A stretch of 46,966 nucleotides of DNA, from contig VGZJ01000010.1 in NCBI GenBank assembly GCA_016872595.1, positions 1 through 46,966 of the forward strand. Direction: 5' to 3'. The notes under the pieces are model-generated. The model ran no database searches, was not told the origin of the DNA, and worked only from the letters and a program-made list of their open reading frames with translations. This DNA comes from Planctomycetota bacterium (GTDB lineage Bacteria; Planctomycetota; Planctomycetia; Gemmatales; Gemmataceae). Each line of letters starts with the position of its first letter. Position 1 is the first letter of the stretch. Made by a program: the position numbers and the translations under genes. Positions 1-46,966 of the stretch are shown piece by piece.

Positions 1-850
1 CCGCGGCGTCGGCGAGGCGCGCGGCCCGGCGGTCGCCGGTGGCCCACAGGCGCATGGCTTGGGCCTCGGCCGCGGGGCGCGATTCGGCCGGCAGCGCCCG
101 CGCCCAGTGCCCGATGCGGCGGAACACGCGCTCGGCCTCCACCGCGGTCAGCGCCAGCCACGGGTCGGCCCCGTGGTCGGCGCGCGCGGACGCTTCGGCC
201 AGTACGTCGCCCAAACCGGCGCGGACCACGGCGGCGAGGTCGAGCGCGCCGGCCCGCGCCGCCCGCGCGGTCGCGACGAGCGCGCGCAGTCCGGCCCGCC
301 CGGTCGGGTACATCGGGTGCTTCAGGGCCGCGGCGAAGTTCGGGAACGCCACCGCTTCCGCCGCGAGGACCGCGCCCGGCAGCAGGTCGGCCGCGGCCTC
401 GGCGCACCTCAGCACCGCGGCCAGTGCCTCGGTGCGGTTCAACTGTCGCAGGGCCGCGGTCACGTCCACCCAGTACCACGCCTGTTCGACCGGGTCGGTG
501 GCGACGGCGCGCGTCAGTTGGTGTTCGAGGACCCGCACCGCGTCCGCGGTGCCGAGGTCCGCGAGCGCGCGCACCTGTATGGCGAAATCGAGGCCCGGCT
601 GCAACTCGCGCTCGACGAGGTCGGCGCGGCCCGCGTCGAGCAGTTCGGCGAAGTGGGCTTTGGTGGCGGCGCGCGCGGCCTCGCCGAGTAGCCCGCCGGC
701 GCGCAGGTGCCGGTGCTGACGGTCCACCGCGACCGTGGCGACGCGCGGCACCGCGCGGCGGGGCAGCAGCCACCGGCGCGGGCGCGGGCCGCGGTACGCG
801 AACCAGAACAGCCCGCCCGCCGCGACAAGAGATATCACCAAGATCGGCAT
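1..850 (-). CDS. Membrane-anchored protein of unknown function (C-terminus outside window)
   Basis: An uninterrupted frame runs from an ATG at 850 down to the window edge, giving about 283 visible codons and no stop. The first 20 residues (MPILVISLVAAGGLFWF...) form one hydrophobic segment followed by a run of arginines, so the protein is probably anchored in the inner membrane with the rest in a soluble, Ala/Arg/Leu-rich, helical domain. The helical texture resembles tetratricopeptide or HEAT-like solenoids, but I see no clear repeat and do not recognise a family. The start lies only 8 bases beyond the proA stop, so it is probably the last known member of the pdxH-gpx-folP-proA transcription direction and translated with proA. 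A 104-residue frame at 514-828 on the same strand is a shadow of it. Confidence 0.7.
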   Translation of the reverse strand, partial: MPILVISLVAAGGLFWFAYRGPRPRRWLLPRRAVPRVATVAVDRQHRHLRAGGLLGEAARAATKAHFAELLDAGRADLVERELQPGLDFAIQVRALADLGTADAVRVLEHQLTRAVATDPVEQAWYWVDVTAALRQLNRTEALAAVLRCAEAAADLLPGAVLAAEAVAFPNFAAALKHPMYPTGRAGLRALVATARAARAGALDLAAVVRAGLGDVLAEASARADHGADPWLALTAVEAERVFRRIGHWARALPAESRPAAEAQAMRLWATGDRRAARLADAA

Positions 851-858
851 ACGCCCCG

Positions 859-2136
859 CTACTCGCGCACGTGGCCGTCGCCGGTCACGATGTACTTGTA
901 CGTCGTCAGCTCGCGCAGCCCGCACGGGCCGCGGGCGTGGAAACGGTCGGTGCTGATACCAATTTCCGCGCCCATGCCAAGCTCGAATCCGTCGTTGAAC
1001 CGCGTGCTCGCGTTCACCATGACCGCGGCCGAATCGACCTGTTGAGTGAACGCCCGCGCCGCGCCGAGGTCGCGCGTCACGATGGCGTCCGTGTGGTGCG
1101 AGCCGTACTCGGCGATCTGCGCGACGGCCTCCGCGAGGTCGCCCACGACTTTCACCGACAGAACGAGATCGAGGTACTCGGTGCGGTAATCGGCCTCGGT
1201 CGCGGGCGTCGCGCGCGGCACGAGGCGCACCGTTTCCGGGCACCCGCGCAGCGCGACACCGTTCCTTTCGAGCGCCGCTCCGATGGTCGGAAGGAACCGG
1301 TCGGCGACCGCTTTGTGAACAAGTAAGCACTCGGCGGCGTTGCAGGTGCCGGGCCGTTGGCACTTGGCGTTCACGACGATTCGTTCGGCAACCGCGAGAT
1401 CGGCCGCGGCGTCCACGTAGACGTGGCACACCCCGTCGAAGTGCTTCAGCACCGGCATGCAGGCTTCGGCCGCGACGCGCTGGATGAGCGACTTCCCGCC
1501 GCGCGGGATCGCGAGGTCGATGTGGTCGCTAAGCGCCAGCAGGTGCCCGACCGCCGCGCGGTCGGCGGTGGGAACCAGTTGCACCGCGTCCGCGGGGAGG
1601 CCGGCGCGCGGCAACTCGGCGTTCAGGATCGCGTGCAGCGCGGCGTTGGAGTGTGCCGCTTCCTTGCCGCCCCGCAGGATGACCGCGTTACCGCTTTTGA
1701 CGCACAGCGCCGTGGCGTCGGCCGTGACGTTGGGGCGCGACTCGTAGATGAAGAACACGACGCCGAGCGGCACGCCGACCTTCAGAACTTGCAGCCCGTT
1801 CGGGCGCTGCGCGGCCTCGCGCACCTCGCCCACCGGGTCCGGCAGCGCCGCGACCTGCCGCAGCCCTTCGGCCATTGCTGTGACGCGCTTCGGGTTCAGC
1901 GAAAGCCGGTCGATGGCCGCGGCGATCAGGCCGAAGCCGGGCGCGGCGGCCACGTCCCTCGCGTTCGCTTCGAGCAACTCGGCCCGTCGCGCTTCGAGGG
2001 CCGCGGCACAGGCCAGCAGCCAACGGTTCTTGGTCGCGGCGGGCGCGACCGCCAGCGCGCGCGACGCCAGCTTCGCGCGGCGCGCGAGGTCGGCGCACAG
2101 TGCGGGCAGGTCGGTAGTCGGCAGCGGCGCGGACAC
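859..2136 (-). CDS. proA: Gamma-glutamyl phosphate reductase (glutamate-5-semialdehyde dehydrogenase)
   Basis: This cytoplasmic enzyme carries out the second step of proline synthesis: NADPH-dependent reduction of gamma-glutamyl phosphate to glutamate-5-semialdehyde. The 425-residue length matches the ProA family. Visible family features are the nucleotide-binding stretch [12 protein letters not shown] (about residues 130-141), the [13 protein letters not shown] segment near 148-160, and the catalytic cysteine at position 265 in [10 protein letters not shown]. The C-terminal [21 protein letters not shown] signature is also present. It follows folP by 9 bases and is followed after 8 bases by the unknown membrane protein, suggesting an operon. 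ProB, the kinase partner, is not in the window. The ATG at 2136 is the natural start because the protein aligns from its first helix. Confidence 0.96.
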
Positions 2137-2145
2137 GGGTTCTCC

Positions 2146-3009
2146 TCACTCGCCGCTTGCGGCTTCGCCCGAACAATGGTGCCGGTCGATGGCTGCGAGC
2201 AGCAGGGCGGCGTCGCGCGCGCCGGCGACATCGTGGACGCGCAACACGTGCGCGGTGCCGCGGGCCGCGGCGATGCAGGCGACCGCGAGCGAACCGGGGT
2301 CGCGCGCGGCTAACTCGCGCCCGCACAGCGCGCCGATGAAGCCTTTTCGCGACACGCCCAAACACACCGGCCGACCCAGCGCCGCCACGCGGTCCAAGTT
2401 CGCGAGCAGTTGCAGGTTGTGCTCCAGCGCTTTGCCGAAGCCGATCCCGGGGTCGAGACACACAGCTTCGGGTGGAATACCGGATTCGCCCAGAACCCGC
2501 AACCTCTCTTGTAGGAAGGCCGTTACCTCGGCCACAACGTCGCCGTATTGCGGGTTCTGCTGCATCGTCGCCGGTTCGCCGCGCATGTGCATGACCACGA
2601 CACCGGCGCGAAACTGCGATGCGACTGCGATCATGGCCGGGTCGCGGAACCCGCTCACGTCGTTGACGATGCTCGCGCCCGCGTCGAGACACGCGCGCGC
2701 GACTTCGGGCTTTATCGTGTCAACCGAGAGCGGCACGCCGGCGCGCTTTGCCAGCTCGGTCACGACGGGCACGACGCGGCGCAGTTCCTCGTCGAGCGGC
2801 ACCGGCACCGCGCCGGGCCGGGTCGATTCCCCGCCGATATCGAGAATATCCGCGCCTTCTTCGACGAGCGCGAGCGCGTGCGCGACCGCGTCGGGCCACT
2901 TCCCGCCATCGGAGAAGCTGTCGGGGGTGACGTTCACGATGCCCATGACCAGTGGTCGCGGGCCGAGGGAGAGTGCGCGATCGCGCAACTGCCAGAGAAG
3001 GGGAGTCAT
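2146..3009 (-). CDS. folP: Dihydropteroate synthase
   Basis: This enzyme joins p-aminobenzoate to hydroxymethyl-dihydropterin pyrophosphate in folate synthesis and is the sulfonamide target. The 287-residue length fits the family. The first signature MGIVNVTPDSFSDGG lies near residues 23-37, DILDIGGESTRPGA near 55-68, the substrate loop SVDTIKPEVARACLDAGA near 97-114, IVNDVSGF just after, and PGIGFGKALEHN near 168. The last codons of the gene coincide with a GCCGCAAGCGGC-type motif that recurs in the window (see the repeats at 6568 and 36020), so the C-terminal tail GEAASGE is translated from repeat-like sequence. It lies 9 bases upstream of proA. The gap to the upstream peroxidase gene holds two hairpins, so folP may have its own promoter near 3010-3025. 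Confidence 0.95.
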   Translation of the reverse strand: MTPLLWQLRDRALSLGPRPLVMGIVNVTPDSFSDGGKWPDAVAHALALVEEGADILDIGGESTRPGAVPVPLDEELRRVVPVVTELAKRAGVPLSVDTIKPEVARACLDAGASIVNDVSGFRDPAMIAVASQFRAGVVVMHMRGEPATMQQNPQYGDVVAEVTAFLQERLRVLGESGIPPEAVCLDPGIGFGKALEHNLQLLANLDRVAALGRPVCLGVSRKGFIGALCGRELAARDPGSLAVACIAAARGTAHVLRVHDVAGARDAALLLAAIDRHHCSGEAASGE

Positions 3010-3027
3010 GTTGCTAAGGTACAGTCT

Positions 3028-3084
3028 TCTGTATGTACCCCTTCGGGGTACATACAGAAACCGCCACCCATCCGAGTGGCGGTT
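3028..3084 (-). terminator. Double hairpin between glutathione peroxidase gene and folP
   Basis: Two adjacent stem-loops lie downstream of the peroxidase stop. Read on the minus strand the first is AACCGCCAC ... GTGGCGGTT (3076-3084 with 3059-3067), followed by TCT. The second has a perfect 14-bp stem (3045-3058 with 3028-3041) and a 3-nt loop. Neither has a long U-tract, so intrinsic termination is plausible rather than certain. Confidence 0.5.
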
Positions 3085-3108
3085 CGCGTCTCGCTTGTCG
3101 GCGTCGTC

Positions 3109-3681
3109 TTACTTCTTCTCAAGCTCGGCCTTGATCGCCTTGTTGAGGTCTTCGGCCTTCGGCTCGGTGCGCGGCGAGAACCGGGCCACGACCTTGCCGT
3201 CGCGCCCGACGAGGAACTTCTCGAAGTTCCAGCTCACGTCCTTCACCTTGCCGTCCTTGTCCGGGGTCGCGTTGAGCAGGGTCTGGTACAGCGGGGTGAT
3301 GCCCTTGCCCTTCACGACGACTTTCGACAGCATCGGGAACGTGACCTTGTACTTGGTGCTGCAGAACTTTTTGATGTCCTCGTTCGTGCCCGGCTCTTGC
3401 CCGCCGAACTCGTTGGCCGGCACGCCGACGATCACGAACCCGTCCTTCTCGTACTTCTCGTACAGCTCTTGCAGCCCCTTGTATTGCGGGGTCAGGCCGC
3501 ACTCGCTGGCGACGTTCACGAACAGCACGACCTTGCCCTTGAGCTTGGACAGGTCGTAGTCCTTGCCGTCGATGTCCTTCATCGTGTAGCTGAGCGGGCT
3601 GGTCACTTTCTTGTCCTCCGCGTTGCACGCCGCGACGAACCCGAACAGGGCCGCGACCGCGGCCGCGTACAGTGCCTTCAT
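3109..3681 (-). CDS. Exported lipoprotein glutathione peroxidase (thiol peroxidase family)
   Basis: This 190-residue protein belongs to the glutathione peroxidase family and should reduce hydrogen and organic peroxides, probably with thioredoxin as in other bacterial Cys-type enzymes (family inference). The catalytic tetrad is visible: peroxidatic Cys61 in NVASECGLTPQY, Gln95 in NEFGGQEPG, and Trp151-Asn152 in WNFEKFLV. The N-terminus MKALYAAAVAALFGFVAAC is a lipoprotein signal peptide with lipid-attachment Cys19, so it acts in the periplasm or on a membrane surface, which is less usual for this largely cytoplasmic family. It is preceded at 79 bases by pdxH, read in the same direction, and followed by hairpins. 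A bacterial family member with cysteine, not selenocysteine, is expected and seen. Confidence 0.92.
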   Translation of the reverse strand: MKALYAAAVAALFGFVAACNAEDKKVTSPLSYTMKDIDGKDYDLSKLKGKVVLFVNVASECGLTPQYKGLQELYEKYEKDGFVIVGVPANEFGGQEPGTNEDIKKFCSTKYKVTFPMLSKVVVKGKGITPLYQTLLNATPDKDGKVKDVSWNFEKFLVGRDGKVVARFSPRTEPKAEDLNKAIKAELEKK

Positions 3682-3760
3682 GGAACAACACCTTGTGGAA
3701 AGGGAATGGTGGGCAGGCAGGCGTTAGTGTAGACGCCCGCGGGCGAACGGGTATTCGCAA

Positions 3761-4396
3761 CTACGGCGCGAGGCGCACGCGCGCCCAACCGCTCGCGGTG
3801 CGTGCGAAACGGATGCGGTCGTGCAGGCGGCTCGGCCGGCCCTGCCAGAACTCGATGACGGTGGGAAGGACGCGATAGCCGCCCCAGTTCGGCGGGCGCG
3901 GCGGGCCGTCCGGATACTTCGCCGTTAGCTCGGCGTGCGCCGCTTCCAGCACCTCGCGCCCGGCGATGACGGCGCTCTGCGGCGACGCCCACGCCCCCAA
4001 GCGGCTCCCCAGCGGGCGCTTCACGAAATACTGGTCCGACTCCGCGGCGCTGACGATCTCGACGGTGCCCTCGACGCGCACCTGCCGTTCGAGTTGGTGC
4101 CACAGGAAGCAGAGCGCGACCTTCGGGTTCGCCCCCATCTCGCGCCCCTTGCGGCTGTCGTAGTTTGTGAAAAACGTGAACCCGCGCGGGTCGAGCGCCT
4201 TCAGTAGCACGGCGCGCGCCGAGGGCGAGCCGTCGGGCGCGACCGTGGCGAGGATCATGGCGTTCGGGTCGCTGATCTCCGCGGCCACGGCCTGATCGAG
4301 CCAGCGGTGGAACAGCGCGAACGGGTCGCCGCCCGCGTCGGCCTCGGTCAGCCCCGCGAGCGAATACTCCTTCCGCAAATCGGCGAGTGTCGGCAT
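3761..4396 (-). CDS. pdxH: Pyridoxamine 5'-phosphate oxidase
   Basis: This FMN-dependent oxidase converts pyridoxine or pyridoxamine 5'-phosphate to pyridoxal phosphate. The frame stays open far upstream into recO, but the family begins at [16 protein letters not shown], so the ATG at 4396 is chosen, giving 211 residues. Diagnostic segments are [23 protein letters not shown] (residues about 44-66), [11 protein letters not shown], a substrate-binding region [20 protein letters not shown], and a C-terminal [24 protein letters not shown]. The end is complete (WARVRLAP). It is divergent from recO with only 66 bases between the start codons, so the two promoters must overlap. Confidence 0.96.
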
Positions 4397-4405
4397 AGTG
4401 CGGGT

Positions 4406-4411
4406 ATTATC
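4406..4411 (-). promoter_or_regulatory. pdxH: Possible -10 element for pdxH
   Basis: GATAAT on the minus strand lies 9 bases before the pdxH ATG in the short divergent gap. No good -35 partner is visible, and a start this close would make the transcript nearly leaderless. Weak candidate only. Confidence 0.2.
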
Positions 4412-4462
4412 TTGAAGTGAGTGTCTTCGTGTAGCCGCGACTCGAAGTGGAGCGCTGAGAGA

Positions 4463-5320
4463 ATGGCAGCCGAGCGCGCCCTTGCGATTGTCGTGCGCGG
4501 GAGCGACTGGAGCGAGACCAGCCGCATCGCGACGCTGTTCACGCGCGAGTTCGGCAAGGTGCGCGCGCTCGCGAAGGGCGGTCGCCGGCTCAAGTCGAAC
4601 TTCGACATCGCCTTCGACTTGCTCACCGTCTGCCAAATCCTGTTCCTGCGGAAGTCGCACGGCGGTCTCGACCTGCTGACCGAGGCGCGGCTCGAAGAGC
4701 AGTTCCCGGTGCTGCGGCGGAACCTGCCGGCCTTGTACGCGGGGTACTACGTCGCCGAACTGCTGGCCGACGGCACGCAGGACTACGACCCGCACCCGGA
4801 GTTGTTCGACGCGGCGCTGGGCGTGCTGCGCGCGCTGGGGGCGGAAGAACTTAACCCCCTCAGCCCCCCTTCCCTGAAGCGAAGGGGGGAGGAAGAGCCT
4901 GCGCGCGCCGTCGATGTCGCTGGCGCGCCATTGCATTTCTCCCCCTCCCTTCAGGGAGGGGGCTGGGGGGTGGGTTCTTGGGGATTGGTGTCGGCGTTTG
5001 AGCTTGTTTGGCTCCATGAGCTGGGCTATAGCCCGCGGCTCGATGCGTGTGCCGGGTGCGGCGTGGAGCGGCGGAACCCAACCGCGGCGGCGCTGTATAG
5101 CCCGTCGGCGGGCGGCGTGCTGTGCCCGGGGTGCGGGCCGACCGTGCCCGACCGTCGCGGCGCGAGCGGGCCGGCGCTGGCCGCGCTGCGGGCGCTGGCC
5201 GCCGGGGGCGCGGACCTGCCCGCGGAGGCCCGCACCGAGGTGCGCCAGTTACTCGGGCAGACGGTGAGCTGTGTGCTCGGTCGCCGCCCGCGCATGCTGA
5301 ACTATGTCGATGGTCGGTAA
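4463..5320 (+). CDS. recO: DNA repair protein RecO with an in-frame palindromic insertion
   Basis: RecO binds single-stranded DNA and helps RecR load RecA in the RecF pathway. The N-terminal OB fold (residues 1-80) shows [20 protein letters not shown] and [10 protein letters not shown]; the helical C-terminal part has [16 protein letters not shown] and CPGCG, a four-cysteine zinc site. The ATG at 4463 is preferred over an upstream GTG at 4421 because the family starts at [10 protein letters not shown]. At 285 residues it is longer than the usual 240-260. The extra length is explained by about 40 codons (residues 131-172) read through a palindromic element at 4853-4976, inserted between two helices; the flanking RecO sequence (ALGVLRALG / [14 protein letters not shown]) would otherwise be continuous. 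The frame is intact, so a functional protein is likely. Confidence 0.93.
4853..4976. repeat. Palindromic element inserted in frame in recO
   Basis: A left arm beginning AACCCCCTCAGCCCCC (4853) is matched, imperfectly, by the reverse complement of a right arm ending at 4976. Each arm is also a small hairpin: CCCCCTCCCT/AGGGAGGGGG at 4941-4960 is perfect, and the left arm carries a similar CCCTGAAGCGAAGGG core. About 45 bases of unrelated sequence separate the arms. The whole element is open in the recO frame and encodes a Ser/Pro/Gly-rich loop ([10 protein letters not shown] ... [11 protein letters not shown]). Boundaries are approximate. Confidence 0.8.
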
Positions 5321-5334
5321 GGGGGACCGCTAGG

Positions 5335-6558
5335 ATGGCGAAGCGAGCGGACAGGACGTTCCGACCGGGCCGCGCGCGGGCGCTGCTCGCGGTCGCCGCG
5401 CTCGTCGCGGCCCTCGGCGGGTGCCACACGGCGCGCAGTTTCAAGGAGCGCGTGGACCAAGCCGCGGGCAAGCTCACCGGCTCCAACTTCGACGACCCCG
5501 AGGCCGACGCCAAACTGAAGCGCGCCGAGGAACTGTTCCAGAACAAGGACTACGCGCCCGCGCAGGACCAGTTCCGCGCGCTGGCCGACAACAAGGGCAA
5601 CTCCGCGGCGCTGGCCGAGCGTGCCCGCTTCATGCAGGCCGAGTGCCGGTACATGCGGAAGCAACTGCCCGAGGCCGCGGACACGTACCACAAGGTGCTG
5701 CTCGACTTCCCGACTGGGGCGTACCGGCGCGACGCCTGCGCCCGCATCTTCGACATCTGCGACTACTGGCTCGACGACTTCCGCGACGAACTCAAGGCGC
5801 GCCAAGACGAAAAGGGCGTACTGCGCTGGAAGCCCGGGTTGCCGAACCCGCTCGACCGCACGCGCCCGACGTGGGGCCAAGAAGAGCGCACGCTCGAATC
5901 GCTCCAGCGGGTCCACGTGCACGACGTGACCGGCCCGACCGCGGACAAGGCGCTGTTCTGGTGCGGGTACATTAACTTCGTGCGCGGCAACTTCAACGAG
6001 GCCGACCAGTTCTTTAGCCAACTGGACTCGATGCACCCCGACAGCCCGTTGCGCCCGCAGGCGATGGCGTTCGCGATCCTTGCGAAGAACAACGCCACCG
6101 GCGGCGCGGCCTACGACGGGCGCAAGTGCGCCGAGGCGCTGCAGCTGGTTCACGTCGCCGAGGCGAGCGTGCCCGAACTGGCCAACAACCCTGAGATGGC
6201 CGAGAAGTTGACCCGCGCGAAGTTCGCGATCCGCTCGCAGCAGGCCGAAAAAGACTACCTGATGGCCGACTACTACGAGCGCACCGGGCACCCCGGCTCC
6301 GCGGTGTTCTACTACGAACTGGTGCGCCGCCGGTACGCGGGCACGAAGTACGCGGACCAAGCGACCGAGCGCCAGACCCGCCTTGTGAAGCTGATGCAAG
6401 AGGGCCGCCCGGACCCGGGCGTCGATCCGCTGGCCGTCGTGCGGGCCAAGTTCGACGAGGTGTGGGGCAAGCGCCCCGCCGCGACGAAGGAGCCGGCCGG
6501 GGGCGTCGTGCCCGCGGGCGGCCCCGTGCCCGACAGCGCCCGTGGCGCGCGCCCTTGA
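5335..6558 (+). CDS. BamD-like tetratricopeptide lipoprotein
   Basis: The frame starts at ATG 5335, 14 bases after recO; upstream open sequence is recO read in another frame. The signal peptide ends in a lipobox LGGC with Cys30, so the 407-residue product is a lipoprotein. Helical repeats follow: AEELFQNKDYAPAQDQF, then AECRYMRKQLPEAADTYHKVLLDFPTGAYRRDA, and near the C-terminus DYYERTGHPGSAVFYYELVRRRYAGTKYADQA, the last closely resembling BamD of the outer-membrane beta-barrel assembly machine. It is longer than proteobacterial BamD (about 245 residues), with an unusual middle region containing RWKPGLPNPLDRTRPTWG. The next gene is lptE, so the pair looks like an outer-membrane biogenesis unit. 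Exact BamD function is inferred. Confidence 0.85.
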   Translation: MAKRADRTFRPGRARALLAVAALVAALGGCHTARSFKERVDQAAGKLTGSNFDDPEADAKLKRAEELFQNKDYAPAQDQFRALADNKGNSAALAERARFMQAECRYMRKQLPEAADTYHKVLLDFPTGAYRRDACARIFDICDYWLDDFRDELKARQDEKGVLRWKPGLPNPLDRTRPTWGQEERTLESLQRVHVHDVTGPTADKALFWCGYINFVRGNFNEADQFFSQLDSMHPDSPLRPQAMAFAILAKNNATGGAAYDGRKCAEALQLVHVAEASVPELANNPEMAEKLTRAKFAIRSQQAEKDYLMADYYERTGHPGSAVFYYELVRRRYAGTKYADQATERQTRLVKLMQEGRPDPGVDPLAVVRAKFDEVWGKRPAATKEPAGGVVPAGGPVPDSARGARP

Positions 6559-6567
6559 GTACCACTC

Positions 6568-6611
6568 CTCGCGACGCCGCAAGCGGCGAAGCCCGCTTGC
6601 GGCGTCGCGAG
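6568..6611. repeat. Perfect 19-bp inverted repeat between the BamD-like gene and lptE
   Basis: Arms 6568-6586 and 6593-6611 (CTCGCGACGCCGCAAGCGG and its complement) are identical, with a 6-nt loop. It starts 9 bases after the upstream stop and ends 20 bases before the lptE ATG. The GCCGCAAGCGGC core also occurs at 2151-2169 (end of folP) and at 36020-36048, and a GCCGCGAGCGGC variant is at 7750-7765 near the ruvX start. Confidence 0.85.
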
Positions 6612-6631
6612 TTACCACCAACCAAAATCTT

Positions 6632-7285
6632 ATGCTCAGCCGCCGCCGATTCCTCTCGCTCGCCGCGCTCGCGCCGCTCGCCGCGGGGTGCCGCGGGGGG
6701 TTCAAGCTCCTCGGCTACGATGTCGGGGCCGGGCCGCTGTACGACGAGAACATCAAGACCGTTTACGTCCCCCTGTTCAACAATCGCGCGTTCCAGACCA
6801 CGCCGTACCGCGGGTTCGAGGTGGACGTGACACAAGCGCTCGTCCGCGAGATCGGCAAGACGAGCGCGTTCCGCGTCACGTCCGACTACACCCGTGCCGA
6901 CACCGAGTTGCTCGGCAACATCGTCTCGATTCAGAAGACGATCCAGAACGTGAACCAACAGAACTTCCTGCGCGAAGGGGAGATGCAGGTTCAGGTGGAC
7001 GTGGTGTGGCGCGACTTGCGCACGGGCGAGGTACTCTCGAACCCGACGCCGCGGCCCGCGCCCGGGCGCGCGGTGCCGAACCCGCTCGAAGTGCCGCCGC
7101 AACCGTTCGACCCGAACGTACCGCTGCCGCCGGAACTCAAGCCCCCGGACGCGGCCGTGCCCGTGCGCCTGATGGCGACCGGCCGCGTGATCCCCGAACT
7201 CGGCGAGTCCAGCGCCAGCGCCGCCCAGCGCGTGCAGCAGCGCCTCGCCGTACAGATCGTCGCGATGATGGAGAAGAAGTGGTAG
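6632..7285 (+). CDS. lptE: LptE-like LPS-assembly lipoprotein
   Basis: The 217-residue product starts at ATG 6632 with MLSRRRFLSLAALAPLAAGC: a twin-arginine-like signal peptide that also ends in a lipobox (Cys20). The mature part has the LptE pattern: KTVYVPLFNNRAFQTTPYRGFEVDVTQALVREI, then a strand with TELLGNIVSIQKTIQN, and a later QVQVDVVWRDLRTGEVL. LptE plugs the LptD barrel that delivers lipopolysaccharide to the outer membrane; the presence of a homologue fits the view of planctomycetes as diderms. A Pro-rich insert (residues 135-175) separates the last strands. It follows the BamD-like gene after 73 bases that hold a perfect palindrome, and converges with ruvX 7 bases downstream. Confidence 0.85.
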   Translation: MLSRRRFLSLAALAPLAAGCRGGFKLLGYDVGAGPLYDENIKTVYVPLFNNRAFQTTPYRGFEVDVTQALVREIGKTSAFRVTSDYTRADTELLGNIVSIQKTIQNVNQQNFLREGEMQVQVDVVWRDLRTGEVLSNPTPRPAPGRAVPNPLEVPPQPFDPNVPLPPELKPPDAAVPVRLMATGRVIPELGESSASAAQRVQQRLAVQIVAMMEKKW

Positions 7286-7292
7286 GCGCGCG

Positions 7293-7778
7293 TCACGCGC
7301 CCGGCGGCGCGTCGGTGCCGGTGGGCGGGCACTTGGAGTCGAGGTAGGTTTGCAGGATCATCTGGGCCGCGACGCGGTCCACGCGGGCCTTGCGCTTCCT
7401 CTTCGAGAGCTTCGCGCCCAAGAGCGCGTCTTCGGCCGCGTGCGAGCTGCACCGCTCGTCCCACATCACCGCGGGGAGCGCCGTTACTTCCGTCAGCCAC
7501 TTGGCGTAGGCCCGCGCTTCGCGCGACATCGCGCTCTCGTCGCCGTTGGCGTGCAACGGCAGGCCCACCACCAGCCCCACGGCGCGGTACTGCGCCGCGA
7601 GCCGCGCGAAGTGCGCCGCGTCGGTGGCCGGGTGGACGCGGGCGTAGGTTTCCAGCGGCGATGCGATCACGCGGTCGGGGTCACACACCGACACGCCGAC
7701 GCGCTTGGTGCCGTAGTCGATGCCGAGCAGGGGGCCGCGCGGCTCGGGCGAAGCCGCGAGCGGCGTTTCGTCGGTCAC
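7293..7778 (-). CDS. ruvX: RuvX/YqgF-family Holliday junction resolvase-like protein
   Basis: RNase H-fold nuclease of the RuvX/YqgF family, linked to Holliday-junction resolution and, in E. coli, 16S rRNA maturation. Diagnostic motifs are LGIDYGTKRVGVSVCDP (residues about 18-34), VVGLPLHANGDESAMSREA, and MWDERCSSHAAEDAL; the conserved acidic residues are present. The GTG at 7778 is the chosen start: it overlaps the manC stop as GTGA, a translational-coupling arrangement, and leaves a 161-residue protein, slightly longer than the usual 140 because of an N-terminal TDETPLAASPEPRGP extension translated from a GCCGCGAGCGGC-type repeat core. Confidence 0.92.
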   Translation of the reverse strand: MTDETPLAASPEPRGPLLGIDYGTKRVGVSVCDPDRVIASPLETYARVHPATDAAHFARLAAQYRAVGLVVGLPLHANGDESAMSREARAYAKWLTEVTALPAVMWDERCSSHAAEDALLGAKLSKRKRKARVDRVAAQMILQTYLDSKCPPTGTDAPPGA

Positions 7779-8863
7779 GTGTACTCCCCGCGGTTGGACT
7801 TCTTCAGCGCGTCCACGATCTCCTTCACCTTGTCCTCGTACTTGCGGTCGATGACGAGCGTGGCGTCGCCGTCCTGAATGATGACGAGGTCGCTCACGCC
7901 GTAGGTCGCGATGAGGCGCGTGCCGTCGCCCACGACCACGCAGTTGTTCGTCTTCAGTCCGCAGTGGAGCGCCTGCACCGTGTTCCCGGCGGCGTCCTGC
8001 GGGTTGCGTCGCTCCAGCGCGAGCCAGCTCCCCACGTCGTCCCACGTGAACGGCGCGTCTAGCACCATCACCTTCCCGCTCTTGCCCGCGTCCTGCATCA
8101 CCGCGAAGTCGATGCTGATCTTCTCGACGGTCGGGTACGTGGCCCGGAACACGTCGTCGAAGGTCGGCGCGCCCCACGCGCGGGCGATGCGCTCCACGGC
8201 CTCGCGCACGGCCGGGCGGCTCGCGCCCAGTTCGCCCAGGATCGTTCGCGGCTTCCACACGAAGATGCCGCTGTTCCAGTCGTAGTTGCCGTCGGCGAGG
8301 TACTGCGTCGCGACCTCCTCCGGCGGCTTCTCCTTGAACTCTTCGACGTGCGCCGCGGTCACACCCTGCCGCGCCCCGGCGGGGCCGCCGCGCTTGATGT
8401 ACCCGTAGCCGGTCGAGGCGAACGTGGGCCGGATGCCGAACGTGACGAGCTTGTCCGGGGCGTCCTGTAGGAACTGTTCGGCGGCGTGCAGCGCGCGGCG
8501 GAACTCTTGCACCGGCTCGATGACGTGGTCCGCGGGCATAACCGCGATGGTCGCGTCGGGGTCGGCCGTACCGATGATCGCCGCGCCGAGGCCGACGCAC
8601 GCGGCCGTGTCGCGGCCCTGCGGCTCGCCGATGACGTTCTGCGCCGGCACGTCGGGCAACTGCGCGCGCGTCTCCGCGACGTAGGCCGCGCCGGTAATCA
8701 CCCACGTCCGTTCGGGCGGGACCTGCGCCGCGACCCGGTCAACGGTCCCTTGGAGCAGCGTGCGGTCGCCGCTGAACGTGAGGAACTGCTTGGGGCGCTG
8801 GACCCGGCTGCGCGGCCAGAATCGGGTTCCGCCGCCGCCGGCCATGATCATCGCGTGAAGCAT
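7775..8863 (-). CDS. manC: Mannose-1-phosphate guanylyltransferase
   Basis: Makes GDP-mannose from mannose-1-phosphate and GTP for polysaccharide and glycoconjugate synthesis. The nucleotidyltransferase signature MIMAGGGGTRFWPRSR with PKQFLTF lies at residues 6-31; VMPADHVI (about 100) and GYGYIKRG (about 145-152), and the NYDWNSGIFVWK segment near 180, are typical. At 362 residues it is the single-domain form and lacks the C-terminal phosphomannose isomerase domain of bifunctional ManC/AlgA. It lies 21 bases after the UAP1-type pyrophosphorylase gene and overlaps ruvX, so it is probably in an operon with them. Confidence 0.94.
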   Translation of the reverse strand: MLHAMIMAGGGGTRFWPRSRVQRPKQFLTFSGDRTLLQGTVDRVAAQVPPERTWVITGAAYVAETRAQLPDVPAQNVIGEPQGRDTAACVGLGAAIIGTADPDATIAVMPADHVIEPVQEFRRALHAAEQFLQDAPDKLVTFGIRPTFASTGYGYIKRGGPAGARQGVTAAHVEEFKEKPPEEVATQYLADGNYDWNSGIFVWKPRTILGELGASRPAVREAVERIARAWGAPTFDDVFRATYPTVEKISIDFAVMQDAGKSGKVMVLDAPFTWDDVGSWLALERRNPQDAAGNTVQALHCGLKTNNCVVVGDGTRLIATYGVSDLVIIQDGDATLVIDRKYEDKVKEIVDALKKSNRGEYT

Positions 8864-8884
8864 GAGAAGTCCGTTCCGTGAGGG

Positions 8885-10261
8885 TCAGTTCAGGATCGTG
8901 GGGCCGGTCAGCGGCGGGAGACGCTTGGCCTTCGCCGCGAGTTCCTCTTCGTCGAGCGCGAACAGCGGCGAAATCTCGACGAGGTTGCCGTTGGTTTCGA
9001 CGCCCGCGCGCGCGAGCCACGTCGCATACAGCACGAGCTGCGCGACGTGCGACGTTTCTGGCGAGTCCGGGCCGGTCGCGTTCTTGATCGGGGCGAACTC
9101 CTCTTCGCGGGCCGTTTCCGCCGTGAGCCAGCGCTCGGCGTAGGGAAGAGCGTCGAAAATGAAGCGCTCGAACTTGAGCGCGTTAGGTGCGGTCGGCGGC
9201 GGGGCCGCGACGGTCGCGCCCGTGTCCGGGTCGTAGTGCGACACGCACTTGAGGGCCGGGCGGTAGGGCAGGGCCGCGGCCGTGTCGCGCGTGACGCGCT
9301 CCAAGAACGAGAGCGCGAACAGGTGAATCGCCGGGCTGCCGGCGCGGTACCGCAGCGCGCCGCTAGCGTCGCGCTCCGCGGCCAGTTCCCGCGGCAGTTG
9401 TGTGTACTCGATGATGGTGCCGCGCCCGCCGGTTTCGACGAGGACGCCGACTTTCTCCTCCGGGTCCTGCTTGTACACGACCTTCGACGACGCTTCGGAA
9501 CCGTGGGCGAGGTGCCGACCGATGAAGCCGGGGTCGCACACCTTCACGAGCGGGTTATCGACCTGAAAGTAGAACACGTGCTCCACGCCCCGCGCGCGCA
9601 GGTCCGCGAGCAGGCCGCAATCGGCGAGCGCGGTCAGCGCGCCGCCGTGCCCGTTCGGGCTGAGGAACAGCTTGCCGGGCGCTTCGAGCAGCAACCGCCC
9701 GCTGCGCGGGCAGAGCGCCGGCATCGTGGCCTGTTGGAAGACGCGGACCTGATCCGGCGCGTAGTGCAGGTGGGCGTTTTCGTCGAAAAACGCGCGCGTC
9801 GGCGCGTCGGTCGCCGGGCTGGTCATCACGAGGAACGGGATCGCGCGCCGATACCGGCAACTGAGTGCGAACAGCTTCTCCGCGTGGAGCTGGTACAGCG
9901 GCGCGCCGGACAGCGGCGCGCCGGGGAACAGCCCTTTCGGTTGGAGCGAGCCGAGGCGCGTCCCCTGACCGCCGGCGACGAGGAGCGCCGCGACCTTGCC
10001 GGCGCGCAGCGCCTCCGCGCCGCGCGCCTTCTCCTCCGCGGTGTAGGCCGCAGGCGTGACCGGCACCGGGGCGAACCGCGCCGGCAACGCGTCGGCCGGC
10101 TTCGCGCCGCGCAGCGCGTCCAGCTGCGCGAAGTCGATGCCCTCAATCTGCGCGACGAGTGCGGCGCGGGCCGCGTCGTCGAGCGCGCCCCAGTCGCGCA
10201 GAACGTGCGCTTGGTTCGCTTTCTCGAGTCGCGCGAGCAACGTTGGTGGGGGAGAGGGCAT
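8885..10261 (-). CDS. UAP1-type UDP-N-acetylhexosamine (UDP-sugar) pyrophosphorylase
   Basis: A 458-residue member of the UDPGP type 1 family. The nucleotide-binding loop LLVAGGQGTRLGSLQPKG is at about residues 92-109; VFYFQVDNPLVKVCDP follows near 220, and the UAP1 signature region KFERFIFDALPYAERW plus REEEFAPIKNATGPDSP is near the C-terminus. These fit eukaryotic-type UDP-N-acetylglucosamine pyrophosphorylase better than UDP-glucose pyrophosphorylase. The reaction expected is UTP plus a hexosamine- or hexose-1-phosphate to UDP-sugar. Most bacteria use bifunctional GlmU for this; whether a glmU also exists cannot be seen here. It is 7 bases from the MBL-fold gene and 21 from manC. Exact sugar specificity is not decided by sequence. 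Confidence 0.87.
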   Translation of the reverse strand: MPSPPPTLLARLEKANQAHVLRDWGALDDAARAALVAQIEGIDFAQLDALRGAKPADALPARFAPVPVTPAAYTAEEKARGAEALRAGKVAALLVAGGQGTRLGSLQPKGLFPGAPLSGAPLYQLHAEKLFALSCRYRRAIPFLVMTSPATDAPTRAFFDENAHLHYAPDQVRVFQQATMPALCPRSGRLLLEAPGKLFLSPNGHGGALTALADCGLLADLRARGVEHVFYFQVDNPLVKVCDPGFIGRHLAHGSEASSKVVYKQDPEEKVGVLVETGGRGTIIEYTQLPRELAAERDASGALRYRAGSPAIHLFALSFLERVTRDTAAALPYRPALKCVSHYDPDTGATVAAPPPTAPNALKFERFIFDALPYAERWLTAETAREEEFAPIKNATGPDSPETSHVAQLVLYATWLARAGVETNGNLVEISPLFALDEEELAAKAKRLPPLTGPTILN

Positions 10262-10268
10262 GGTTCGC

Positions 10269-11054
10269 TCAGAAGGTAAACTTCAACCCGTCGTAGGCCG
10301 GCTCGATTCCCGCCGGCAGCGTGCGCATCAGCTCGTCGTACTCCATCGTGTGAGCCATGTGCGTCAGGTACGCGCGGCGCGGCTTCACGCGCTGAATCGC
10401 TTCCACGGCCTGTTCCAAGCTGAAGTGCGCGAGGTGCGGCTTGCCGGGGCGCAGGGCGTCGATGACGAACACGTCCAGCCCTTCGAGCAGCGGCCAACTG
10501 CGGTCGGGGATCGCGCTCACGTCGGTGCAGTAGGCGACGTTGCCGACGCGGTAGCCGTACACGTTGAACCGCCCGTGTTGCAGCGGGATCGGCGTGAACG
10601 TCTCGCCCAACACCTCGAACGGGCGCTCGTCGATACGGTTCAGTTCGAGCTTCGGCAACATGCCAACGGGCACGTCCTCACTGCCCGGCGCGAAGACGTA
10701 CGAGAACGCCTGCCGGATCACCTCTTCCACTTCGTCGGTGCAATAGATCGGCAGCGCGGCGTTCAGCTTGAGCGGGAAGATGCGCAGGTCGTCGAGGCCG
10801 AACAGGTGGTCGACGTGGTAGTGCGTGTACACGACGGCGTTCACGAGCTTGACGTTCTCGCGCAGCAGTTGGAGGCGCAGTTCGGGCGTGGTGTCGATGA
10901 GGACGTTACCGCGCGGGGTGCCGATGAGGACGGAGCAGCGGTAGCGGTGGTTCCGCGGGTTCGCGGACGTACAAACGAGGCAGTCGCAGCCGAGCATCGG
11001 CACGCCCATCGACGTGCCGGTGCCGAGGAACGTAAAGGTGCGCGTGTGTGTCAC
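10269..11054 (-). CDS. MBL-fold metal-dependent hydrolase, PhnP-like
   Basis: Metallo-beta-lactamase fold protein of 261 residues starting at GTG 11054. The PhnP/RNase Z-like start FLGTGTSMGVPMLGCDCLVC carries a two-cysteine pair, and the metal-binding motif THYHVDHLFGLDDLR (about residues 95-109) has the HxHxDH pattern; further ligands lie in YCTDVSAIPD and YLTHMAHTMEYDE. PhnP itself is a cyclic phosphodiesterase of phosphonate breakdown; in many planctomycetes this family has no assigned substrate and none is assigned here. Genes downstream, 7 bases apart, make activated sugars, so a housekeeping phosphodiesterase role is possible but unproven. Confidence 0.87.
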   Translation of the reverse strand: MTHTRTFTFLGTGTSMGVPMLGCDCLVCTSANPRNHRYRCSVLIGTPRGNVLIDTTPELRLQLLRENVKLVNAVVYTHYHVDHLFGLDDLRIFPLKLNAALPIYCTDEVEEVIRQAFSYVFAPGSEDVPVGMLPKLELNRIDERPFEVLGETFTPIPLQHGRFNVYGYRVGNVAYCTDVSAIPDRSWPLLEGLDVFVIDALRPGKPHLAHFSLEQAVEAIQRVKPRRAYLTHMAHTMEYDELMRTLPAGIEPAYDGLKFTF

Positions 11055-11091
11055 GCGGCTATTTCACCGTCGCGGGGCGAAAGTGGCAAGG

Positions 11092-11121
11092 CGAACCGCC
11101 CGCCGAAAGGCGGGCGGTTCG
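11092..11121 (-). terminator. Strong hairpin after the MFS transporter gene
   Basis: A perfect 13-bp stem (CGAACCGCCCGCC, 11092-11104, with 11109-11121) around a 4-nt loop lies just 12 bases after the transporter stop and 38 before the MBL-fold start. There is no long U-tract. It probably separates the transporter transcript from the nucleotide-sugar genes. Confidence 0.6.
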
Positions 11122-11133
11122 GAGCGAGCCGGG

Positions 11134-12741
11134 TTACCACGTCTTCTCTTCTTCGTTCGGTGGGGCCGATTCGTCGGTCAGGTGGACCGGTTTGTACCCG
11201 CCCTGCGACATGAAGTACACGATGAGGATCGCGTAGCACACCAGCATGACCACCGGGAAGAGGGCGACCGTTTGCAGCGCGGTCTTCTTCGCGGCCTCCT
11301 GCGTGTCCTTAATCGTCTTCTTCTCGTCGTCGGTCGCGGTCTTGAGCTTGGCGTCGTCAACGGGCTTGTACTCGCCGAACACGCTGGTTTTGGTTTCGCC
11401 CATCACCTTCGCATGCAGCGCGCCGTGCTTCGCCGCCAGTTCTTTGTCGGCCTCGCGGTCCTGCACGTTGCCGAGCAGCGGCGCGCCGAGGATGCCCACC
11501 GCGAGCATGCCCAGCCCGCTGATGGTGTTGAGCGTGAGCGCGCCGCCCTTCGGGAACCGTTCGGAGACGACACCGAGCATGGTGGGCCAGAAGAACGTCT
11601 TGCCGAGGCCGTACAGGGTCGCGGCCACGAGGATCATGGCCCCGGTCGCGGCCGAGAGGAAGAACAGGCCGGCGATGGCGATGGCCGAGCTCGCGGCCAG
11701 CAGGCCCAGCGGCGACAACTTGTGAACGATGGGGCCGGCGCAAAACCGCAGAACCATCATGATGAACGACGTGTAGATGAGCACCGTCGCGCCCGGCAGC
11801 CCGAGCTTCTTCATTTCGGGGGTCATCAGGTCGCCGATCCAACTGTCCGTGCCCAGTTCGGTGATGGCCAGCGGCATCATGATGACCATCAGGAACACGA
11901 ACATCAACCGGCCCAGCGACATCGTGTACGCGCCGAACGCGAGGCTCAGTACGACGGAGATGCCGAACCGGATCGCGGTGGCCTCGGAGATCGCCACCGA
12001 GCCGAGCGAGAATGCGGTCGCGTTCGACCCGATCTTGACCCCGAACTTGTCGAGCACGTTCGCCAACTCGAACACGATGAGCGTGGTGATGAGCAGCGCG
12101 CCGAAGAACCCGACCTCCTTGAGCATGTCGCGGAACGACACGCCGGCGGTCACGCGCTCGTTCACTGGGAACTTGCAGCTCAGCATGAGCGTGCCGTAGA
12201 TGAGGACCGGCAGCCCCACGAGCGCGACCTTGAACCGCCAGTCGGCGTCGCCCAGAGCCACGGCCAGCACGCCGCCGAGTACCAGCCCGCCGGGCCAGCC
12301 CGCGTGCAGGATGTTCAGCCACTTGGTCTTCTCGCGGCTGAACATCGTCGCGACGACCGGGTTGATGACCGCTTCCACGGTGCCGTTGCCGAGCGCGCCG
12401 ATGAAGCTGCCGAGGTACAGCACCCAGTACCCGCTCATGCCGCCCTCGACGAGTGTCGGGGCCGCGATGACGATGGCGACGAACGCGGCGTGGCACGCGA
12501 ACGCGAAGATCATCGCCACACGGTAGCCGATCTTGTCCACGATCAGGCTGAACAGCACGATGCTGATGGCGAACGGCCACAGGCCGACGCCGAAGATCTC
12601 CCCTTTTTGGGTTTCGCTCAAGTTGAACTGCTTGGCCCAGTCATCCATGATGCTAACGCGAACGATGAACCCGAACGAGGTCGCGATGAGGGCGATGAAG
12701 CATGTAAGGAACAGCTTCATGTCCCGGTTCTCGGTGGACAT
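11134..12741 (-). CDS. Major facilitator superfamily transporter with a charged loop before the last helix
   Basis: A 535-residue integral membrane protein with about 12 hydrophobic segments, beginning MKLFLTCFIALIATSFGFIVR and ending VVMLVCYAILIVYFMSQGG. The early segment LIVDKIGYRVAM is the typical inter-helix 2-3 motif of the superfamily and LGNGTVEAVINPVVATMF recalls sugar/proton symporters of the FHS type. Substrate cannot be assigned. Between the last two helices is an unusual hydrophilic stretch of about 65 residues (roughly 430-495), rich in Lys, Asp and Glu and probably helical, which should face the periplasm if the N-terminus is cytoplasmic. The ATG at 12741 is preceded by a GGAG ribosome-binding site. 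Confidence 0.9.
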   Translation of the reverse strand: MSTENRDMKLFLTCFIALIATSFGFIVRVSIMDDWAKQFNLSETQKGEIFGVGLWPFAISIVLFSLIVDKIGYRVAMIFAFACHAAFVAIVIAAPTLVEGGMSGYWVLYLGSFIGALGNGTVEAVINPVVATMFSREKTKWLNILHAGWPGGLVLGGVLAVALGDADWRFKVALVGLPVLIYGTLMLSCKFPVNERVTAGVSFRDMLKEVGFFGALLITTLIVFELANVLDKFGVKIGSNATAFSLGSVAISEATAIRFGISVVLSLAFGAYTMSLGRLMFVFLMVIMMPLAITELGTDSWIGDLMTPEMKKLGLPGATVLIYTSFIMMVLRFCAGPIVHKLSPLGLLAASSAIAIAGLFFLSAATGAMILVAATLYGLGKTFFWPTMLGVVSERFPKGGALTLNTISGLGMLAVGILGAPLLGNVQDREADKELAAKHGALHAKVMGETKTSVFGEYKPVDDAKLKTATDDEKKTIKDTQEAAKKTALQTVALFPVVMLVCYAILIVYFMSQGGYKPVHLTDESAPPNEEEKTW

Positions 12742-12920
12742 GGGGCAGACTCCGGATTGGGGAGGGTAGCGAGTGCGTTGAGGGGGATGATACCAGTTCC
12801 CCCCGCGCGCGACCAGAACTTACTTGCGGTCGGGCGCGCCCGCCTCTGCCGGCGGGTCCGGTTGTAGTGCCCGGCGCGCCGCTGCGCGCCGCCAGCACGT
12901 GAAAAAAGTGCAGTTCTGCG

Positions 12921-12964
12921 CCCGGCGCGGCCGATTCTCCGATGGTGAGATCGGCCGCGCCGGG
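12921..12964 (+). promoter_or_regulatory. Hairpin immediately before the start of the 70-residue gene
   Basis: CCCGGCGCGGCCGAT (12921-12935) is perfectly complementary to 12950-12964; the 14-nt loop is open. The stem ends 8 bases before the GTG start codon at 12973 and the G-rich stretch following it would serve as ribosome-binding site, so folding should hide or expose translation initiation. Could equally be a terminator for an unseen transcript. Confidence 0.4.
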
Positions 12965-12972
12965 GGGTCCGC

Positions 12973-13185
12973 GTGACGCAAGAGCTTAACGTCCTCGCCC
13001 TGATCAAAGGCGAAGAGCGGTTCATCTTTGTCTACGACGACGACAGCACCGACGTGCTCATCGACGACATTCGCGACAAGGCCGCCGACCCCGCGGTCGC
13101 GCTCAACTGGTTCGACGCCGCCGTGCTGACCGAGCGCGTCCGCAACGTCTCAAACCAGCCCAACGCCGACCTGATGGAAGATTAG
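12973..13185 (+). CDS. Small acidic conserved-looking protein, unknown function
   Basis: A 70-residue frame starting at GTG 12973 after a G-rich Shine-Dalgarno-like stretch. The product, MTQELNVLALIKGEERFIF ... NADLMED, is acidic with a compact beta then helix pattern and no signal peptide or cysteine; codon use matches the neighbours and GC at third positions is high. It is divergent from the MFS transporter and precedes a Xer recombinase gene after a 29-bp palindrome. I do not recognise a family. The frame is short, so false prediction is possible, but composition and ribosome-binding site argue for a real gene. Confidence 0.65.
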   Translation: MTQELNVLALIKGEERFIFVYDDDSTDVLIDDIRDKAADPAVALNWFDAAVLTERVRNVSNQPNADLMED

Positions 13186-13199
13186 CCCCGCGCGTCGTG

Positions 13200-13276
13200 G
13201 GGTGGTGCCGAGTCTTCGAGGCCCACCACCGTCGCTTGCAGGTGGAATGGTGGGCCTCGAAGACTCGGCACCACCC
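13200..13276. repeat. Perfect 29-bp inverted repeat upstream of the Xer recombinase
   Basis: Arms 13200-13228 and 13248-13276 (starting GGGTGGTGCCGAGTCTTCG) are exact complements, with a 19-nt spacer. It lies 15 bases after the small-protein stop and 69 bases before the proposed xerD start. The xerD frame is open through the whole palindrome, giving a spurious longer N-terminus. Confidence 0.9.
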
Positions 13277-13345
13277 TACAACGCGCCGTTCCGCTCCGAC
13301 CTCACAGAGGCCGGCTCTAGAAGAAAACACCTCGGACCCACACCT

Positions 13346-14251
13346 TTGACGCTCGAACAGGGGCTGGCCGATTTTCTCACCCATCTCGGCCTCGAAAAGA
13401 ACGCCTCCGACAAAACGGTGAAGTCGTACCGCGAAGACCTGACGCAGGCCCTTTCGTTCGCGCGCGACCACCTCAAGAAGAAACAGGTCGCGCCGGCCGA
13501 CTGGACGACGCGCCTGTTGCGCGCGTTCGTCGCGTGGCTCCACGAGCAGGAGTACGCGAAGACCACCGTGGCCCGGCGGCTCGCGGCCGTGCGCTCGTTC
13601 GGCAAGTACCTGTGTCGGCAGGGCGTGCTCGCCACGAACCCGGCGCTAGGGTTGCGCGGCCCGCGCCAAGAGAAGCGGTTGCCCCACTTCTTGACTCTCG
13701 CGGATATTCAGAAGCTGCTGGTCGCGCCCCCGGACACCGATTGGGCCGGGCGGCGCGATCGTGCCATGTTGGAGACGCTGTACTCGTCGGGAATCCGCGT
13801 TTCCGAGCTGGTCGGCCTCGACCTGCTGACCACCGACTTGAATGATGGAGTCATCACGGTTCGCGGGAAAGGCAAGAAGGAGCGGCTCGCGCTGCTCGGC
13901 CCGGCCGCGGTACGGGCGCTCCGCGTCTGGCTCGACGACCGGGCGGCGCTGCTCAAGCAGGTGACCAAGGACACGCCCGCGGTGTTCCTGAACAACAAGG
14001 GTGGCCGGCTCACGACTCGCAGCGTCGGCCGCCTGTTGGAGAAACACCTGAAGTCCGCCGGGCTAGACCCGCGAACCAGCCCGCACACGTTACGACACAG
14101 TTTCGCGACCCACATGCTCGACGCCGGGGCCGACATCCGCGGAGTTCAGGAACTGCTCGGCCACAAGAGCTTGGCGACGACACAGGTTTACACGCACGTG
14201 AGCACCCAGCGCCTTCAGAAGAGCTACCAGAAGGCGCACCCCAGATCGTAG
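13346..14251 (+). CDS. xerD: Tyrosine recombinase of the XerC/XerD type
   Basis: Site-specific tyrosine recombinase that resolves chromosome dimers at dif. Start chosen at TTG 13346 (MTLEQGLADFLTHLGLEKNAS...) because this is where the family begins, giving 301 residues; the frame continues upstream to 13202 but that part is a palindrome plus non-homologous sequence. Catalytic residues are Arg151 (SGIRVSEL), Lys175 (RGKGKKER), His247 and Arg250 (PHTLRHSFATH), His273 (GHKSLATTQ) and nucleophile Tyr282 (QVYTHVS). The N-terminal SAM-like domain spans about 1-90. The C-terminal THVSTQRL resembles XerD more than XerC, but assignment between the two is uncertain. Nothing adjacent suggests a phage or integron. 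Confidence 0.92.
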   Translation: MTLEQGLADFLTHLGLEKNASDKTVKSYREDLTQALSFARDHLKKKQVAPADWTTRLLRAFVAWLHEQEYAKTTVARRLAAVRSFGKYLCRQGVLATNPALGLRGPRQEKRLPHFLTLADIQKLLVAPPDTDWAGRRDRAMLETLYSSGIRVSELVGLDLLTTDLNDGVITVRGKGKKERLALLGPAAVRALRVWLDDRAALLKQVTKDTPAVFLNNKGGRLTTRSVGRLLEKHLKSAGLDPRTSPHTLRHSFATHMLDAGADIRGVQELLGHKSLATTQVYTHVSTQRLQKSYQKAHPRS

Positions 14252-14280
14252 TGGGCAGAGAACAGAAGGCAGATGCCCTT

Positions 14281-14352
14281 CGTTAGCCGCGAGCCGCAGG
14301 CGAGCGCGCCTGTCGTGCCTCTGCCGCGCTCGCCTACGGCTCGCGGCTAACG
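14281..14352. repeat. 28-bp inverted repeat (GTTAGCCGCGAGCC type)
   Basis: Arms 14281-14308 and 14325-14352 match at 27 of 28 positions and begin CGTTAGCCGCGAGCCG. A 16-nt spacer separates them. It lies 29 bases after the xerD stop and 54 before the next gene, where it could act as a terminator. Confidence 0.85.
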
Positions 14353-14406
14353 CGCTCTGGGTGCCTCTATCGCGCAGGTGTGTCCGTCGTCTCAGGGGGT
14401 TGCTTC

Positions 14407-15591
14407 ATGCGCCGTACTTCGTGCTTGGCCCTGTTCCCGCTCGTGACCGCGTCGGCGCTGTGGCTGGTGGAGCCGGCGCGGGCGCAACCGCTGCCGCCGC
14501 CCGCGCCCCCCGCGCCGGCGAAGGTCGCGTGGTGGACCGACTACAACGCGGCCCGCAAGGAGGCGCACGAGAAGGGGCTGCCGCTCGTCGTGGTGATCGG
14601 CACGGACGACTGCTTCTACTGCCGCAAGCTCGAAGCCGGGCCGCTGAAGGACGCCGGCGTTTCCAACCTGCTCGCCGGCGGGTTCGTCGCGCTCAAGCTC
14701 GACGCGACCCGCGCGCCGGACATCGCCAAAGCCCTCAAAGTGCAACTCTATCCCACGACGGTGATCGCCGCCCCGGACGGCAAGATTCACGCCTTCATCG
14801 AGGGCTACGTCGAGGCGGATCGGTTCGGCGAGCAACTGAAGCGCGTCGCCACCGCGGTCGCCACGGCGGACTGGGCGGCGCGCGACTTCAACGAGGCGTC
14901 GAAGGCGCTCGCGGCCAGCGACTACCCGCGCGCGGTCACGCTGCTGAAGGGCATCGCGAAGGACGCCGGCGACAAGCCCGTCGGCACGAAGGCCAAGCAA
15001 CTGCTGGACGAGGTGGAGAAGGTCGCGGCCAACCGGCTCGCGCAGGCGAAGCAACTGGAAGCGCGCGGGCGCACGCAAGAAGCAATGGACGCGCTCGCGG
15101 ACGCCGTGCGCCAGTTCGCCGGGACGCGCGCCGCGGCCGACGCCGCGAGCGCGCTCGCGGGCATGGCCGAGAAACCCGAAGCGGTGCAGGTGCGGCGCGC
15201 GCGCGTCGCCCGCGACCTGCTCGCGGTCGCCCGCGACGACTTCCGCGCCGGCCGCCTGTACGACTGCATCCAGAAGAGCGAACAGCTCTCGCTCGCTTAC
15301 GCCGACCTGCCGGAAGCCAAAGAAGCGACCGCGCTCATCGCCGACATCAAGGCGAACCCGGAGCGACTGGCGAAGGCGTGCGAGCAGATGAACGAGCGCA
15401 CGGCCGCGATGTACATGGCGCTCGCGGAGTCGTGGAGCAAGAAGGGCCAGACCGCGGAAGCCAGCGCGTGCCTCAAGAAAGTGATGGCCCTGTGCCCGAA
15501 CACACGGCACGCGGACCTCGCGCAAGCGGAACTGACGAAACTGCTCGGCAAGACCGCGCCCGGCGTGCCGACGGGCGGGACGAAGCCGTAG
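14407..15591 (+). CDS. Exported thioredoxin-fold protein with C-terminal helical repeats
   Basis: The start at ATG 14407 (MRRTSCLALFPL...) follows a GGGGG ribosome-binding stretch; an upstream ATG at 14380 would add nine residues before the signal peptide. A cleavable signal peptide ends near residue 27 (EPARA-QP). The N-terminal half is thioredoxin-like, with WTDYNAARKEAHEKGLPLVVVIGTDDC.. containing the redox motif CFYC, and the cis-proline strand YPTTVIAA. The rest (about residues 165-385) is helical, with TPR-like LLKGIAKDAG, AKQLEARGRTQEAMDALADAV and WSKKGQTAEASACLKKVMALCP, suited to protein contacts. Role in periplasmic disulfide chemistry or protein quality control is inference. Confidence 0.85.
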   Translation: MRRTSCLALFPLVTASALWLVEPARAQPLPPPAPPAPAKVAWWTDYNAARKEAHEKGLPLVVVIGTDDCFYCRKLEAGPLKDAGVSNLLAGGFVALKLDATRAPDIAKALKVQLYPTTVIAAPDGKIHAFIEGYVEADRFGEQLKRVATAVATADWAARDFNEASKALAASDYPRAVTLLKGIAKDAGDKPVGTKAKQLLDEVEKVAANRLAQAKQLEARGRTQEAMDALADAVRQFAGTRAAADAASALAGMAEKPEAVQVRRARVARDLLAVARDDFRAGRLYDCIQKSEQLSLAYADLPEAKEATALIADIKANPERLAKACEQMNERTAAMYMALAESWSKKGQTAEASACLKKVMALCPNTRHADLAQAELTKLLGKTAPGVPTGGTKP

Positions 15592-15600
15592 TTTCCTCGC

Positions 15601-15706
15601 TGGGACCGCGGGCGTCCCGCCCGCTGCTGGGCATGGGGTGAGGCTACACGGTGTGTCGTGTAGCCACACCACAGGCTTGCCGGCGGGCGGGACGCCCGCG
15701 GTCCCA
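15601..15706. repeat. Nested inverted repeats between two convergent genes
   Basis: Outer arms 15601-15624 and 15683-15706 (TGGGACCGCGGGCGTCCCGC...) are exact 24-bp complements. An inner hairpin, GGCTACACG at 15642-15650 with CGTGTAGCC at 15657-15665, sits between them. The element fills the gap between the converging stop codons at 15591 and 15713, where it may act as a bidirectional terminator. Confidence 0.88.
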
Positions 15707-15712
15707 GAGAAA

Positions 15713-16828
15713 TCAATAGACCGCGTTCGGGTCTTTCTTCGCGGGGGCCGCGCCGGTGATCGGCCACGGGCTGCCGTTGTAGCGGGCGTGCCAGCCATCC
15801 GTCGTGCGCACGCCGTACAGGTCTTCCATCGTGAGGCCGTACTTCGCGAACCACGGCGTACCGGTCTTCACGATGGCGTCGGTCTCCTTGACGCGGCGCA
15901 CGCACTCGGTTTCGGCGAACTTCTGCCGGTCGGCCGGGTCCGCGTAGGTGAAGAACTCCTTCCAGAACGCGCGCCCGCCGAGGATGCCGCTGGCCCCGGC
16001 CTTCATCGCCATCTCCACCTGCTTCTTGTACTTGTCGTAGTCCACGCCGGCCGACAGCAGCACCCACGGCTTCTGGCCGCAGGCGTCGTTCAGCCGCTTC
16101 AGGTTGTCCATCTGCTGCGCGTCGCTCTCGCGGCCGGGCGTGCCGGGGAACTCGGACTTGTAGACGTCGCAGTACCGGCTCAGGTACTTCGCGGTGTCGA
16201 TCACGGTCTTCGCCTTGCGCGCCGCGACCGTCTCCTTCGACTCCTCGACGCCGCCGGCCTTCATCGGGAAGTGCAGCGGTTCGAGCAGGAACAGGATGTC
16301 GTGCTTGATGCACTCGTTGTAGATCTGCATCGTGAACTCGAAGTTCTTCTCGGCCGAATCGAGCTCGTCCGGCTCGAACATGGCGAGCAGTTTCACGGCG
16401 TCCGCGCCGCACCGCTTGATGCAGCCGACGCTCCAGCCCGGTTCGACCTCGCCGATGGACCCGCCGGCCGCGTTCTTCGCGCTGCCGGACTTCTCGACGC
16501 GGATCAGGATGCCGGTGCCGGGCGGGACCGCGTGCGCGGCGACCGTGCTGGCGTACCCGTAGAAGCCGTCGACGAGCAGCCCGGAGCAGTGCGGCGCGAG
16601 CGCGCGGGACAGCATCACCTTCGCGTCGGCGATCTCGGCGTAGGTCGGCTCGCGCTCGGTGCCGGTGGCCTCCTTCGTCGCCTTCTTCATCATCGAGATC
16701 ATGCTGCTGTTCTGGTCGGTGGCGACCATGCTCAGCGTCCCGTTCGGGTTGCTGATCCGTTGCAGCCCGCGGAGCTTGCCCGGCGTGAGGCCGAGGCCGT
16801 ACAAGCGCGTGATCGAAGTCGTCGCCAT
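15713..16828 (-). CDS. LacD-type (tagatose 1,6-bisphosphate) aldolase
   Basis: A 371-residue class I aldolase of the DeoC/LacD superfamily; LacD splits tagatose or fructose 1,6-bisphosphate to triose phosphates. The start is ATG 16828 (MATTSITRLYGLGLTPGKLRG), preceded by GAGGG; upstream open frame belongs to the HEAT gene region. Typical features are MVATDQNSSMISMM, SGLLVDGFYGYAS, the strand ILFLLEPLHFP, and CDVYKSEFPG with the probable Schiff-base lysine. PWVLLSAGVDYDKY and GASGILGGRAFWKEFF follow. The protein is longer than LacD of Gram-positives (about 325) through the C-terminal tail that ends NGSPWPITGAAPAKK. No sugar-operon partner is adjacent, so the physiological substrate is unknown. 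Confidence 0.88.
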   Translation of the reverse strand: MATTSITRLYGLGLTPGKLRGLQRISNPNGTLSMVATDQNSSMISMMKKATKEATGTEREPTYAEIADAKVMLSRALAPHCSGLLVDGFYGYASTVAAHAVPPGTGILIRVEKSGSAKNAAGGSIGEVEPGWSVGCIKRCGADAVKLLAMFEPDELDSAEKNFEFTMQIYNECIKHDILFLLEPLHFPMKAGGVEESKETVAARKAKTVIDTAKYLSRYCDVYKSEFPGTPGRESDAQQMDNLKRLNDACGQKPWVLLSAGVDYDKYKKQVEMAMKAGASGILGGRAFWKEFFTYADPADRQKFAETECVRRVKETDAIVKTGTPWFAKYGLTMEDLYGVRTTDGWHARYNGSPWPITGAAPAKKDPNAVY

Positions 16829-16861
16829 CGAGCGGTCCCTCAAGGTGTCGTGCGAGCGAAG

Positions 16862-16867
16862 AGTTAT
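16862..16867 (-). promoter_or_regulatory. Possible -10 box for the LacD-type aldolase
   Basis: TATAAC on the minus strand lies 33 bases before the aldolase ATG in a 62-base gap, the only AT-rich patch there. The -35 region is not convincing, so this is a weak call. Confidence 0.3.
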
Positions 16868-16890
16868 ACTAGGCGCGGCCCGGCGCACCG

Positions 16891-17295
16891 TCACTCTTTC
16901 GGGCGCTTGGCGCGCTTCGTACCTTCGGTTTTCGCGGCCCTCGGCGTGGCCTTGTTCAGCGCGACGCGGGCGCGCTCCGCGACCTTCGGGTCGTCGTCCT
17001 CGGTCGCGGCGGCGAGCGCGGCGCGAACGGCGTCGGTCGAAGCCTTGAGCTTGTTGAGCGCGTCGACCGCGGCCCGGCGCACCTTCGGCGCGCGGTCGCC
17101 GACCGCGTGAACGAGGGCCGCGAGCGTCTCGTCGGCGGTGTCGCCGCGGATCGCGAGCACCTCGGCGGCGTACTGGCGCACGGCGTCGTCGGTGTCGGCC
17201 AGCGCGCGGCACAGCGGGGCGACGACCGCGGGCGTGCGGAGCGCGCCGACGAACCGCACGGTCGCGCGGCGCACCTCGGGTTCGGGGTCGCCCAC
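16891..17295 (-). CDS. Short HEAT-repeat protein, possibly 5'-truncated by a frameshift
   Basis: From GTG 17295 the 134-residue product contains about three HEAT/PBS-lyase-like helical repeats: PEPEVRRATVRFVGALRTPAVVAPLCRALADTDDAVR, then a second unit ending ADETLAALVHAVGDRAPKVRRAAVDAL, then AALAAATEDDDPKVAERARVALN and a Lys/Arg-rich tail. Such scaffolds mediate protein binding; no catalytic residues are seen. The start is uncertain: upstream in the same frame the sequence GAVAADLTPLVGDP looks like HEAT coding sequence, yet no good start codon precedes it, while another frame opens with GTG ATC GGC at 17345. A two-base change in the GCGC run near 17320 would join them into MIGHGAQAVAADLTPLVG. 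It lies upstream of, and in the same direction as, the aldolase. Confidence 0.65.
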   Translation of the reverse strand: MGDPEPEVRRATVRFVGALRTPAVVAPLCRALADTDDAVRQYAAEVLAIRGDTADETLAALVHAVGDRAPKVRRAAVDALNKLKASTDAVRAALAAATEDDDPKVAERARVALNKATPRAAKTEGTKRAKRPKE

Positions 17296-17428
17296 GAGCG
17301 GCGTGAGGTCGGCGGCGACCGCGCCTGCGCGCCGTGGCCGATCACGTCCGCGCGTGGCTCTGGCCGCAGAGTGCGGCCTGACGCGCGGGCCGACCAGCCC
17401 GCCGCCCCTCGTGCCAGCGGAGGTTGTC

Positions 17429-17821
17429 GTGACGTACCTTGAAGAGATTACTCTGCGCAGCTACCGCGACGCGCAGGAGCACTGCGCGGAAGCGCTCGAT
17501 GGCATGATCGGGCCGCCGGAGGTTGTATTCGCCGACGGGCCGTGGGTGTCGCCGGCGCTTACCGACGACTTGATCTTCCAATGCGCGGAACCGGGCGAAC
17601 CCGAAGGCTGGGGCTGGTTCCTGTCGGCCGAGGACCACTCCCACGAGCTTCTGAACTGTGAGCCGTTCAGCGCGGAGTGGGAGCCGCGGCCGCGGCTTTG
17701 CAACGCTAGGACCGGTTGCAACGGTAGCCGGCGGGGTGTAACGATAGCCGACATTTTACTTCGCCGGCAGCAATGCCCGCAAACCGGGCAGGCTCTTGAG
17801 CGCGGGCGAATGACGTGGTAG
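17429..17821 (+). CDS. Hypothetical protein, possibly with a spurious C-terminal tail
   Basis: A 130-codon frame starting with GTG 17429 after GGAGG. The first 85 residues (VTYLEEITLRSYRDAQEH ... SAEWEPRPRL) look like a normal acidic globular protein rich in Trp and Glu. The remaining part (CNARTGCNGSRRGVTIADI ...) has a different composition and lies in a stretch that is less GC-biased and contains short direct and inverted copies of GCAACG, so the natural stop may have been lost or the tail may be low-value sequence. No family recognised. It is divergent from the short HEAT gene; the ribosome-binding site is good. Confidence 0.45.
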   Translation: MTYLEEITLRSYRDAQEHCAEALDGMIGPPEVVFADGPWVSPALTDDLIFQCAEPGEPEGWGWFLSAEDHSHELLNCEPFSAEWEPRPRLCNARTGCNGSRRGVTIADILLRRQQCPQTGQALERGRMTW

Positions 17822-17858
17822 GCTGGCGCGGTAACAGCAACCAATCCGGAGAGTAGCC

Positions 17859-18275
17859 ATGCGGATCGTCCCGACCGGCATTGTCATCGCTCTGCTGACC
17901 GGCTGCTCCACCGGCAGCGGGAACCGCGACGCGGAGTACACCCGCAAGTTGGTCGGGGTGTGGGAGGAAACGCAGGGCCTCCCGGGCTCGGGGAAGGTGA
18001 CGGGCCGACTAACCTACGCGGCGGACGGTCGGTTCACGGCGACCGTGACGTATTCAGACTTCGACAAAGCCCGAGCGGCAAGGACGTACAAGGCCAACGG
18101 GACGTGGAAGGTGAAGGACGGCAACTTCATCTACCGGGTCGAGAACTCCGACGACCCGCTGTTCATGGTCGCCGGTCGCTCGGGCGTGGACCGCATCATC
18201 AGCGTGTCCGAGTCTGACTTCGTGTACGAGTCCGGGGACTCGAAGGCCCGGTACTCCGCCAAGCGGATCAAGTAG
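17859..18275 (+). CDS. Small lipoprotein with a predicted beta-barrel-like fold
   Basis: A 138-residue protein starting at ATG 17859 with GGAGAG seven bases upstream. The signal MRIVPTGIVIALLTGC has a lipobox with Cys16. The mature part, KLVGVWEETQGLPGSGKVTGRLTYAADGRFTATV..., alternates strands and turns (WKVKDGNFIYRVENSD, RIISVSESDFVYESGDSKARY), as in lipocalin-like small domains used as extracellular sensors or binding proteins in planctomycetes. The family call is by pattern only. It converges with the next HEAT gene, sharing 8 bases at the 3' ends. Confidence 0.75.
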   Translation: MRIVPTGIVIALLTGCSTGSGNRDAEYTRKLVGVWEETQGLPGSGKVTGRLTYAADGRFTATVTYSDFDKARAARTYKANGTWKVKDGNFIYRVENSDDPLFMVAGRSGVDRIISVSESDFVYESGDSKARYSAKRIK

Positions 18276-19008
18276 TCGCCCGCTCGCCTGCTGGCAATCG
18301 GCCCACGGCCCGAATCGCGGCGACGCGCACCTCGCCGTCGCGGTCGTCAATCGCCTTGTCCAAATGCGCGACCACGTCGGCCGTGCCGAGTTGCGCCAGC
18401 CCTTCGATTACGTCGAGCCGGTCCTTCGTGTCCGGGCTTTCGTAGCGCTCGACGAGTTCTTCGAGCACGCTCCCCTTCGCGCCCATCGCTCCGAGAACTT
18501 TGCTCGCGGTGCGGCGCACGCTCCAGTTGGAATCGGTCAGCGCGGCCTTGAGCTGGTCGGTGCCGGCGGCCTCGTCCGCGCCGATGGCGGCGACCGCTTT
18601 CGCGGCCTGCTCGCGCACCGCGAAATCGGAATCGCTCAGCGCCTTCATCAGCGCGGGCACGGCGTCTCTCGCGCGCGGCCCGATGTTGCGCAGGCAGTGG
18701 CATGCCTGCTGCCGCACGCGCGGTGTCTCGTGGGCGAGGAGTTCGACGAGGCCCGGCACAATCGGTTCGCCGATGACGGTCGCGGCCCGGCGCACCTTGA
18801 TGACGCTCCGGTCCTTCGCCAGCGCGTCGAGCAACTTCGCGATCGGGCTTTCGTAGGTCGGGTGCATCCACTGGCGCACGGCCCAGTGGCGGATCCACTG
18901 GCCGCGCGGGTCGCCGTGGTCGTCGAGCCAGTCGGCGAAGATGAGCGGCAGGTTGGCGTCGCCCGGGGTCTCGGCAATGGCCGCGAGGAACGAGGCTTCG
19001 TCGGTCAC
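18268..19008 (-). CDS. TIGR02996 repeat-companion domain fused to HEAT repeats
   Basis: The N-terminus TDEASFLAAIAETPGDANLP..LIFADWLDDHGDPRGQWIR (residues 2-40) is the repeat-companion domain TIGR02996, abundant in Gemmata and usually found joined to repeat arrays. The remainder (about 60-246) is HEAT repeats: IVPGLVELLAHETPRVRQQACHCLRNIG, AVPALMKALSDSDFAVREQAAKAVAAIG, and DQLKAALTDSNWSVRRTASKVLGAMG, then two weaker units. The start is GTG 19008, which begins exactly at the domain; the ATG at 19047 adds 13 unrelated residues. No function is established for this class; a protein-binding role is inferred. It is on the strand opposite the small lipoprotein and overlaps its last codons. Confidence 0.87.
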   Translation of the reverse strand: MTDEASFLAAIAETPGDANLPLIFADWLDDHGDPRGQWIRHWAVRQWMHPTYESPIAKLLDALAKDRSVIKVRRAATVIGEPIVPGLVELLAHETPRVRQQACHCLRNIGPRARDAVPALMKALSDSDFAVREQAAKAVAAIGADEAAGTDQLKAALTDSNWSVRRTASKVLGAMGAKGSVLEELVERYESPDTKDRLDVIEGLAQLGTADVVAHLDKAIDDRDGEVRVAAIRAVGRLPAGERATT

Positions 19009-19135
19009 GGTGCGCCCTCGTAGGGGTGTGGGGTTACGATAGCCCAACCGGACGAAAGAGGGAAACCCAGCAGCCGGCGTTGCGCGTCAGCCCCGAAGTG
19101 GTGCTGTCTGAGTGCCGGATCGACGGACGGAGTGT

Positions 19136-19202
19136 GTCGAACCGCCGGCGTGAGCCGGCGGGGTGTGCCCGAACACCCGCCGGCTCACGCCGGCGGTTCG
19201 AC
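19136..19202. repeat. 30-bp inverted repeat in the 313-base gap before lysS
   Basis: Arms 19136-19166 and 19173-19202 (GTCGAACCGCCGGCGTGAGC...) match except for one extra G in the left arm, with a 6-nt spacer. It sits in the gene-free stretch 19009-19321, between the divergent HEAT gene and lysS. Apart from this palindrome the stretch shows no open frame worth naming, no tRNA and no clear promoter. Confidence 0.88.
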
Positions 19203-19321
19203 GAGTACCTTACTTGTTCTGCAGGGGGTGGGTTGCTTCGCGCCCCGAACGTCTCGCACGCGCGCCGTGTCCTCGCTAAAACGCCAGTATCCCTCTCCAC
19301 ACCACAACCGGAAGTGTCCCC

Positions 19322-20818
19322 GTGCCCGACGAAACGCCAGACCTCGCCGAAGTCCGCCTCGCCAAGCTGCGCCAGATCGAAGCGCTCGGCCTCGACCCGT
19401 GGGGCCAGCGGTTTGACGGCGCGCAACCCATCGGCCAGATTCGCGCGCTCCCGATGGAACCGTTCGACGACGCCAAGCCGGGGCCGAAGGTCCGCGCCGC
19501 GGGGCGCGTCGTCCGCTACCGCACCGGGGGCAAGCTGCTGTTCCTCGAAATTTGGGACCAGACCGGGCGCGTCCAACTGATGCTGCGCATCAACAAGCTG
19601 ACGGAGACGGAATGGAAGGTCGCGCAGCTCCTTGACCTCGGCGACCTGATCGGTGTCGACGGCGAGTTCGGGAAGACCAAGACCGGCGAGCCGACGATTC
19701 AGGCGACGGGCCTGACGTTCCTCACCAAGAGCTTGGAGCCGCACCCGAAGGACGTGTTCGGGATGGGCGACGAGGAATACCGGCTGCGGCACCGGTATCT
19801 GGACATGATCTACACCCCGGACACGCTCCGCCGCGCGCACCAGCGGGTGACGATCATTCGCACGATCCGCACCCACCTCGACGGCCTCGGCTTCATGGAG
19901 GTCGAGACGCCGACGTTGCACGCCATCGCGGGCGGCGCGGCGGCGAAGCCCTTCGGGACGCACCACAACGCGCTCGACATCGACCTGTTCGTGCGCATCG
20001 CGCTCGAACTGCCGCTGAAGCGGTTGCTCGTCGGCGGCATCGAGAAGGTGTACGAGATGGGTCGCGTGTTCCGCAACGAGGGTATCAGCCGGAAGCACAA
20101 TCCCGAGTTCACGATGCTCGAACTGTATCAGGCCTACGGCGACTACCGCGCCATGATGGACCTGACGGAAGGGTTGATTGTGGCGTGCGTGGACGCGCTA
20201 GGGGACTCGCGCACCATCGCCTACGGCGAGAAGACGGTGAACTTCGCCCCGCCGTTCCAGCGCGCCAAGTACGCGGACCTGTTCAAGCAGTTCGTCGGGT
20301 GCGACATGGCCGACGAGGTCGCGGTGCGCGCCGCGGCGCGCGCGGAGAACGTGGCCCTTGAGGTCGAGCCGGCGAAGGGCGCGCCGAAGGTCGCGAAGGC
20401 CCACGACGTGCTCGTTCAAGAGCTGTTCGAGGACTTGGTAGAAGAAAAGCTCGTCGGCCCGGTGTTCGTGTACGACTACCCGGCCAGCCTGTGCCCGCTG
20501 ACCAAGCGCAAGCGCGACAATCCGGCCATCGCGGAGCGGTTCGAGCTGTACGTTCACCGCATGGAACTGGCGAACGCCTACACCGAGTTGAACGACCCGA
20601 TCACGCAAGAGGCGACGTTCTCGCAGCAACTGGCCGGGCTGCCCGAAGACGATTCCATGGCGAAGATGGATCACGACTTCATCCGCGCGCTGCGGCACGG
20701 TATGCCCCCGGCCGGCGGGCTCGGCATCGGCATCGACCGGCTGGTGATGCTGCTGACGAACACGCAAACGATCCGCGACGTGATCCTGTTCCCGCTGCTG
20801 CGCCCGGAAGCGAAGTGA
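19322..20818 (+). CDS. lysS: Lysyl-tRNA synthetase (class II)
   Basis: Attaches lysine to tRNA-Lys. The 498-residue product starts at GTG 19322. The N-terminal OB anticodon-binding domain (about 40-150) includes AAGRVVRYRTGGKLLFLEIWDQTGRVQLM. Class II motifs are visible: motif 1 around TLRRAHQRVTIIRTIRTHLDGLGFMEVETPTL, motif 2 in MGRVFRNEGISRKHNPEFTMLE (near residues 240-265), and motif 3 in GLGIGIDRLVMLLT (about 468-481). The bound-lysine region YEMGRVFRNE is intact. It stands alone, followed 102 bases later by a transporter read in the same direction. Confidence 0.96.
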   Translation: MPDETPDLAEVRLAKLRQIEALGLDPWGQRFDGAQPIGQIRALPMEPFDDAKPGPKVRAAGRVVRYRTGGKLLFLEIWDQTGRVQLMLRINKLTETEWKVAQLLDLGDLIGVDGEFGKTKTGEPTIQATGLTFLTKSLEPHPKDVFGMGDEEYRLRHRYLDMIYTPDTLRRAHQRVTIIRTIRTHLDGLGFMEVETPTLHAIAGGAAAKPFGTHHNALDIDLFVRIALELPLKRLLVGGIEKVYEMGRVFRNEGISRKHNPEFTMLELYQAYGDYRAMMDLTEGLIVACVDALGDSRTIAYGEKTVNFAPPFQRAKYADLFKQFVGCDMADEVAVRAAARAENVALEVEPAKGAPKVAKAHDVLVQELFEDLVEEKLVGPVFVYDYPASLCPLTKRKRDNPAIAERFELYVHRMELANAYTELNDPITQEATFSQQLAGLPEDDSMAKMDHDFIRALRHGMPPAGGLGIGIDRLVMLLTNTQTIRDVILFPLLRPEAK

Positions 20819-20920
20819 CGCGGTGGGCCGCGCTCGCGGCCCACTTTCCCGCGTTCGCGCTTGCCCCGCGCGCGCGGTTTCGGCATCTTGCTCTGCATCC
20901 TCCCTCGCAGAGCACCCCTC

Positions 20921-22429
20921 ATGAGCGTACCCGCCGGTTCCCCTCGCGGTCGCAACCTCGCGCTCCTCGCGGCCCTCCTCGGCTGGATGTTCGACGGCAT
21001 GGAGATGGGGCTGTTCCCGCTCGTCGGGCGCGACGCGCTCGGCGAGTGGTTGCGCGACCCCAGCGACCCGTCGAAGGCCGACAAGGACGCCGTGAACAAG
21101 TGGTTCGGCGTCATCATGGCGTGCTTCCTCGTCGGGGCCGCGACCGGGGGCGTCGTGTTTGGCTGGCTCGGCGACAAGATCGGCCGCGTCCGCGCCATGA
21201 CCGTGAGCGTGCTGCTGTACTCGGTCTGTAGCGGGCTGTCGGCGCTGTCGCAGTCGCCGGAGCAGCTCGCGGTACTGCGGTTCCTCGGCGCGCTCGGCAT
21301 GGGCGGCGAGTGGGCGCTGGGCGTCGCGCTCGTGATGGAAGTGTGGCCCAACGCCTCGCGCGCATGGCTCGCGGGGTGGATCGGCGCGTTCGGCAACCTC
21401 GGCTACACCATCTGCGGCGCGATCGCGCTCGGGCTTCACAGCGCGAAGGGCCAACTCGCCGGGCACCTCGAAGGGCTCGGCGTCCCGTCCGACCTCGCCG
21501 CGAGTCTGACCGCGAACGGCAACTGGCGGCTCCTACTCTTGTCGGGCGCGGTGCCGGCGTTGCTTACGCTGTTCATCCGTTTGTTCGTCCCCGAATCGGA
21601 AAAGTGGACGAAGGAGAAGGAGGCGGGGAAGGCGTCGCACTGGTCCGGGCGCGACCTCGTCGGCGTGCTGGTCGGGTGCACCGCGGCTCTCGGTATCATC
21701 GCGCTGTGGGCGGCGCCTGAGATCGGGCTGACGGTGCGCGTCGTCGGGTCGCTCGCGGCGCTGGCCGTGGTGGTCGCCGGCTACCTCATGCCGGCCTACG
21801 GGTTCCTCTCGCGCAGCGGGCTGTCGGCCGACGCGCGGCGCGAGACGCTCGGCCGCATGGTGCTCGCCGCCGGGTTGAGCGGCGTGCCGCTGCTGGCGAC
21901 GTGGGCCGGGCTGATGTGGATGTACATGTGGGTGAACGACCTACCCGGCACCGCGCCGAACGAGGTGCGCCGCGCGTGGATTCAGATTTCGTCGTCCATC
22001 GGCGCGGCGATCGGGTGCGTGGCCGCGGCCGTGATCGGCGGCGCGCTCGGTCGCCGGCCAGTGTACGCGGCGCTGTGCGTGATGTCTCTGGTCACAATGG
22101 TGGGATTCTACCGACTGAACACCGAGTACGGCACCGCGTTCGTGCTCTCCGCGGGCTTGTTGGGAATGGTGTCGGCGGCGTTCTACGGGTGGCTCCCGCT
22201 GTACCTGCCGGAACTGTTCCGCACCTCGATGCGCGCGACCGGGCAGGGCTTCGGGTTCAACTTCGGGCGCATCATCGCCGCGGTCGGCCAACTTCAAATG
22301 ACGAACCTGCTGACCGCGTTCGACAAGGACTACGCCCGCGCCTGCGCGGTCGTCGCCGGGGTGTACGTCGCGGGGCTGGTGCTGATCGCGCTCGCGCCCG
22401 AAACGAAGGGCAAGGACCTGCCGGAGTGA
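20921..22429 (+). CDS. Major facilitator superfamily transporter, sugar-porter-like
   Basis: A 502-residue integral membrane protein with 12 predicted membrane segments. The start is ATG 20921 (MSVPAGSPRGRNLALLAALLGWMFDGMEMG). GWLGDKIGRVRAM (between helices 2 and 3) is the family signature and its counterpart GGALGRRPVYAALCVMS lies in the second half; PESEKWTKEKEAG marks the central cytoplasmic loop. FLGALGMGGEWALG and the WMFDGMEMGLF start resemble aromatic-acid or sugar:proton symporters. Substrate is unknown. A 34-bp palindrome begins two bases after its stop. Confidence 0.9.
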   Translation: MSVPAGSPRGRNLALLAALLGWMFDGMEMGLFPLVGRDALGEWLRDPSDPSKADKDAVNKWFGVIMACFLVGAATGGVVFGWLGDKIGRVRAMTVSVLLYSVCSGLSALSQSPEQLAVLRFLGALGMGGEWALGVALVMEVWPNASRAWLAGWIGAFGNLGYTICGAIALGLHSAKGQLAGHLEGLGVPSDLAASLTANGNWRLLLLSGAVPALLTLFIRLFVPESEKWTKEKEAGKASHWSGRDLVGVLVGCTAALGIIALWAAPEIGLTVRVVGSLAALAVVVAGYLMPAYGFLSRSGLSADARRETLGRMVLAAGLSGVPLLATWAGLMWMYMWVNDLPGTAPNEVRRAWIQISSSIGAAIGCVAAAVIGGALGRRPVYAALCVMSLVTMVGFYRLNTEYGTAFVLSAGLLGMVSAAFYGWLPLYLPELFRTSMRATGQGFGFNFGRIIAAVGQLQMTNLLTAFDKDYARACAVVAGVYVAGLVLIALAPETKGKDLPE

Positions 22430-22431
22430 TT

Positions 22432-22512
22432 TGTAGAGTGAGACAAGGCTTTGGGCCGTCCCACCGTCTTCTGGTGAAGGTAGGACGGCCCAAAGCCTTG
22501 TCTCGCCCTACA
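22432..22512. repeat. 34-bp inverted repeat after the second MFS gene
   Basis: Arms 22432-22465 and 22479-22512 (TGTAGAGTGAGACAAGGC...) pair at 31 of 34 positions across a 13-nt spacer. It starts 2 bases after the transporter stop and lies 69 bases from the convergent zinc-ribbon gene end. Likely a bidirectional terminator in effect. Confidence 0.88.
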
Positions 22513-22581
22513 AGAGCCCCCCTCATTCGTGGAGCCAAGGCTGGGGCTGCGCAAAGCGTTGCCCCAGCGTATGGAACGACA

Positions 22582-23004
22582 TCAAATCAGCACGGTGCCG
22601 GCGCGCTGGCACCCGCAGGCGCAGCACACTGGGCACACGCGCCACGTGTACTCCTTCGCGCTGCACGTCGGGCAGTTGTCAGTGAACCGCTCGTCTACGG
22701 GCGTCTTGCACCGCCAGCAGTGGTCGAGCTTGTCCCCCTTGCGCTTGAGCTTGCGGACGTGAACGACCTTCGGCCCGTGGGCCGCGAGCCGCGAGCCGAG
22801 CATCCCGCGGAGTACGTTCGCGAACCGAACGTCCTCCGCCGTGAACGCGGCCCGGTCCTCGGCGTACAGTTCGTTGAGCCGGTCGATGGCCCGGCGCGCG
22901 GCGTCGGCGACCCCGGGCGTGCTGGTGGACTTGATCGTCGCCTCCCGCAAGTCCTCCATCGCGTCGTAGACGCTGAGGACGGGCTTGGTGGCTGCTTTCG
23001 GCAT
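22582..23004 (-). CDS. Protein with C-terminal cysteine-rich zinc-binding region, unknown function
   Basis: The 140-residue product begins MPKAATKPVLSVYDAMEDLRE. The first 75 residues are helical (AIDRLNELYAEDRAAFTAEDVRFANVLRGMLG); the last 50 hold paired cysteines: DHCWRCKTPVDERFTDNCPTC and then RVCPVCCACGCQRAG. That makes a treble-clef or double zinc-ribbon likely. No catalytic motif or signal peptide. The Lys/Arg-rich stretch KVVHVRKLKRKGDK suggests nucleic-acid contact, which is only inference. The ribosome-binding site is weak, though the ATG at 23004 fits the coding bias. Neighbours give no hint. Confidence 0.75.
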   Translation of the reverse strand: MPKAATKPVLSVYDAMEDLREATIKSTSTPGVADAARRAIDRLNELYAEDRAAFTAEDVRFANVLRGMLGSRLAAHGPKVVHVRKLKRKGDKLDHCWRCKTPVDERFTDNCPTCSAKEYTWRVCPVCCACGCQRAGTVLI

Positions 23005-23077
23005 GTGTCTCTCGGTCCAGAGGTGCGGAGCGCAGGGTGTTACGCATAATTATCATACGCGCCACGGCCCCGGCACG

Positions 23078-24409
23078 CTAGGAAACTCCGCGGACCTCGC
23101 CGCGGTACCAGTCGCCGCGCGTCAGCGGCAACTCCGCGGAGCCGTCGTTGGGTTTCGACAGCAACAGTTGGTTCAGCGAGTAAATGCCGGCCTTGAAGCC
23201 CAGCGTCGCGCCGGCCATGTAGATGCGGAACACGCGGTAGCTCGCCTCACCCACGATTTTCACCACGGCCTCGCGGTTCTCCTCTAACCGCTTCACCCAG
23301 TGCTCAAGCGTGAGGATGTAGCTCTCGCGGATGTTCTCCAAGTCGCGGACCTCGAACCCGGCGCGTGTGGCGGCGTCTTGGAGCGGCAGGATCGAGTGCA
23401 GCTCGCCGTTGGGGAACACGTACTTGCGCGCGAACGCGGTCCACTGCGGGAACGGCGTGTGCGGGCGCAAGTGGATCCCGTGGTGCAGGTAGCACCCGCC
23501 CGGCCGCAGGCACTCGTACACCTTCTCGAAGAACAGTTGCAGGTTCGCGCCGCCGATGTGCTCGCCCATCCCGACGCTCGACGCCTTGTCGAACTGGCCG
23601 ACCGCTGTGAAGTCGCGGTAGTCGCTGTAGACGATCTTCACCCGGTCGCGCACGCCGGCAGCTTCGATGGCCTTCTCGCACCACTCGGCCTGCTTGCCGG
23701 CCAGCGTCACGCCCGTGACCTGCGCGCCGTAGTGCTTGGCGGCGTGGATCGCCAGCCCGCCCCAGCCGCAGCCGAAGTCGACGAACTTCTCGCCCGGCTT
23801 CAGCCGCAGCTTCCGGCACAGGAAGTCGATCTTCCGCAGCTGTGCGGTTTCGAGGCTCTCCTTCGGGTCGTCGAAGTACGCGCACGTGTAAAGCATCCGC
23901 TCGTCGAGCCACAGCTTGTAGAACTCGCCCGGCAGGTCGTAAGCGAAGGAGATGGCTTCGGCGTCGTTGGCGAGGCTGTGGTCGCCCTTCACCGGGCGGC
24001 CGATGTTCCGCGGGTCCCGCGGGTTGCACTGCTTCGGCAGCTTCATGAGCGCCCACAGCAGGCGCAGCTTCGACCCCAGCGAGCGCGACGCTTTCAGTTT
24101 CACGAGGTGCTTGAGCAGCATGGTGAAGGCGAACACGTCGCCTTCGATGTCGTAGTCGTCGAAGACGTAGGACTCGCCCACGCCCATGTTGTCGAACGGC
24201 CAGAACATCGCGCGCAGCGCGCCGCCGTGCCTCAGAACGATGGTGAACGGGGTCGGCCCGGTGTTGGGCTGCCACGTCTCGCCGGTCCACAGGCGCACGT
24301 TGAAGTTGCCGGTGTAGCCGGCGCACAGGGCCGCGAGCAGGCGCTTGGTGCGCTCCGCGACAGGGTCCGGGGTGCGCGTGGCGGGGGGCGGGGCGGAAGC
24401 GGTAGCCAT
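23078..24409 (-). CDS. cfa: Cyclopropane-fatty-acyl-phospholipid synthase family methyltransferase
   Basis: Transfers methyl groups from S-adenosylmethionine to unsaturated phospholipid acyl chains. The 443-residue length matches. SAM-binding core FVDFGCGWGGLAIHAAKHYGAQ is at about residues 208-229 with GVTLAGKQAEWCEKAIEAAG following. Family features also include YDLPGEFYKLWLDERMLYTCAYF and, after the core, ASSVGMGEHIGG, where MGEH replaces the usual MFEH. It is a standalone gene divergent from the PEP-CTERM-type gene. Membrane-active, cytoplasmic side; lipid substrate unverified. Confidence 0.93.
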   Translation of the reverse strand: MATASAPPPATRTPDPVAERTKRLLAALCAGYTGNFNVRLWTGETWQPNTGPTPFTIVLRHGGALRAMFWPFDNMGVGESYVFDDYDIEGDVFAFTMLLKHLVKLKASRSLGSKLRLLWALMKLPKQCNPRDPRNIGRPVKGDHSLANDAEAISFAYDLPGEFYKLWLDERMLYTCAYFDDPKESLETAQLRKIDFLCRKLRLKPGEKFVDFGCGWGGLAIHAAKHYGAQVTGVTLAGKQAEWCEKAIEAAGVRDRVKIVYSDYRDFTAVGQFDKASSVGMGEHIGGANLQLFFEKVYECLRPGGCYLHHGIHLRPHTPFPQWTAFARKYVFPNGELHSILPLQDAATRAGFEVRDLENIRESYILTLEHWVKRLEENREAVVKIVGEASYRVFRIYMAGATLGFKAGIYSLNQLLLSKPNDGSAELPLTRGDWYRGEVRGVS

Positions 24410-24587
24410 GCGGGAACTCGCGGTGCGCGTCGAGGGGGGGTGAACCTTAAAAAGCTAAGGCGCGCCGCGCCGAACGGCAACGCGGGCGCGTCGCACACGG
24501 GTTCCGGTCGTGCCGATTTTTCGGATTCTGACTTGTATCGGGGTTGTGCGGTCTGCGAAACTGTTCTCCCCAACTGGAGTGACCGCA

Positions 24588-25187
24588 ATGAAACGGATGG
24601 CGTTCGCGGTGGTGGCCCTTGTGGTGTCGTACGCCGCGCCCGCGCGGGCCGACACGCTCCCGCTAATCAACGACCTGCCGGCGAGTTATACACCGGGCGT
24701 GGCCTTCACGTTCAACCTGCGCGTGCCCGCGCTCAACGACTTCACGAGTTACTCACTCGAGTTGGTGTTCACGACGGAGCCGATCAACCCGCCGCTGTTC
24801 GCCAGCGGGTCCGCGGCGGCGACGAACTACGTGTACCCCAGCAGCGCCGGGTTCCAGTCCACCCTGACCACGTTCGCGGACGCGAACGTCGTCGTGCTCA
24901 CGATTGCCGATTCGACCGCGCCGGGCGTGGCGGTGACGCCGGGCGCGAACGATCGGCTCGCGACGATCACCGTGACGCCGGGCGCGGACCTGACCGGCTC
25001 GATTCAGCTCTCGATCGGTGTGGACTCGCTGTTCGTACACAGTTCTGAAGACCCCAACTACCCGCTCTTGGCGGACCTGCCGCCGATCACGCAAAACGAC
25101 CCGGTCGCGCCGGTGCCCGCACCCGCGAGCGCGGCCCTGTTCGCCGTCGGCGCGCTCGCGCTCTGGGCGCGGCGCGCGCGCGGTTAG
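24588..25187 (+). CDS. Exported protein with PEP-CTERM-type sorting signal
   Basis: A 199-residue secreted protein starting at ATG 24588 with GGAG eight bases upstream. An N-terminal signal peptide (MKRMAFAVVALVVSYAAPARA) is followed by a beta-rich Ser/Thr/Asn-containing domain (about 25-165) resembling cohesin-like or Ig-like fragments. The last 25 residues, VPAPASAALFAVGALALWARR.., match the PEP-CTERM layout: a Pro-rich motif, a hydrophobic helix and a terminal arginine cluster, the tag processed by exosortase. The canonical V-P-E-P is here V-P-A-P. No exosortase gene is in the window. Its end overlaps the convergent M1 peptidase gene by 4 bases. The surface or exopolysaccharide role is inferred from the tag. 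Confidence 0.82.
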   Translation: MKRMAFAVVALVVSYAAPARADTLPLINDLPASYTPGVAFTFNLRVPALNDFTSYSLELVFTTEPINPPLFASGSAAATNYVYPSSAGFQSTLTTFADANVVVLTIADSTAPGVAVTPGANDRLATITVTPGADLTGSIQLSIGVDSLFVHSSEDPNYPLLADLPPITQNDPVAPVPAPASAALFAVGALALWARRARG

Positions 25188-28100
25188 AATGCGTGTTGCA
25201 CGCCGAACCAGAACTGGAGCGGTGCGCCGCCGTTGAGGGGTTTGCCCACGTCGAAGCGCAGGGTCGCGCGCTCGATGAAACTGAAGATCGCCGCGTCCAC
25301 GCGCACGCCCATACCGACGGCGTGCGCCACGTTCCCGCCGACGAGGTGCCGGCCCGCGTACACCGCACCCACGTCGTAGAAGGTCGCGAGCCACACGTTC
25401 CGCGCGCCGAGCGTGTGGTCGAGTACGTCCCACGTCACGTTGCGCGCCAGCGGCCAGCGTATCTCGATGTTGCCCACCCAGAGCGCGTTGCCCTGCCGCT
25501 CCGCGAGGTCGAACCCGCGGAACAGCGTGCCGCCGCCGAGCGCGAGGAACTGGGCGCGCTCCGGCGTCGCGTACATCCCGACGGCGCGCGCGGCGACGCG
25601 CGCGTGTCGTAGCGGGCCGGCCCACTCCGGCAGCGCGTACACCCCGGCCAACTCCGCGCGCGCTTGGCCCATCGGCTTCCAGTTCGCCAGTTCCGCCTGC
25701 CCGCCGCCGGCCATCAAGTCGGCCCAGAAGCCGGATTCCGGGTCCCAGTACGGCGTGTAAAGGTTGGCGCGCAGGTGCCACCCGGCCATCCAGAGCCGGT
25801 CCCAACGGTCGCCGGCGCGGGCGCGCGCGAAGGGCAAGAAGTTGTCTTGGTAGGTCGCGAAGAACTCGTCGTAGAGCATCGGCGGCAGGTACAGACTAGA
25901 GCTTTCCTTGTGGATCGTGCGCGCGTAGACCGAGCCGCGGTGCAGGCCGCTCGCGCCGTCCTGCCTAGCCCACGGCCCGCCGATGCGCGTCTCCCAGTTG
26001 GTGCCGAACTCGCGGTTCGGGGCGAACAGCTTCGCCTCCGCGCCCACGACGGCGTCGCGGTAGTCGGAGCGCAGCGCCGCGTACGCTCCGGCCGTGTAGC
26101 GCTCGGTGCGGAACCCGCCGGCCTTCAGCCCGATCATGGTCGAGCGCGTGTACCACGGGTCTTGCGCGGTCGGCCCCCACACCCACGGCCCCGCGGTCAG
26201 GTTCCAGCGGTCGTAGTCCGTCGTCAGGTTGGTTTCGTCGAGCGTTGAATACAGCGGCGTGACGCGGGCGCGCGGCGCGGTCCTCCACGAGTTGTTGCCG
26301 GGATTCGCGTCGAGCAACACACCGTCGGGATCGACCGTAATTTGCTCCGGCTCGAACGGCAGCTCGGCCTCGACGCGCCAGCGGTTGTCGCCCAACGGAA
26401 CGACGCGGGCCTGAAACTCCTCGAACTTCGCCTCCTCCGTGAACGGCCCGACCGGGATGCGGATCGTTCGGTTGCCGCTCGCGAACGCCAGTACCGTCGG
26501 CTCCGTGAACTCGCGCGACTGCTTGACGACGACGCGCGCGGTCCACTTCGGCAAGATCATGCCCGCGATCGTGCGCCGCATGAGTCGCCCTGCGAAGTCG
26601 ATATTCTCTTCGACGGTCGCCCTCTCGACGGACCAGTCCACAAGCCCGGTGCCGAAGACCCAGCGGTCGAACAACTCGCCCCAGTCGCGCCCGGTGTACG
26701 CTTCCAGTTCGGTGCGGAAGTCCTTCGCGGTCAGGATGCGCCACGAGTACTTCTTGACGACGCCGGAAATGAAGTCGAGAAACGCGGCCTCGCCCAACCG
26801 CTCCTCGATCATGTTGAACACCTTCGACCCGCGGTCGTACGCGCCGGTGAACAGGCCGAACAGGTGCTTGTACTGCGGCAGGTCTTGCGCCGCCGGCGTC
26901 ATCTCCTTATTGCGGATGGCGTGGAACATGCTGCCGTAGCGGTAGTTCTCGCGGTTGATGTTCGGGAGCCAACCGAGGCCCTTCGGCCAGTTAATGAACG
27001 GGTTGTTGCGCCCGCTGCGGCGGTCCACGAAGCGGTGCGTGAAGTACGCCGCCGCGCCCTCGTCCATGAACGGCTCGCTGTACCCGTTCGTACCGACCAT
27101 GTTGTACCACCACTGGTGGCACGTCTCGTGCGCCACGAGGTACTCGACGTACCCGCGGGCCATGTGCGGCATGCCGAACACGCGCTCGTCGATCATGACG
27201 AGGCCGGCGCACTCGTTCCCGTTCCAGCCGAAGTACGACTCGGCCACGGTGAGCTGCGCGTACGGGTACGGCCCGAACCACTGCGAGTAGGTCGGGATCG
27301 CGTCGCCGATCACCTTCAGGATTTCGTTGGCGTAGAACTCGTGTTCGGGGAACGCCAGCACCTTCAGGCCGATGGTGCGGCCGTCCGGCAACTTCGTGGT
27401 GCCGGCGAACTCCTTGTACCGCGCGGAGGCCAGCACCGCGAAGTCGCGCCCGACGAACGGCGCGCACTCGACGCGCTTGGCGCCGTTACCGAGCTTCGTC
27501 TCGCGCGCGATCTGTGCCGAACACGCGACCTTATCGCCTTCGGGAACCGTGATCGTCGTGTGGAACGTGCCGGCTTCGTTGTACCACGGCTGGTGCCACG
27601 GCACGAACGGCATCGGCTTCCACCCGGTATCGTCGCACACCGCCACCAGCGGGAGCGCGTTCGTGAGGTACGTCACGCCCTCGTAGTGGCCCCACCGCCC
27701 CTGCTTGTTCGGCAACCGGACCGCGCACACCAGTTCGACCGTGACGGTTCGGCCCGGCGGGAGAGGTTCGGGCAGGTCGAACCGCAGCGCGGTCGAGTTC
27801 TTCTCGTCGTAGCTCCACGTGAGCGGCAGGCCCGTGCCGTCCGTGCGCATGAGGCGCGCCGCGGTGATGTCGCCGGCCTTGCCGCCGCGGTCGATGCCGA
27901 GTGTGGGCTGGAGCCGGAGCAGTTCGAGCGTTTTGGAGAACAGCAGCGCGTCGGTTTTGGGAACGGAGAAGTGCGGGTAGAAGTTGAACGCCAGCTGCCC
28001 GACCGGGTTGCGGGTGTTGTTCGTCCACGTCACGCGCGCGCGGGTCGTGGCCGTGCGCGTCGCGCTATCGAGGGTGATGTCGAGGTCGTAGTGGGGCAGG

Positions 28101-28216
28101 GGGGGCAACTTGGGCGCTTCGGCGGCGCGAGCGCGGGGCGCGCAAGTGAGCGCGACCGCGGCAACGAGCGCGGCCCGCAGTGCACCGGACCAGAAGCAGC
28201 CGAGAGCGTTCCCCAC
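25184..28216 (-). CDS. M1-family metallopeptidase fused to an outer-membrane beta-barrel
   Basis: A 1010-residue exported protein. A signal peptide (ending near RARA-AE, residue 32) is followed by an M1 aminopeptidase-like region: the beta N-domain (about 40-260) and the gluzincin domain with HETCH (His363, Glu364, His367), 18 residues, then Glu386 in MDEGAAAYF, the HEXXH-X18-E zinc signature. The third part (about 680-1010) is not peptidase-like. It has alternating aromatic strands, TRSTMIGLKAGGFRTERYTAGAY, a FRGFDLAE motif near 910 typical of Omp85/BamA barrels, WVGNIEIRWPLARN, and ends QFWFGVQHAF with a C-terminal phenylalanine, as in outer-membrane barrels. The frame is clean. I infer a surface-tethered peptidase. 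The gene ends 4 bases inside the PEP-CTERM-type gene. Confidence 0.87.
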   Translation of the reverse strand: MGNALGCFWSGALRAALVAAVALTCAPRARAAEAPKLPPLPHYDLDITLDSATRTATTRARVTWTNNTRNPVGQLAFNFYPHFSVPKTDALLFSKTLELLRLQPTLGIDRGGKAGDITAARLMRTDGTGLPLTWSYDEKNSTALRFDLPEPLPPGRTVTVELVCAVRLPNKQGRWGHYEGVTYLTNALPLVAVCDDTGWKPMPFVPWHQPWYNEAGTFHTTITVPEGDKVACSAQIARETKLGNGAKRVECAPFVGRDFAVLASARYKEFAGTTKLPDGRTIGLKVLAFPEHEFYANEILKVIGDAIPTYSQWFGPYPYAQLTVAESYFGWNGNECAGLVMIDERVFGMPHMARGYVEYLVAHETCHQWWYNMVGTNGYSEPFMDEGAAAYFTHRFVDRRSGRNNPFINWPKGLGWLPNINRENYRYGSMFHAIRNKEMTPAAQDLPQYKHLFGLFTGAYDRGSKVFNMIEERLGEAAFLDFISGVVKKYSWRILTAKDFRTELEAYTGRDWGELFDRWVFGTGLVDWSVERATVEENIDFAGRLMRRTIAGMILPKWTARVVVKQSREFTEPTVLAFASGNRTIRIPVGPFTEEAKFEEFQARVVPLGDNRWRVEAELPFEPEQITVDPDGVLLDANPGNNSWRTAPRARVTPLYSTLDETNLTTDYDRWNLTAGPWVWGPTAQDPWYTRSTMIGLKAGGFRTERYTAGAYAALRSDYRDAVVGAEAKLFAPNREFGTNWETRIGGPWARQDGASGLHRGSVYARTIHKESSSLYLPPMLYDEFFATYQDNFLPFARARAGDRWDRLWMAGWHLRANLYTPYWDPESGFWADLMAGGGQAELANWKPMGQARAELAGVYALPEWAGPLRHARVAARAVGMYATPERAQFLALGGGTLFRGFDLAERQGNALWVGNIEIRWPLARNVTWDVLDHTLGARNVWLATFYDVGAVYAGRHLVGGNVAHAVGMGVRVDAAIFSFIERATLRFDVGKPLNGGAPLQFWFGVQHAF

Positions 28217-28253
28217 GCTCGCGCCATACCGTGCGCCGCGCTCCGGTGCTAGT

Positions 28254-28484
28254 TCAGTTGGCGTTCTTGCGCCGGTTCTCGCGCCGCTGGCACGGGAGCT
28301 GGCTCACCTCGCGCATCCCGGCGGGCAGTTCCACTTCGTCCGGCACCAGCACCGGAAGCCCCTGCTTGATGGGGAAGTGCGCGCGACAGCCGTCGCAAAC
28401 GAGCCGCTGCTCGTCGCGCGAGAGGGTGGCTTCGCGCCGCGGGTCGATGGGGCAGCGCAGTTGCGCGAGGAAAGTTTCGTCCAT
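28254..28484 (-). CDS. Trm112-like small zinc-ribbon protein
   Basis: A 76-residue protein from ATG 28484. MDETFLAQLRCPIDPRREATLSRDEQRLVCDGC..AHFPIKQGLPVLVPDE has the CxxxxR/L...CxxC and IxxGxPxL pattern of the Trm112/UPF0434 family, activator subunits of methyltransferases in eukaryotes and archaea; bacterial members are of unknown role. Two of the four usual cysteines are visible (CPID and CDGC gives three). It lies 37 bases from the M1 peptidase start, same strand, and diverges from the carotenoid cluster. Good family call, unknown partner. Confidence 0.8.
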   Translation of the reverse strand: MDETFLAQLRCPIDPRREATLSRDEQRLVCDGCRAHFPIKQGLPVLVPDEVELPAGMREVSQLPCQRRENRRKNAN

Positions 28485-28606
28485 GCCGGTAGTGTAGCCG
28501 GGCGGCGCGGGAACGGGAACGCGGAGAATCGCGGTTGAATCCGCGAGCGGTTTGCGGTCGAAGCGTTTGGCCGCGCCGCCGCGCCGGTGGGCAGACTCTT
28601 CCAAAC

Positions 28607-28615
28607 TGGTAAACT
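28607..28615 (+). promoter_or_regulatory. Possible extended -10 for the carotenoid-type cluster
   Basis: TGGTAAACT lies 51 bases before the first desaturase ATG, the only AT-rich patch in the 183-base divergent gap. TG before TAAACT fits an extended -10 box; no clear -35 is visible. Confidence 0.3.
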
Positions 28616-28666
28616 ATCACGAACCTGCCGCACGACCGGCTGGTTCCCAAGCTCTCGGACCCGCGC

Positions 28667-30265
28667 ATGATCTCGACGGCTTCCGAACCCGCAATTGGCA
28701 CCCCGTCCGCTTCCGGATCGACTCGTGGCCGCAAGTCCGTGCTGATCGTCGGCGCGGGGCCGGGCGGCCTCGCCGCGGCGCTGCTCCTCGCGCGCGCCGG
28801 ACTCGACGTTCACGTCGTCGAGCGGCTCCCGCACGTCGGCGGGCGCTGCTCCGCCATTCAGGAGCAGGGCTTCCGCTTCGATCTGGGGCCGACGTTCTTC
28901 CTGTATCCGAAGGTGCTGGAGCGCATCTTCAAGCTGGTCGGGCGTGACCTGCGAACCGAAGTGCCGATGGTGCGGCTCGACCCGCAGTACCGGATCGCGT
29001 TCGGCGGCGGCGGCGAACTGAACTGCACGCCGGACGTGGCGAAGCTCGCGGACGCGGTCGCGAAGCTCAGCCCGGCCGACGCGCCCAACGTTAAGCGGTT
29101 CCTCGACGACAACCGCGTGAAGATGGAGAAGTTCCGGCCGTGCTTAGAGCGGCCGTTCAGCGGTTGGAAGGACGTGATGCGGTGGCAGCTCATGAAGCTG
29201 TTCCCGACGCTGAAGCCGTGGCGGTCGCTCGACTCCGAACTCGGACGCTACTTCAAGGACGAGCGCGTGCGGCTCGCGTTCTCGTTCCAGTCGAAGTACC
29301 TCGGCATGTCGCCGTTCAACTGCCCCAGCTTGTTCTCGATCCTGTCGTTCCTCGAATACGAGTACGGCGTGTGGCACCCCTACGGCGGCTGCGCGGCCGT
29401 GAGCGAGGGCATGGCCCGCGTCGCGCGCGAGCTGGGCGTGCGCTTCTCGCTCGGCGACGAGGTGAAGGAAGTGCTGTTCGACGGACGCAAGGCGGTCGGG
29501 GTGCGTACCCGAAGCGGCGAACACCGGGCCGACGCGCTCGTCATCAACGCCGACTTCGCCCACGCCATGACGAAACTCGTGCCCGATCACCTGCGCCGCA
29601 AGTGGACCGACGCGAAGATCGCCAAGAAGAAGTTCTCCTGTTCGACCTTCATGTTGTACCTCGGCGTCGAAGGGCGCTTCGACCACCTGCCGCACCACAC
29701 GATCCACTGCGCTGCGGACTACGCGACCAACCTCGGCGATATCGAAAAGCGGCACGTGCTGAGCGCCGACCCGTCGTTCTACGTCCAGAACGCGACCCCC
29801 ACCGACCCCGGCCTCGCGCCGCCCGGCCACAGCACGCTGTACGTACTGGCCCCGGTCACGCACATGCACTCGAACGTGGACTGGTCGAAGGAGGCCGGGC
29901 CGTTCCGCGCGAAGCTGCTGAAGCAACTGGAGAAGGTCGGCATCAGCGGCATCGAACCGCGGATCCGCTTCGAGAAGGTCATCACGCCGGCGGACTGGCA
30001 GAGTCAGTATCACGTTTACCGTGGCGCGACCTTCAACCTCGCGCACACGTGGTCGCAGATGTTGCACCTGCGCCCGCGGAACCGGTTCGACGAACTCGGC
30101 GGCGTGTACCTCGTGGGCGGCGGTACGCACCCCGGCAGCGGCCTGCCGGTGATCTACGAATCGGCTCGCATCACCAGTCGCTTGCTACTGGAAGACTTCG
30201 CGCAAGACGGGAACTGGCTCGGCGCGCCGGGCGCGGCCGAAGGAGCCGAGTCGTTGCTTGCATAG
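28667..30265 (+). CDS. FAD-dependent desaturase/oxidase of the CrtN/CrtP (phytoene desaturase) family
   Basis: The 532-residue protein begins with an FAD-binding motif, VLIVGAGPGGLAAALLLARAG (about 25-45), then HVGGRCSAIQEQGFRFDLGPTFF, characteristic of carotenoid desaturases and diapo-carotenoid oxidases. The C-terminal signature is GGGTHPGSGLPVIYESARITSRLLLED (about 486-512). It is the first of four same-direction genes: a second desaturase-like enzyme, an acyltransferase and a CrtQ-like glycosyltransferase. This set recalls the staphyloxanthin genes and, in planctomycetes, the reported squalene-derived C30 carotenoid pathway. Exact step, desaturation or terminal oxidation, cannot be read from sequence. 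The Ser/Thr/Gly-rich first 20 residues are not a signal. Confidence 0.9.
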   Translation: MISTASEPAIGTPSASGSTRGRKSVLIVGAGPGGLAAALLLARAGLDVHVVERLPHVGGRCSAIQEQGFRFDLGPTFFLYPKVLERIFKLVGRDLRTEVPMVRLDPQYRIAFGGGGELNCTPDVAKLADAVAKLSPADAPNVKRFLDDNRVKMEKFRPCLERPFSGWKDVMRWQLMKLFPTLKPWRSLDSELGRYFKDERVRLAFSFQSKYLGMSPFNCPSLFSILSFLEYEYGVWHPYGGCAAVSEGMARVARELGVRFSLGDEVKEVLFDGRKAVGVRTRSGEHRADALVINADFAHAMTKLVPDHLRRKWTDAKIAKKKFSCSTFMLYLGVEGRFDHLPHHTIHCAADYATNLGDIEKRHVLSADPSFYVQNATPTDPGLAPPGHSTLYVLAPVTHMHSNVDWSKEAGPFRAKLLKQLEKVGISGIEPRIRFEKVITPADWQSQYHVYRGATFNLAHTWSQMLHLRPRNRFDELGGVYLVGGGTHPGSGLPVIYESARITSRLLLEDFAQDGNWLGAPGAAEGAESLLA

Positions 30266-30335
30266 TAGCATGCACACGCCGTGTGCCGCCGTTACACGCA
30301 TCGCCACAGCAACGGCACACGGGTGTGCCTACTAC
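30263..30335. repeat. Imperfect inverted repeat between the two desaturase-like genes
   Basis: The left arm starting TAGTAGCATGCACACGCCG (30263) pairs with the right arm ending at 30335 apart from a 3-nt and a 1-nt bulge. It begins within the first desaturase stop region and ends 15 bases before the next GTG, leaving room for the GGGGAG ribosome-binding site. Confidence 0.75.
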
Positions 30336-30350
30336 TCTGGGGAGAACGGA

Positions 30351-31934
30351 GTGATCAACACGACGCAACGGAACCGCGTGGGCGTGATCGGGGGCGGGCT
30401 GGGCGGCCTCGCGGCGGCGTGCGTGCTCGCCGCGCGCGGGTACGCGGTCACGCTGTTCGAGAAGAGCGCGTGGCTCGGCGGCAAAGCGGCCGTGCTCGAA
30501 GCGAACGGGTTCCGCTTCGACATGGGGCCGACGATCCTTACCATTCCGTCGGTGCTGCGGCGCGTCTTCTCGGAAGCCGACCGCCGGCTCGAAGACTACC
30601 TCGACCTGATCCGCCTCGACCCGCAGTGGCGGTGCTTCTACTCCGACGGCACCGCGCTCGATCTGGTCGAAGACGTGGACGCGATGGCCGCGGCGCTCCA
30701 GACCTACGCCCCCGGCACCAACTCCGCGAAGGGCTATCGCGCGTTCCACGCGGCGTCGGAGCGACTGCACCGCATCTCCGAGCGGCACTACTTCTGGAAG
30801 TCCATAGGCGGCGTGCGCGACATGATGGACTGGCGCGCGGGCGTCTCGTTCCACGTTTTCAGCGACGTGCTGAAGTTGCGCATGGGTCGGTCGGTCGCGG
30901 GTACCGTGCGCAAGTTCGTGCCCGACGCGCGCGTCGCCCAAATGCTCGACCACTTCACCCAGTACGTCGGCTCGTGCCCGGAGCAGTCGCCGGCCGTGCT
31001 GTGCGGCATCGCCCACATGCAGACCTCCGAAGGCATTTGGTACCCGCGCGGCGGCACCCGTGCCGTGCCCGAAGCGCTCGTGAAATTAGGCGAGGAACTC
31101 GGCGTCGAGTACCGCACCGAAACCGGCGTCCGGCGCGTTTTGACCGACAACGGCACGCGCGTGCGCGGCGTCGAAACGGACAGCGGCGAAGTCATCGAAC
31201 TGGCGGCCGTGGTGTCGAACGCGGACAGCGCGCGGACCCACCGCGAACTGCTGAACGAAACCGCCCCGCGTGCGGTCAAGCGTTTCGAGAAGCGCCGCAC
31301 CTACGAACCGGCCTGCTCCGGGGTCGTTCTGTATCTCGGTCTGAACAAGCGGTACGAACACCTGCTGCACCACGACTTCGTGTTCTCGCGCGACCCGCAC
31401 GAAGAGTTCGAGTCCATCTATCGCAAGGGCGAGCCGGCCCCGGACCCGACGTGCTACCTCGCCTCGACCGCGCGCACGGAGCCCGAAACCGCGCCGCCCG
31501 GCGGCGATGCGCTGTACGTCCTCGTTCACACGCCGTACCTGCGCCCGCACCACGACTGGGCGCGGATGCTACCGGAGTACCGGCGCGTCATCATCGAGAA
31601 GCTCAAGACGACCGGGCAGATGCCGGACATCGAGAGCCGCATCGTGTACGAGTCGGCCCTGACGCCCCAAGACATCCACGACCGCTACCACGTACTCAAC
31701 GGGGCGATCTACGGGCTGGCGAGCCACGGCAAGTGGAACGGCGCGTTCAAGCCCGCGAACCGCTCGCCCGACCTGGCCGGCCTGTACCTCGCCGGCGGCG
31801 CGGCCCACCCCGGCCCCGGCATGCCGATGGTGCTCATGTCCGGCTGGATCGCCGCCGACGCTCTCGACCGTGACGGCCTCGCCCCCAAAGGCGCGACACG
31901 TGAAGTTCCCCAGAAGCACCTCGCAAAAGTGTAG
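30351..31934 (+). CDS. Second CrtN/CrtP-like FAD desaturase/oxidase
   Basis: Start at GTG 30351, chosen because GGGGAG lies six bases before it and the family begins at RVGVIGGGLGGLAAACVLAARG; an upstream ATG at 30258 would translate the palindrome between the genes. The 527-residue product has the FAD loop GGGLGGLAAA (about 10-19), LGGKAAVLEANGFRFDMGPTILTIP, and near the end YLAGGAAHPGPGMPMVLMSGWIAAD. YVGSCPEQSPAVLCGIAHMQ and GIWYPRGGTRAVPEAL are typical of CrtI/CrtN enzymes. Paired with the upstream paralogue it should carry out successive steps (desaturation, then aldehyde/acid formation) on a linear polyene; which does which is unknown. Confidence 0.9.
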   Translation: MINTTQRNRVGVIGGGLGGLAAACVLAARGYAVTLFEKSAWLGGKAAVLEANGFRFDMGPTILTIPSVLRRVFSEADRRLEDYLDLIRLDPQWRCFYSDGTALDLVEDVDAMAAALQTYAPGTNSAKGYRAFHAASERLHRISERHYFWKSIGGVRDMMDWRAGVSFHVFSDVLKLRMGRSVAGTVRKFVPDARVAQMLDHFTQYVGSCPEQSPAVLCGIAHMQTSEGIWYPRGGTRAVPEALVKLGEELGVEYRTETGVRRVLTDNGTRVRGVETDSGEVIELAAVVSNADSARTHRELLNETAPRAVKRFEKRRTYEPACSGVVLYLGLNKRYEHLLHHDFVFSRDPHEEFESIYRKGEPAPDPTCYLASTARTEPETAPPGGDALYVLVHTPYLRPHHDWARMLPEYRRVIIEKLKTTGQMPDIESRIVYESALTPQDIHDRYHVLNGAIYGLASHGKWNGAFKPANRSPDLAGLYLAGGAAHPGPGMPMVLMSGWIAADALDRDGLAPKGATREVPQKHLAKV

Positions 31935-31936
31935 CC

Positions 31937-32746
31937 ATGGGTAGCCGCGAGCTGCCGGCGATCGCACCCCCGCGCCGCTGGCACTGGTTGATCTGGCTAT
32001 TCCGCCGGTACGCGGTGCGCTACGTCCGCAAGCACTTCCACGCTGTGCGGCTGTCGAACACCAGTGCCGCGTTGCCCGCGCCCGGCGTGCCGCTGCTCGT
32101 CGTGCTGAACCACCCGTCGTGGTGGGACCCGATGATCGGTATCGTTCTGAGCCGCGCGCTCGCCGGGCGCGAGCACTTCGCCGCAATCGACGCGGTCGCC
32201 GCGCAGCGCTACGGCTTCTTCAAGCGCTTAGGTTTCGTGGGCGTTGATACCAAGTCGCTGCGCGGCGCGGCCGAGTTCGTGCGCACCGGCGCGGCGCTAC
32301 TGGCGGAGCCGCGGCGCGCGTACTGGGTGACGGCACAGGGGCGCTTTACCGACGTGCACAAGCGCCCGCTCGCGCTGCAAAGCGGTGTCGGGCACCTCGC
32401 GGCCCGCGTGCCGAACCTCGTCGTGCTGCCGGTCGCCCTCGAATACACCTTCTGGACCGAGCGCACCCCGGAAGCGCTCGTGCGCGTCGGCGAACCGTTG
32501 CGCGTGGCCGACCACCCCGGCCTGAGCGGGAAGGAGTGGGCCGCGCGCGTCGAAGCCGCGCTGACCGCGAACCTCGACGCGCTGAACGCCGAAACGATGC
32601 GGCGCGACCCGGCCGCGTTCGCGACGCTGCTCGCGGGCAAAAGCGGCGTTGGTGGCGTGTACGACCAGTGGCGGCGCTTCAAGGCGTGGGTGCGCGGCCG
32701 CAAGTTCGATCCGTCGCACGACGCGGCCACGCGCGAGGCCAAGTGA
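31937..32746 (+). CDS. PlsC-like acyltransferase of the carotenoid-type cluster
   Basis: A 269-residue lysophospholipid-acyltransferase-fold protein. The catalytic H-X4-D is NHPSWWDP with His59 and Asp64; the second motif appears as TAQGRFTD (about 134-141) in place of the usual F-P-E-G-T-R. One membrane-associated hydrophobic stretch lies near the N-terminus (WHWLIWLFRRYAVRYV). It begins 2 bases after the second desaturase stop and its own stop overlaps the next start (TGATG), so the three genes are tightly coupled. By analogy to CrtO of staphyloxanthin synthesis it would acylate the glycosylated carotenoid, although its fold is PlsC and CrtO is a different family; this is an inference. Confidence 0.87.
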   Translation: MGSRELPAIAPPRRWHWLIWLFRRYAVRYVRKHFHAVRLSNTSAALPAPGVPLLVVLNHPSWWDPMIGIVLSRALAGREHFAAIDAVAAQRYGFFKRLGFVGVDTKSLRGAAEFVRTGAALLAEPRRAYWVTAQGRFTDVHKRPLALQSGVGHLAARVPNLVVLPVALEYTFWTERTPEALVRVGEPLRVADHPGLSGKEWAARVEAALTANLDALNAETMRRDPAAFATLLAGKSGVGGVYDQWRRFKAWVRGRKFDPSHDAATREAK

Positions 32747-33942
32747 TGACGCTGCTCGTGCTGTCGTGGGTCGCGCTCGGCTGCGCCGCGGTGCCGGCGC
32801 TGTTGTACCTGTCGAACAGTTTCCTGTTCCGCGCGCCGCCCCTTGTTGAATCCGCTCGCGGCTTCGCGATCTCCGCCCTCATCCCCGCGCGGAACGAAGA
32901 GGTCGGCATCGCCGCCTGTGTGCACGGTGTGCTCGCCTCGACGAACGTCGAACTCGAAGTGATCGTCCTCGACGACGCCTCGACCGACCGCACAGCGGAC
33001 ATTGTTCGCGCGATAGCGGCCGAAGACCCGCGCGTGCGGCTCGAACCGGCCCCGCCACTACCGCCCGGCTGGTGCGGGAAACAACACGCCTGCTACGCGC
33101 TCTCGAAGCTCGCGCGCTACGACACGTTCACGTTTCTCGATGCCGACGTGCGCCTCGCACCGGACGCGCTCGCTCGCATGGCCTCCTTCCAGCAGACGAG
33201 CCGCACGGAATTGGTGAGCGGGTTTCCCCGGCAGGAGACCGGCACGCTGCTCGAAAAGCTGCTGATCCCGCTGATCCACTGGCTGCTGTTGTGCTGGCTG
33301 CCGCTGTGGGCGATGCGCCGGTTCCGCTGGTCCGCGTTCGGGGCCGGGTGCGGGCAGTGGTTCCTGACGACTCGCCCCACTTACGAGAAAGTGGGCGGCC
33401 ATAGCGCGATCAAGGCGTCGATGCACGACGGGCTGATGCTGCCGCGCGCGTACCGCCGCGCCGGGTTCCGAACGGACATTTGCGACGCGACGAACCTCGC
33501 GACGTGCCGCATGTACCAGAGCGCGCGCGGCGTGTGGAACGGGCTGGCGAAGAACGCCCGCGAGGGCATGGCCGCGACCGGGCAGATCGGCTTCTGGACC
33601 GTGGTGCTGTTGTGTGGGCAGGTGTTGCCCTTCGTGCTGTTAGGACTTCAGTTACGCACGCTGCTGGGATGGGTTCCCGCACTCGTGGAATTGTGGATCG
33701 ATGGCGGGGCCGTCCGGGTGAATCTTGCTGTGATCGCCGTCGTCGTCGTACTTGCTACGAGGTACGCTGTTGCCGATTGGTTCCGTCAGTCCTTGGTTGC
33801 ATGGCTTCTTCACCCGGTCGCGATTCTGCTGTTACTGGCAGTGCAGTGGTACGCACTCGTGCGCGCCGTTGTAGGACGACCTGTTGGTTGGAAGGGGCGC
33901 AAGGCGCCGCACGCAGAAGCAAACGCGAGCGGCGCGGCGTAA
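32746..33942 (+). CDS. CrtQ-like membrane glycosyltransferase (family 2)
   Basis: A 398-residue GT-A glycosyltransferase anchored by one N-terminal helix (MTLLVLSWVALGCAAVPALL) and several C-terminal ones. The nucleotide-sugar motif is VLDDASTD (Asp76-Asp77) and the metal-binding DXD is LDADV (Asp132-Ala-Asp134). GWCGKQHACYALS and the terminal GWKGRKAP correspond to GKSHACY and EWKGR of the Staphylococcus diaponeurosporenoate glycosyltransferase CrtQ as I remember it, which supports a carotenoid role. Start ATG 32746 overlaps the acyltransferase stop; a GTG at 32743 is possible. A 22-bp palindrome begins right after the stop. Sugar donor and acceptor not proven. Confidence 0.88.
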   Translation: MTLLVLSWVALGCAAVPALLYLSNSFLFRAPPLVESARGFAISALIPARNEEVGIAACVHGVLASTNVELEVIVLDDASTDRTADIVRAIAAEDPRVRLEPAPPLPPGWCGKQHACYALSKLARYDTFTFLDADVRLAPDALARMASFQQTSRTELVSGFPRQETGTLLEKLLIPLIHWLLLCWLPLWAMRRFRWSAFGAGCGQWFLTTRPTYEKVGGHSAIKASMHDGLMLPRAYRRAGFRTDICDATNLATCRMYQSARGVWNGLAKNAREGMAATGQIGFWTVVLLCGQVLPFVLLGLQLRTLLGWVPALVELWIDGGAVRVNLAVIAVVVVLATRYAVADWFRQSLVAWLLHPVAILLLLAVQWYALVRAVVGRPVGWKGRKAPHAEANASGAA

Positions 33943-33943
33943 G

Positions 33944-34006
33944 CCCGCCGGTGGCTACGCAACTGTGAAGCGCTTATCGTATCCCAGTTGCGTTGCCACC
34001 GGCGGG
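33944..34006. repeat. 22-bp inverted repeat between the glycosyltransferase and gyrB
   Basis: Arms 33944-33965 and 33985-34006 (CCCGCCGGTGGCTACGCAAC...) match at 21 of 22 positions with a 19-nt spacer. The gap holds the converging ends of the two genes, so it may stop both transcripts. Confidence 0.85.
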
Positions 34007-34029
34007 TCGCTCACTGGCTGTTAGCGACA

Positions 34030-35997
<1,968 letters not shown>

Positions 35998-36019
35998 TCA
36001 GTGAATACTCGGTTCGCTC

Positions 36020-36048
36020 GCGAAGCCGCAAGCGGCTTGCCGCTTCGC
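36020..36048. repeat. GCCGCAAGCGG-type inverted repeat between gyrA and gyrB
   Basis: GCGAAGCCGCAAG (36020-36032) and CTTGCCGCTTCGC (36036-36048) pair with one mismatch. The core is shared with the 19-bp palindrome at 6568-6611, showing that this family is dispersed. Confidence 0.75.
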
Positions 36049-36054
36049 ACGCGC

Positions 36055-38412
36055 TCACTCCCCGCCCTTCGCGTCGTCTTTCGGCTTCTTACCTTCGACC
36101 GCCTCCCAGTCGGTCAGCTCGATGGGCGGTGGGACGACGCGCGCGAACTTGATCCGCACGCCCTGCTTGTCGCCCTTGCCGCCGCGGGCACGGCTCTTGA
36201 TCGCCACGCGCCCGAACTCTTGCGACTTCCCGCTCTCGGTTTCCAACACGAGCTTATCGAACCGGCCGCCGACCAGCACCCCGCCGAGGCACTCGTCGTC
36301 CGGGTCGAGCTTGATGCCGAACACGCCGCGGCCCACGCCCGCCAAGATCGTCACCTGATCGAGTGGGAAGTGGGTGATGTAGCCGCCCGCGGTCGCGAGC
36401 ATCACACCCTCTTCGTTACCGACCAGACGCACCATCACCACTTTATCGCCCGCTTCGAGCTTCGCGAACCGCCGGCCGTTCTTGGTTGATTCGACGCGGA
36501 ACGCGGCCAGCGGGGTGCGCAACACGAACCCGTTGCGCGTGCCCACGATCACGTACGGGCCACCGGGCACGTCGCGCTTCATCGGCTCGTCGGCCGGCGT
36601 GAACCGCGGGTCCGTCGTCACCGCGGCCACAACCTTCACGCCGTCCCCGAGCTTGAAAAACTTGGTGATCGGCTCGCCGTAGCCGGCGGTCGCGGGCACC
36701 TCGTTGATCCGCATCGTGTACGCGGTTCCGTCGTCGGCGAAGAACGCGACGTGGTCGAGCGTGCTGCCCGGCACCACCGCGACCACCTCGTCGCCCTCTT
36801 GCACGCGCGTCGATTCGACCGCCGCGAGCCGGCCGACGCGCTTGATCCACCCGTTGCGCGTCAGCACGACGTTCGTGTTCTCGCGGGCGATGTACGCTTC
36901 CTCGTCGAACTCCAACACGTCCTCGTCGGAGGCCATGCGCGTCTTGCGGCGCTCCGGGAACTTCTCGATCAGGGCTTCCATCTCCCCCTTGATGACGTTC
37001 CACAACTTCTTTTTCGAGGCGAGAATCGTTTCGATCTCCTTCGCCTTCTCCTTCTTGTCCTTCAACTCGTTGAGGATGTCCCGAATCTCCATCTGCGCGA
37101 TCTTGTAGAGCTGCGCGTCGAGGATCGCGGTCACCTGCTCGTGATCGAGCTTGAACCGGCCCATCAACTTCTCGGCCGCGTCCTTCTTGTCCGTGCTGTT
37201 ACGGATGATCTTGATGGCCTCGTCGAGCGCGTTGAAGACGATGGCGAACCCTTCGAGAATGTGGATCCGCTTGCGGAGCTGGCGCAACTGGTACTCGAAC
37301 CGCTTGCGCACGGTCACGAGGCGGAAGTCGAGGAAGTGCCGAATCAGGTCCTTGAGGCTCATCCCGTCCTTCGGCACCATCGTCTTGCCGTCGTCGCTCG
37401 GCACGAGCGCCGTCATGTTGTACGAGTACGTCTTTTGCAACTCGGTGTGCTTGTAGAGGTACGCCATCACGAGGTTCGGGTCGGTGCCGGGCTTCACCTC
37501 CAGCACGAGGCGGAGGCCGTCCTTCTCGTTCGACTCGTTCGATTGCCCGGTGAGTTGAGGGAGCTTGCGCTGGTCGATGATGCCGCCGATGACGTTTTCC
37601 AACTCGCCCTTGTCCACGCCGTAGGGGATCGACGTGACGACGATCTGCTTGCGGTCGCGCTCCAGTTTCTCTTCCTTCCACTCGCCTTGCACTTTGATCG
37701 TCCCGCGGCCCTCCTCGTAGATCTTGCGCAGCGTGCCGCGGTCGGTAACGATCTTTCCGCCGAGCGGGAAGTCCGGGCCTTTGACCTTGTCGAGCAGCGT
37801 CGCGACGGTCGAATCCGGTTCGTCGATCAGCAGCACACAGGCCTTCAGCACTTCGGCGAAGTTGTGCGGCGGGATCTGCGTCGCCATCCCGACCGCGATG
37901 CCCGCGGTGCCGTTCACGAGCAGGTTCGGGAATTGCGCCGGCAGCACACTCGGCTCGCGCCGGGTGCCGTCGTAGTTGGCGTTCAGATCGACCGTTTCGC
38001 TGTCGAGTTCGCCGAGCAGCAGTTCCGCGGCGCGCGTGAGTTTGGCCTCGGTGTAGCGGTACGCGGCCGGCGGGTCGCCGTCGACCGAGCCGAAGTTGCC
38101 CTGCCCCAACACCAGCGGCACGCGCAGCACCCAACTCTGCGTCATGCGCACGAGCGCCTCGTACAGCGCGCCGTCGCCGTGCGGGTGGTAGTTGCCCATC
38201 ACCTCGCCGACGATCTTGGCGCACTTCAGCGACTTCTTGTCGACGGTCAGGTTCAGGTCGTTGTACATCGCGTACAGGATGCGCCGCTGCACCGGCTTGA
38301 GACCGTCGCGCACGTCCGGGAGCGCGCGCCCCTTCACGACGGACATGGCGTAGGTGAGGAACCGCTCGCGGACCTCTTCGGCGATGGAAACCGTCTGGAT
38401 CGTCTCGGCCAT
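36055..38412 (-). CDS. gyrA: DNA gyrase/topoisomerase IV subunit A with unusual quinolone-region residues
   Basis: Breakage-reunion subunit, 785 residues. The N-terminal catalytic domain runs from VSIAEEVRERFLTYAMSVVKGRALPDVRDGLKPVQRRIL, with nucleophile Tyr120 in AAYRYTEAKL. In the quinolone-determining region HPHGDGALYEAL the E. coli Ser83 equivalent is Gly81 and Asp87 is Glu85. The C-terminal six-blade domain (about 520-785) carries six repeats, yet blade 1 (NGWIKRVGRLAAVES) has no QRRGGKG box; the nearest match, SRARGGKGDKQG, is near residue 755 in the last blade. That leaves gyrase or topoisomerase IV open. The ATG at 38412 has GGCA... upstream and no strong Shine-Dalgarno. Confidence 0.9.
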   Translation of the reverse strand: MAETIQTVSIAEEVRERFLTYAMSVVKGRALPDVRDGLKPVQRRILYAMYNDLNLTVDKKSLKCAKIVGEVMGNYHPHGDGALYEALVRMTQSWVLRVPLVLGQGNFGSVDGDPPAAYRYTEAKLTRAAELLLGELDSETVDLNANYDGTRREPSVLPAQFPNLLVNGTAGIAVGMATQIPPHNFAEVLKACVLLIDEPDSTVATLLDKVKGPDFPLGGKIVTDRGTLRKIYEEGRGTIKVQGEWKEEKLERDRKQIVVTSIPYGVDKGELENVIGGIIDQRKLPQLTGQSNESNEKDGLRLVLEVKPGTDPNLVMAYLYKHTELQKTYSYNMTALVPSDDGKTMVPKDGMSLKDLIRHFLDFRLVTVRKRFEYQLRQLRKRIHILEGFAIVFNALDEAIKIIRNSTDKKDAAEKLMGRFKLDHEQVTAILDAQLYKIAQMEIRDILNELKDKKEKAKEIETILASKKKLWNVIKGEMEALIEKFPERRKTRMASDEDVLEFDEEAYIARENTNVVLTRNGWIKRVGRLAAVESTRVQEGDEVVAVVPGSTLDHVAFFADDGTAYTMRINEVPATAGYGEPITKFFKLGDGVKVVAAVTTDPRFTPADEPMKRDVPGGPYVIVGTRNGFVLRTPLAAFRVESTKNGRRFAKLEAGDKVVMVRLVGNEEGVMLATAGGYITHFPLDQVTILAGVGRGVFGIKLDPDDECLGGVLVGGRFDKLVLETESGKSQEFGRVAIKSRARGGKGDKQGVRIKFARVVPPPIELTDWEAVEGKKPKDDAKGGE

Positions 38413-38567
38413 GTGTGTGCCCCGGATCGGACAGCGCCGCGGAAACCGTTATTATTTGCGACTGTACGGGCGCGCGAACAGTGTCGTGTTCTCAATCTGA
38501 ACAAGCGGCCAGATGAGTATACCCGCCGGCGCGCGCGGCGGTAGGTTGGTTGCGGGTACGCGAAACG

Positions 38568-38599
38568 CCCGCGCCCCCCGCGGGTGCGGGGGGCGCGGG
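38568..38599 (-). terminator. GC-rich hairpin after the PhnD-like gene
   Basis: CCCGCGCCCCCCGC (38568-38581) pairs perfectly with 38586-38599 around a 4-nt loop, 38 bases past the stop. On the minus strand CGTTTCG follows, so it is a fair, U-poor terminator. The rest of 38413-38637, upstream of gyrA's start, shows no gene. Confidence 0.55.
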
Positions 38600-38637
38600 G
38601 TGTGGCGCGTGGGCGGCGGCGCGAACCTGTAACGAGT

Positions 38638-39525
38638 TTACCTGCGCTCCGGCGCGGGGTACGCCTTCAGGCTCTTCGCCACGTGGTCGTGGTACTTCTC
38701 GTCGGGCGCGGCGAAGCCGCTCAGCTTCCACAGGTCGGCGAGTTGCCGCCCCTGCGGTGCGGCGATGGCCTTGATCAGCCCGGTGCTCACGGTCGCGGCT
38801 TCCTTGGCGGTTAGCGCGCCCTCGCGGTACACGATCACCGCGGACGGGAACGGCTCCGACTCGCCGAGCACCTTGAGCTGCGCGCCGACCGCCGGCTTAT
38901 TGGCCTGATACGCGGCGAGCGTCGCGGAGTCAATCACCGCGGCCTCGCGCTTGCCGGCCGCGACCTCGTCGAGCACGTCTTCGAGGGCCGCGGTGTCGGG
39001 CTTCGCGGTGCCGAGGAACCCGGCCGGCGCGGTCGCCTGCAACCGCTCCAGATAAATGTGGCAGTGGGCCTTCGTCGCCACAGGAACCGACACCACGTTG
39101 CCCTTCAACTCGTTGGGCGCTTTCGCCTTGTTCTCGACGTGAACCACGATGGCCGCTTGGAGTTTGGCGCGCGGCACCGTGACGAGCAGCGGCACCAAGT
39201 CCTTCTGCTGCTTCACCCACGCGTACTCGAACCCGTGGAACACGGCGATGTCGATCTTCTTGTTGCCGAGCAGCTTCGCGGTCTCGGCGTAGTCCTTCGT
39301 GACGACCGTTTCGCCCTTCAGCCCGGACTGCTTCTCGAACATGGTCTGGAACGGGCGCGCGCCGATCTGCACGATGGCCGGCGGCAGCCCGCTGAACATG
39401 CTCTCCGGCAGCCCGATCTTCAGCGGCGCGGGCGCCGCCGGCTGCGCCGCGGCGCGCGGGGCCGGGCCCGTCGCGACCGCCACCGGCAACAGCGCACCGA
39501 ACACGAGAACGAACACGCGCCCCAC
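38638..39525 (-). CDS. PhnD-like periplasmic substrate-binding protein
   Basis: A 295-residue solute-binding protein with a signal peptide (MGRVFVLVFGALLPVAVATG..). The phosphonate/phosphate binding family pattern is seen in LKIGLPESMFSGLPPAIVQ, GLKGETVVTKDYAETAKLLGNKKIDIAVFHGFEYAWVKQ, and VVSVPVATKAHCHIYLERL. It is a PhnD-like domain that in ABC importers delivers phosphonate or similar anions, but no permease or ATPase gene is here, and planctomycetes have stand-alone copies, so transport is not certain. It lies 87 bases after the TolC-like gene and is read in the same direction. Confidence 0.82.
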   Translation of the reverse strand: MGRVFVLVFGALLPVAVATGPAPRAAAQPAAPAPLKIGLPESMFSGLPPAIVQIGARPFQTMFEKQSGLKGETVVTKDYAETAKLLGNKKIDIAVFHGFEYAWVKQQKDLVPLLVTVPRAKLQAAIVVHVENKAKAPNELKGNVVSVPVATKAHCHIYLERLQATAPAGFLGTAKPDTAALEDVLDEVAAGKREAAVIDSATLAAYQANKPAVGAQLKVLGESEPFPSAVIVYREGALTAKEAATVSTGLIKAIAAPQGRQLADLWKLSGFAAPDEKYHDHVAKSLKAYPAPERR

Positions 39526-39582
39526 GAGACACCCCTTTGATGAAAGTGCTTCCGCCCCGTTCGATGCCCGCGTCCGTGGGCC

Positions 39583-39609
39583 GGCGCGCCCCCGACCGGG
39601 GGGCGCGCC
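39583..39609 (-). terminator. GC hairpin after the TolC-like gene
   Basis: GGCGCGCCCCC (39583-39593) pairs with 39599-39609 around a 5-nt loop, 3 bases after the TolC-like stop. There is no U-tract, so it is only a probable terminator or stabilising stem. Confidence 0.5.
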
Positions 39610-39612
39610 GCA

Positions 39613-41007
39613 CTAGCGCCCCGGGAACTCCGGGGCGATGCCGCCCGCCGTGACCCGCTCCAGCGCCGCCAGCGCGAGCAGGTACTCGTGAACCGCCTGC
39701 AGGTAGTCGGACTGGGCCTTCGCCGCGATCACCTCGGACTGAAGCAGTTGGTCCTTCTGCTTCGTGGTCGGCTCGGCGTCGCTGGCGCGCTTCTGGATGT
39801 CCTTGCTCAACTCGAACTGTTGCTTGGCGAGCGTGAGCCGCTCGGAGGCCAGATCGAAGTCGAAGTACGTGCCCTCGGCCTCGGCGATCACGAGGTTCCG
39901 GGCCTTCTCGTACACGGCCTCGGCGCGCTGGGCGAACGCCATCGCGCGGCACACCCGGTCGTACTTGCTCCCGACGAGTTGTGTGGGCATTTCGGGGATG
40001 ATCGCGCCCGGCCGGTACTCGGTCGCGGTGCGGATCGGCGCGGGGATCTCTTTTGCCTTGATGTCCGCGCCCGAGGCGAGCGTGGGCACCGCGCGCTTGA
40101 ACGGGATGCGCCCTTGCGCGTACACTTCGAGGCGGAACGCATCGACCCCGGCCGCGGCCAGCACCAGCTCCGGCCGCCGCTCCAGCGCCAGCCCGACGAC
40201 GAAGTCCTTCGTCACCGGCTTGTTCTGCGCCATCAGGGGGAGCGCCGTGTCCTTGATGCGGAACGGGAACGTCCGCGCGTCCACGCTCATCACCTCGCGC
40301 AACCCGGCCAGCGCCTTCTGCCGCCCGACCTTCGCCGTGAGGTACAGCTTCTTCGCCTCAATCAGCCCGTTCTCCATCATGCGGAGCTTGAGGTAGTTGA
40401 AGCCCTCCAGCTTCGCCGGGTCTTTCTCGGTCTTCAGAATGATCTTCGCCAGCTCGACGAGCTGGTCGAGGCGTGCGACCACGTTCTCGGCCACCTGTTG
40501 CTGCTGCAGGGCGTAGATCGCGGTAAAGAACAGGCGCGTCACGTCCTGCACGACCTCGTTGTGCAACTTCTGGTACTCGGCGCTCGTTGCCATCAGGCCG
40601 CGCTTCGCCTGCTGCTTCCGGACCTCAAGGTCCGGGGCCAGCAGGGTACTCGCAGTTCCGAAGTTGGTGAGCGCCTTGTAGCCGCGCTCGGTGGCCTCGG
40701 TGCTGTGCTTGACCGCCTTGAGCGACGGCTGGCGCTCCAGCGCGATGGCGATGCAGTCGCCCAGCGACAACTCGGGGCCGAGGTCGGCGTCATCGTACTT
40801 CTCGCCGGGGATCGGGTTCGGCGCGGGCAGCGGGTTCTGCGTCTTGGCGACGTGGCCGCGTGCGCCGGGCGTGGCCGGGCCGACCGTGGGGGTAGTCGGC
40901 GCGGGCGGCTGCTTGCCACTCACGGTGGCGAACAGCAGCGCCGAAAGCGGCACGAACCCGGCCAAGAGCCGGACGGCGTAACCGGGCGTTCGTGCTGGCA
41001 GGCGCAT
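39613..41007 (-). CDS. TolC-family outer-membrane efflux protein
   Basis: The frame runs far upstream, but the mature family begins at MRLPARTPGYAVRLLAGFVPLSALLF, so ATG 41007 with GGGGA upstream is chosen, giving 464 residues with a signal peptide. The long helices of the TolC/OEP fold are visible: DLGPELSLGDCIAIALERQPSLKAVKHS (about 78-105), then VVQDVTRLFFTAIYALQQQQVAENVVARL, and near the end DLASERLTLAKQQFELSKDIQKRAS and AKAQSDYLQAVHEYLLALAALERVT. Such trimers form tunnels for efflux or type I secretion. No inner-membrane pump or adaptor is adjacent. It diverges from the thiamine fusion gene. Confidence 0.85.
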   Translation of the reverse strand: MRLPARTPGYAVRLLAGFVPLSALLFATVSGKQPPAPTTPTVGPATPGARGHVAKTQNPLPAPNPIPGEKYDDADLGPELSLGDCIAIALERQPSLKAVKHSTEATERGYKALTNFGTASTLLAPDLEVRKQQAKRGLMATSAEYQKLHNEVVQDVTRLFFTAIYALQQQQVAENVVARLDQLVELAKIILKTEKDPAKLEGFNYLKLRMMENGLIEAKKLYLTAKVGRQKALAGLREVMSVDARTFPFRIKDTALPLMAQNKPVTKDFVVGLALERRPELVLAAAGVDAFRLEVYAQGRIPFKRAVPTLASGADIKAKEIPAPIRTATEYRPGAIIPEMPTQLVGSKYDRVCRAMAFAQRAEAVYEKARNLVIAEAEGTYFDFDLASERLTLAKQQFELSKDIQKRASDAEPTTKQKDQLLQSEVIAAKAQSDYLQAVHEYLLALAALERVTAGGIAPEFPGR

Positions 41008-41187
41008 GAGCCGTCCCCTAACCTCCGACCGTGACGCGTCCGTGCGTCCCCCTTTCCATCGTCCCCGTCGCAACCCCGCTGAAACGGGACACTCGGCGAA
41101 CCGACACGATCCGCCCCGACCGTGCCGGTCGTTCCGCCTGTAACGCCTGCGCTGGTACAATGGGGGCACTGCACAAGGAACCGAGCG

Positions 41188-42807
41188 ATGCACCAGATGA
41201 GCCCGGGAGTCGAGCGCGCTGTCGCCGGCGCGCGCGGTTGGGCCGACCGCCTCGGCTCCGAACCCGTTCGCCTCGGGCACTTCGTGCTGGCGCTGTTGGA
41301 CGAAGACGAGGGCCGCCCCGCGGTGCTGCTCGAAGCCGCGGGTGCGTCGGTGCGCGACACGCGCGAGCGGCTGATCGCCGCCGAAACACCGGTCGCGGCG
41401 CCGCTCGGCGCGCTGTTCGATGCCGCGCGCGCGTGGTCACTGACCCACCGCCACGACCCGGAGTTCCTGACCGACGCGCTGCTGCTCGTGGTGCTGCGTG
41501 CCGACGCCGGCTTCGGCGCGGCCTGCGCCGCGCTCGGCTTCGGCGCGGACGTTCTTGAAGCTAAGTTGCGCGCCTTCACCTCCCCCCCGGAGGGTGAGGT
41601 CGCCGGGGCTTCGCCGGCGGGTGGGGGGGGAGACGCTGAGCGCGACGGATCGGCGTCTCCACGTGTCGAAGCGCTCCCCCCCCACCCGCCGCCCGCAAAG
41701 CCGGACGGCGACCTCACCCTCCGGGGGGGAGGTGAAGAACTCTACCCACTGCCAAACGTCACCGCCGAGGCCGACGCCGCGCGGGTCCTCGACGCCAACT
41801 TCAACAGGGCGCGCGAGGCGGCGCGCGTGCTCGAAGACTACTGCCGCTTCGCGCTCGATGATCGCCTTCTGACGGAGCAGGTAAAGGAACTGCGGCACGG
41901 GCTTGCGAGCGCCGCGCAGAAACTGCCGCGGGGTACGCTGCTGGCCGCGCGCGAGACGCTGCGCGACGTCGGCACCTCCTCGACTGCTGGCGGCGAGTAC
42001 GACCGCGCGTCGCCGGCGCACGTCGCCCTCGTGAACCTGAAGCGCTTGCAAGAGTCGCTCCGGAGTCTCGAAGAGTTCGGCAAGGTGTTCGGCCCGGACC
42101 TCGGTCGTGCGCTCGAAGCACTCCGCTACCGGGCCTATACACTGGAGCGCGCCGTCGCGGTCGCCGGCACCAGCGGTGAGCGGCTCCGCGACGCCCGACT
42201 CTATGTGCTGCTGACGCGCGCGTGTTGCGTCGCGTCGCTCGATTGGACGATTCGCGAGGCCGCGCGCGGTGGGGTCGATGTGTTCCAACTCCGTGAGAAG
42301 GCGTTGCCCGACCGCGAACTGATCGCGCTCGCGCGCGACGTGCGCAAGTGGACGCGCGAAACTGGCACACTGTTCGTCGTTAACGACCGCCCCGACATCG
42401 CGCGGCTGTGCGAGGCCGACGGCGTTCACCTCGGCCAAGACGACCTGACCGTGAAGGACGCGCGACGGGTCACCGGGCCGGACTTGTTCATCGGCGTCAG
42501 TACGCACTCTCTCGAGCAGCTCCGCGCCGCCGTGTTCGACGGCGCGGACTATGCCGGCATCGGCCCGACGTTCCCCTCGAAAACGAAAGCGTTCGACGCC
42601 TTCCCCGGGCTCGCCTTCGTACGCGCCGCCACCACGGAAACCGCACTCCCGCAGTTCGCGCTCGGTGGCATCGGCCCGGCGAACGTCGGCGCGGTGGTCG
42701 CCGCCGGCGCGCGGCGCATCGCGGTCGGCAGCGCGATTTGCGCCGCGGACGCCCCCGAACTCGTGGCCCGCGCGTTGAAGGAGGCGATAGGCGCGAAGGG
42801 GTTATAA
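41188..42807 (+). CDS. thiE: Clp_N domain fused to ThiD2 and ThiE (thiamine phosphate synthase)
   Basis: A 539-residue three-domain protein from ATG 41188 (AAGGA upstream). Residues about 4-128 are two Clp_N-type repeats (ARGWADRLGSEPVRLGHFVLALLDED; LFDAARAWSLTHRHDPEFLTDALLLVVL), the substrate/adaptor-binding domain of Clp ATPases. Residues about 130-183 are a palindromic element read in frame. Then comes RVLDANFNRAREAARVLEDYCRFALDD (about 195-320), the ThiD2 hydroxymethylpyrimidine-phosphate kinase domain known fused to ThiE, and residues 335-539 are the ThiE barrel: DVFQLREKALPDREL, FVVNDRPDIARLCEADGVHLGQDDL, DYAGIGPTFPSKTK and ALGGIGPANV. It should make thiamine phosphate; the Clp_N part is unexplained. 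Confidence 0.9.
   Translation: MHQMSPGVERAVAGARGWADRLGSEPVRLGHFVLALLDEDEGRPAVLLEAAGASVRDTRERLIAAETPVAAPLGALFDAARAWSLTHRHDPEFLTDALLLVVLRADAGFGAACAALGFGADVLEAKLRAFTSPPEGEVAGASPAGGGGDAERDGSASPRVEALPPHPPPAKPDGDLTLRGGGEELYPLPNVTAEADAARVLDANFNRAREAARVLEDYCRFALDDRLLTEQVKELRHGLASAAQKLPRGTLLAARETLRDVGTSSTAGGEYDRASPAHVALVNLKRLQESLRSLEEFGKVFGPDLGRALEALRYRAYTLERAVAVAGTSGERLRDARLYVLLTRACCVASLDWTIREAARGGVDVFQLREKALPDRELIALARDVRKWTRETGTLFVVNDRPDIARLCEADGVHLGQDDLTVKDARRVTGPDLFIGVSTHSLEQLRAAVFDGADYAGIGPTFPSKTKAFDAFPGLAFVRAATTETALPQFALGGIGPANVGAVVAAGARRIAVGSAICAADAPELVARALKEAIGAKGL
41575..41736. repeat. Large palindromic element inserted in frame between Clp_N and ThiD2
   Basis: The first 31 bases of the left arm (41575-41605, starting TTCACCTCCCCCCCGGAGG) are the exact complement of the last 31 (41706-41736). 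After a short indel the arms pair again through a CGGCGGGTGGGGGGGGA tract, so most of the 162 bases fold on themselves with a short spacer. The length is a multiple of three and no stop appears; the encoded peptide is Pro/Gly/Glu-rich (TSPPEGEVAG ... DLTLRGGGEE). Confidence 0.88.
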
Positions 42808-43031
42808 CACCGCGCGTTCCCACACTTCCCAGTTTCGCCGGTTTCCGGCTTCAACATTTCTGCGCGCGGGGTCGAAAAGATGCGGCAGGCTGGCACCTTT
42901 GGGTATAAACTCGTTGGGTTGGTAAAATGGGCGAAGTGTACGCGACCGCGCCGGTGAGTGTGATTCCCGGCGCGGCCCGAGTGTTGACACCCGGCGCGGA
43001 CCGTGACCGCGCGGCGAGGGGGCGGGGCAGG

Positions 43032-43472
43032 ATGGACGGCATCCGCGAACTGCTTGAAGCGGCCCGCACCGCGGAACTGCCCGCCGGGCGGTTCCGCGGG
43101 CTGCTGCACATCGCCATCGGGCGCACCGTATCCAAGCCGGACGGCACAAAGCTCTCCGCCGGCCTCACGTGGCGCGAGGTCGCGACCCTCCTCAAGAACC
43201 TGCGCTACGACACTGAATTGGGCCGCGAAGTCGGTGCGGACCCCGACACCCTCTCGCCGCGCGACCGCGAGCGCTTCTGGTACGCGGTCATCGCGCTGGC
43301 GCGCGTCGATAGCGCCGTGGCCGTGACAGAGGCCGAAAAGCTGATCGGGCCGCTGAAGGACTTGGGCTTCGTGGTCGCCCCGCCCCCCGGCGGCGCACCC
43401 GCCCCCGTCAAGGAAGCGAAGCCCGCCGCTAAGCCCAGAGTGGATGAGAAGGGGAAGAAGAAAAAGAAGTAG
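43032..43472 (+). CDS. Small protein with a lysine-rich tail, unknown function
   Basis: The ATG at 43032, with GGGGCAGG just upstream, starts a 146-residue protein; an upstream in-frame ATG at 42927 lacks a ribosome-binding site and would translate an untypical stretch. MDGIRELLEAARTAELPAGRFRGLLHIAIGRTVSKPDG..LSAGLTWREVATLLKNLRYD is a helical domain of about 105 residues, followed by a Pro/Ala linker and a run of lysines (EKGKKKKK), as in nucleic-acid-associated proteins. No known family. The 224 bases before it, after the thiamine gene, hold no visible gene. Its stop is 5 bases from the convergent amidohydrolase end. Confidence 0.7.
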   Translation: MDGIRELLEAARTAELPAGRFRGLLHIAIGRTVSKPDGTKLSAGLTWREVATLLKNLRYDTELGREVGADPDTLSPRDRERFWYAVIALARVDSAVAVTEAEKLIGPLKDLGFVVAPPPGGAPAPVKEAKPAAKPRVDEKGKKKKK

Positions 43473-43477
43473 CGCCT

Positions 43478-45142
43478 TCAGCGGCGCTCGTATACGACCT
43501 TCCCGTTGACCACCGTTAGTGTCACTTTCGTGTCGGCGATCTTGTCCCGCTCTCGCGCGTCGAAGATGTCGCGCGAGAGCAGCACGAAGTCGGCCAGTTT
43601 GCCCACCTCAATGCTCCCGCGGTCCTTCTCTTGATGCGCCGCGAACGCGCCGCCCAGCGTGTACGCGCTCACCGCCTCCGCGACCGTGATGCGCTGCTCG
43701 GGGAACCAGCCGTTGGGGTGCTTGCCGTCCAGCGTGCGGCGGTTCACCGCGGCGTCGATGCCGGCGAGCACGTCCAACGGCGCAACCGGCCAGTCGGACC
43801 CGAACGCCAGCTTCGCGCCGGAGTCGAGCAGTGAGCGGTACGCATACGAACTTGCGCACCGCTTCGCTCCGATGCGGCCCTCGGCCCAGCGCCCGTCGTC
43901 GATGACGTGGTACGGCTGCATCGACGCGACCACACCCAACACCTTGAACCGCTTGTACTCCTCCGGGCGCAGGTGCTGGACGTGTTCGATGCGGAACCGG
44001 CGGTCGCGGCCCTCGTTCTTCTTGATCGCGTCCGCGAACAGGTCGAGCAGCACCGCGTTGGCTTGATCGCCGATGGCGTGAACGCACACGTTCAACCCGG
44101 CCGCGTCCGCGCTGCGGATGTACGCGCGCATCGTGTCCGGTTCGGTGATGTACACGCCGCTCGTCTTGGCGTCACTATCATAGGGCGCGAACATCTTCGC
44201 GGTGCTGCTGCCGAGCGAGCCGTCCATGAACCCCTTCACGCCGCCGATGCGGACGAACTCGTTGCCGAAGTCGGCCGCTACGCCCGCGTTCGCCAGTTCC
44301 TTGTGCGCCTCGATGGGCCAGCGCAGGTCGAGCCGGCAGGTGAGTTGGCCGTCGCGCGCCATCTGCTGGTAGGTGCGGAACAGCTTGCGGCGCACCTCGC
44401 CGCCCATTCCGCCCATGTCTTGCGCGCTGGTGACGCCGCTCTCGCCCGCTGCCCGGAGCGCGGCGCGAACCGCTTGGCGAATCTCCTCCTCGTCCGGTTC
44501 GGGTATTACCTTCTCCACGAGTGACATCGCGTTGTCGCGGAGCACGCCCGACGGCGCGCCGTCGGCGAGCCGGTCTATCACCCCGCCGGGCGGGTCTTTG
44601 GTGTTCGCGCCGATGCCCGCGAACTTCAGCGCCGCGGAGTTGGCGACGCCCATGTGCCCGTCGTAGCGGCGGATGAAAACGGGCCGGTCTTTGACGTACT
44701 TGTCGAGTATCGCCGCGCTGGGCAGTGCGCCCTTAAAGGTACGGTCGTGGTCCCACAGCCCGCCGATCATCCACCGGCCGCGCGTGGTATTCGCGTCGAA
44801 CGCTTTGAGGCGCTTACCGAACTCGGCCTCGTCCTTCGCGTCCTTCAGATCGACGCGCGACAGTGACATGCCGCCGCCGAGGAAGTGCAGGTGGCTGTCG
44901 TAGAAGCCGGGCACGAGCCGCCCGCCCTTTAGGTCGATCACCTTCGTGTTTACGCCCGCGAGCGCCTTCACCTCATCGCCACTCCCCACCTTGAGGACGC
45001 GCCCGCGCCACACCGCGACCGCCTGCACGTCGGGCTGCTTCGCGTTCCCGGTCCACACCTTGCCGTTGTGAACGATCAGGTCCGCGGCAACGGCCGGGTC
45101 CGCCGCCGGCGCGAGCAGGGCCAGAATGACGAGAGAAGACAT
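43478..45142 (-). CDS. YtcJ-like exported amidohydrolase
   Basis: A 554-residue metal-dependent hydrolase of the amidohydrolase superfamily. A short signal peptide (MSSLVILALLAPAADPAVA) suggests export. Metal ligands are seen in FYDSHLHFLGGG (H-x-H, about 80-91), VCVHAIGDQAN, RIEHVQHLRPEE, and GSDWPVAPLD near 430-440; GGVKGFMDGSLGSSTAKM and WFPEQRITVAEAVSAYTLGGA complete the YtcJ pattern. YtcJ-like enzymes deformylate or deacylate amides; the substrate is unknown. The ATG at 45142 is preceded by GGTGAAA, and this ribosome-binding region is one arm of a palindrome (45144-45171). It lies 120 bases after the oxidoreductase gene, same direction. Confidence 0.88.
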   Translation of the reverse strand: MSSLVILALLAPAADPAVAADLIVHNGKVWTGNAKQPDVQAVAVWRGRVLKVGSGDEVKALAGVNTKVIDLKGGRLVPGFYDSHLHFLGGGMSLSRVDLKDAKDEAEFGKRLKAFDANTTRGRWMIGGLWDHDRTFKGALPSAAILDKYVKDRPVFIRRYDGHMGVANSAALKFAGIGANTKDPPGGVIDRLADGAPSGVLRDNAMSLVEKVIPEPDEEEIRQAVRAALRAAGESGVTSAQDMGGMGGEVRRKLFRTYQQMARDGQLTCRLDLRWPIEAHKELANAGVAADFGNEFVRIGGVKGFMDGSLGSSTAKMFAPYDSDAKTSGVYITEPDTMRAYIRSADAAGLNVCVHAIGDQANAVLLDLFADAIKKNEGRDRRFRIEHVQHLRPEEYKRFKVLGVVASMQPYHVIDDGRWAEGRIGAKRCASSYAYRSLLDSGAKLAFGSDWPVAPLDVLAGIDAAVNRRTLDGKHPNGWFPEQRITVAEAVSAYTLGGAFAAHQEKDRGSIEVGKLADFVLLSRDIFDARERDKIADTKVTLTVVNGKVVYERR

Positions 45143-45143
45143 T

Positions 45144-45254
45144 TTTCACCGCCGAGAACGCAGAGGGCGCAAAGAGAAGACAGAGAAGAGTGTAGTTAAG
45201 AACACACTCGGTACTCTGCTTCTCTCTGCGCCCTCTGCGTTCTCGGCGGTGAAA
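45144..45254. repeat. Perfect 28-bp inverted repeat between oxidoreductase and amidohydrolase genes
   Basis: Arms 45144-45171 and 45227-45254 (TTTCACCGCCGAGAACGCAG...) are exact complements across a 55-nt spacer; the pairing weakens but continues a further 9 bases inward. The left arm ends one base from the amidohydrolase ATG and supplies its ribosome-binding site. Repeats of this look (CGCAGAGGGCGCA) recur in bacterial genomes, so the family may be widespread. Confidence 0.88.
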
Positions 45255-45262
45255 CGCTTCGC

Positions 45263-46699
45263 CTACACCTTGTCCGGCACGGCGAAGCCCTTGCGGTAGT
45301 CGCGCGTCAGCAGCGCGTTGGCTTCCTTGTCGTTCACGAACGTCTCGGTCTTGGCGTCGAAGTCGAGCTTGCGGCCGACGCGCAGGTTCTTGCCGTCGAA
45401 CTTGATGCCGCTGTCCTTGAGGTGTTCGGCCATGCGCTCGAGCGCCTCGGTGCCGTACTCGCTGCCACTGATCTTGCCGAGCTTCGGGTCGTAGCTCGCG
45501 TCGGTGCCGAGTTTGTGGCTTATGTGCCCGAGGTGGCACAGCCCGCTACTGACGTGCCCGACCGCGATCTCCGCGTGCAGCTTGCTCGTGTCGCGCGAGC
45601 GGACGCAGGCGATGAAATTGGCGAAGTGGTCGCCGCCGATCTTGACGTCGTGCGACACCTTCGGCACGGGTTCGCCGTCGCCCTTGCCCTTGGGATAGAA
45701 CTTGTTGCCCGCGACGATGCCTTCCTCGAAGTGCAGGATGTTGCCGACGTCTTGGCCGCGGTACTTCGGCGACTTCAGCCCGCGGGTCTCGAAGATCAGC
45801 TGCGTTTCTCCGTAGTCCATGACCGTGACTTGCGTGTTCGGCGTCTCGCCCTGATCGTTGTTGGCGTATCGCCCGCCGAAGCTGATGACCGACTTCGGCC
45901 ACGTCGCGCCGGGGATCAGCCAGCGGGCGATGTCCATCTGGTGAACGCCTTGGTTGCCCATGTCGCCGTTGCCGAAGTCCCAGAACCAGTGCCAGCGGTA
46001 GTGGACGAGGTTCTCGTGGTACGGCTGGTCTTTCGCGGGCCCGAGCCAGATGTTGAAGTCGAGTTCGGCGGGCGGGTTCTTGGTGGGCTTCTTACCGATG
46101 TCGCCGCGCGTGCCGCCGCCTGTGCCGCCGTCCTTGTAGCACAGGCCGCGCGAGACGAGCAGCTTGCCGAGTTTGCCGCTCTTGGCGAGCGCCGCGAGGT
46201 CGGTCCACACCTGCCCGCTGCGGTTCTGCGTGCCGTGCTGAACGACGCGCTTGTGCTTGTGGGCCATCTGCACCGCGATGCGGCCCTCGTGAACGTTGTG
46301 CGACATGGGCTTCTCGACGTACACGTCCTTGCCGGCTTCGCACGCCCAGATGGTCATCAGGGAGTGCCAATGGTTCGGGGTCGCGATGCTGACCGCGTTC
46401 AGCTCCTTGTCTTCGAGCGCCTTGCGCACGTCTTGGAGCGCGGTCGCGTTCGGCGCGGCTGTGGCGTGCTTCTTGTACGTCCGCTTGTCCGGGTCCACGA
46501 GGTACGCGATCTCGACGCCCTTCATGCCGGCGTACGCGCCGGTGTGCGCCCCGCCGCGGCCGTTCAACCCGGCGACGGCGATGCGGATGCGGTCGTTCGC
46601 GCCCATCACCCGCGCGGACGACTTGGTCCCGCCGATGGTGACGGTCGCGGCGCTCGCGAGCGTGGATGTAAGGAACGTGCGGCGGTTCACGCGAGGCAT
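45263..46699 (-). CDS. Exported Gfo/Idh/MocA-family NAD(P)-dependent oxidoreductase
   Basis: A 478-residue secreted dehydrogenase. The N-terminus NRRTFLTSTLASAATVTIGG is a twin-arginine signal, so it folds before export and may bind its cofactor in the cytoplasm. The Rossmann start RIAVAGLNGRGGAHTGAYA (about 38-56) and VEKPMSHNVHEG (the EKP motif, about 132-143) identify the family, followed by FWDFGNGDMGNQGVHQMDIARWLIPGA, the typical Gfo/Idh/MocA substrate domain. Sugar or sugar-acid dehydrogenases of this family are very numerous in planctomycetes, and the substrate cannot be told. The start ATG 46699 fits the signal. Confidence 0.92.
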   Translation of the reverse strand: MPRVNRRTFLTSTLASAATVTIGGTKSSARVMGANDRIRIAVAGLNGRGGAHTGAYAGMKGVEIAYLVDPDKRTYKKHATAAPNATALQDVRKALEDKELNAVSIATPNHWHSLMTIWACEAGKDVYVEKPMSHNVHEGRIAVQMAHKHKRVVQHGTQNRSGQVWTDLAALAKSGKLGKLLVSRGLCYKDGGTGGGTRGDIGKKPTKNPPAELDFNIWLGPAKDQPYHENLVHYRWHWFWDFGNGDMGNQGVHQMDIARWLIPGATWPKSVISFGGRYANNDQGETPNTQVTVMDYGETQLIFETRGLKSPKYRGQDVGNILHFEEGIVAGNKFYPKGKGDGEPVPKVSHDVKIGGDHFANFIACVRSRDTSKLHAEIAVGHVSSGLCHLGHISHKLGTDASYDPKLGKISGSEYGTEALERMAEHLKDSGIKFDGKNLRVGRKLDFDAKTETFVNDKEANALLTRDYRKGFAVPDKV

Positions 46700-46874
46700 G
46701 GAACGGCTCCGGCAGCGAGGAGGGAAGAGGAGGCGCCTGAACGATACCCGCGCCGCGCGAGAGGAGCAACCGGTTTCAGGCTGGAGTTCACCCAGTGTGG
46801 AAGTTACTTGACAGTTGAAACGGAAACGCCTCCCCTACCTGGTGTTGGAGCCAAGGAGGAAGGAGGCGGGACCG

Positions 46875-46966
46875 ATGGCAGGCACAGCGCTCACCACGCC
46901 GATCCGGCGTCGATTATCCACATTCGCGCGCGGGATCGCCAGACCCTTCACCGACTCTCGTCGGCG
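46875..46966 (+). CDS. Start of a new gene running off the window, possibly a transposase
   Basis: A strong ribosome-binding region (AAGGAGGAAGGAGG) precedes ATG 46875. Thirty codons are visible: MAGTALTTPIRRRLSTFARG and on to DSRR. They use CGA, TTA, TCC, ACA and AGA, codons the neighbouring genes avoid, which suggests transfer. A TTGACA lies at 46808-46813 without a clear -10. I suspect an insertion-sequence transposase, as a bias of this type in a short arginine-rich start is common there, but nothing in the visible part proves it. Confidence 0.35.
   Translation, partial: MAGTALTTPIRRRLSTFARGIARPFTDSRR

Follow-up and report, generated by a model that had tools for sequence, protein, structure and literature searches.

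Protein-coding palindromes are best known from Rickettsia, whose palindromic elements (RPE) are the standard example, and scattered cases are described in other bacteria (PMC2229807, PMC10969869). Di Nocera (2013) described intragenic REPs of the GTAG and CGTC kinds as single units, dimers and groups inside ORFs of several species; many of their hosts are repair genes, and most REPs are intergenic (PMC3733652). RPE and intragenic REPs are the closest described kinds to the element that we report here, a palindrome that is open in frame inside recO of a planctomycete, which the sequence comparisons support as one copy of a dispersed palindrome family of a Gemmata-like clade. As set out in the cited papers, RPE are likewise dispersed palindromes of approximately 105–150 bp that lie in frame in unrelated protein genes, have an open frame of their own and also occur as intergenic copies (PMC2229807, PMC10969869). 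In contrast, the host genomes here are of about 5–10 Mb and not those of an intracellular bacterium, and the element, compared by description, is a doublet of hairpin units, in most of which one frame is open whichever strand is read. The likeness to intragenic REPs lies in the units inside ORFs, in the DNA replication and repair genes among the hosts, and in the different REPs found at about the same recB site of two Xanthomonas species (PMC3733652). However, those REPs are mostly intergenic, whereas the palindromes here are as frequent in coding frames as randomly placed intervals of the sampled loci; the stem-end tag of GTAG REPs is not clearly recognisable, and their link to a RAYT is not seen here (PMC3733652, the main text of which contains no occurrence of Gemmata). 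REPIN/RAYT systems share the two inverted REP units, the many copies and the lineage-specific populations (PMC3116915, PMC8049555), but no RAYT was linked to the palindrome in 33 loci here and one core-rich genome has no Y1 match. Translated MITEs (ERIC and the 107-bp form of Correia) are also small inverted-repeat elements with open frames and in-frame gene fusions; Table 1 of that source marks target-site duplications for four of seven elements, with a question mark for the rest, whereas none was detected here (PMC2229807).

No report of this palindrome family in Gemmata or in planctomycetes was found among the open-licence PMC papers listed. Notable relative to the known kinds are the density in genes, the frame-transparent build and, so far, the absence of a linked transposase. 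Palindromes placed in coding frames at random-position density in genomes of about 5–10 Mb, conserved repair and tRNA-modification genes included, make it testable whether such insertions are junk that the host tolerates or a source of new stretches of protein, and they provide a resource of dozens of natural insertions, with at least four host genes having empty-site orthologues in the genus.

The window, which is the whole stretch of 46,966 nucleotides analysed (contig VGZJ01000010.1, from the genome called G000 below), encodes recO as an ORF that stays open across the whole palindromic insert and whose product of 285 residues matches both RecO_N and RecO_C in a Pfam scan, in agreement with an earlier, sequence-only reading of this DNA, which had claimed that the palindrome leaves the frame unbroken (Table 1). 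That reading had placed the element at 4853–4976; the place is right, but the extent is not, the doublet being slightly longer (about 4847–4979). Its proposal of two arms, each a hairpin, is borne out by a repeat search, which located 25-nt arms at 4866–4890 and 4938–4962 (84% complementary), an outer inverted pair at 4845–4859 and 4965–4979, and a hairpin within each arm (4864–4875/4878–4889 and 4941–4950/4953–4962). Folded as single-stranded DNA, positions 4844–4983 reach −50.1 kcal/mol against −28.8 ± 3.1 kcal/mol for 200 shuffles, none of which was as low (z −6.9). The right arm contains the exact 22-nt core CCCCCTCCCTTCAGGGAGGGGG at 4941–4962. A unit consists of a C-rich tail and a hairpin with the consensus CCCCC(C/T)TCCC TGAA GGGA(A/G)GGGG, obtained from an alignment of 77 of the 112 filtered units (126 in all). 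An Rfam scan gave sub-threshold microRNA matches only, which we take as chance.

Table 1. Features of the recO locus in the window
Feature	Position	Strand	Evidence
recO host gene	4463..5320	+	ORF; Pfam RecO_N/RecO_C; AF2 pTM 0.82
Palindromic doublet, two inverted REP-like units and spacer (RecO residues about 129–173)	4847..4979	+	inverted repeats; fold z −6.9; genome-wide copies
Left arm, REP-like unit (outer tail, then hairpin)	4847..4891	+	unit profile match L001:1500-1544; unit alignment row
Spacer, 46 nt, partly self-complementary	4892..4937	+	sequence; fold; similar spacers in other long copies by eye
Right arm, REP-like unit as in left arm, inverted	4938..4977	-	unit L001:1591-1630, minus strand; unit alignment

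In the protein, the insert is predicted to form a mostly disordered loop between two helices. AlphaFold2, run on 23 RecO sequences (alignment A2 without the rows L239, L248 and L249), gave a model with a pTM of 0.82 in which residues 133–169, most of the insert, mostly have pLDDT values below 50 and are flanked by helices 112–130 and 171–186, the interhelical position that had been suggested from the sequence. The suggested excess of about 35–45 residues over the family norm was also recovered: among 16 complete insert-free rows (alignment without the loci L070 and L072, which are too short before a stop), 15 RecO proteins have 240–252 residues, and the single one of 270 residues owes its extra length to a C-terminal extension. 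A copy inserted in the right phase, whichever its orientation, adds a segment rich in Pro and Gly (PTPPAPLPEGKGE...SPFPSGRGAGGVGS) and leaves the gene unbroken. In recO the copy seems aged, as the left arm is read in another frame (14 residues) than the standard PTPPAPLPEGKGE, and is still open.

The family is large and confined mainly to one genus. With the 132-nt recO doublet as query, blastn returned 88 matches in G000, the best of them after the query itself having 82% identity over query positions 1–123. Allowing up to three mismatches, the 22-nt core matched G000 92 times in forward and 87 times in reverse orientation, and a reversed control gave 0 matches. The core is carried by 13 of 19 genomes of the same genus, mostly at high copy, with counts from only 5 + 4 (G025) to 179 + 185; six genomes have none. 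One carrier, G010, is a single contig of 10.1 Mb with 102 + 104 matches. Another genome of the genus, G009, corresponds to Gemmata sp. IIL30, as its recO has the same coordinates in HG799464.1. Among 95 genomes of the taxonomic family, the other genera have 0–13 core matches per strand, and in a phylum-wide draw of 294 genomes the others have at most 13 per strand, these few being, among the matches listed, largely related but different palindromes. A strand bias of the core matches was considered and dropped, the pattern being nearly symmetric among the matches listed. In G000 we recognised 126 units, with 53 inverted doublets among them, and lone and tandem units exist besides doublets. The copy list of G000 rests on about 100 of the 179 core matches, merged with blastn into 63 places, with one cluster at a contig edge (L053) dropped before counting; that of G010 comprises 35 regions among the matches listed. 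The further genomic copies that the earlier reading had asked about are thus dozens in G000, approximately 60% of those examined lying in open coding frames.

These coding calls come from codon models built here and not from annotation. With a model trained on the window, a single open coding frame runs through 40 of 66 G000 clusters; for 15 the frame or the strand differs between the two sides, 10 border on non-coding sequence, and one is stop-interrupted. Three of the 40 (L156, L171 and L183) sit right where the open frame begins and possibly lie outside the gene. The same model placed only 11 of 38 G010 clusters in frame. Models retrained on the loci, with a changed rule that asked for 40 open codons to either side and a positive score, gave 39/66 for G000 and 23/38 for G010, and the recO copy of G010 was missed by this rule and so stands outside the 23. 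As a control, 2000 intervals per genome were drawn at random from the fetched loci and those overlapping the palindrome discarded, which left 1582 (G000) and 1568 (G010); 1009/1582 and 851/1568 of them lie in a coding frame, no different from the palindrome (p 0.44 and 0.51, respectively). In the sampled loci, genes are therefore neither avoided nor preferred, and the share of copies in coding frames is that of chance placement. Clusters with coding sequence on both sides of the same strand in another frame (11 in G000, 8 in G010) may be intergenic or frameshifting.

The open-frame copies lie in many unrelated predicted protein genes, and by our own reading of the scans, a Pfam domain spans the copy or is found on both sides of it in 25 of the 35 host proteins in which the copy is internal. 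Hosts in G000 include RecO, MutL, a RecD2 helicase, an Mfd-like protein, an Fpg-type glycosylase, MnmE, a PP-loop ATPase of the TilS kind, Lnt, PutA (with the copy between its two enzymes), a proton-translocating dehydrogenase subunit, an aldehyde dehydrogenase, MFS transporters, a sulfatase and PSD1 proteins. In G010, where 20 of 21 distinct proteins were scanned (L299 left out), they include RecD2, SelB, a RarA/MgsA-type ATPase and a QueG-type reductase, and the RecD2 copies of the two genomes sit in the same linker. The names mutL, recD2, mfd, fpg, mnmE, tilS, lnt, putA, selB and rarA are putative, being read from Pfam domains. Repair-like hosts number 5 of 35 (recO, mutL, recD2, mfd and fpg), a bare count without a genome-wide background and not an enrichment. 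In several G010 open frames (L277, L279, L287 and L290), the palindrome is directly adjoined by a second repeat family (PNPLTPFPKKEGGTEP...SPSP...GGVGEGL).

How such copies leave genes readable can be seen in the 48 doublets of which both AACC..GGTT ends are recognisable. Their modal length is 132 nt, or 44 codons (6/35 in G000, 9/13 in G010), and the length is a multiple of three in 39 of 48 (27/35 in G000, 12/13 in G010) and not in the other nine. The frame at offset 2 from the AACC end is open on the plus strand in 27/35 and 12/13 doublets and on the minus strand in 27/35 and 11/13, respectively; other frames are open in at most 8/35 (G000) and 4/13 (G010), and the same frame is open on both strands in 33 of the 48. 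Per-copy counts are given here instead of a consensus, as indels blur the one obtained from long copies, in which two frames seem to be open. No target-site duplication was detectable in 43 doublets: none exceeded 3 nt, and the counts equalled those of shuffled flanks, in a test that allowed up to 2 nt off the AACC/GGTT ends, such that ends further out would escape it. A stop-free, duplication-free palindrome that is a multiple of three long and has the same frame open on each strand keeps its host gene intact whichever way round it lies, provided that it enters in the right one of the three phases. Accordingly built are most of the 29 in-gene doublets, of which 27 are a multiple of three, 26 are used in the offset-2 frame, and 25 are open in that frame on both strands, with 15 lying in plus and 14 in minus orientation.

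We tentatively consider that the element may have been selected, as an element, to be harmless in genes, with several palindrome families having converged on this build and reusing the same loops. Its two-fold symmetry would keep one frame open on both strands, and the stop-free length in whole codons and the duplication-free insertion would do the rest; if true, the coding genome becomes a usable habitat for palindromes. Doublets scored outside genes bear on this in two ways. Their length is a multiple of three in 12 of 19, above the one third expected (p 0.007). On the other hand, no more than 8 of the 19 have that frame open on each strand (4/14 in G000, 4/5 in G010), and selection on the host genes may therefore explain most of the pattern. 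Some of these outside-gene doublets probably lie in genes after all, as does that of recO in G010.

For the recO insert itself, we regard it as highly probable that it is a copy of a non-autonomous, dispersed palindromic element of the Gemmata-like clade. We propose the following hypothetical course, in which (i) an enzyme would copy the element in trans, probably via hairpin recognition and duplication-free insertion; (ii) insertions that shift the frame or strike a structural core would be lost, while those in loops and interdomain linkers would persist; (iii) copying itself, or correction templated by the hairpin, would keep the arms matched. Because hairpins are present and no duplication accompanies them, a hairpin-recognising, single-strand insertion in trans would be the favoured route. 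The two arms of a doublet resemble each other more closely than they do those of other doublets (mean 0.855 versus 0.810; higher in 38 of 53 doublets, with 0 of 10,000 permutations as high), and at least 25 doublets are listed in G010, many of which share the spacer too; matched arms and shared spacers fit a copying of whole doublets. Covariation in the stems is modest: just one base pair is changed on both sides (UA 35, CG 27), the numbers of such pairs and of pair types do not exceed those of shuffles, and the covariation score is higher with partners slid by +1.

No mobilising enzyme was identified for the palindrome family. The obvious candidate is a RAYT of the Y1 family, and the doublet would then be a true REPIN or BIME mobilised by the enzyme of its own genome, as its inverted REP-like pairs, the lack of a detectable target duplication and the matches to Y1 transposases, which 16 of the 19 genomes in the genus have and of which G000 has five, would suggest. 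The surroundings of the Y1 genes make this unlikely: within about 1.5 kb (less at contig ends), the core is present at none of 33 Y1 loci (L091–L123, of 80 matches), many of which have other repeats around them. Furthermore, the core-rich, single-contig genome G010 has no Y1_Tnp match at E 0.001, and Y1 presence does not track the core (12/13 core-positive versus 4/6 core-negative genomes, p 0.22). The motif CTAC, which is GTAG on the other strand, is found in only 34 of 126 units, and there in the tail, away from the hairpin; the other tail variants are CTAAC (44), CCACC (19) and others (29). A RAYT as mobiliser is consequently not supported for this family, given the Y1 flanks without the core and G010 without Y1. 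At the G000 Y1/RAYT loci L092, L095 and probably L094, other repeats are common to both flanks.

The terminal inverted repeats, the length of mostly about 100–140 nt, the dispersal and the presence or absence at given sites would also fit a MITE whose parent was a conventional DDE insertion sequence bearing the same ends. We consider such an origin improbable in view of the 43 doublets without a target-site duplication, and of the hairpins inside each arm and the lone or tandem units, which are REP-like rather than MITE-like.

Orthologous sites were compared across the genus. Empty sites occur in some relatives for all four host genes compared (recO, mnmE, a UPF0261 gene and fpg), and we infer movement of the palindrome from its dispersal and from its presence and absence at such sites. 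The proposal of a mobile or replicating palindrome that tolerates translation thereby gains support from the dispersal, the open-frame copies and the empty recO sites in relatives. Among 17 rows at the recO site, seven have at least one recognisable arm and five are empty, so that part of the genus lacks the insert at this site, a check that the sequence-only reading had proposed. The recO of G025 (L080) contains a different, unrelated palindrome, open in frame, between the DYDPH and FELVWL codons; that of G011 has an insert without arms, that of G017 retains a right-end footprint and has its frame broken, and those of G090 and G092, from another genus, have C-rich inserts of their own. In G009 (L072), the frame that is open through the insert is shifted by one base against that of the flanking gene, with a slip at both ends.

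In a RecO tree computed without the insert columns (26 rows; L070, L072, L077 and L083 left out, G009 and G017 not in it), the eight insert-bearing rows of the genus form one clade (99/94). Because they do, the recO insertion looks old and ancestral to that clade, the arms apparently having since been rewritten or replaced in place; labelled for the core palindrome family alone, the tree requires three changes, and 280 of 500 shuffles were as low. The element would have entered recO in the ancestor of this clade and then drifted, being overwritten by a different palindrome in one species and largely deleted in another. The same clade is what would be seen if a single ancestral insertion had been kept as a useful linker, a functional extension of RecO. 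We find this very improbable, as the sequence and length of the insert, the frame of the left arm and the palindrome family itself vary by species, one species has a near-empty footprint, and the same palindrome family lies in dozens of unrelated genes.

The other host genes show the same kind of variation. In fpg, compared in 17 of the 19 genomes (G021 and G023 not included), the insert lies in the Fpg N-terminal domain between KWILIDL and LLRVHLGMTGQ. Long inserts of this look are present in five genomes, for three of which the DNA was read (G000, G011 and G014), G017 and G020 being judged from the peptide; 11 genomes have no insert, that of G014 is a different palindrome, and G022 has a shorter, unlike one. 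For the UPF0261 gene, eight of 16 rows are plainly empty and five, judged by eye, carry the core palindrome family; in G017 there is an insert in which no arms are visible, and the rows of G009 and G025 are either cut or out of frame. In MnmE, the palindrome is found in G000 alone among 15 rows, and the loop has short SGGRKPP/SGGREPP-like segments in G026 (L188), G025 (L189), G016 (L191) and G024 (L194), of which those of G024 and G025, read at the DNA level, come from another palindrome (GGGGGCGTAAGCCCCC).

Taken with the relatives that have an empty site and the many other copies, the matched arms mean that the insert is not plain low-complexity coding sequence. C/G homopolymers are error-prone, and the slipped recO insert of G009 could point to an assembly artefact, but as a general account ordinary low-complexity sequence or misassembly is hardly credible and is refuted by matched-arm palindromes in 13 genomes of the genus, one a single contig, in coding as well as non-coding places. 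The UPF0261 gene of G009 (L211/L224) also has a stop near the insert, and the slips in this genome would be either a homopolymer assembly error or a real frameshift. Finally, the C-terminal halves of the RecO proteins of L068 (G020) and L078 (G016) are nearly identical while their N-terminal halves differ, a pattern that suggests recombination or a mixed bin.
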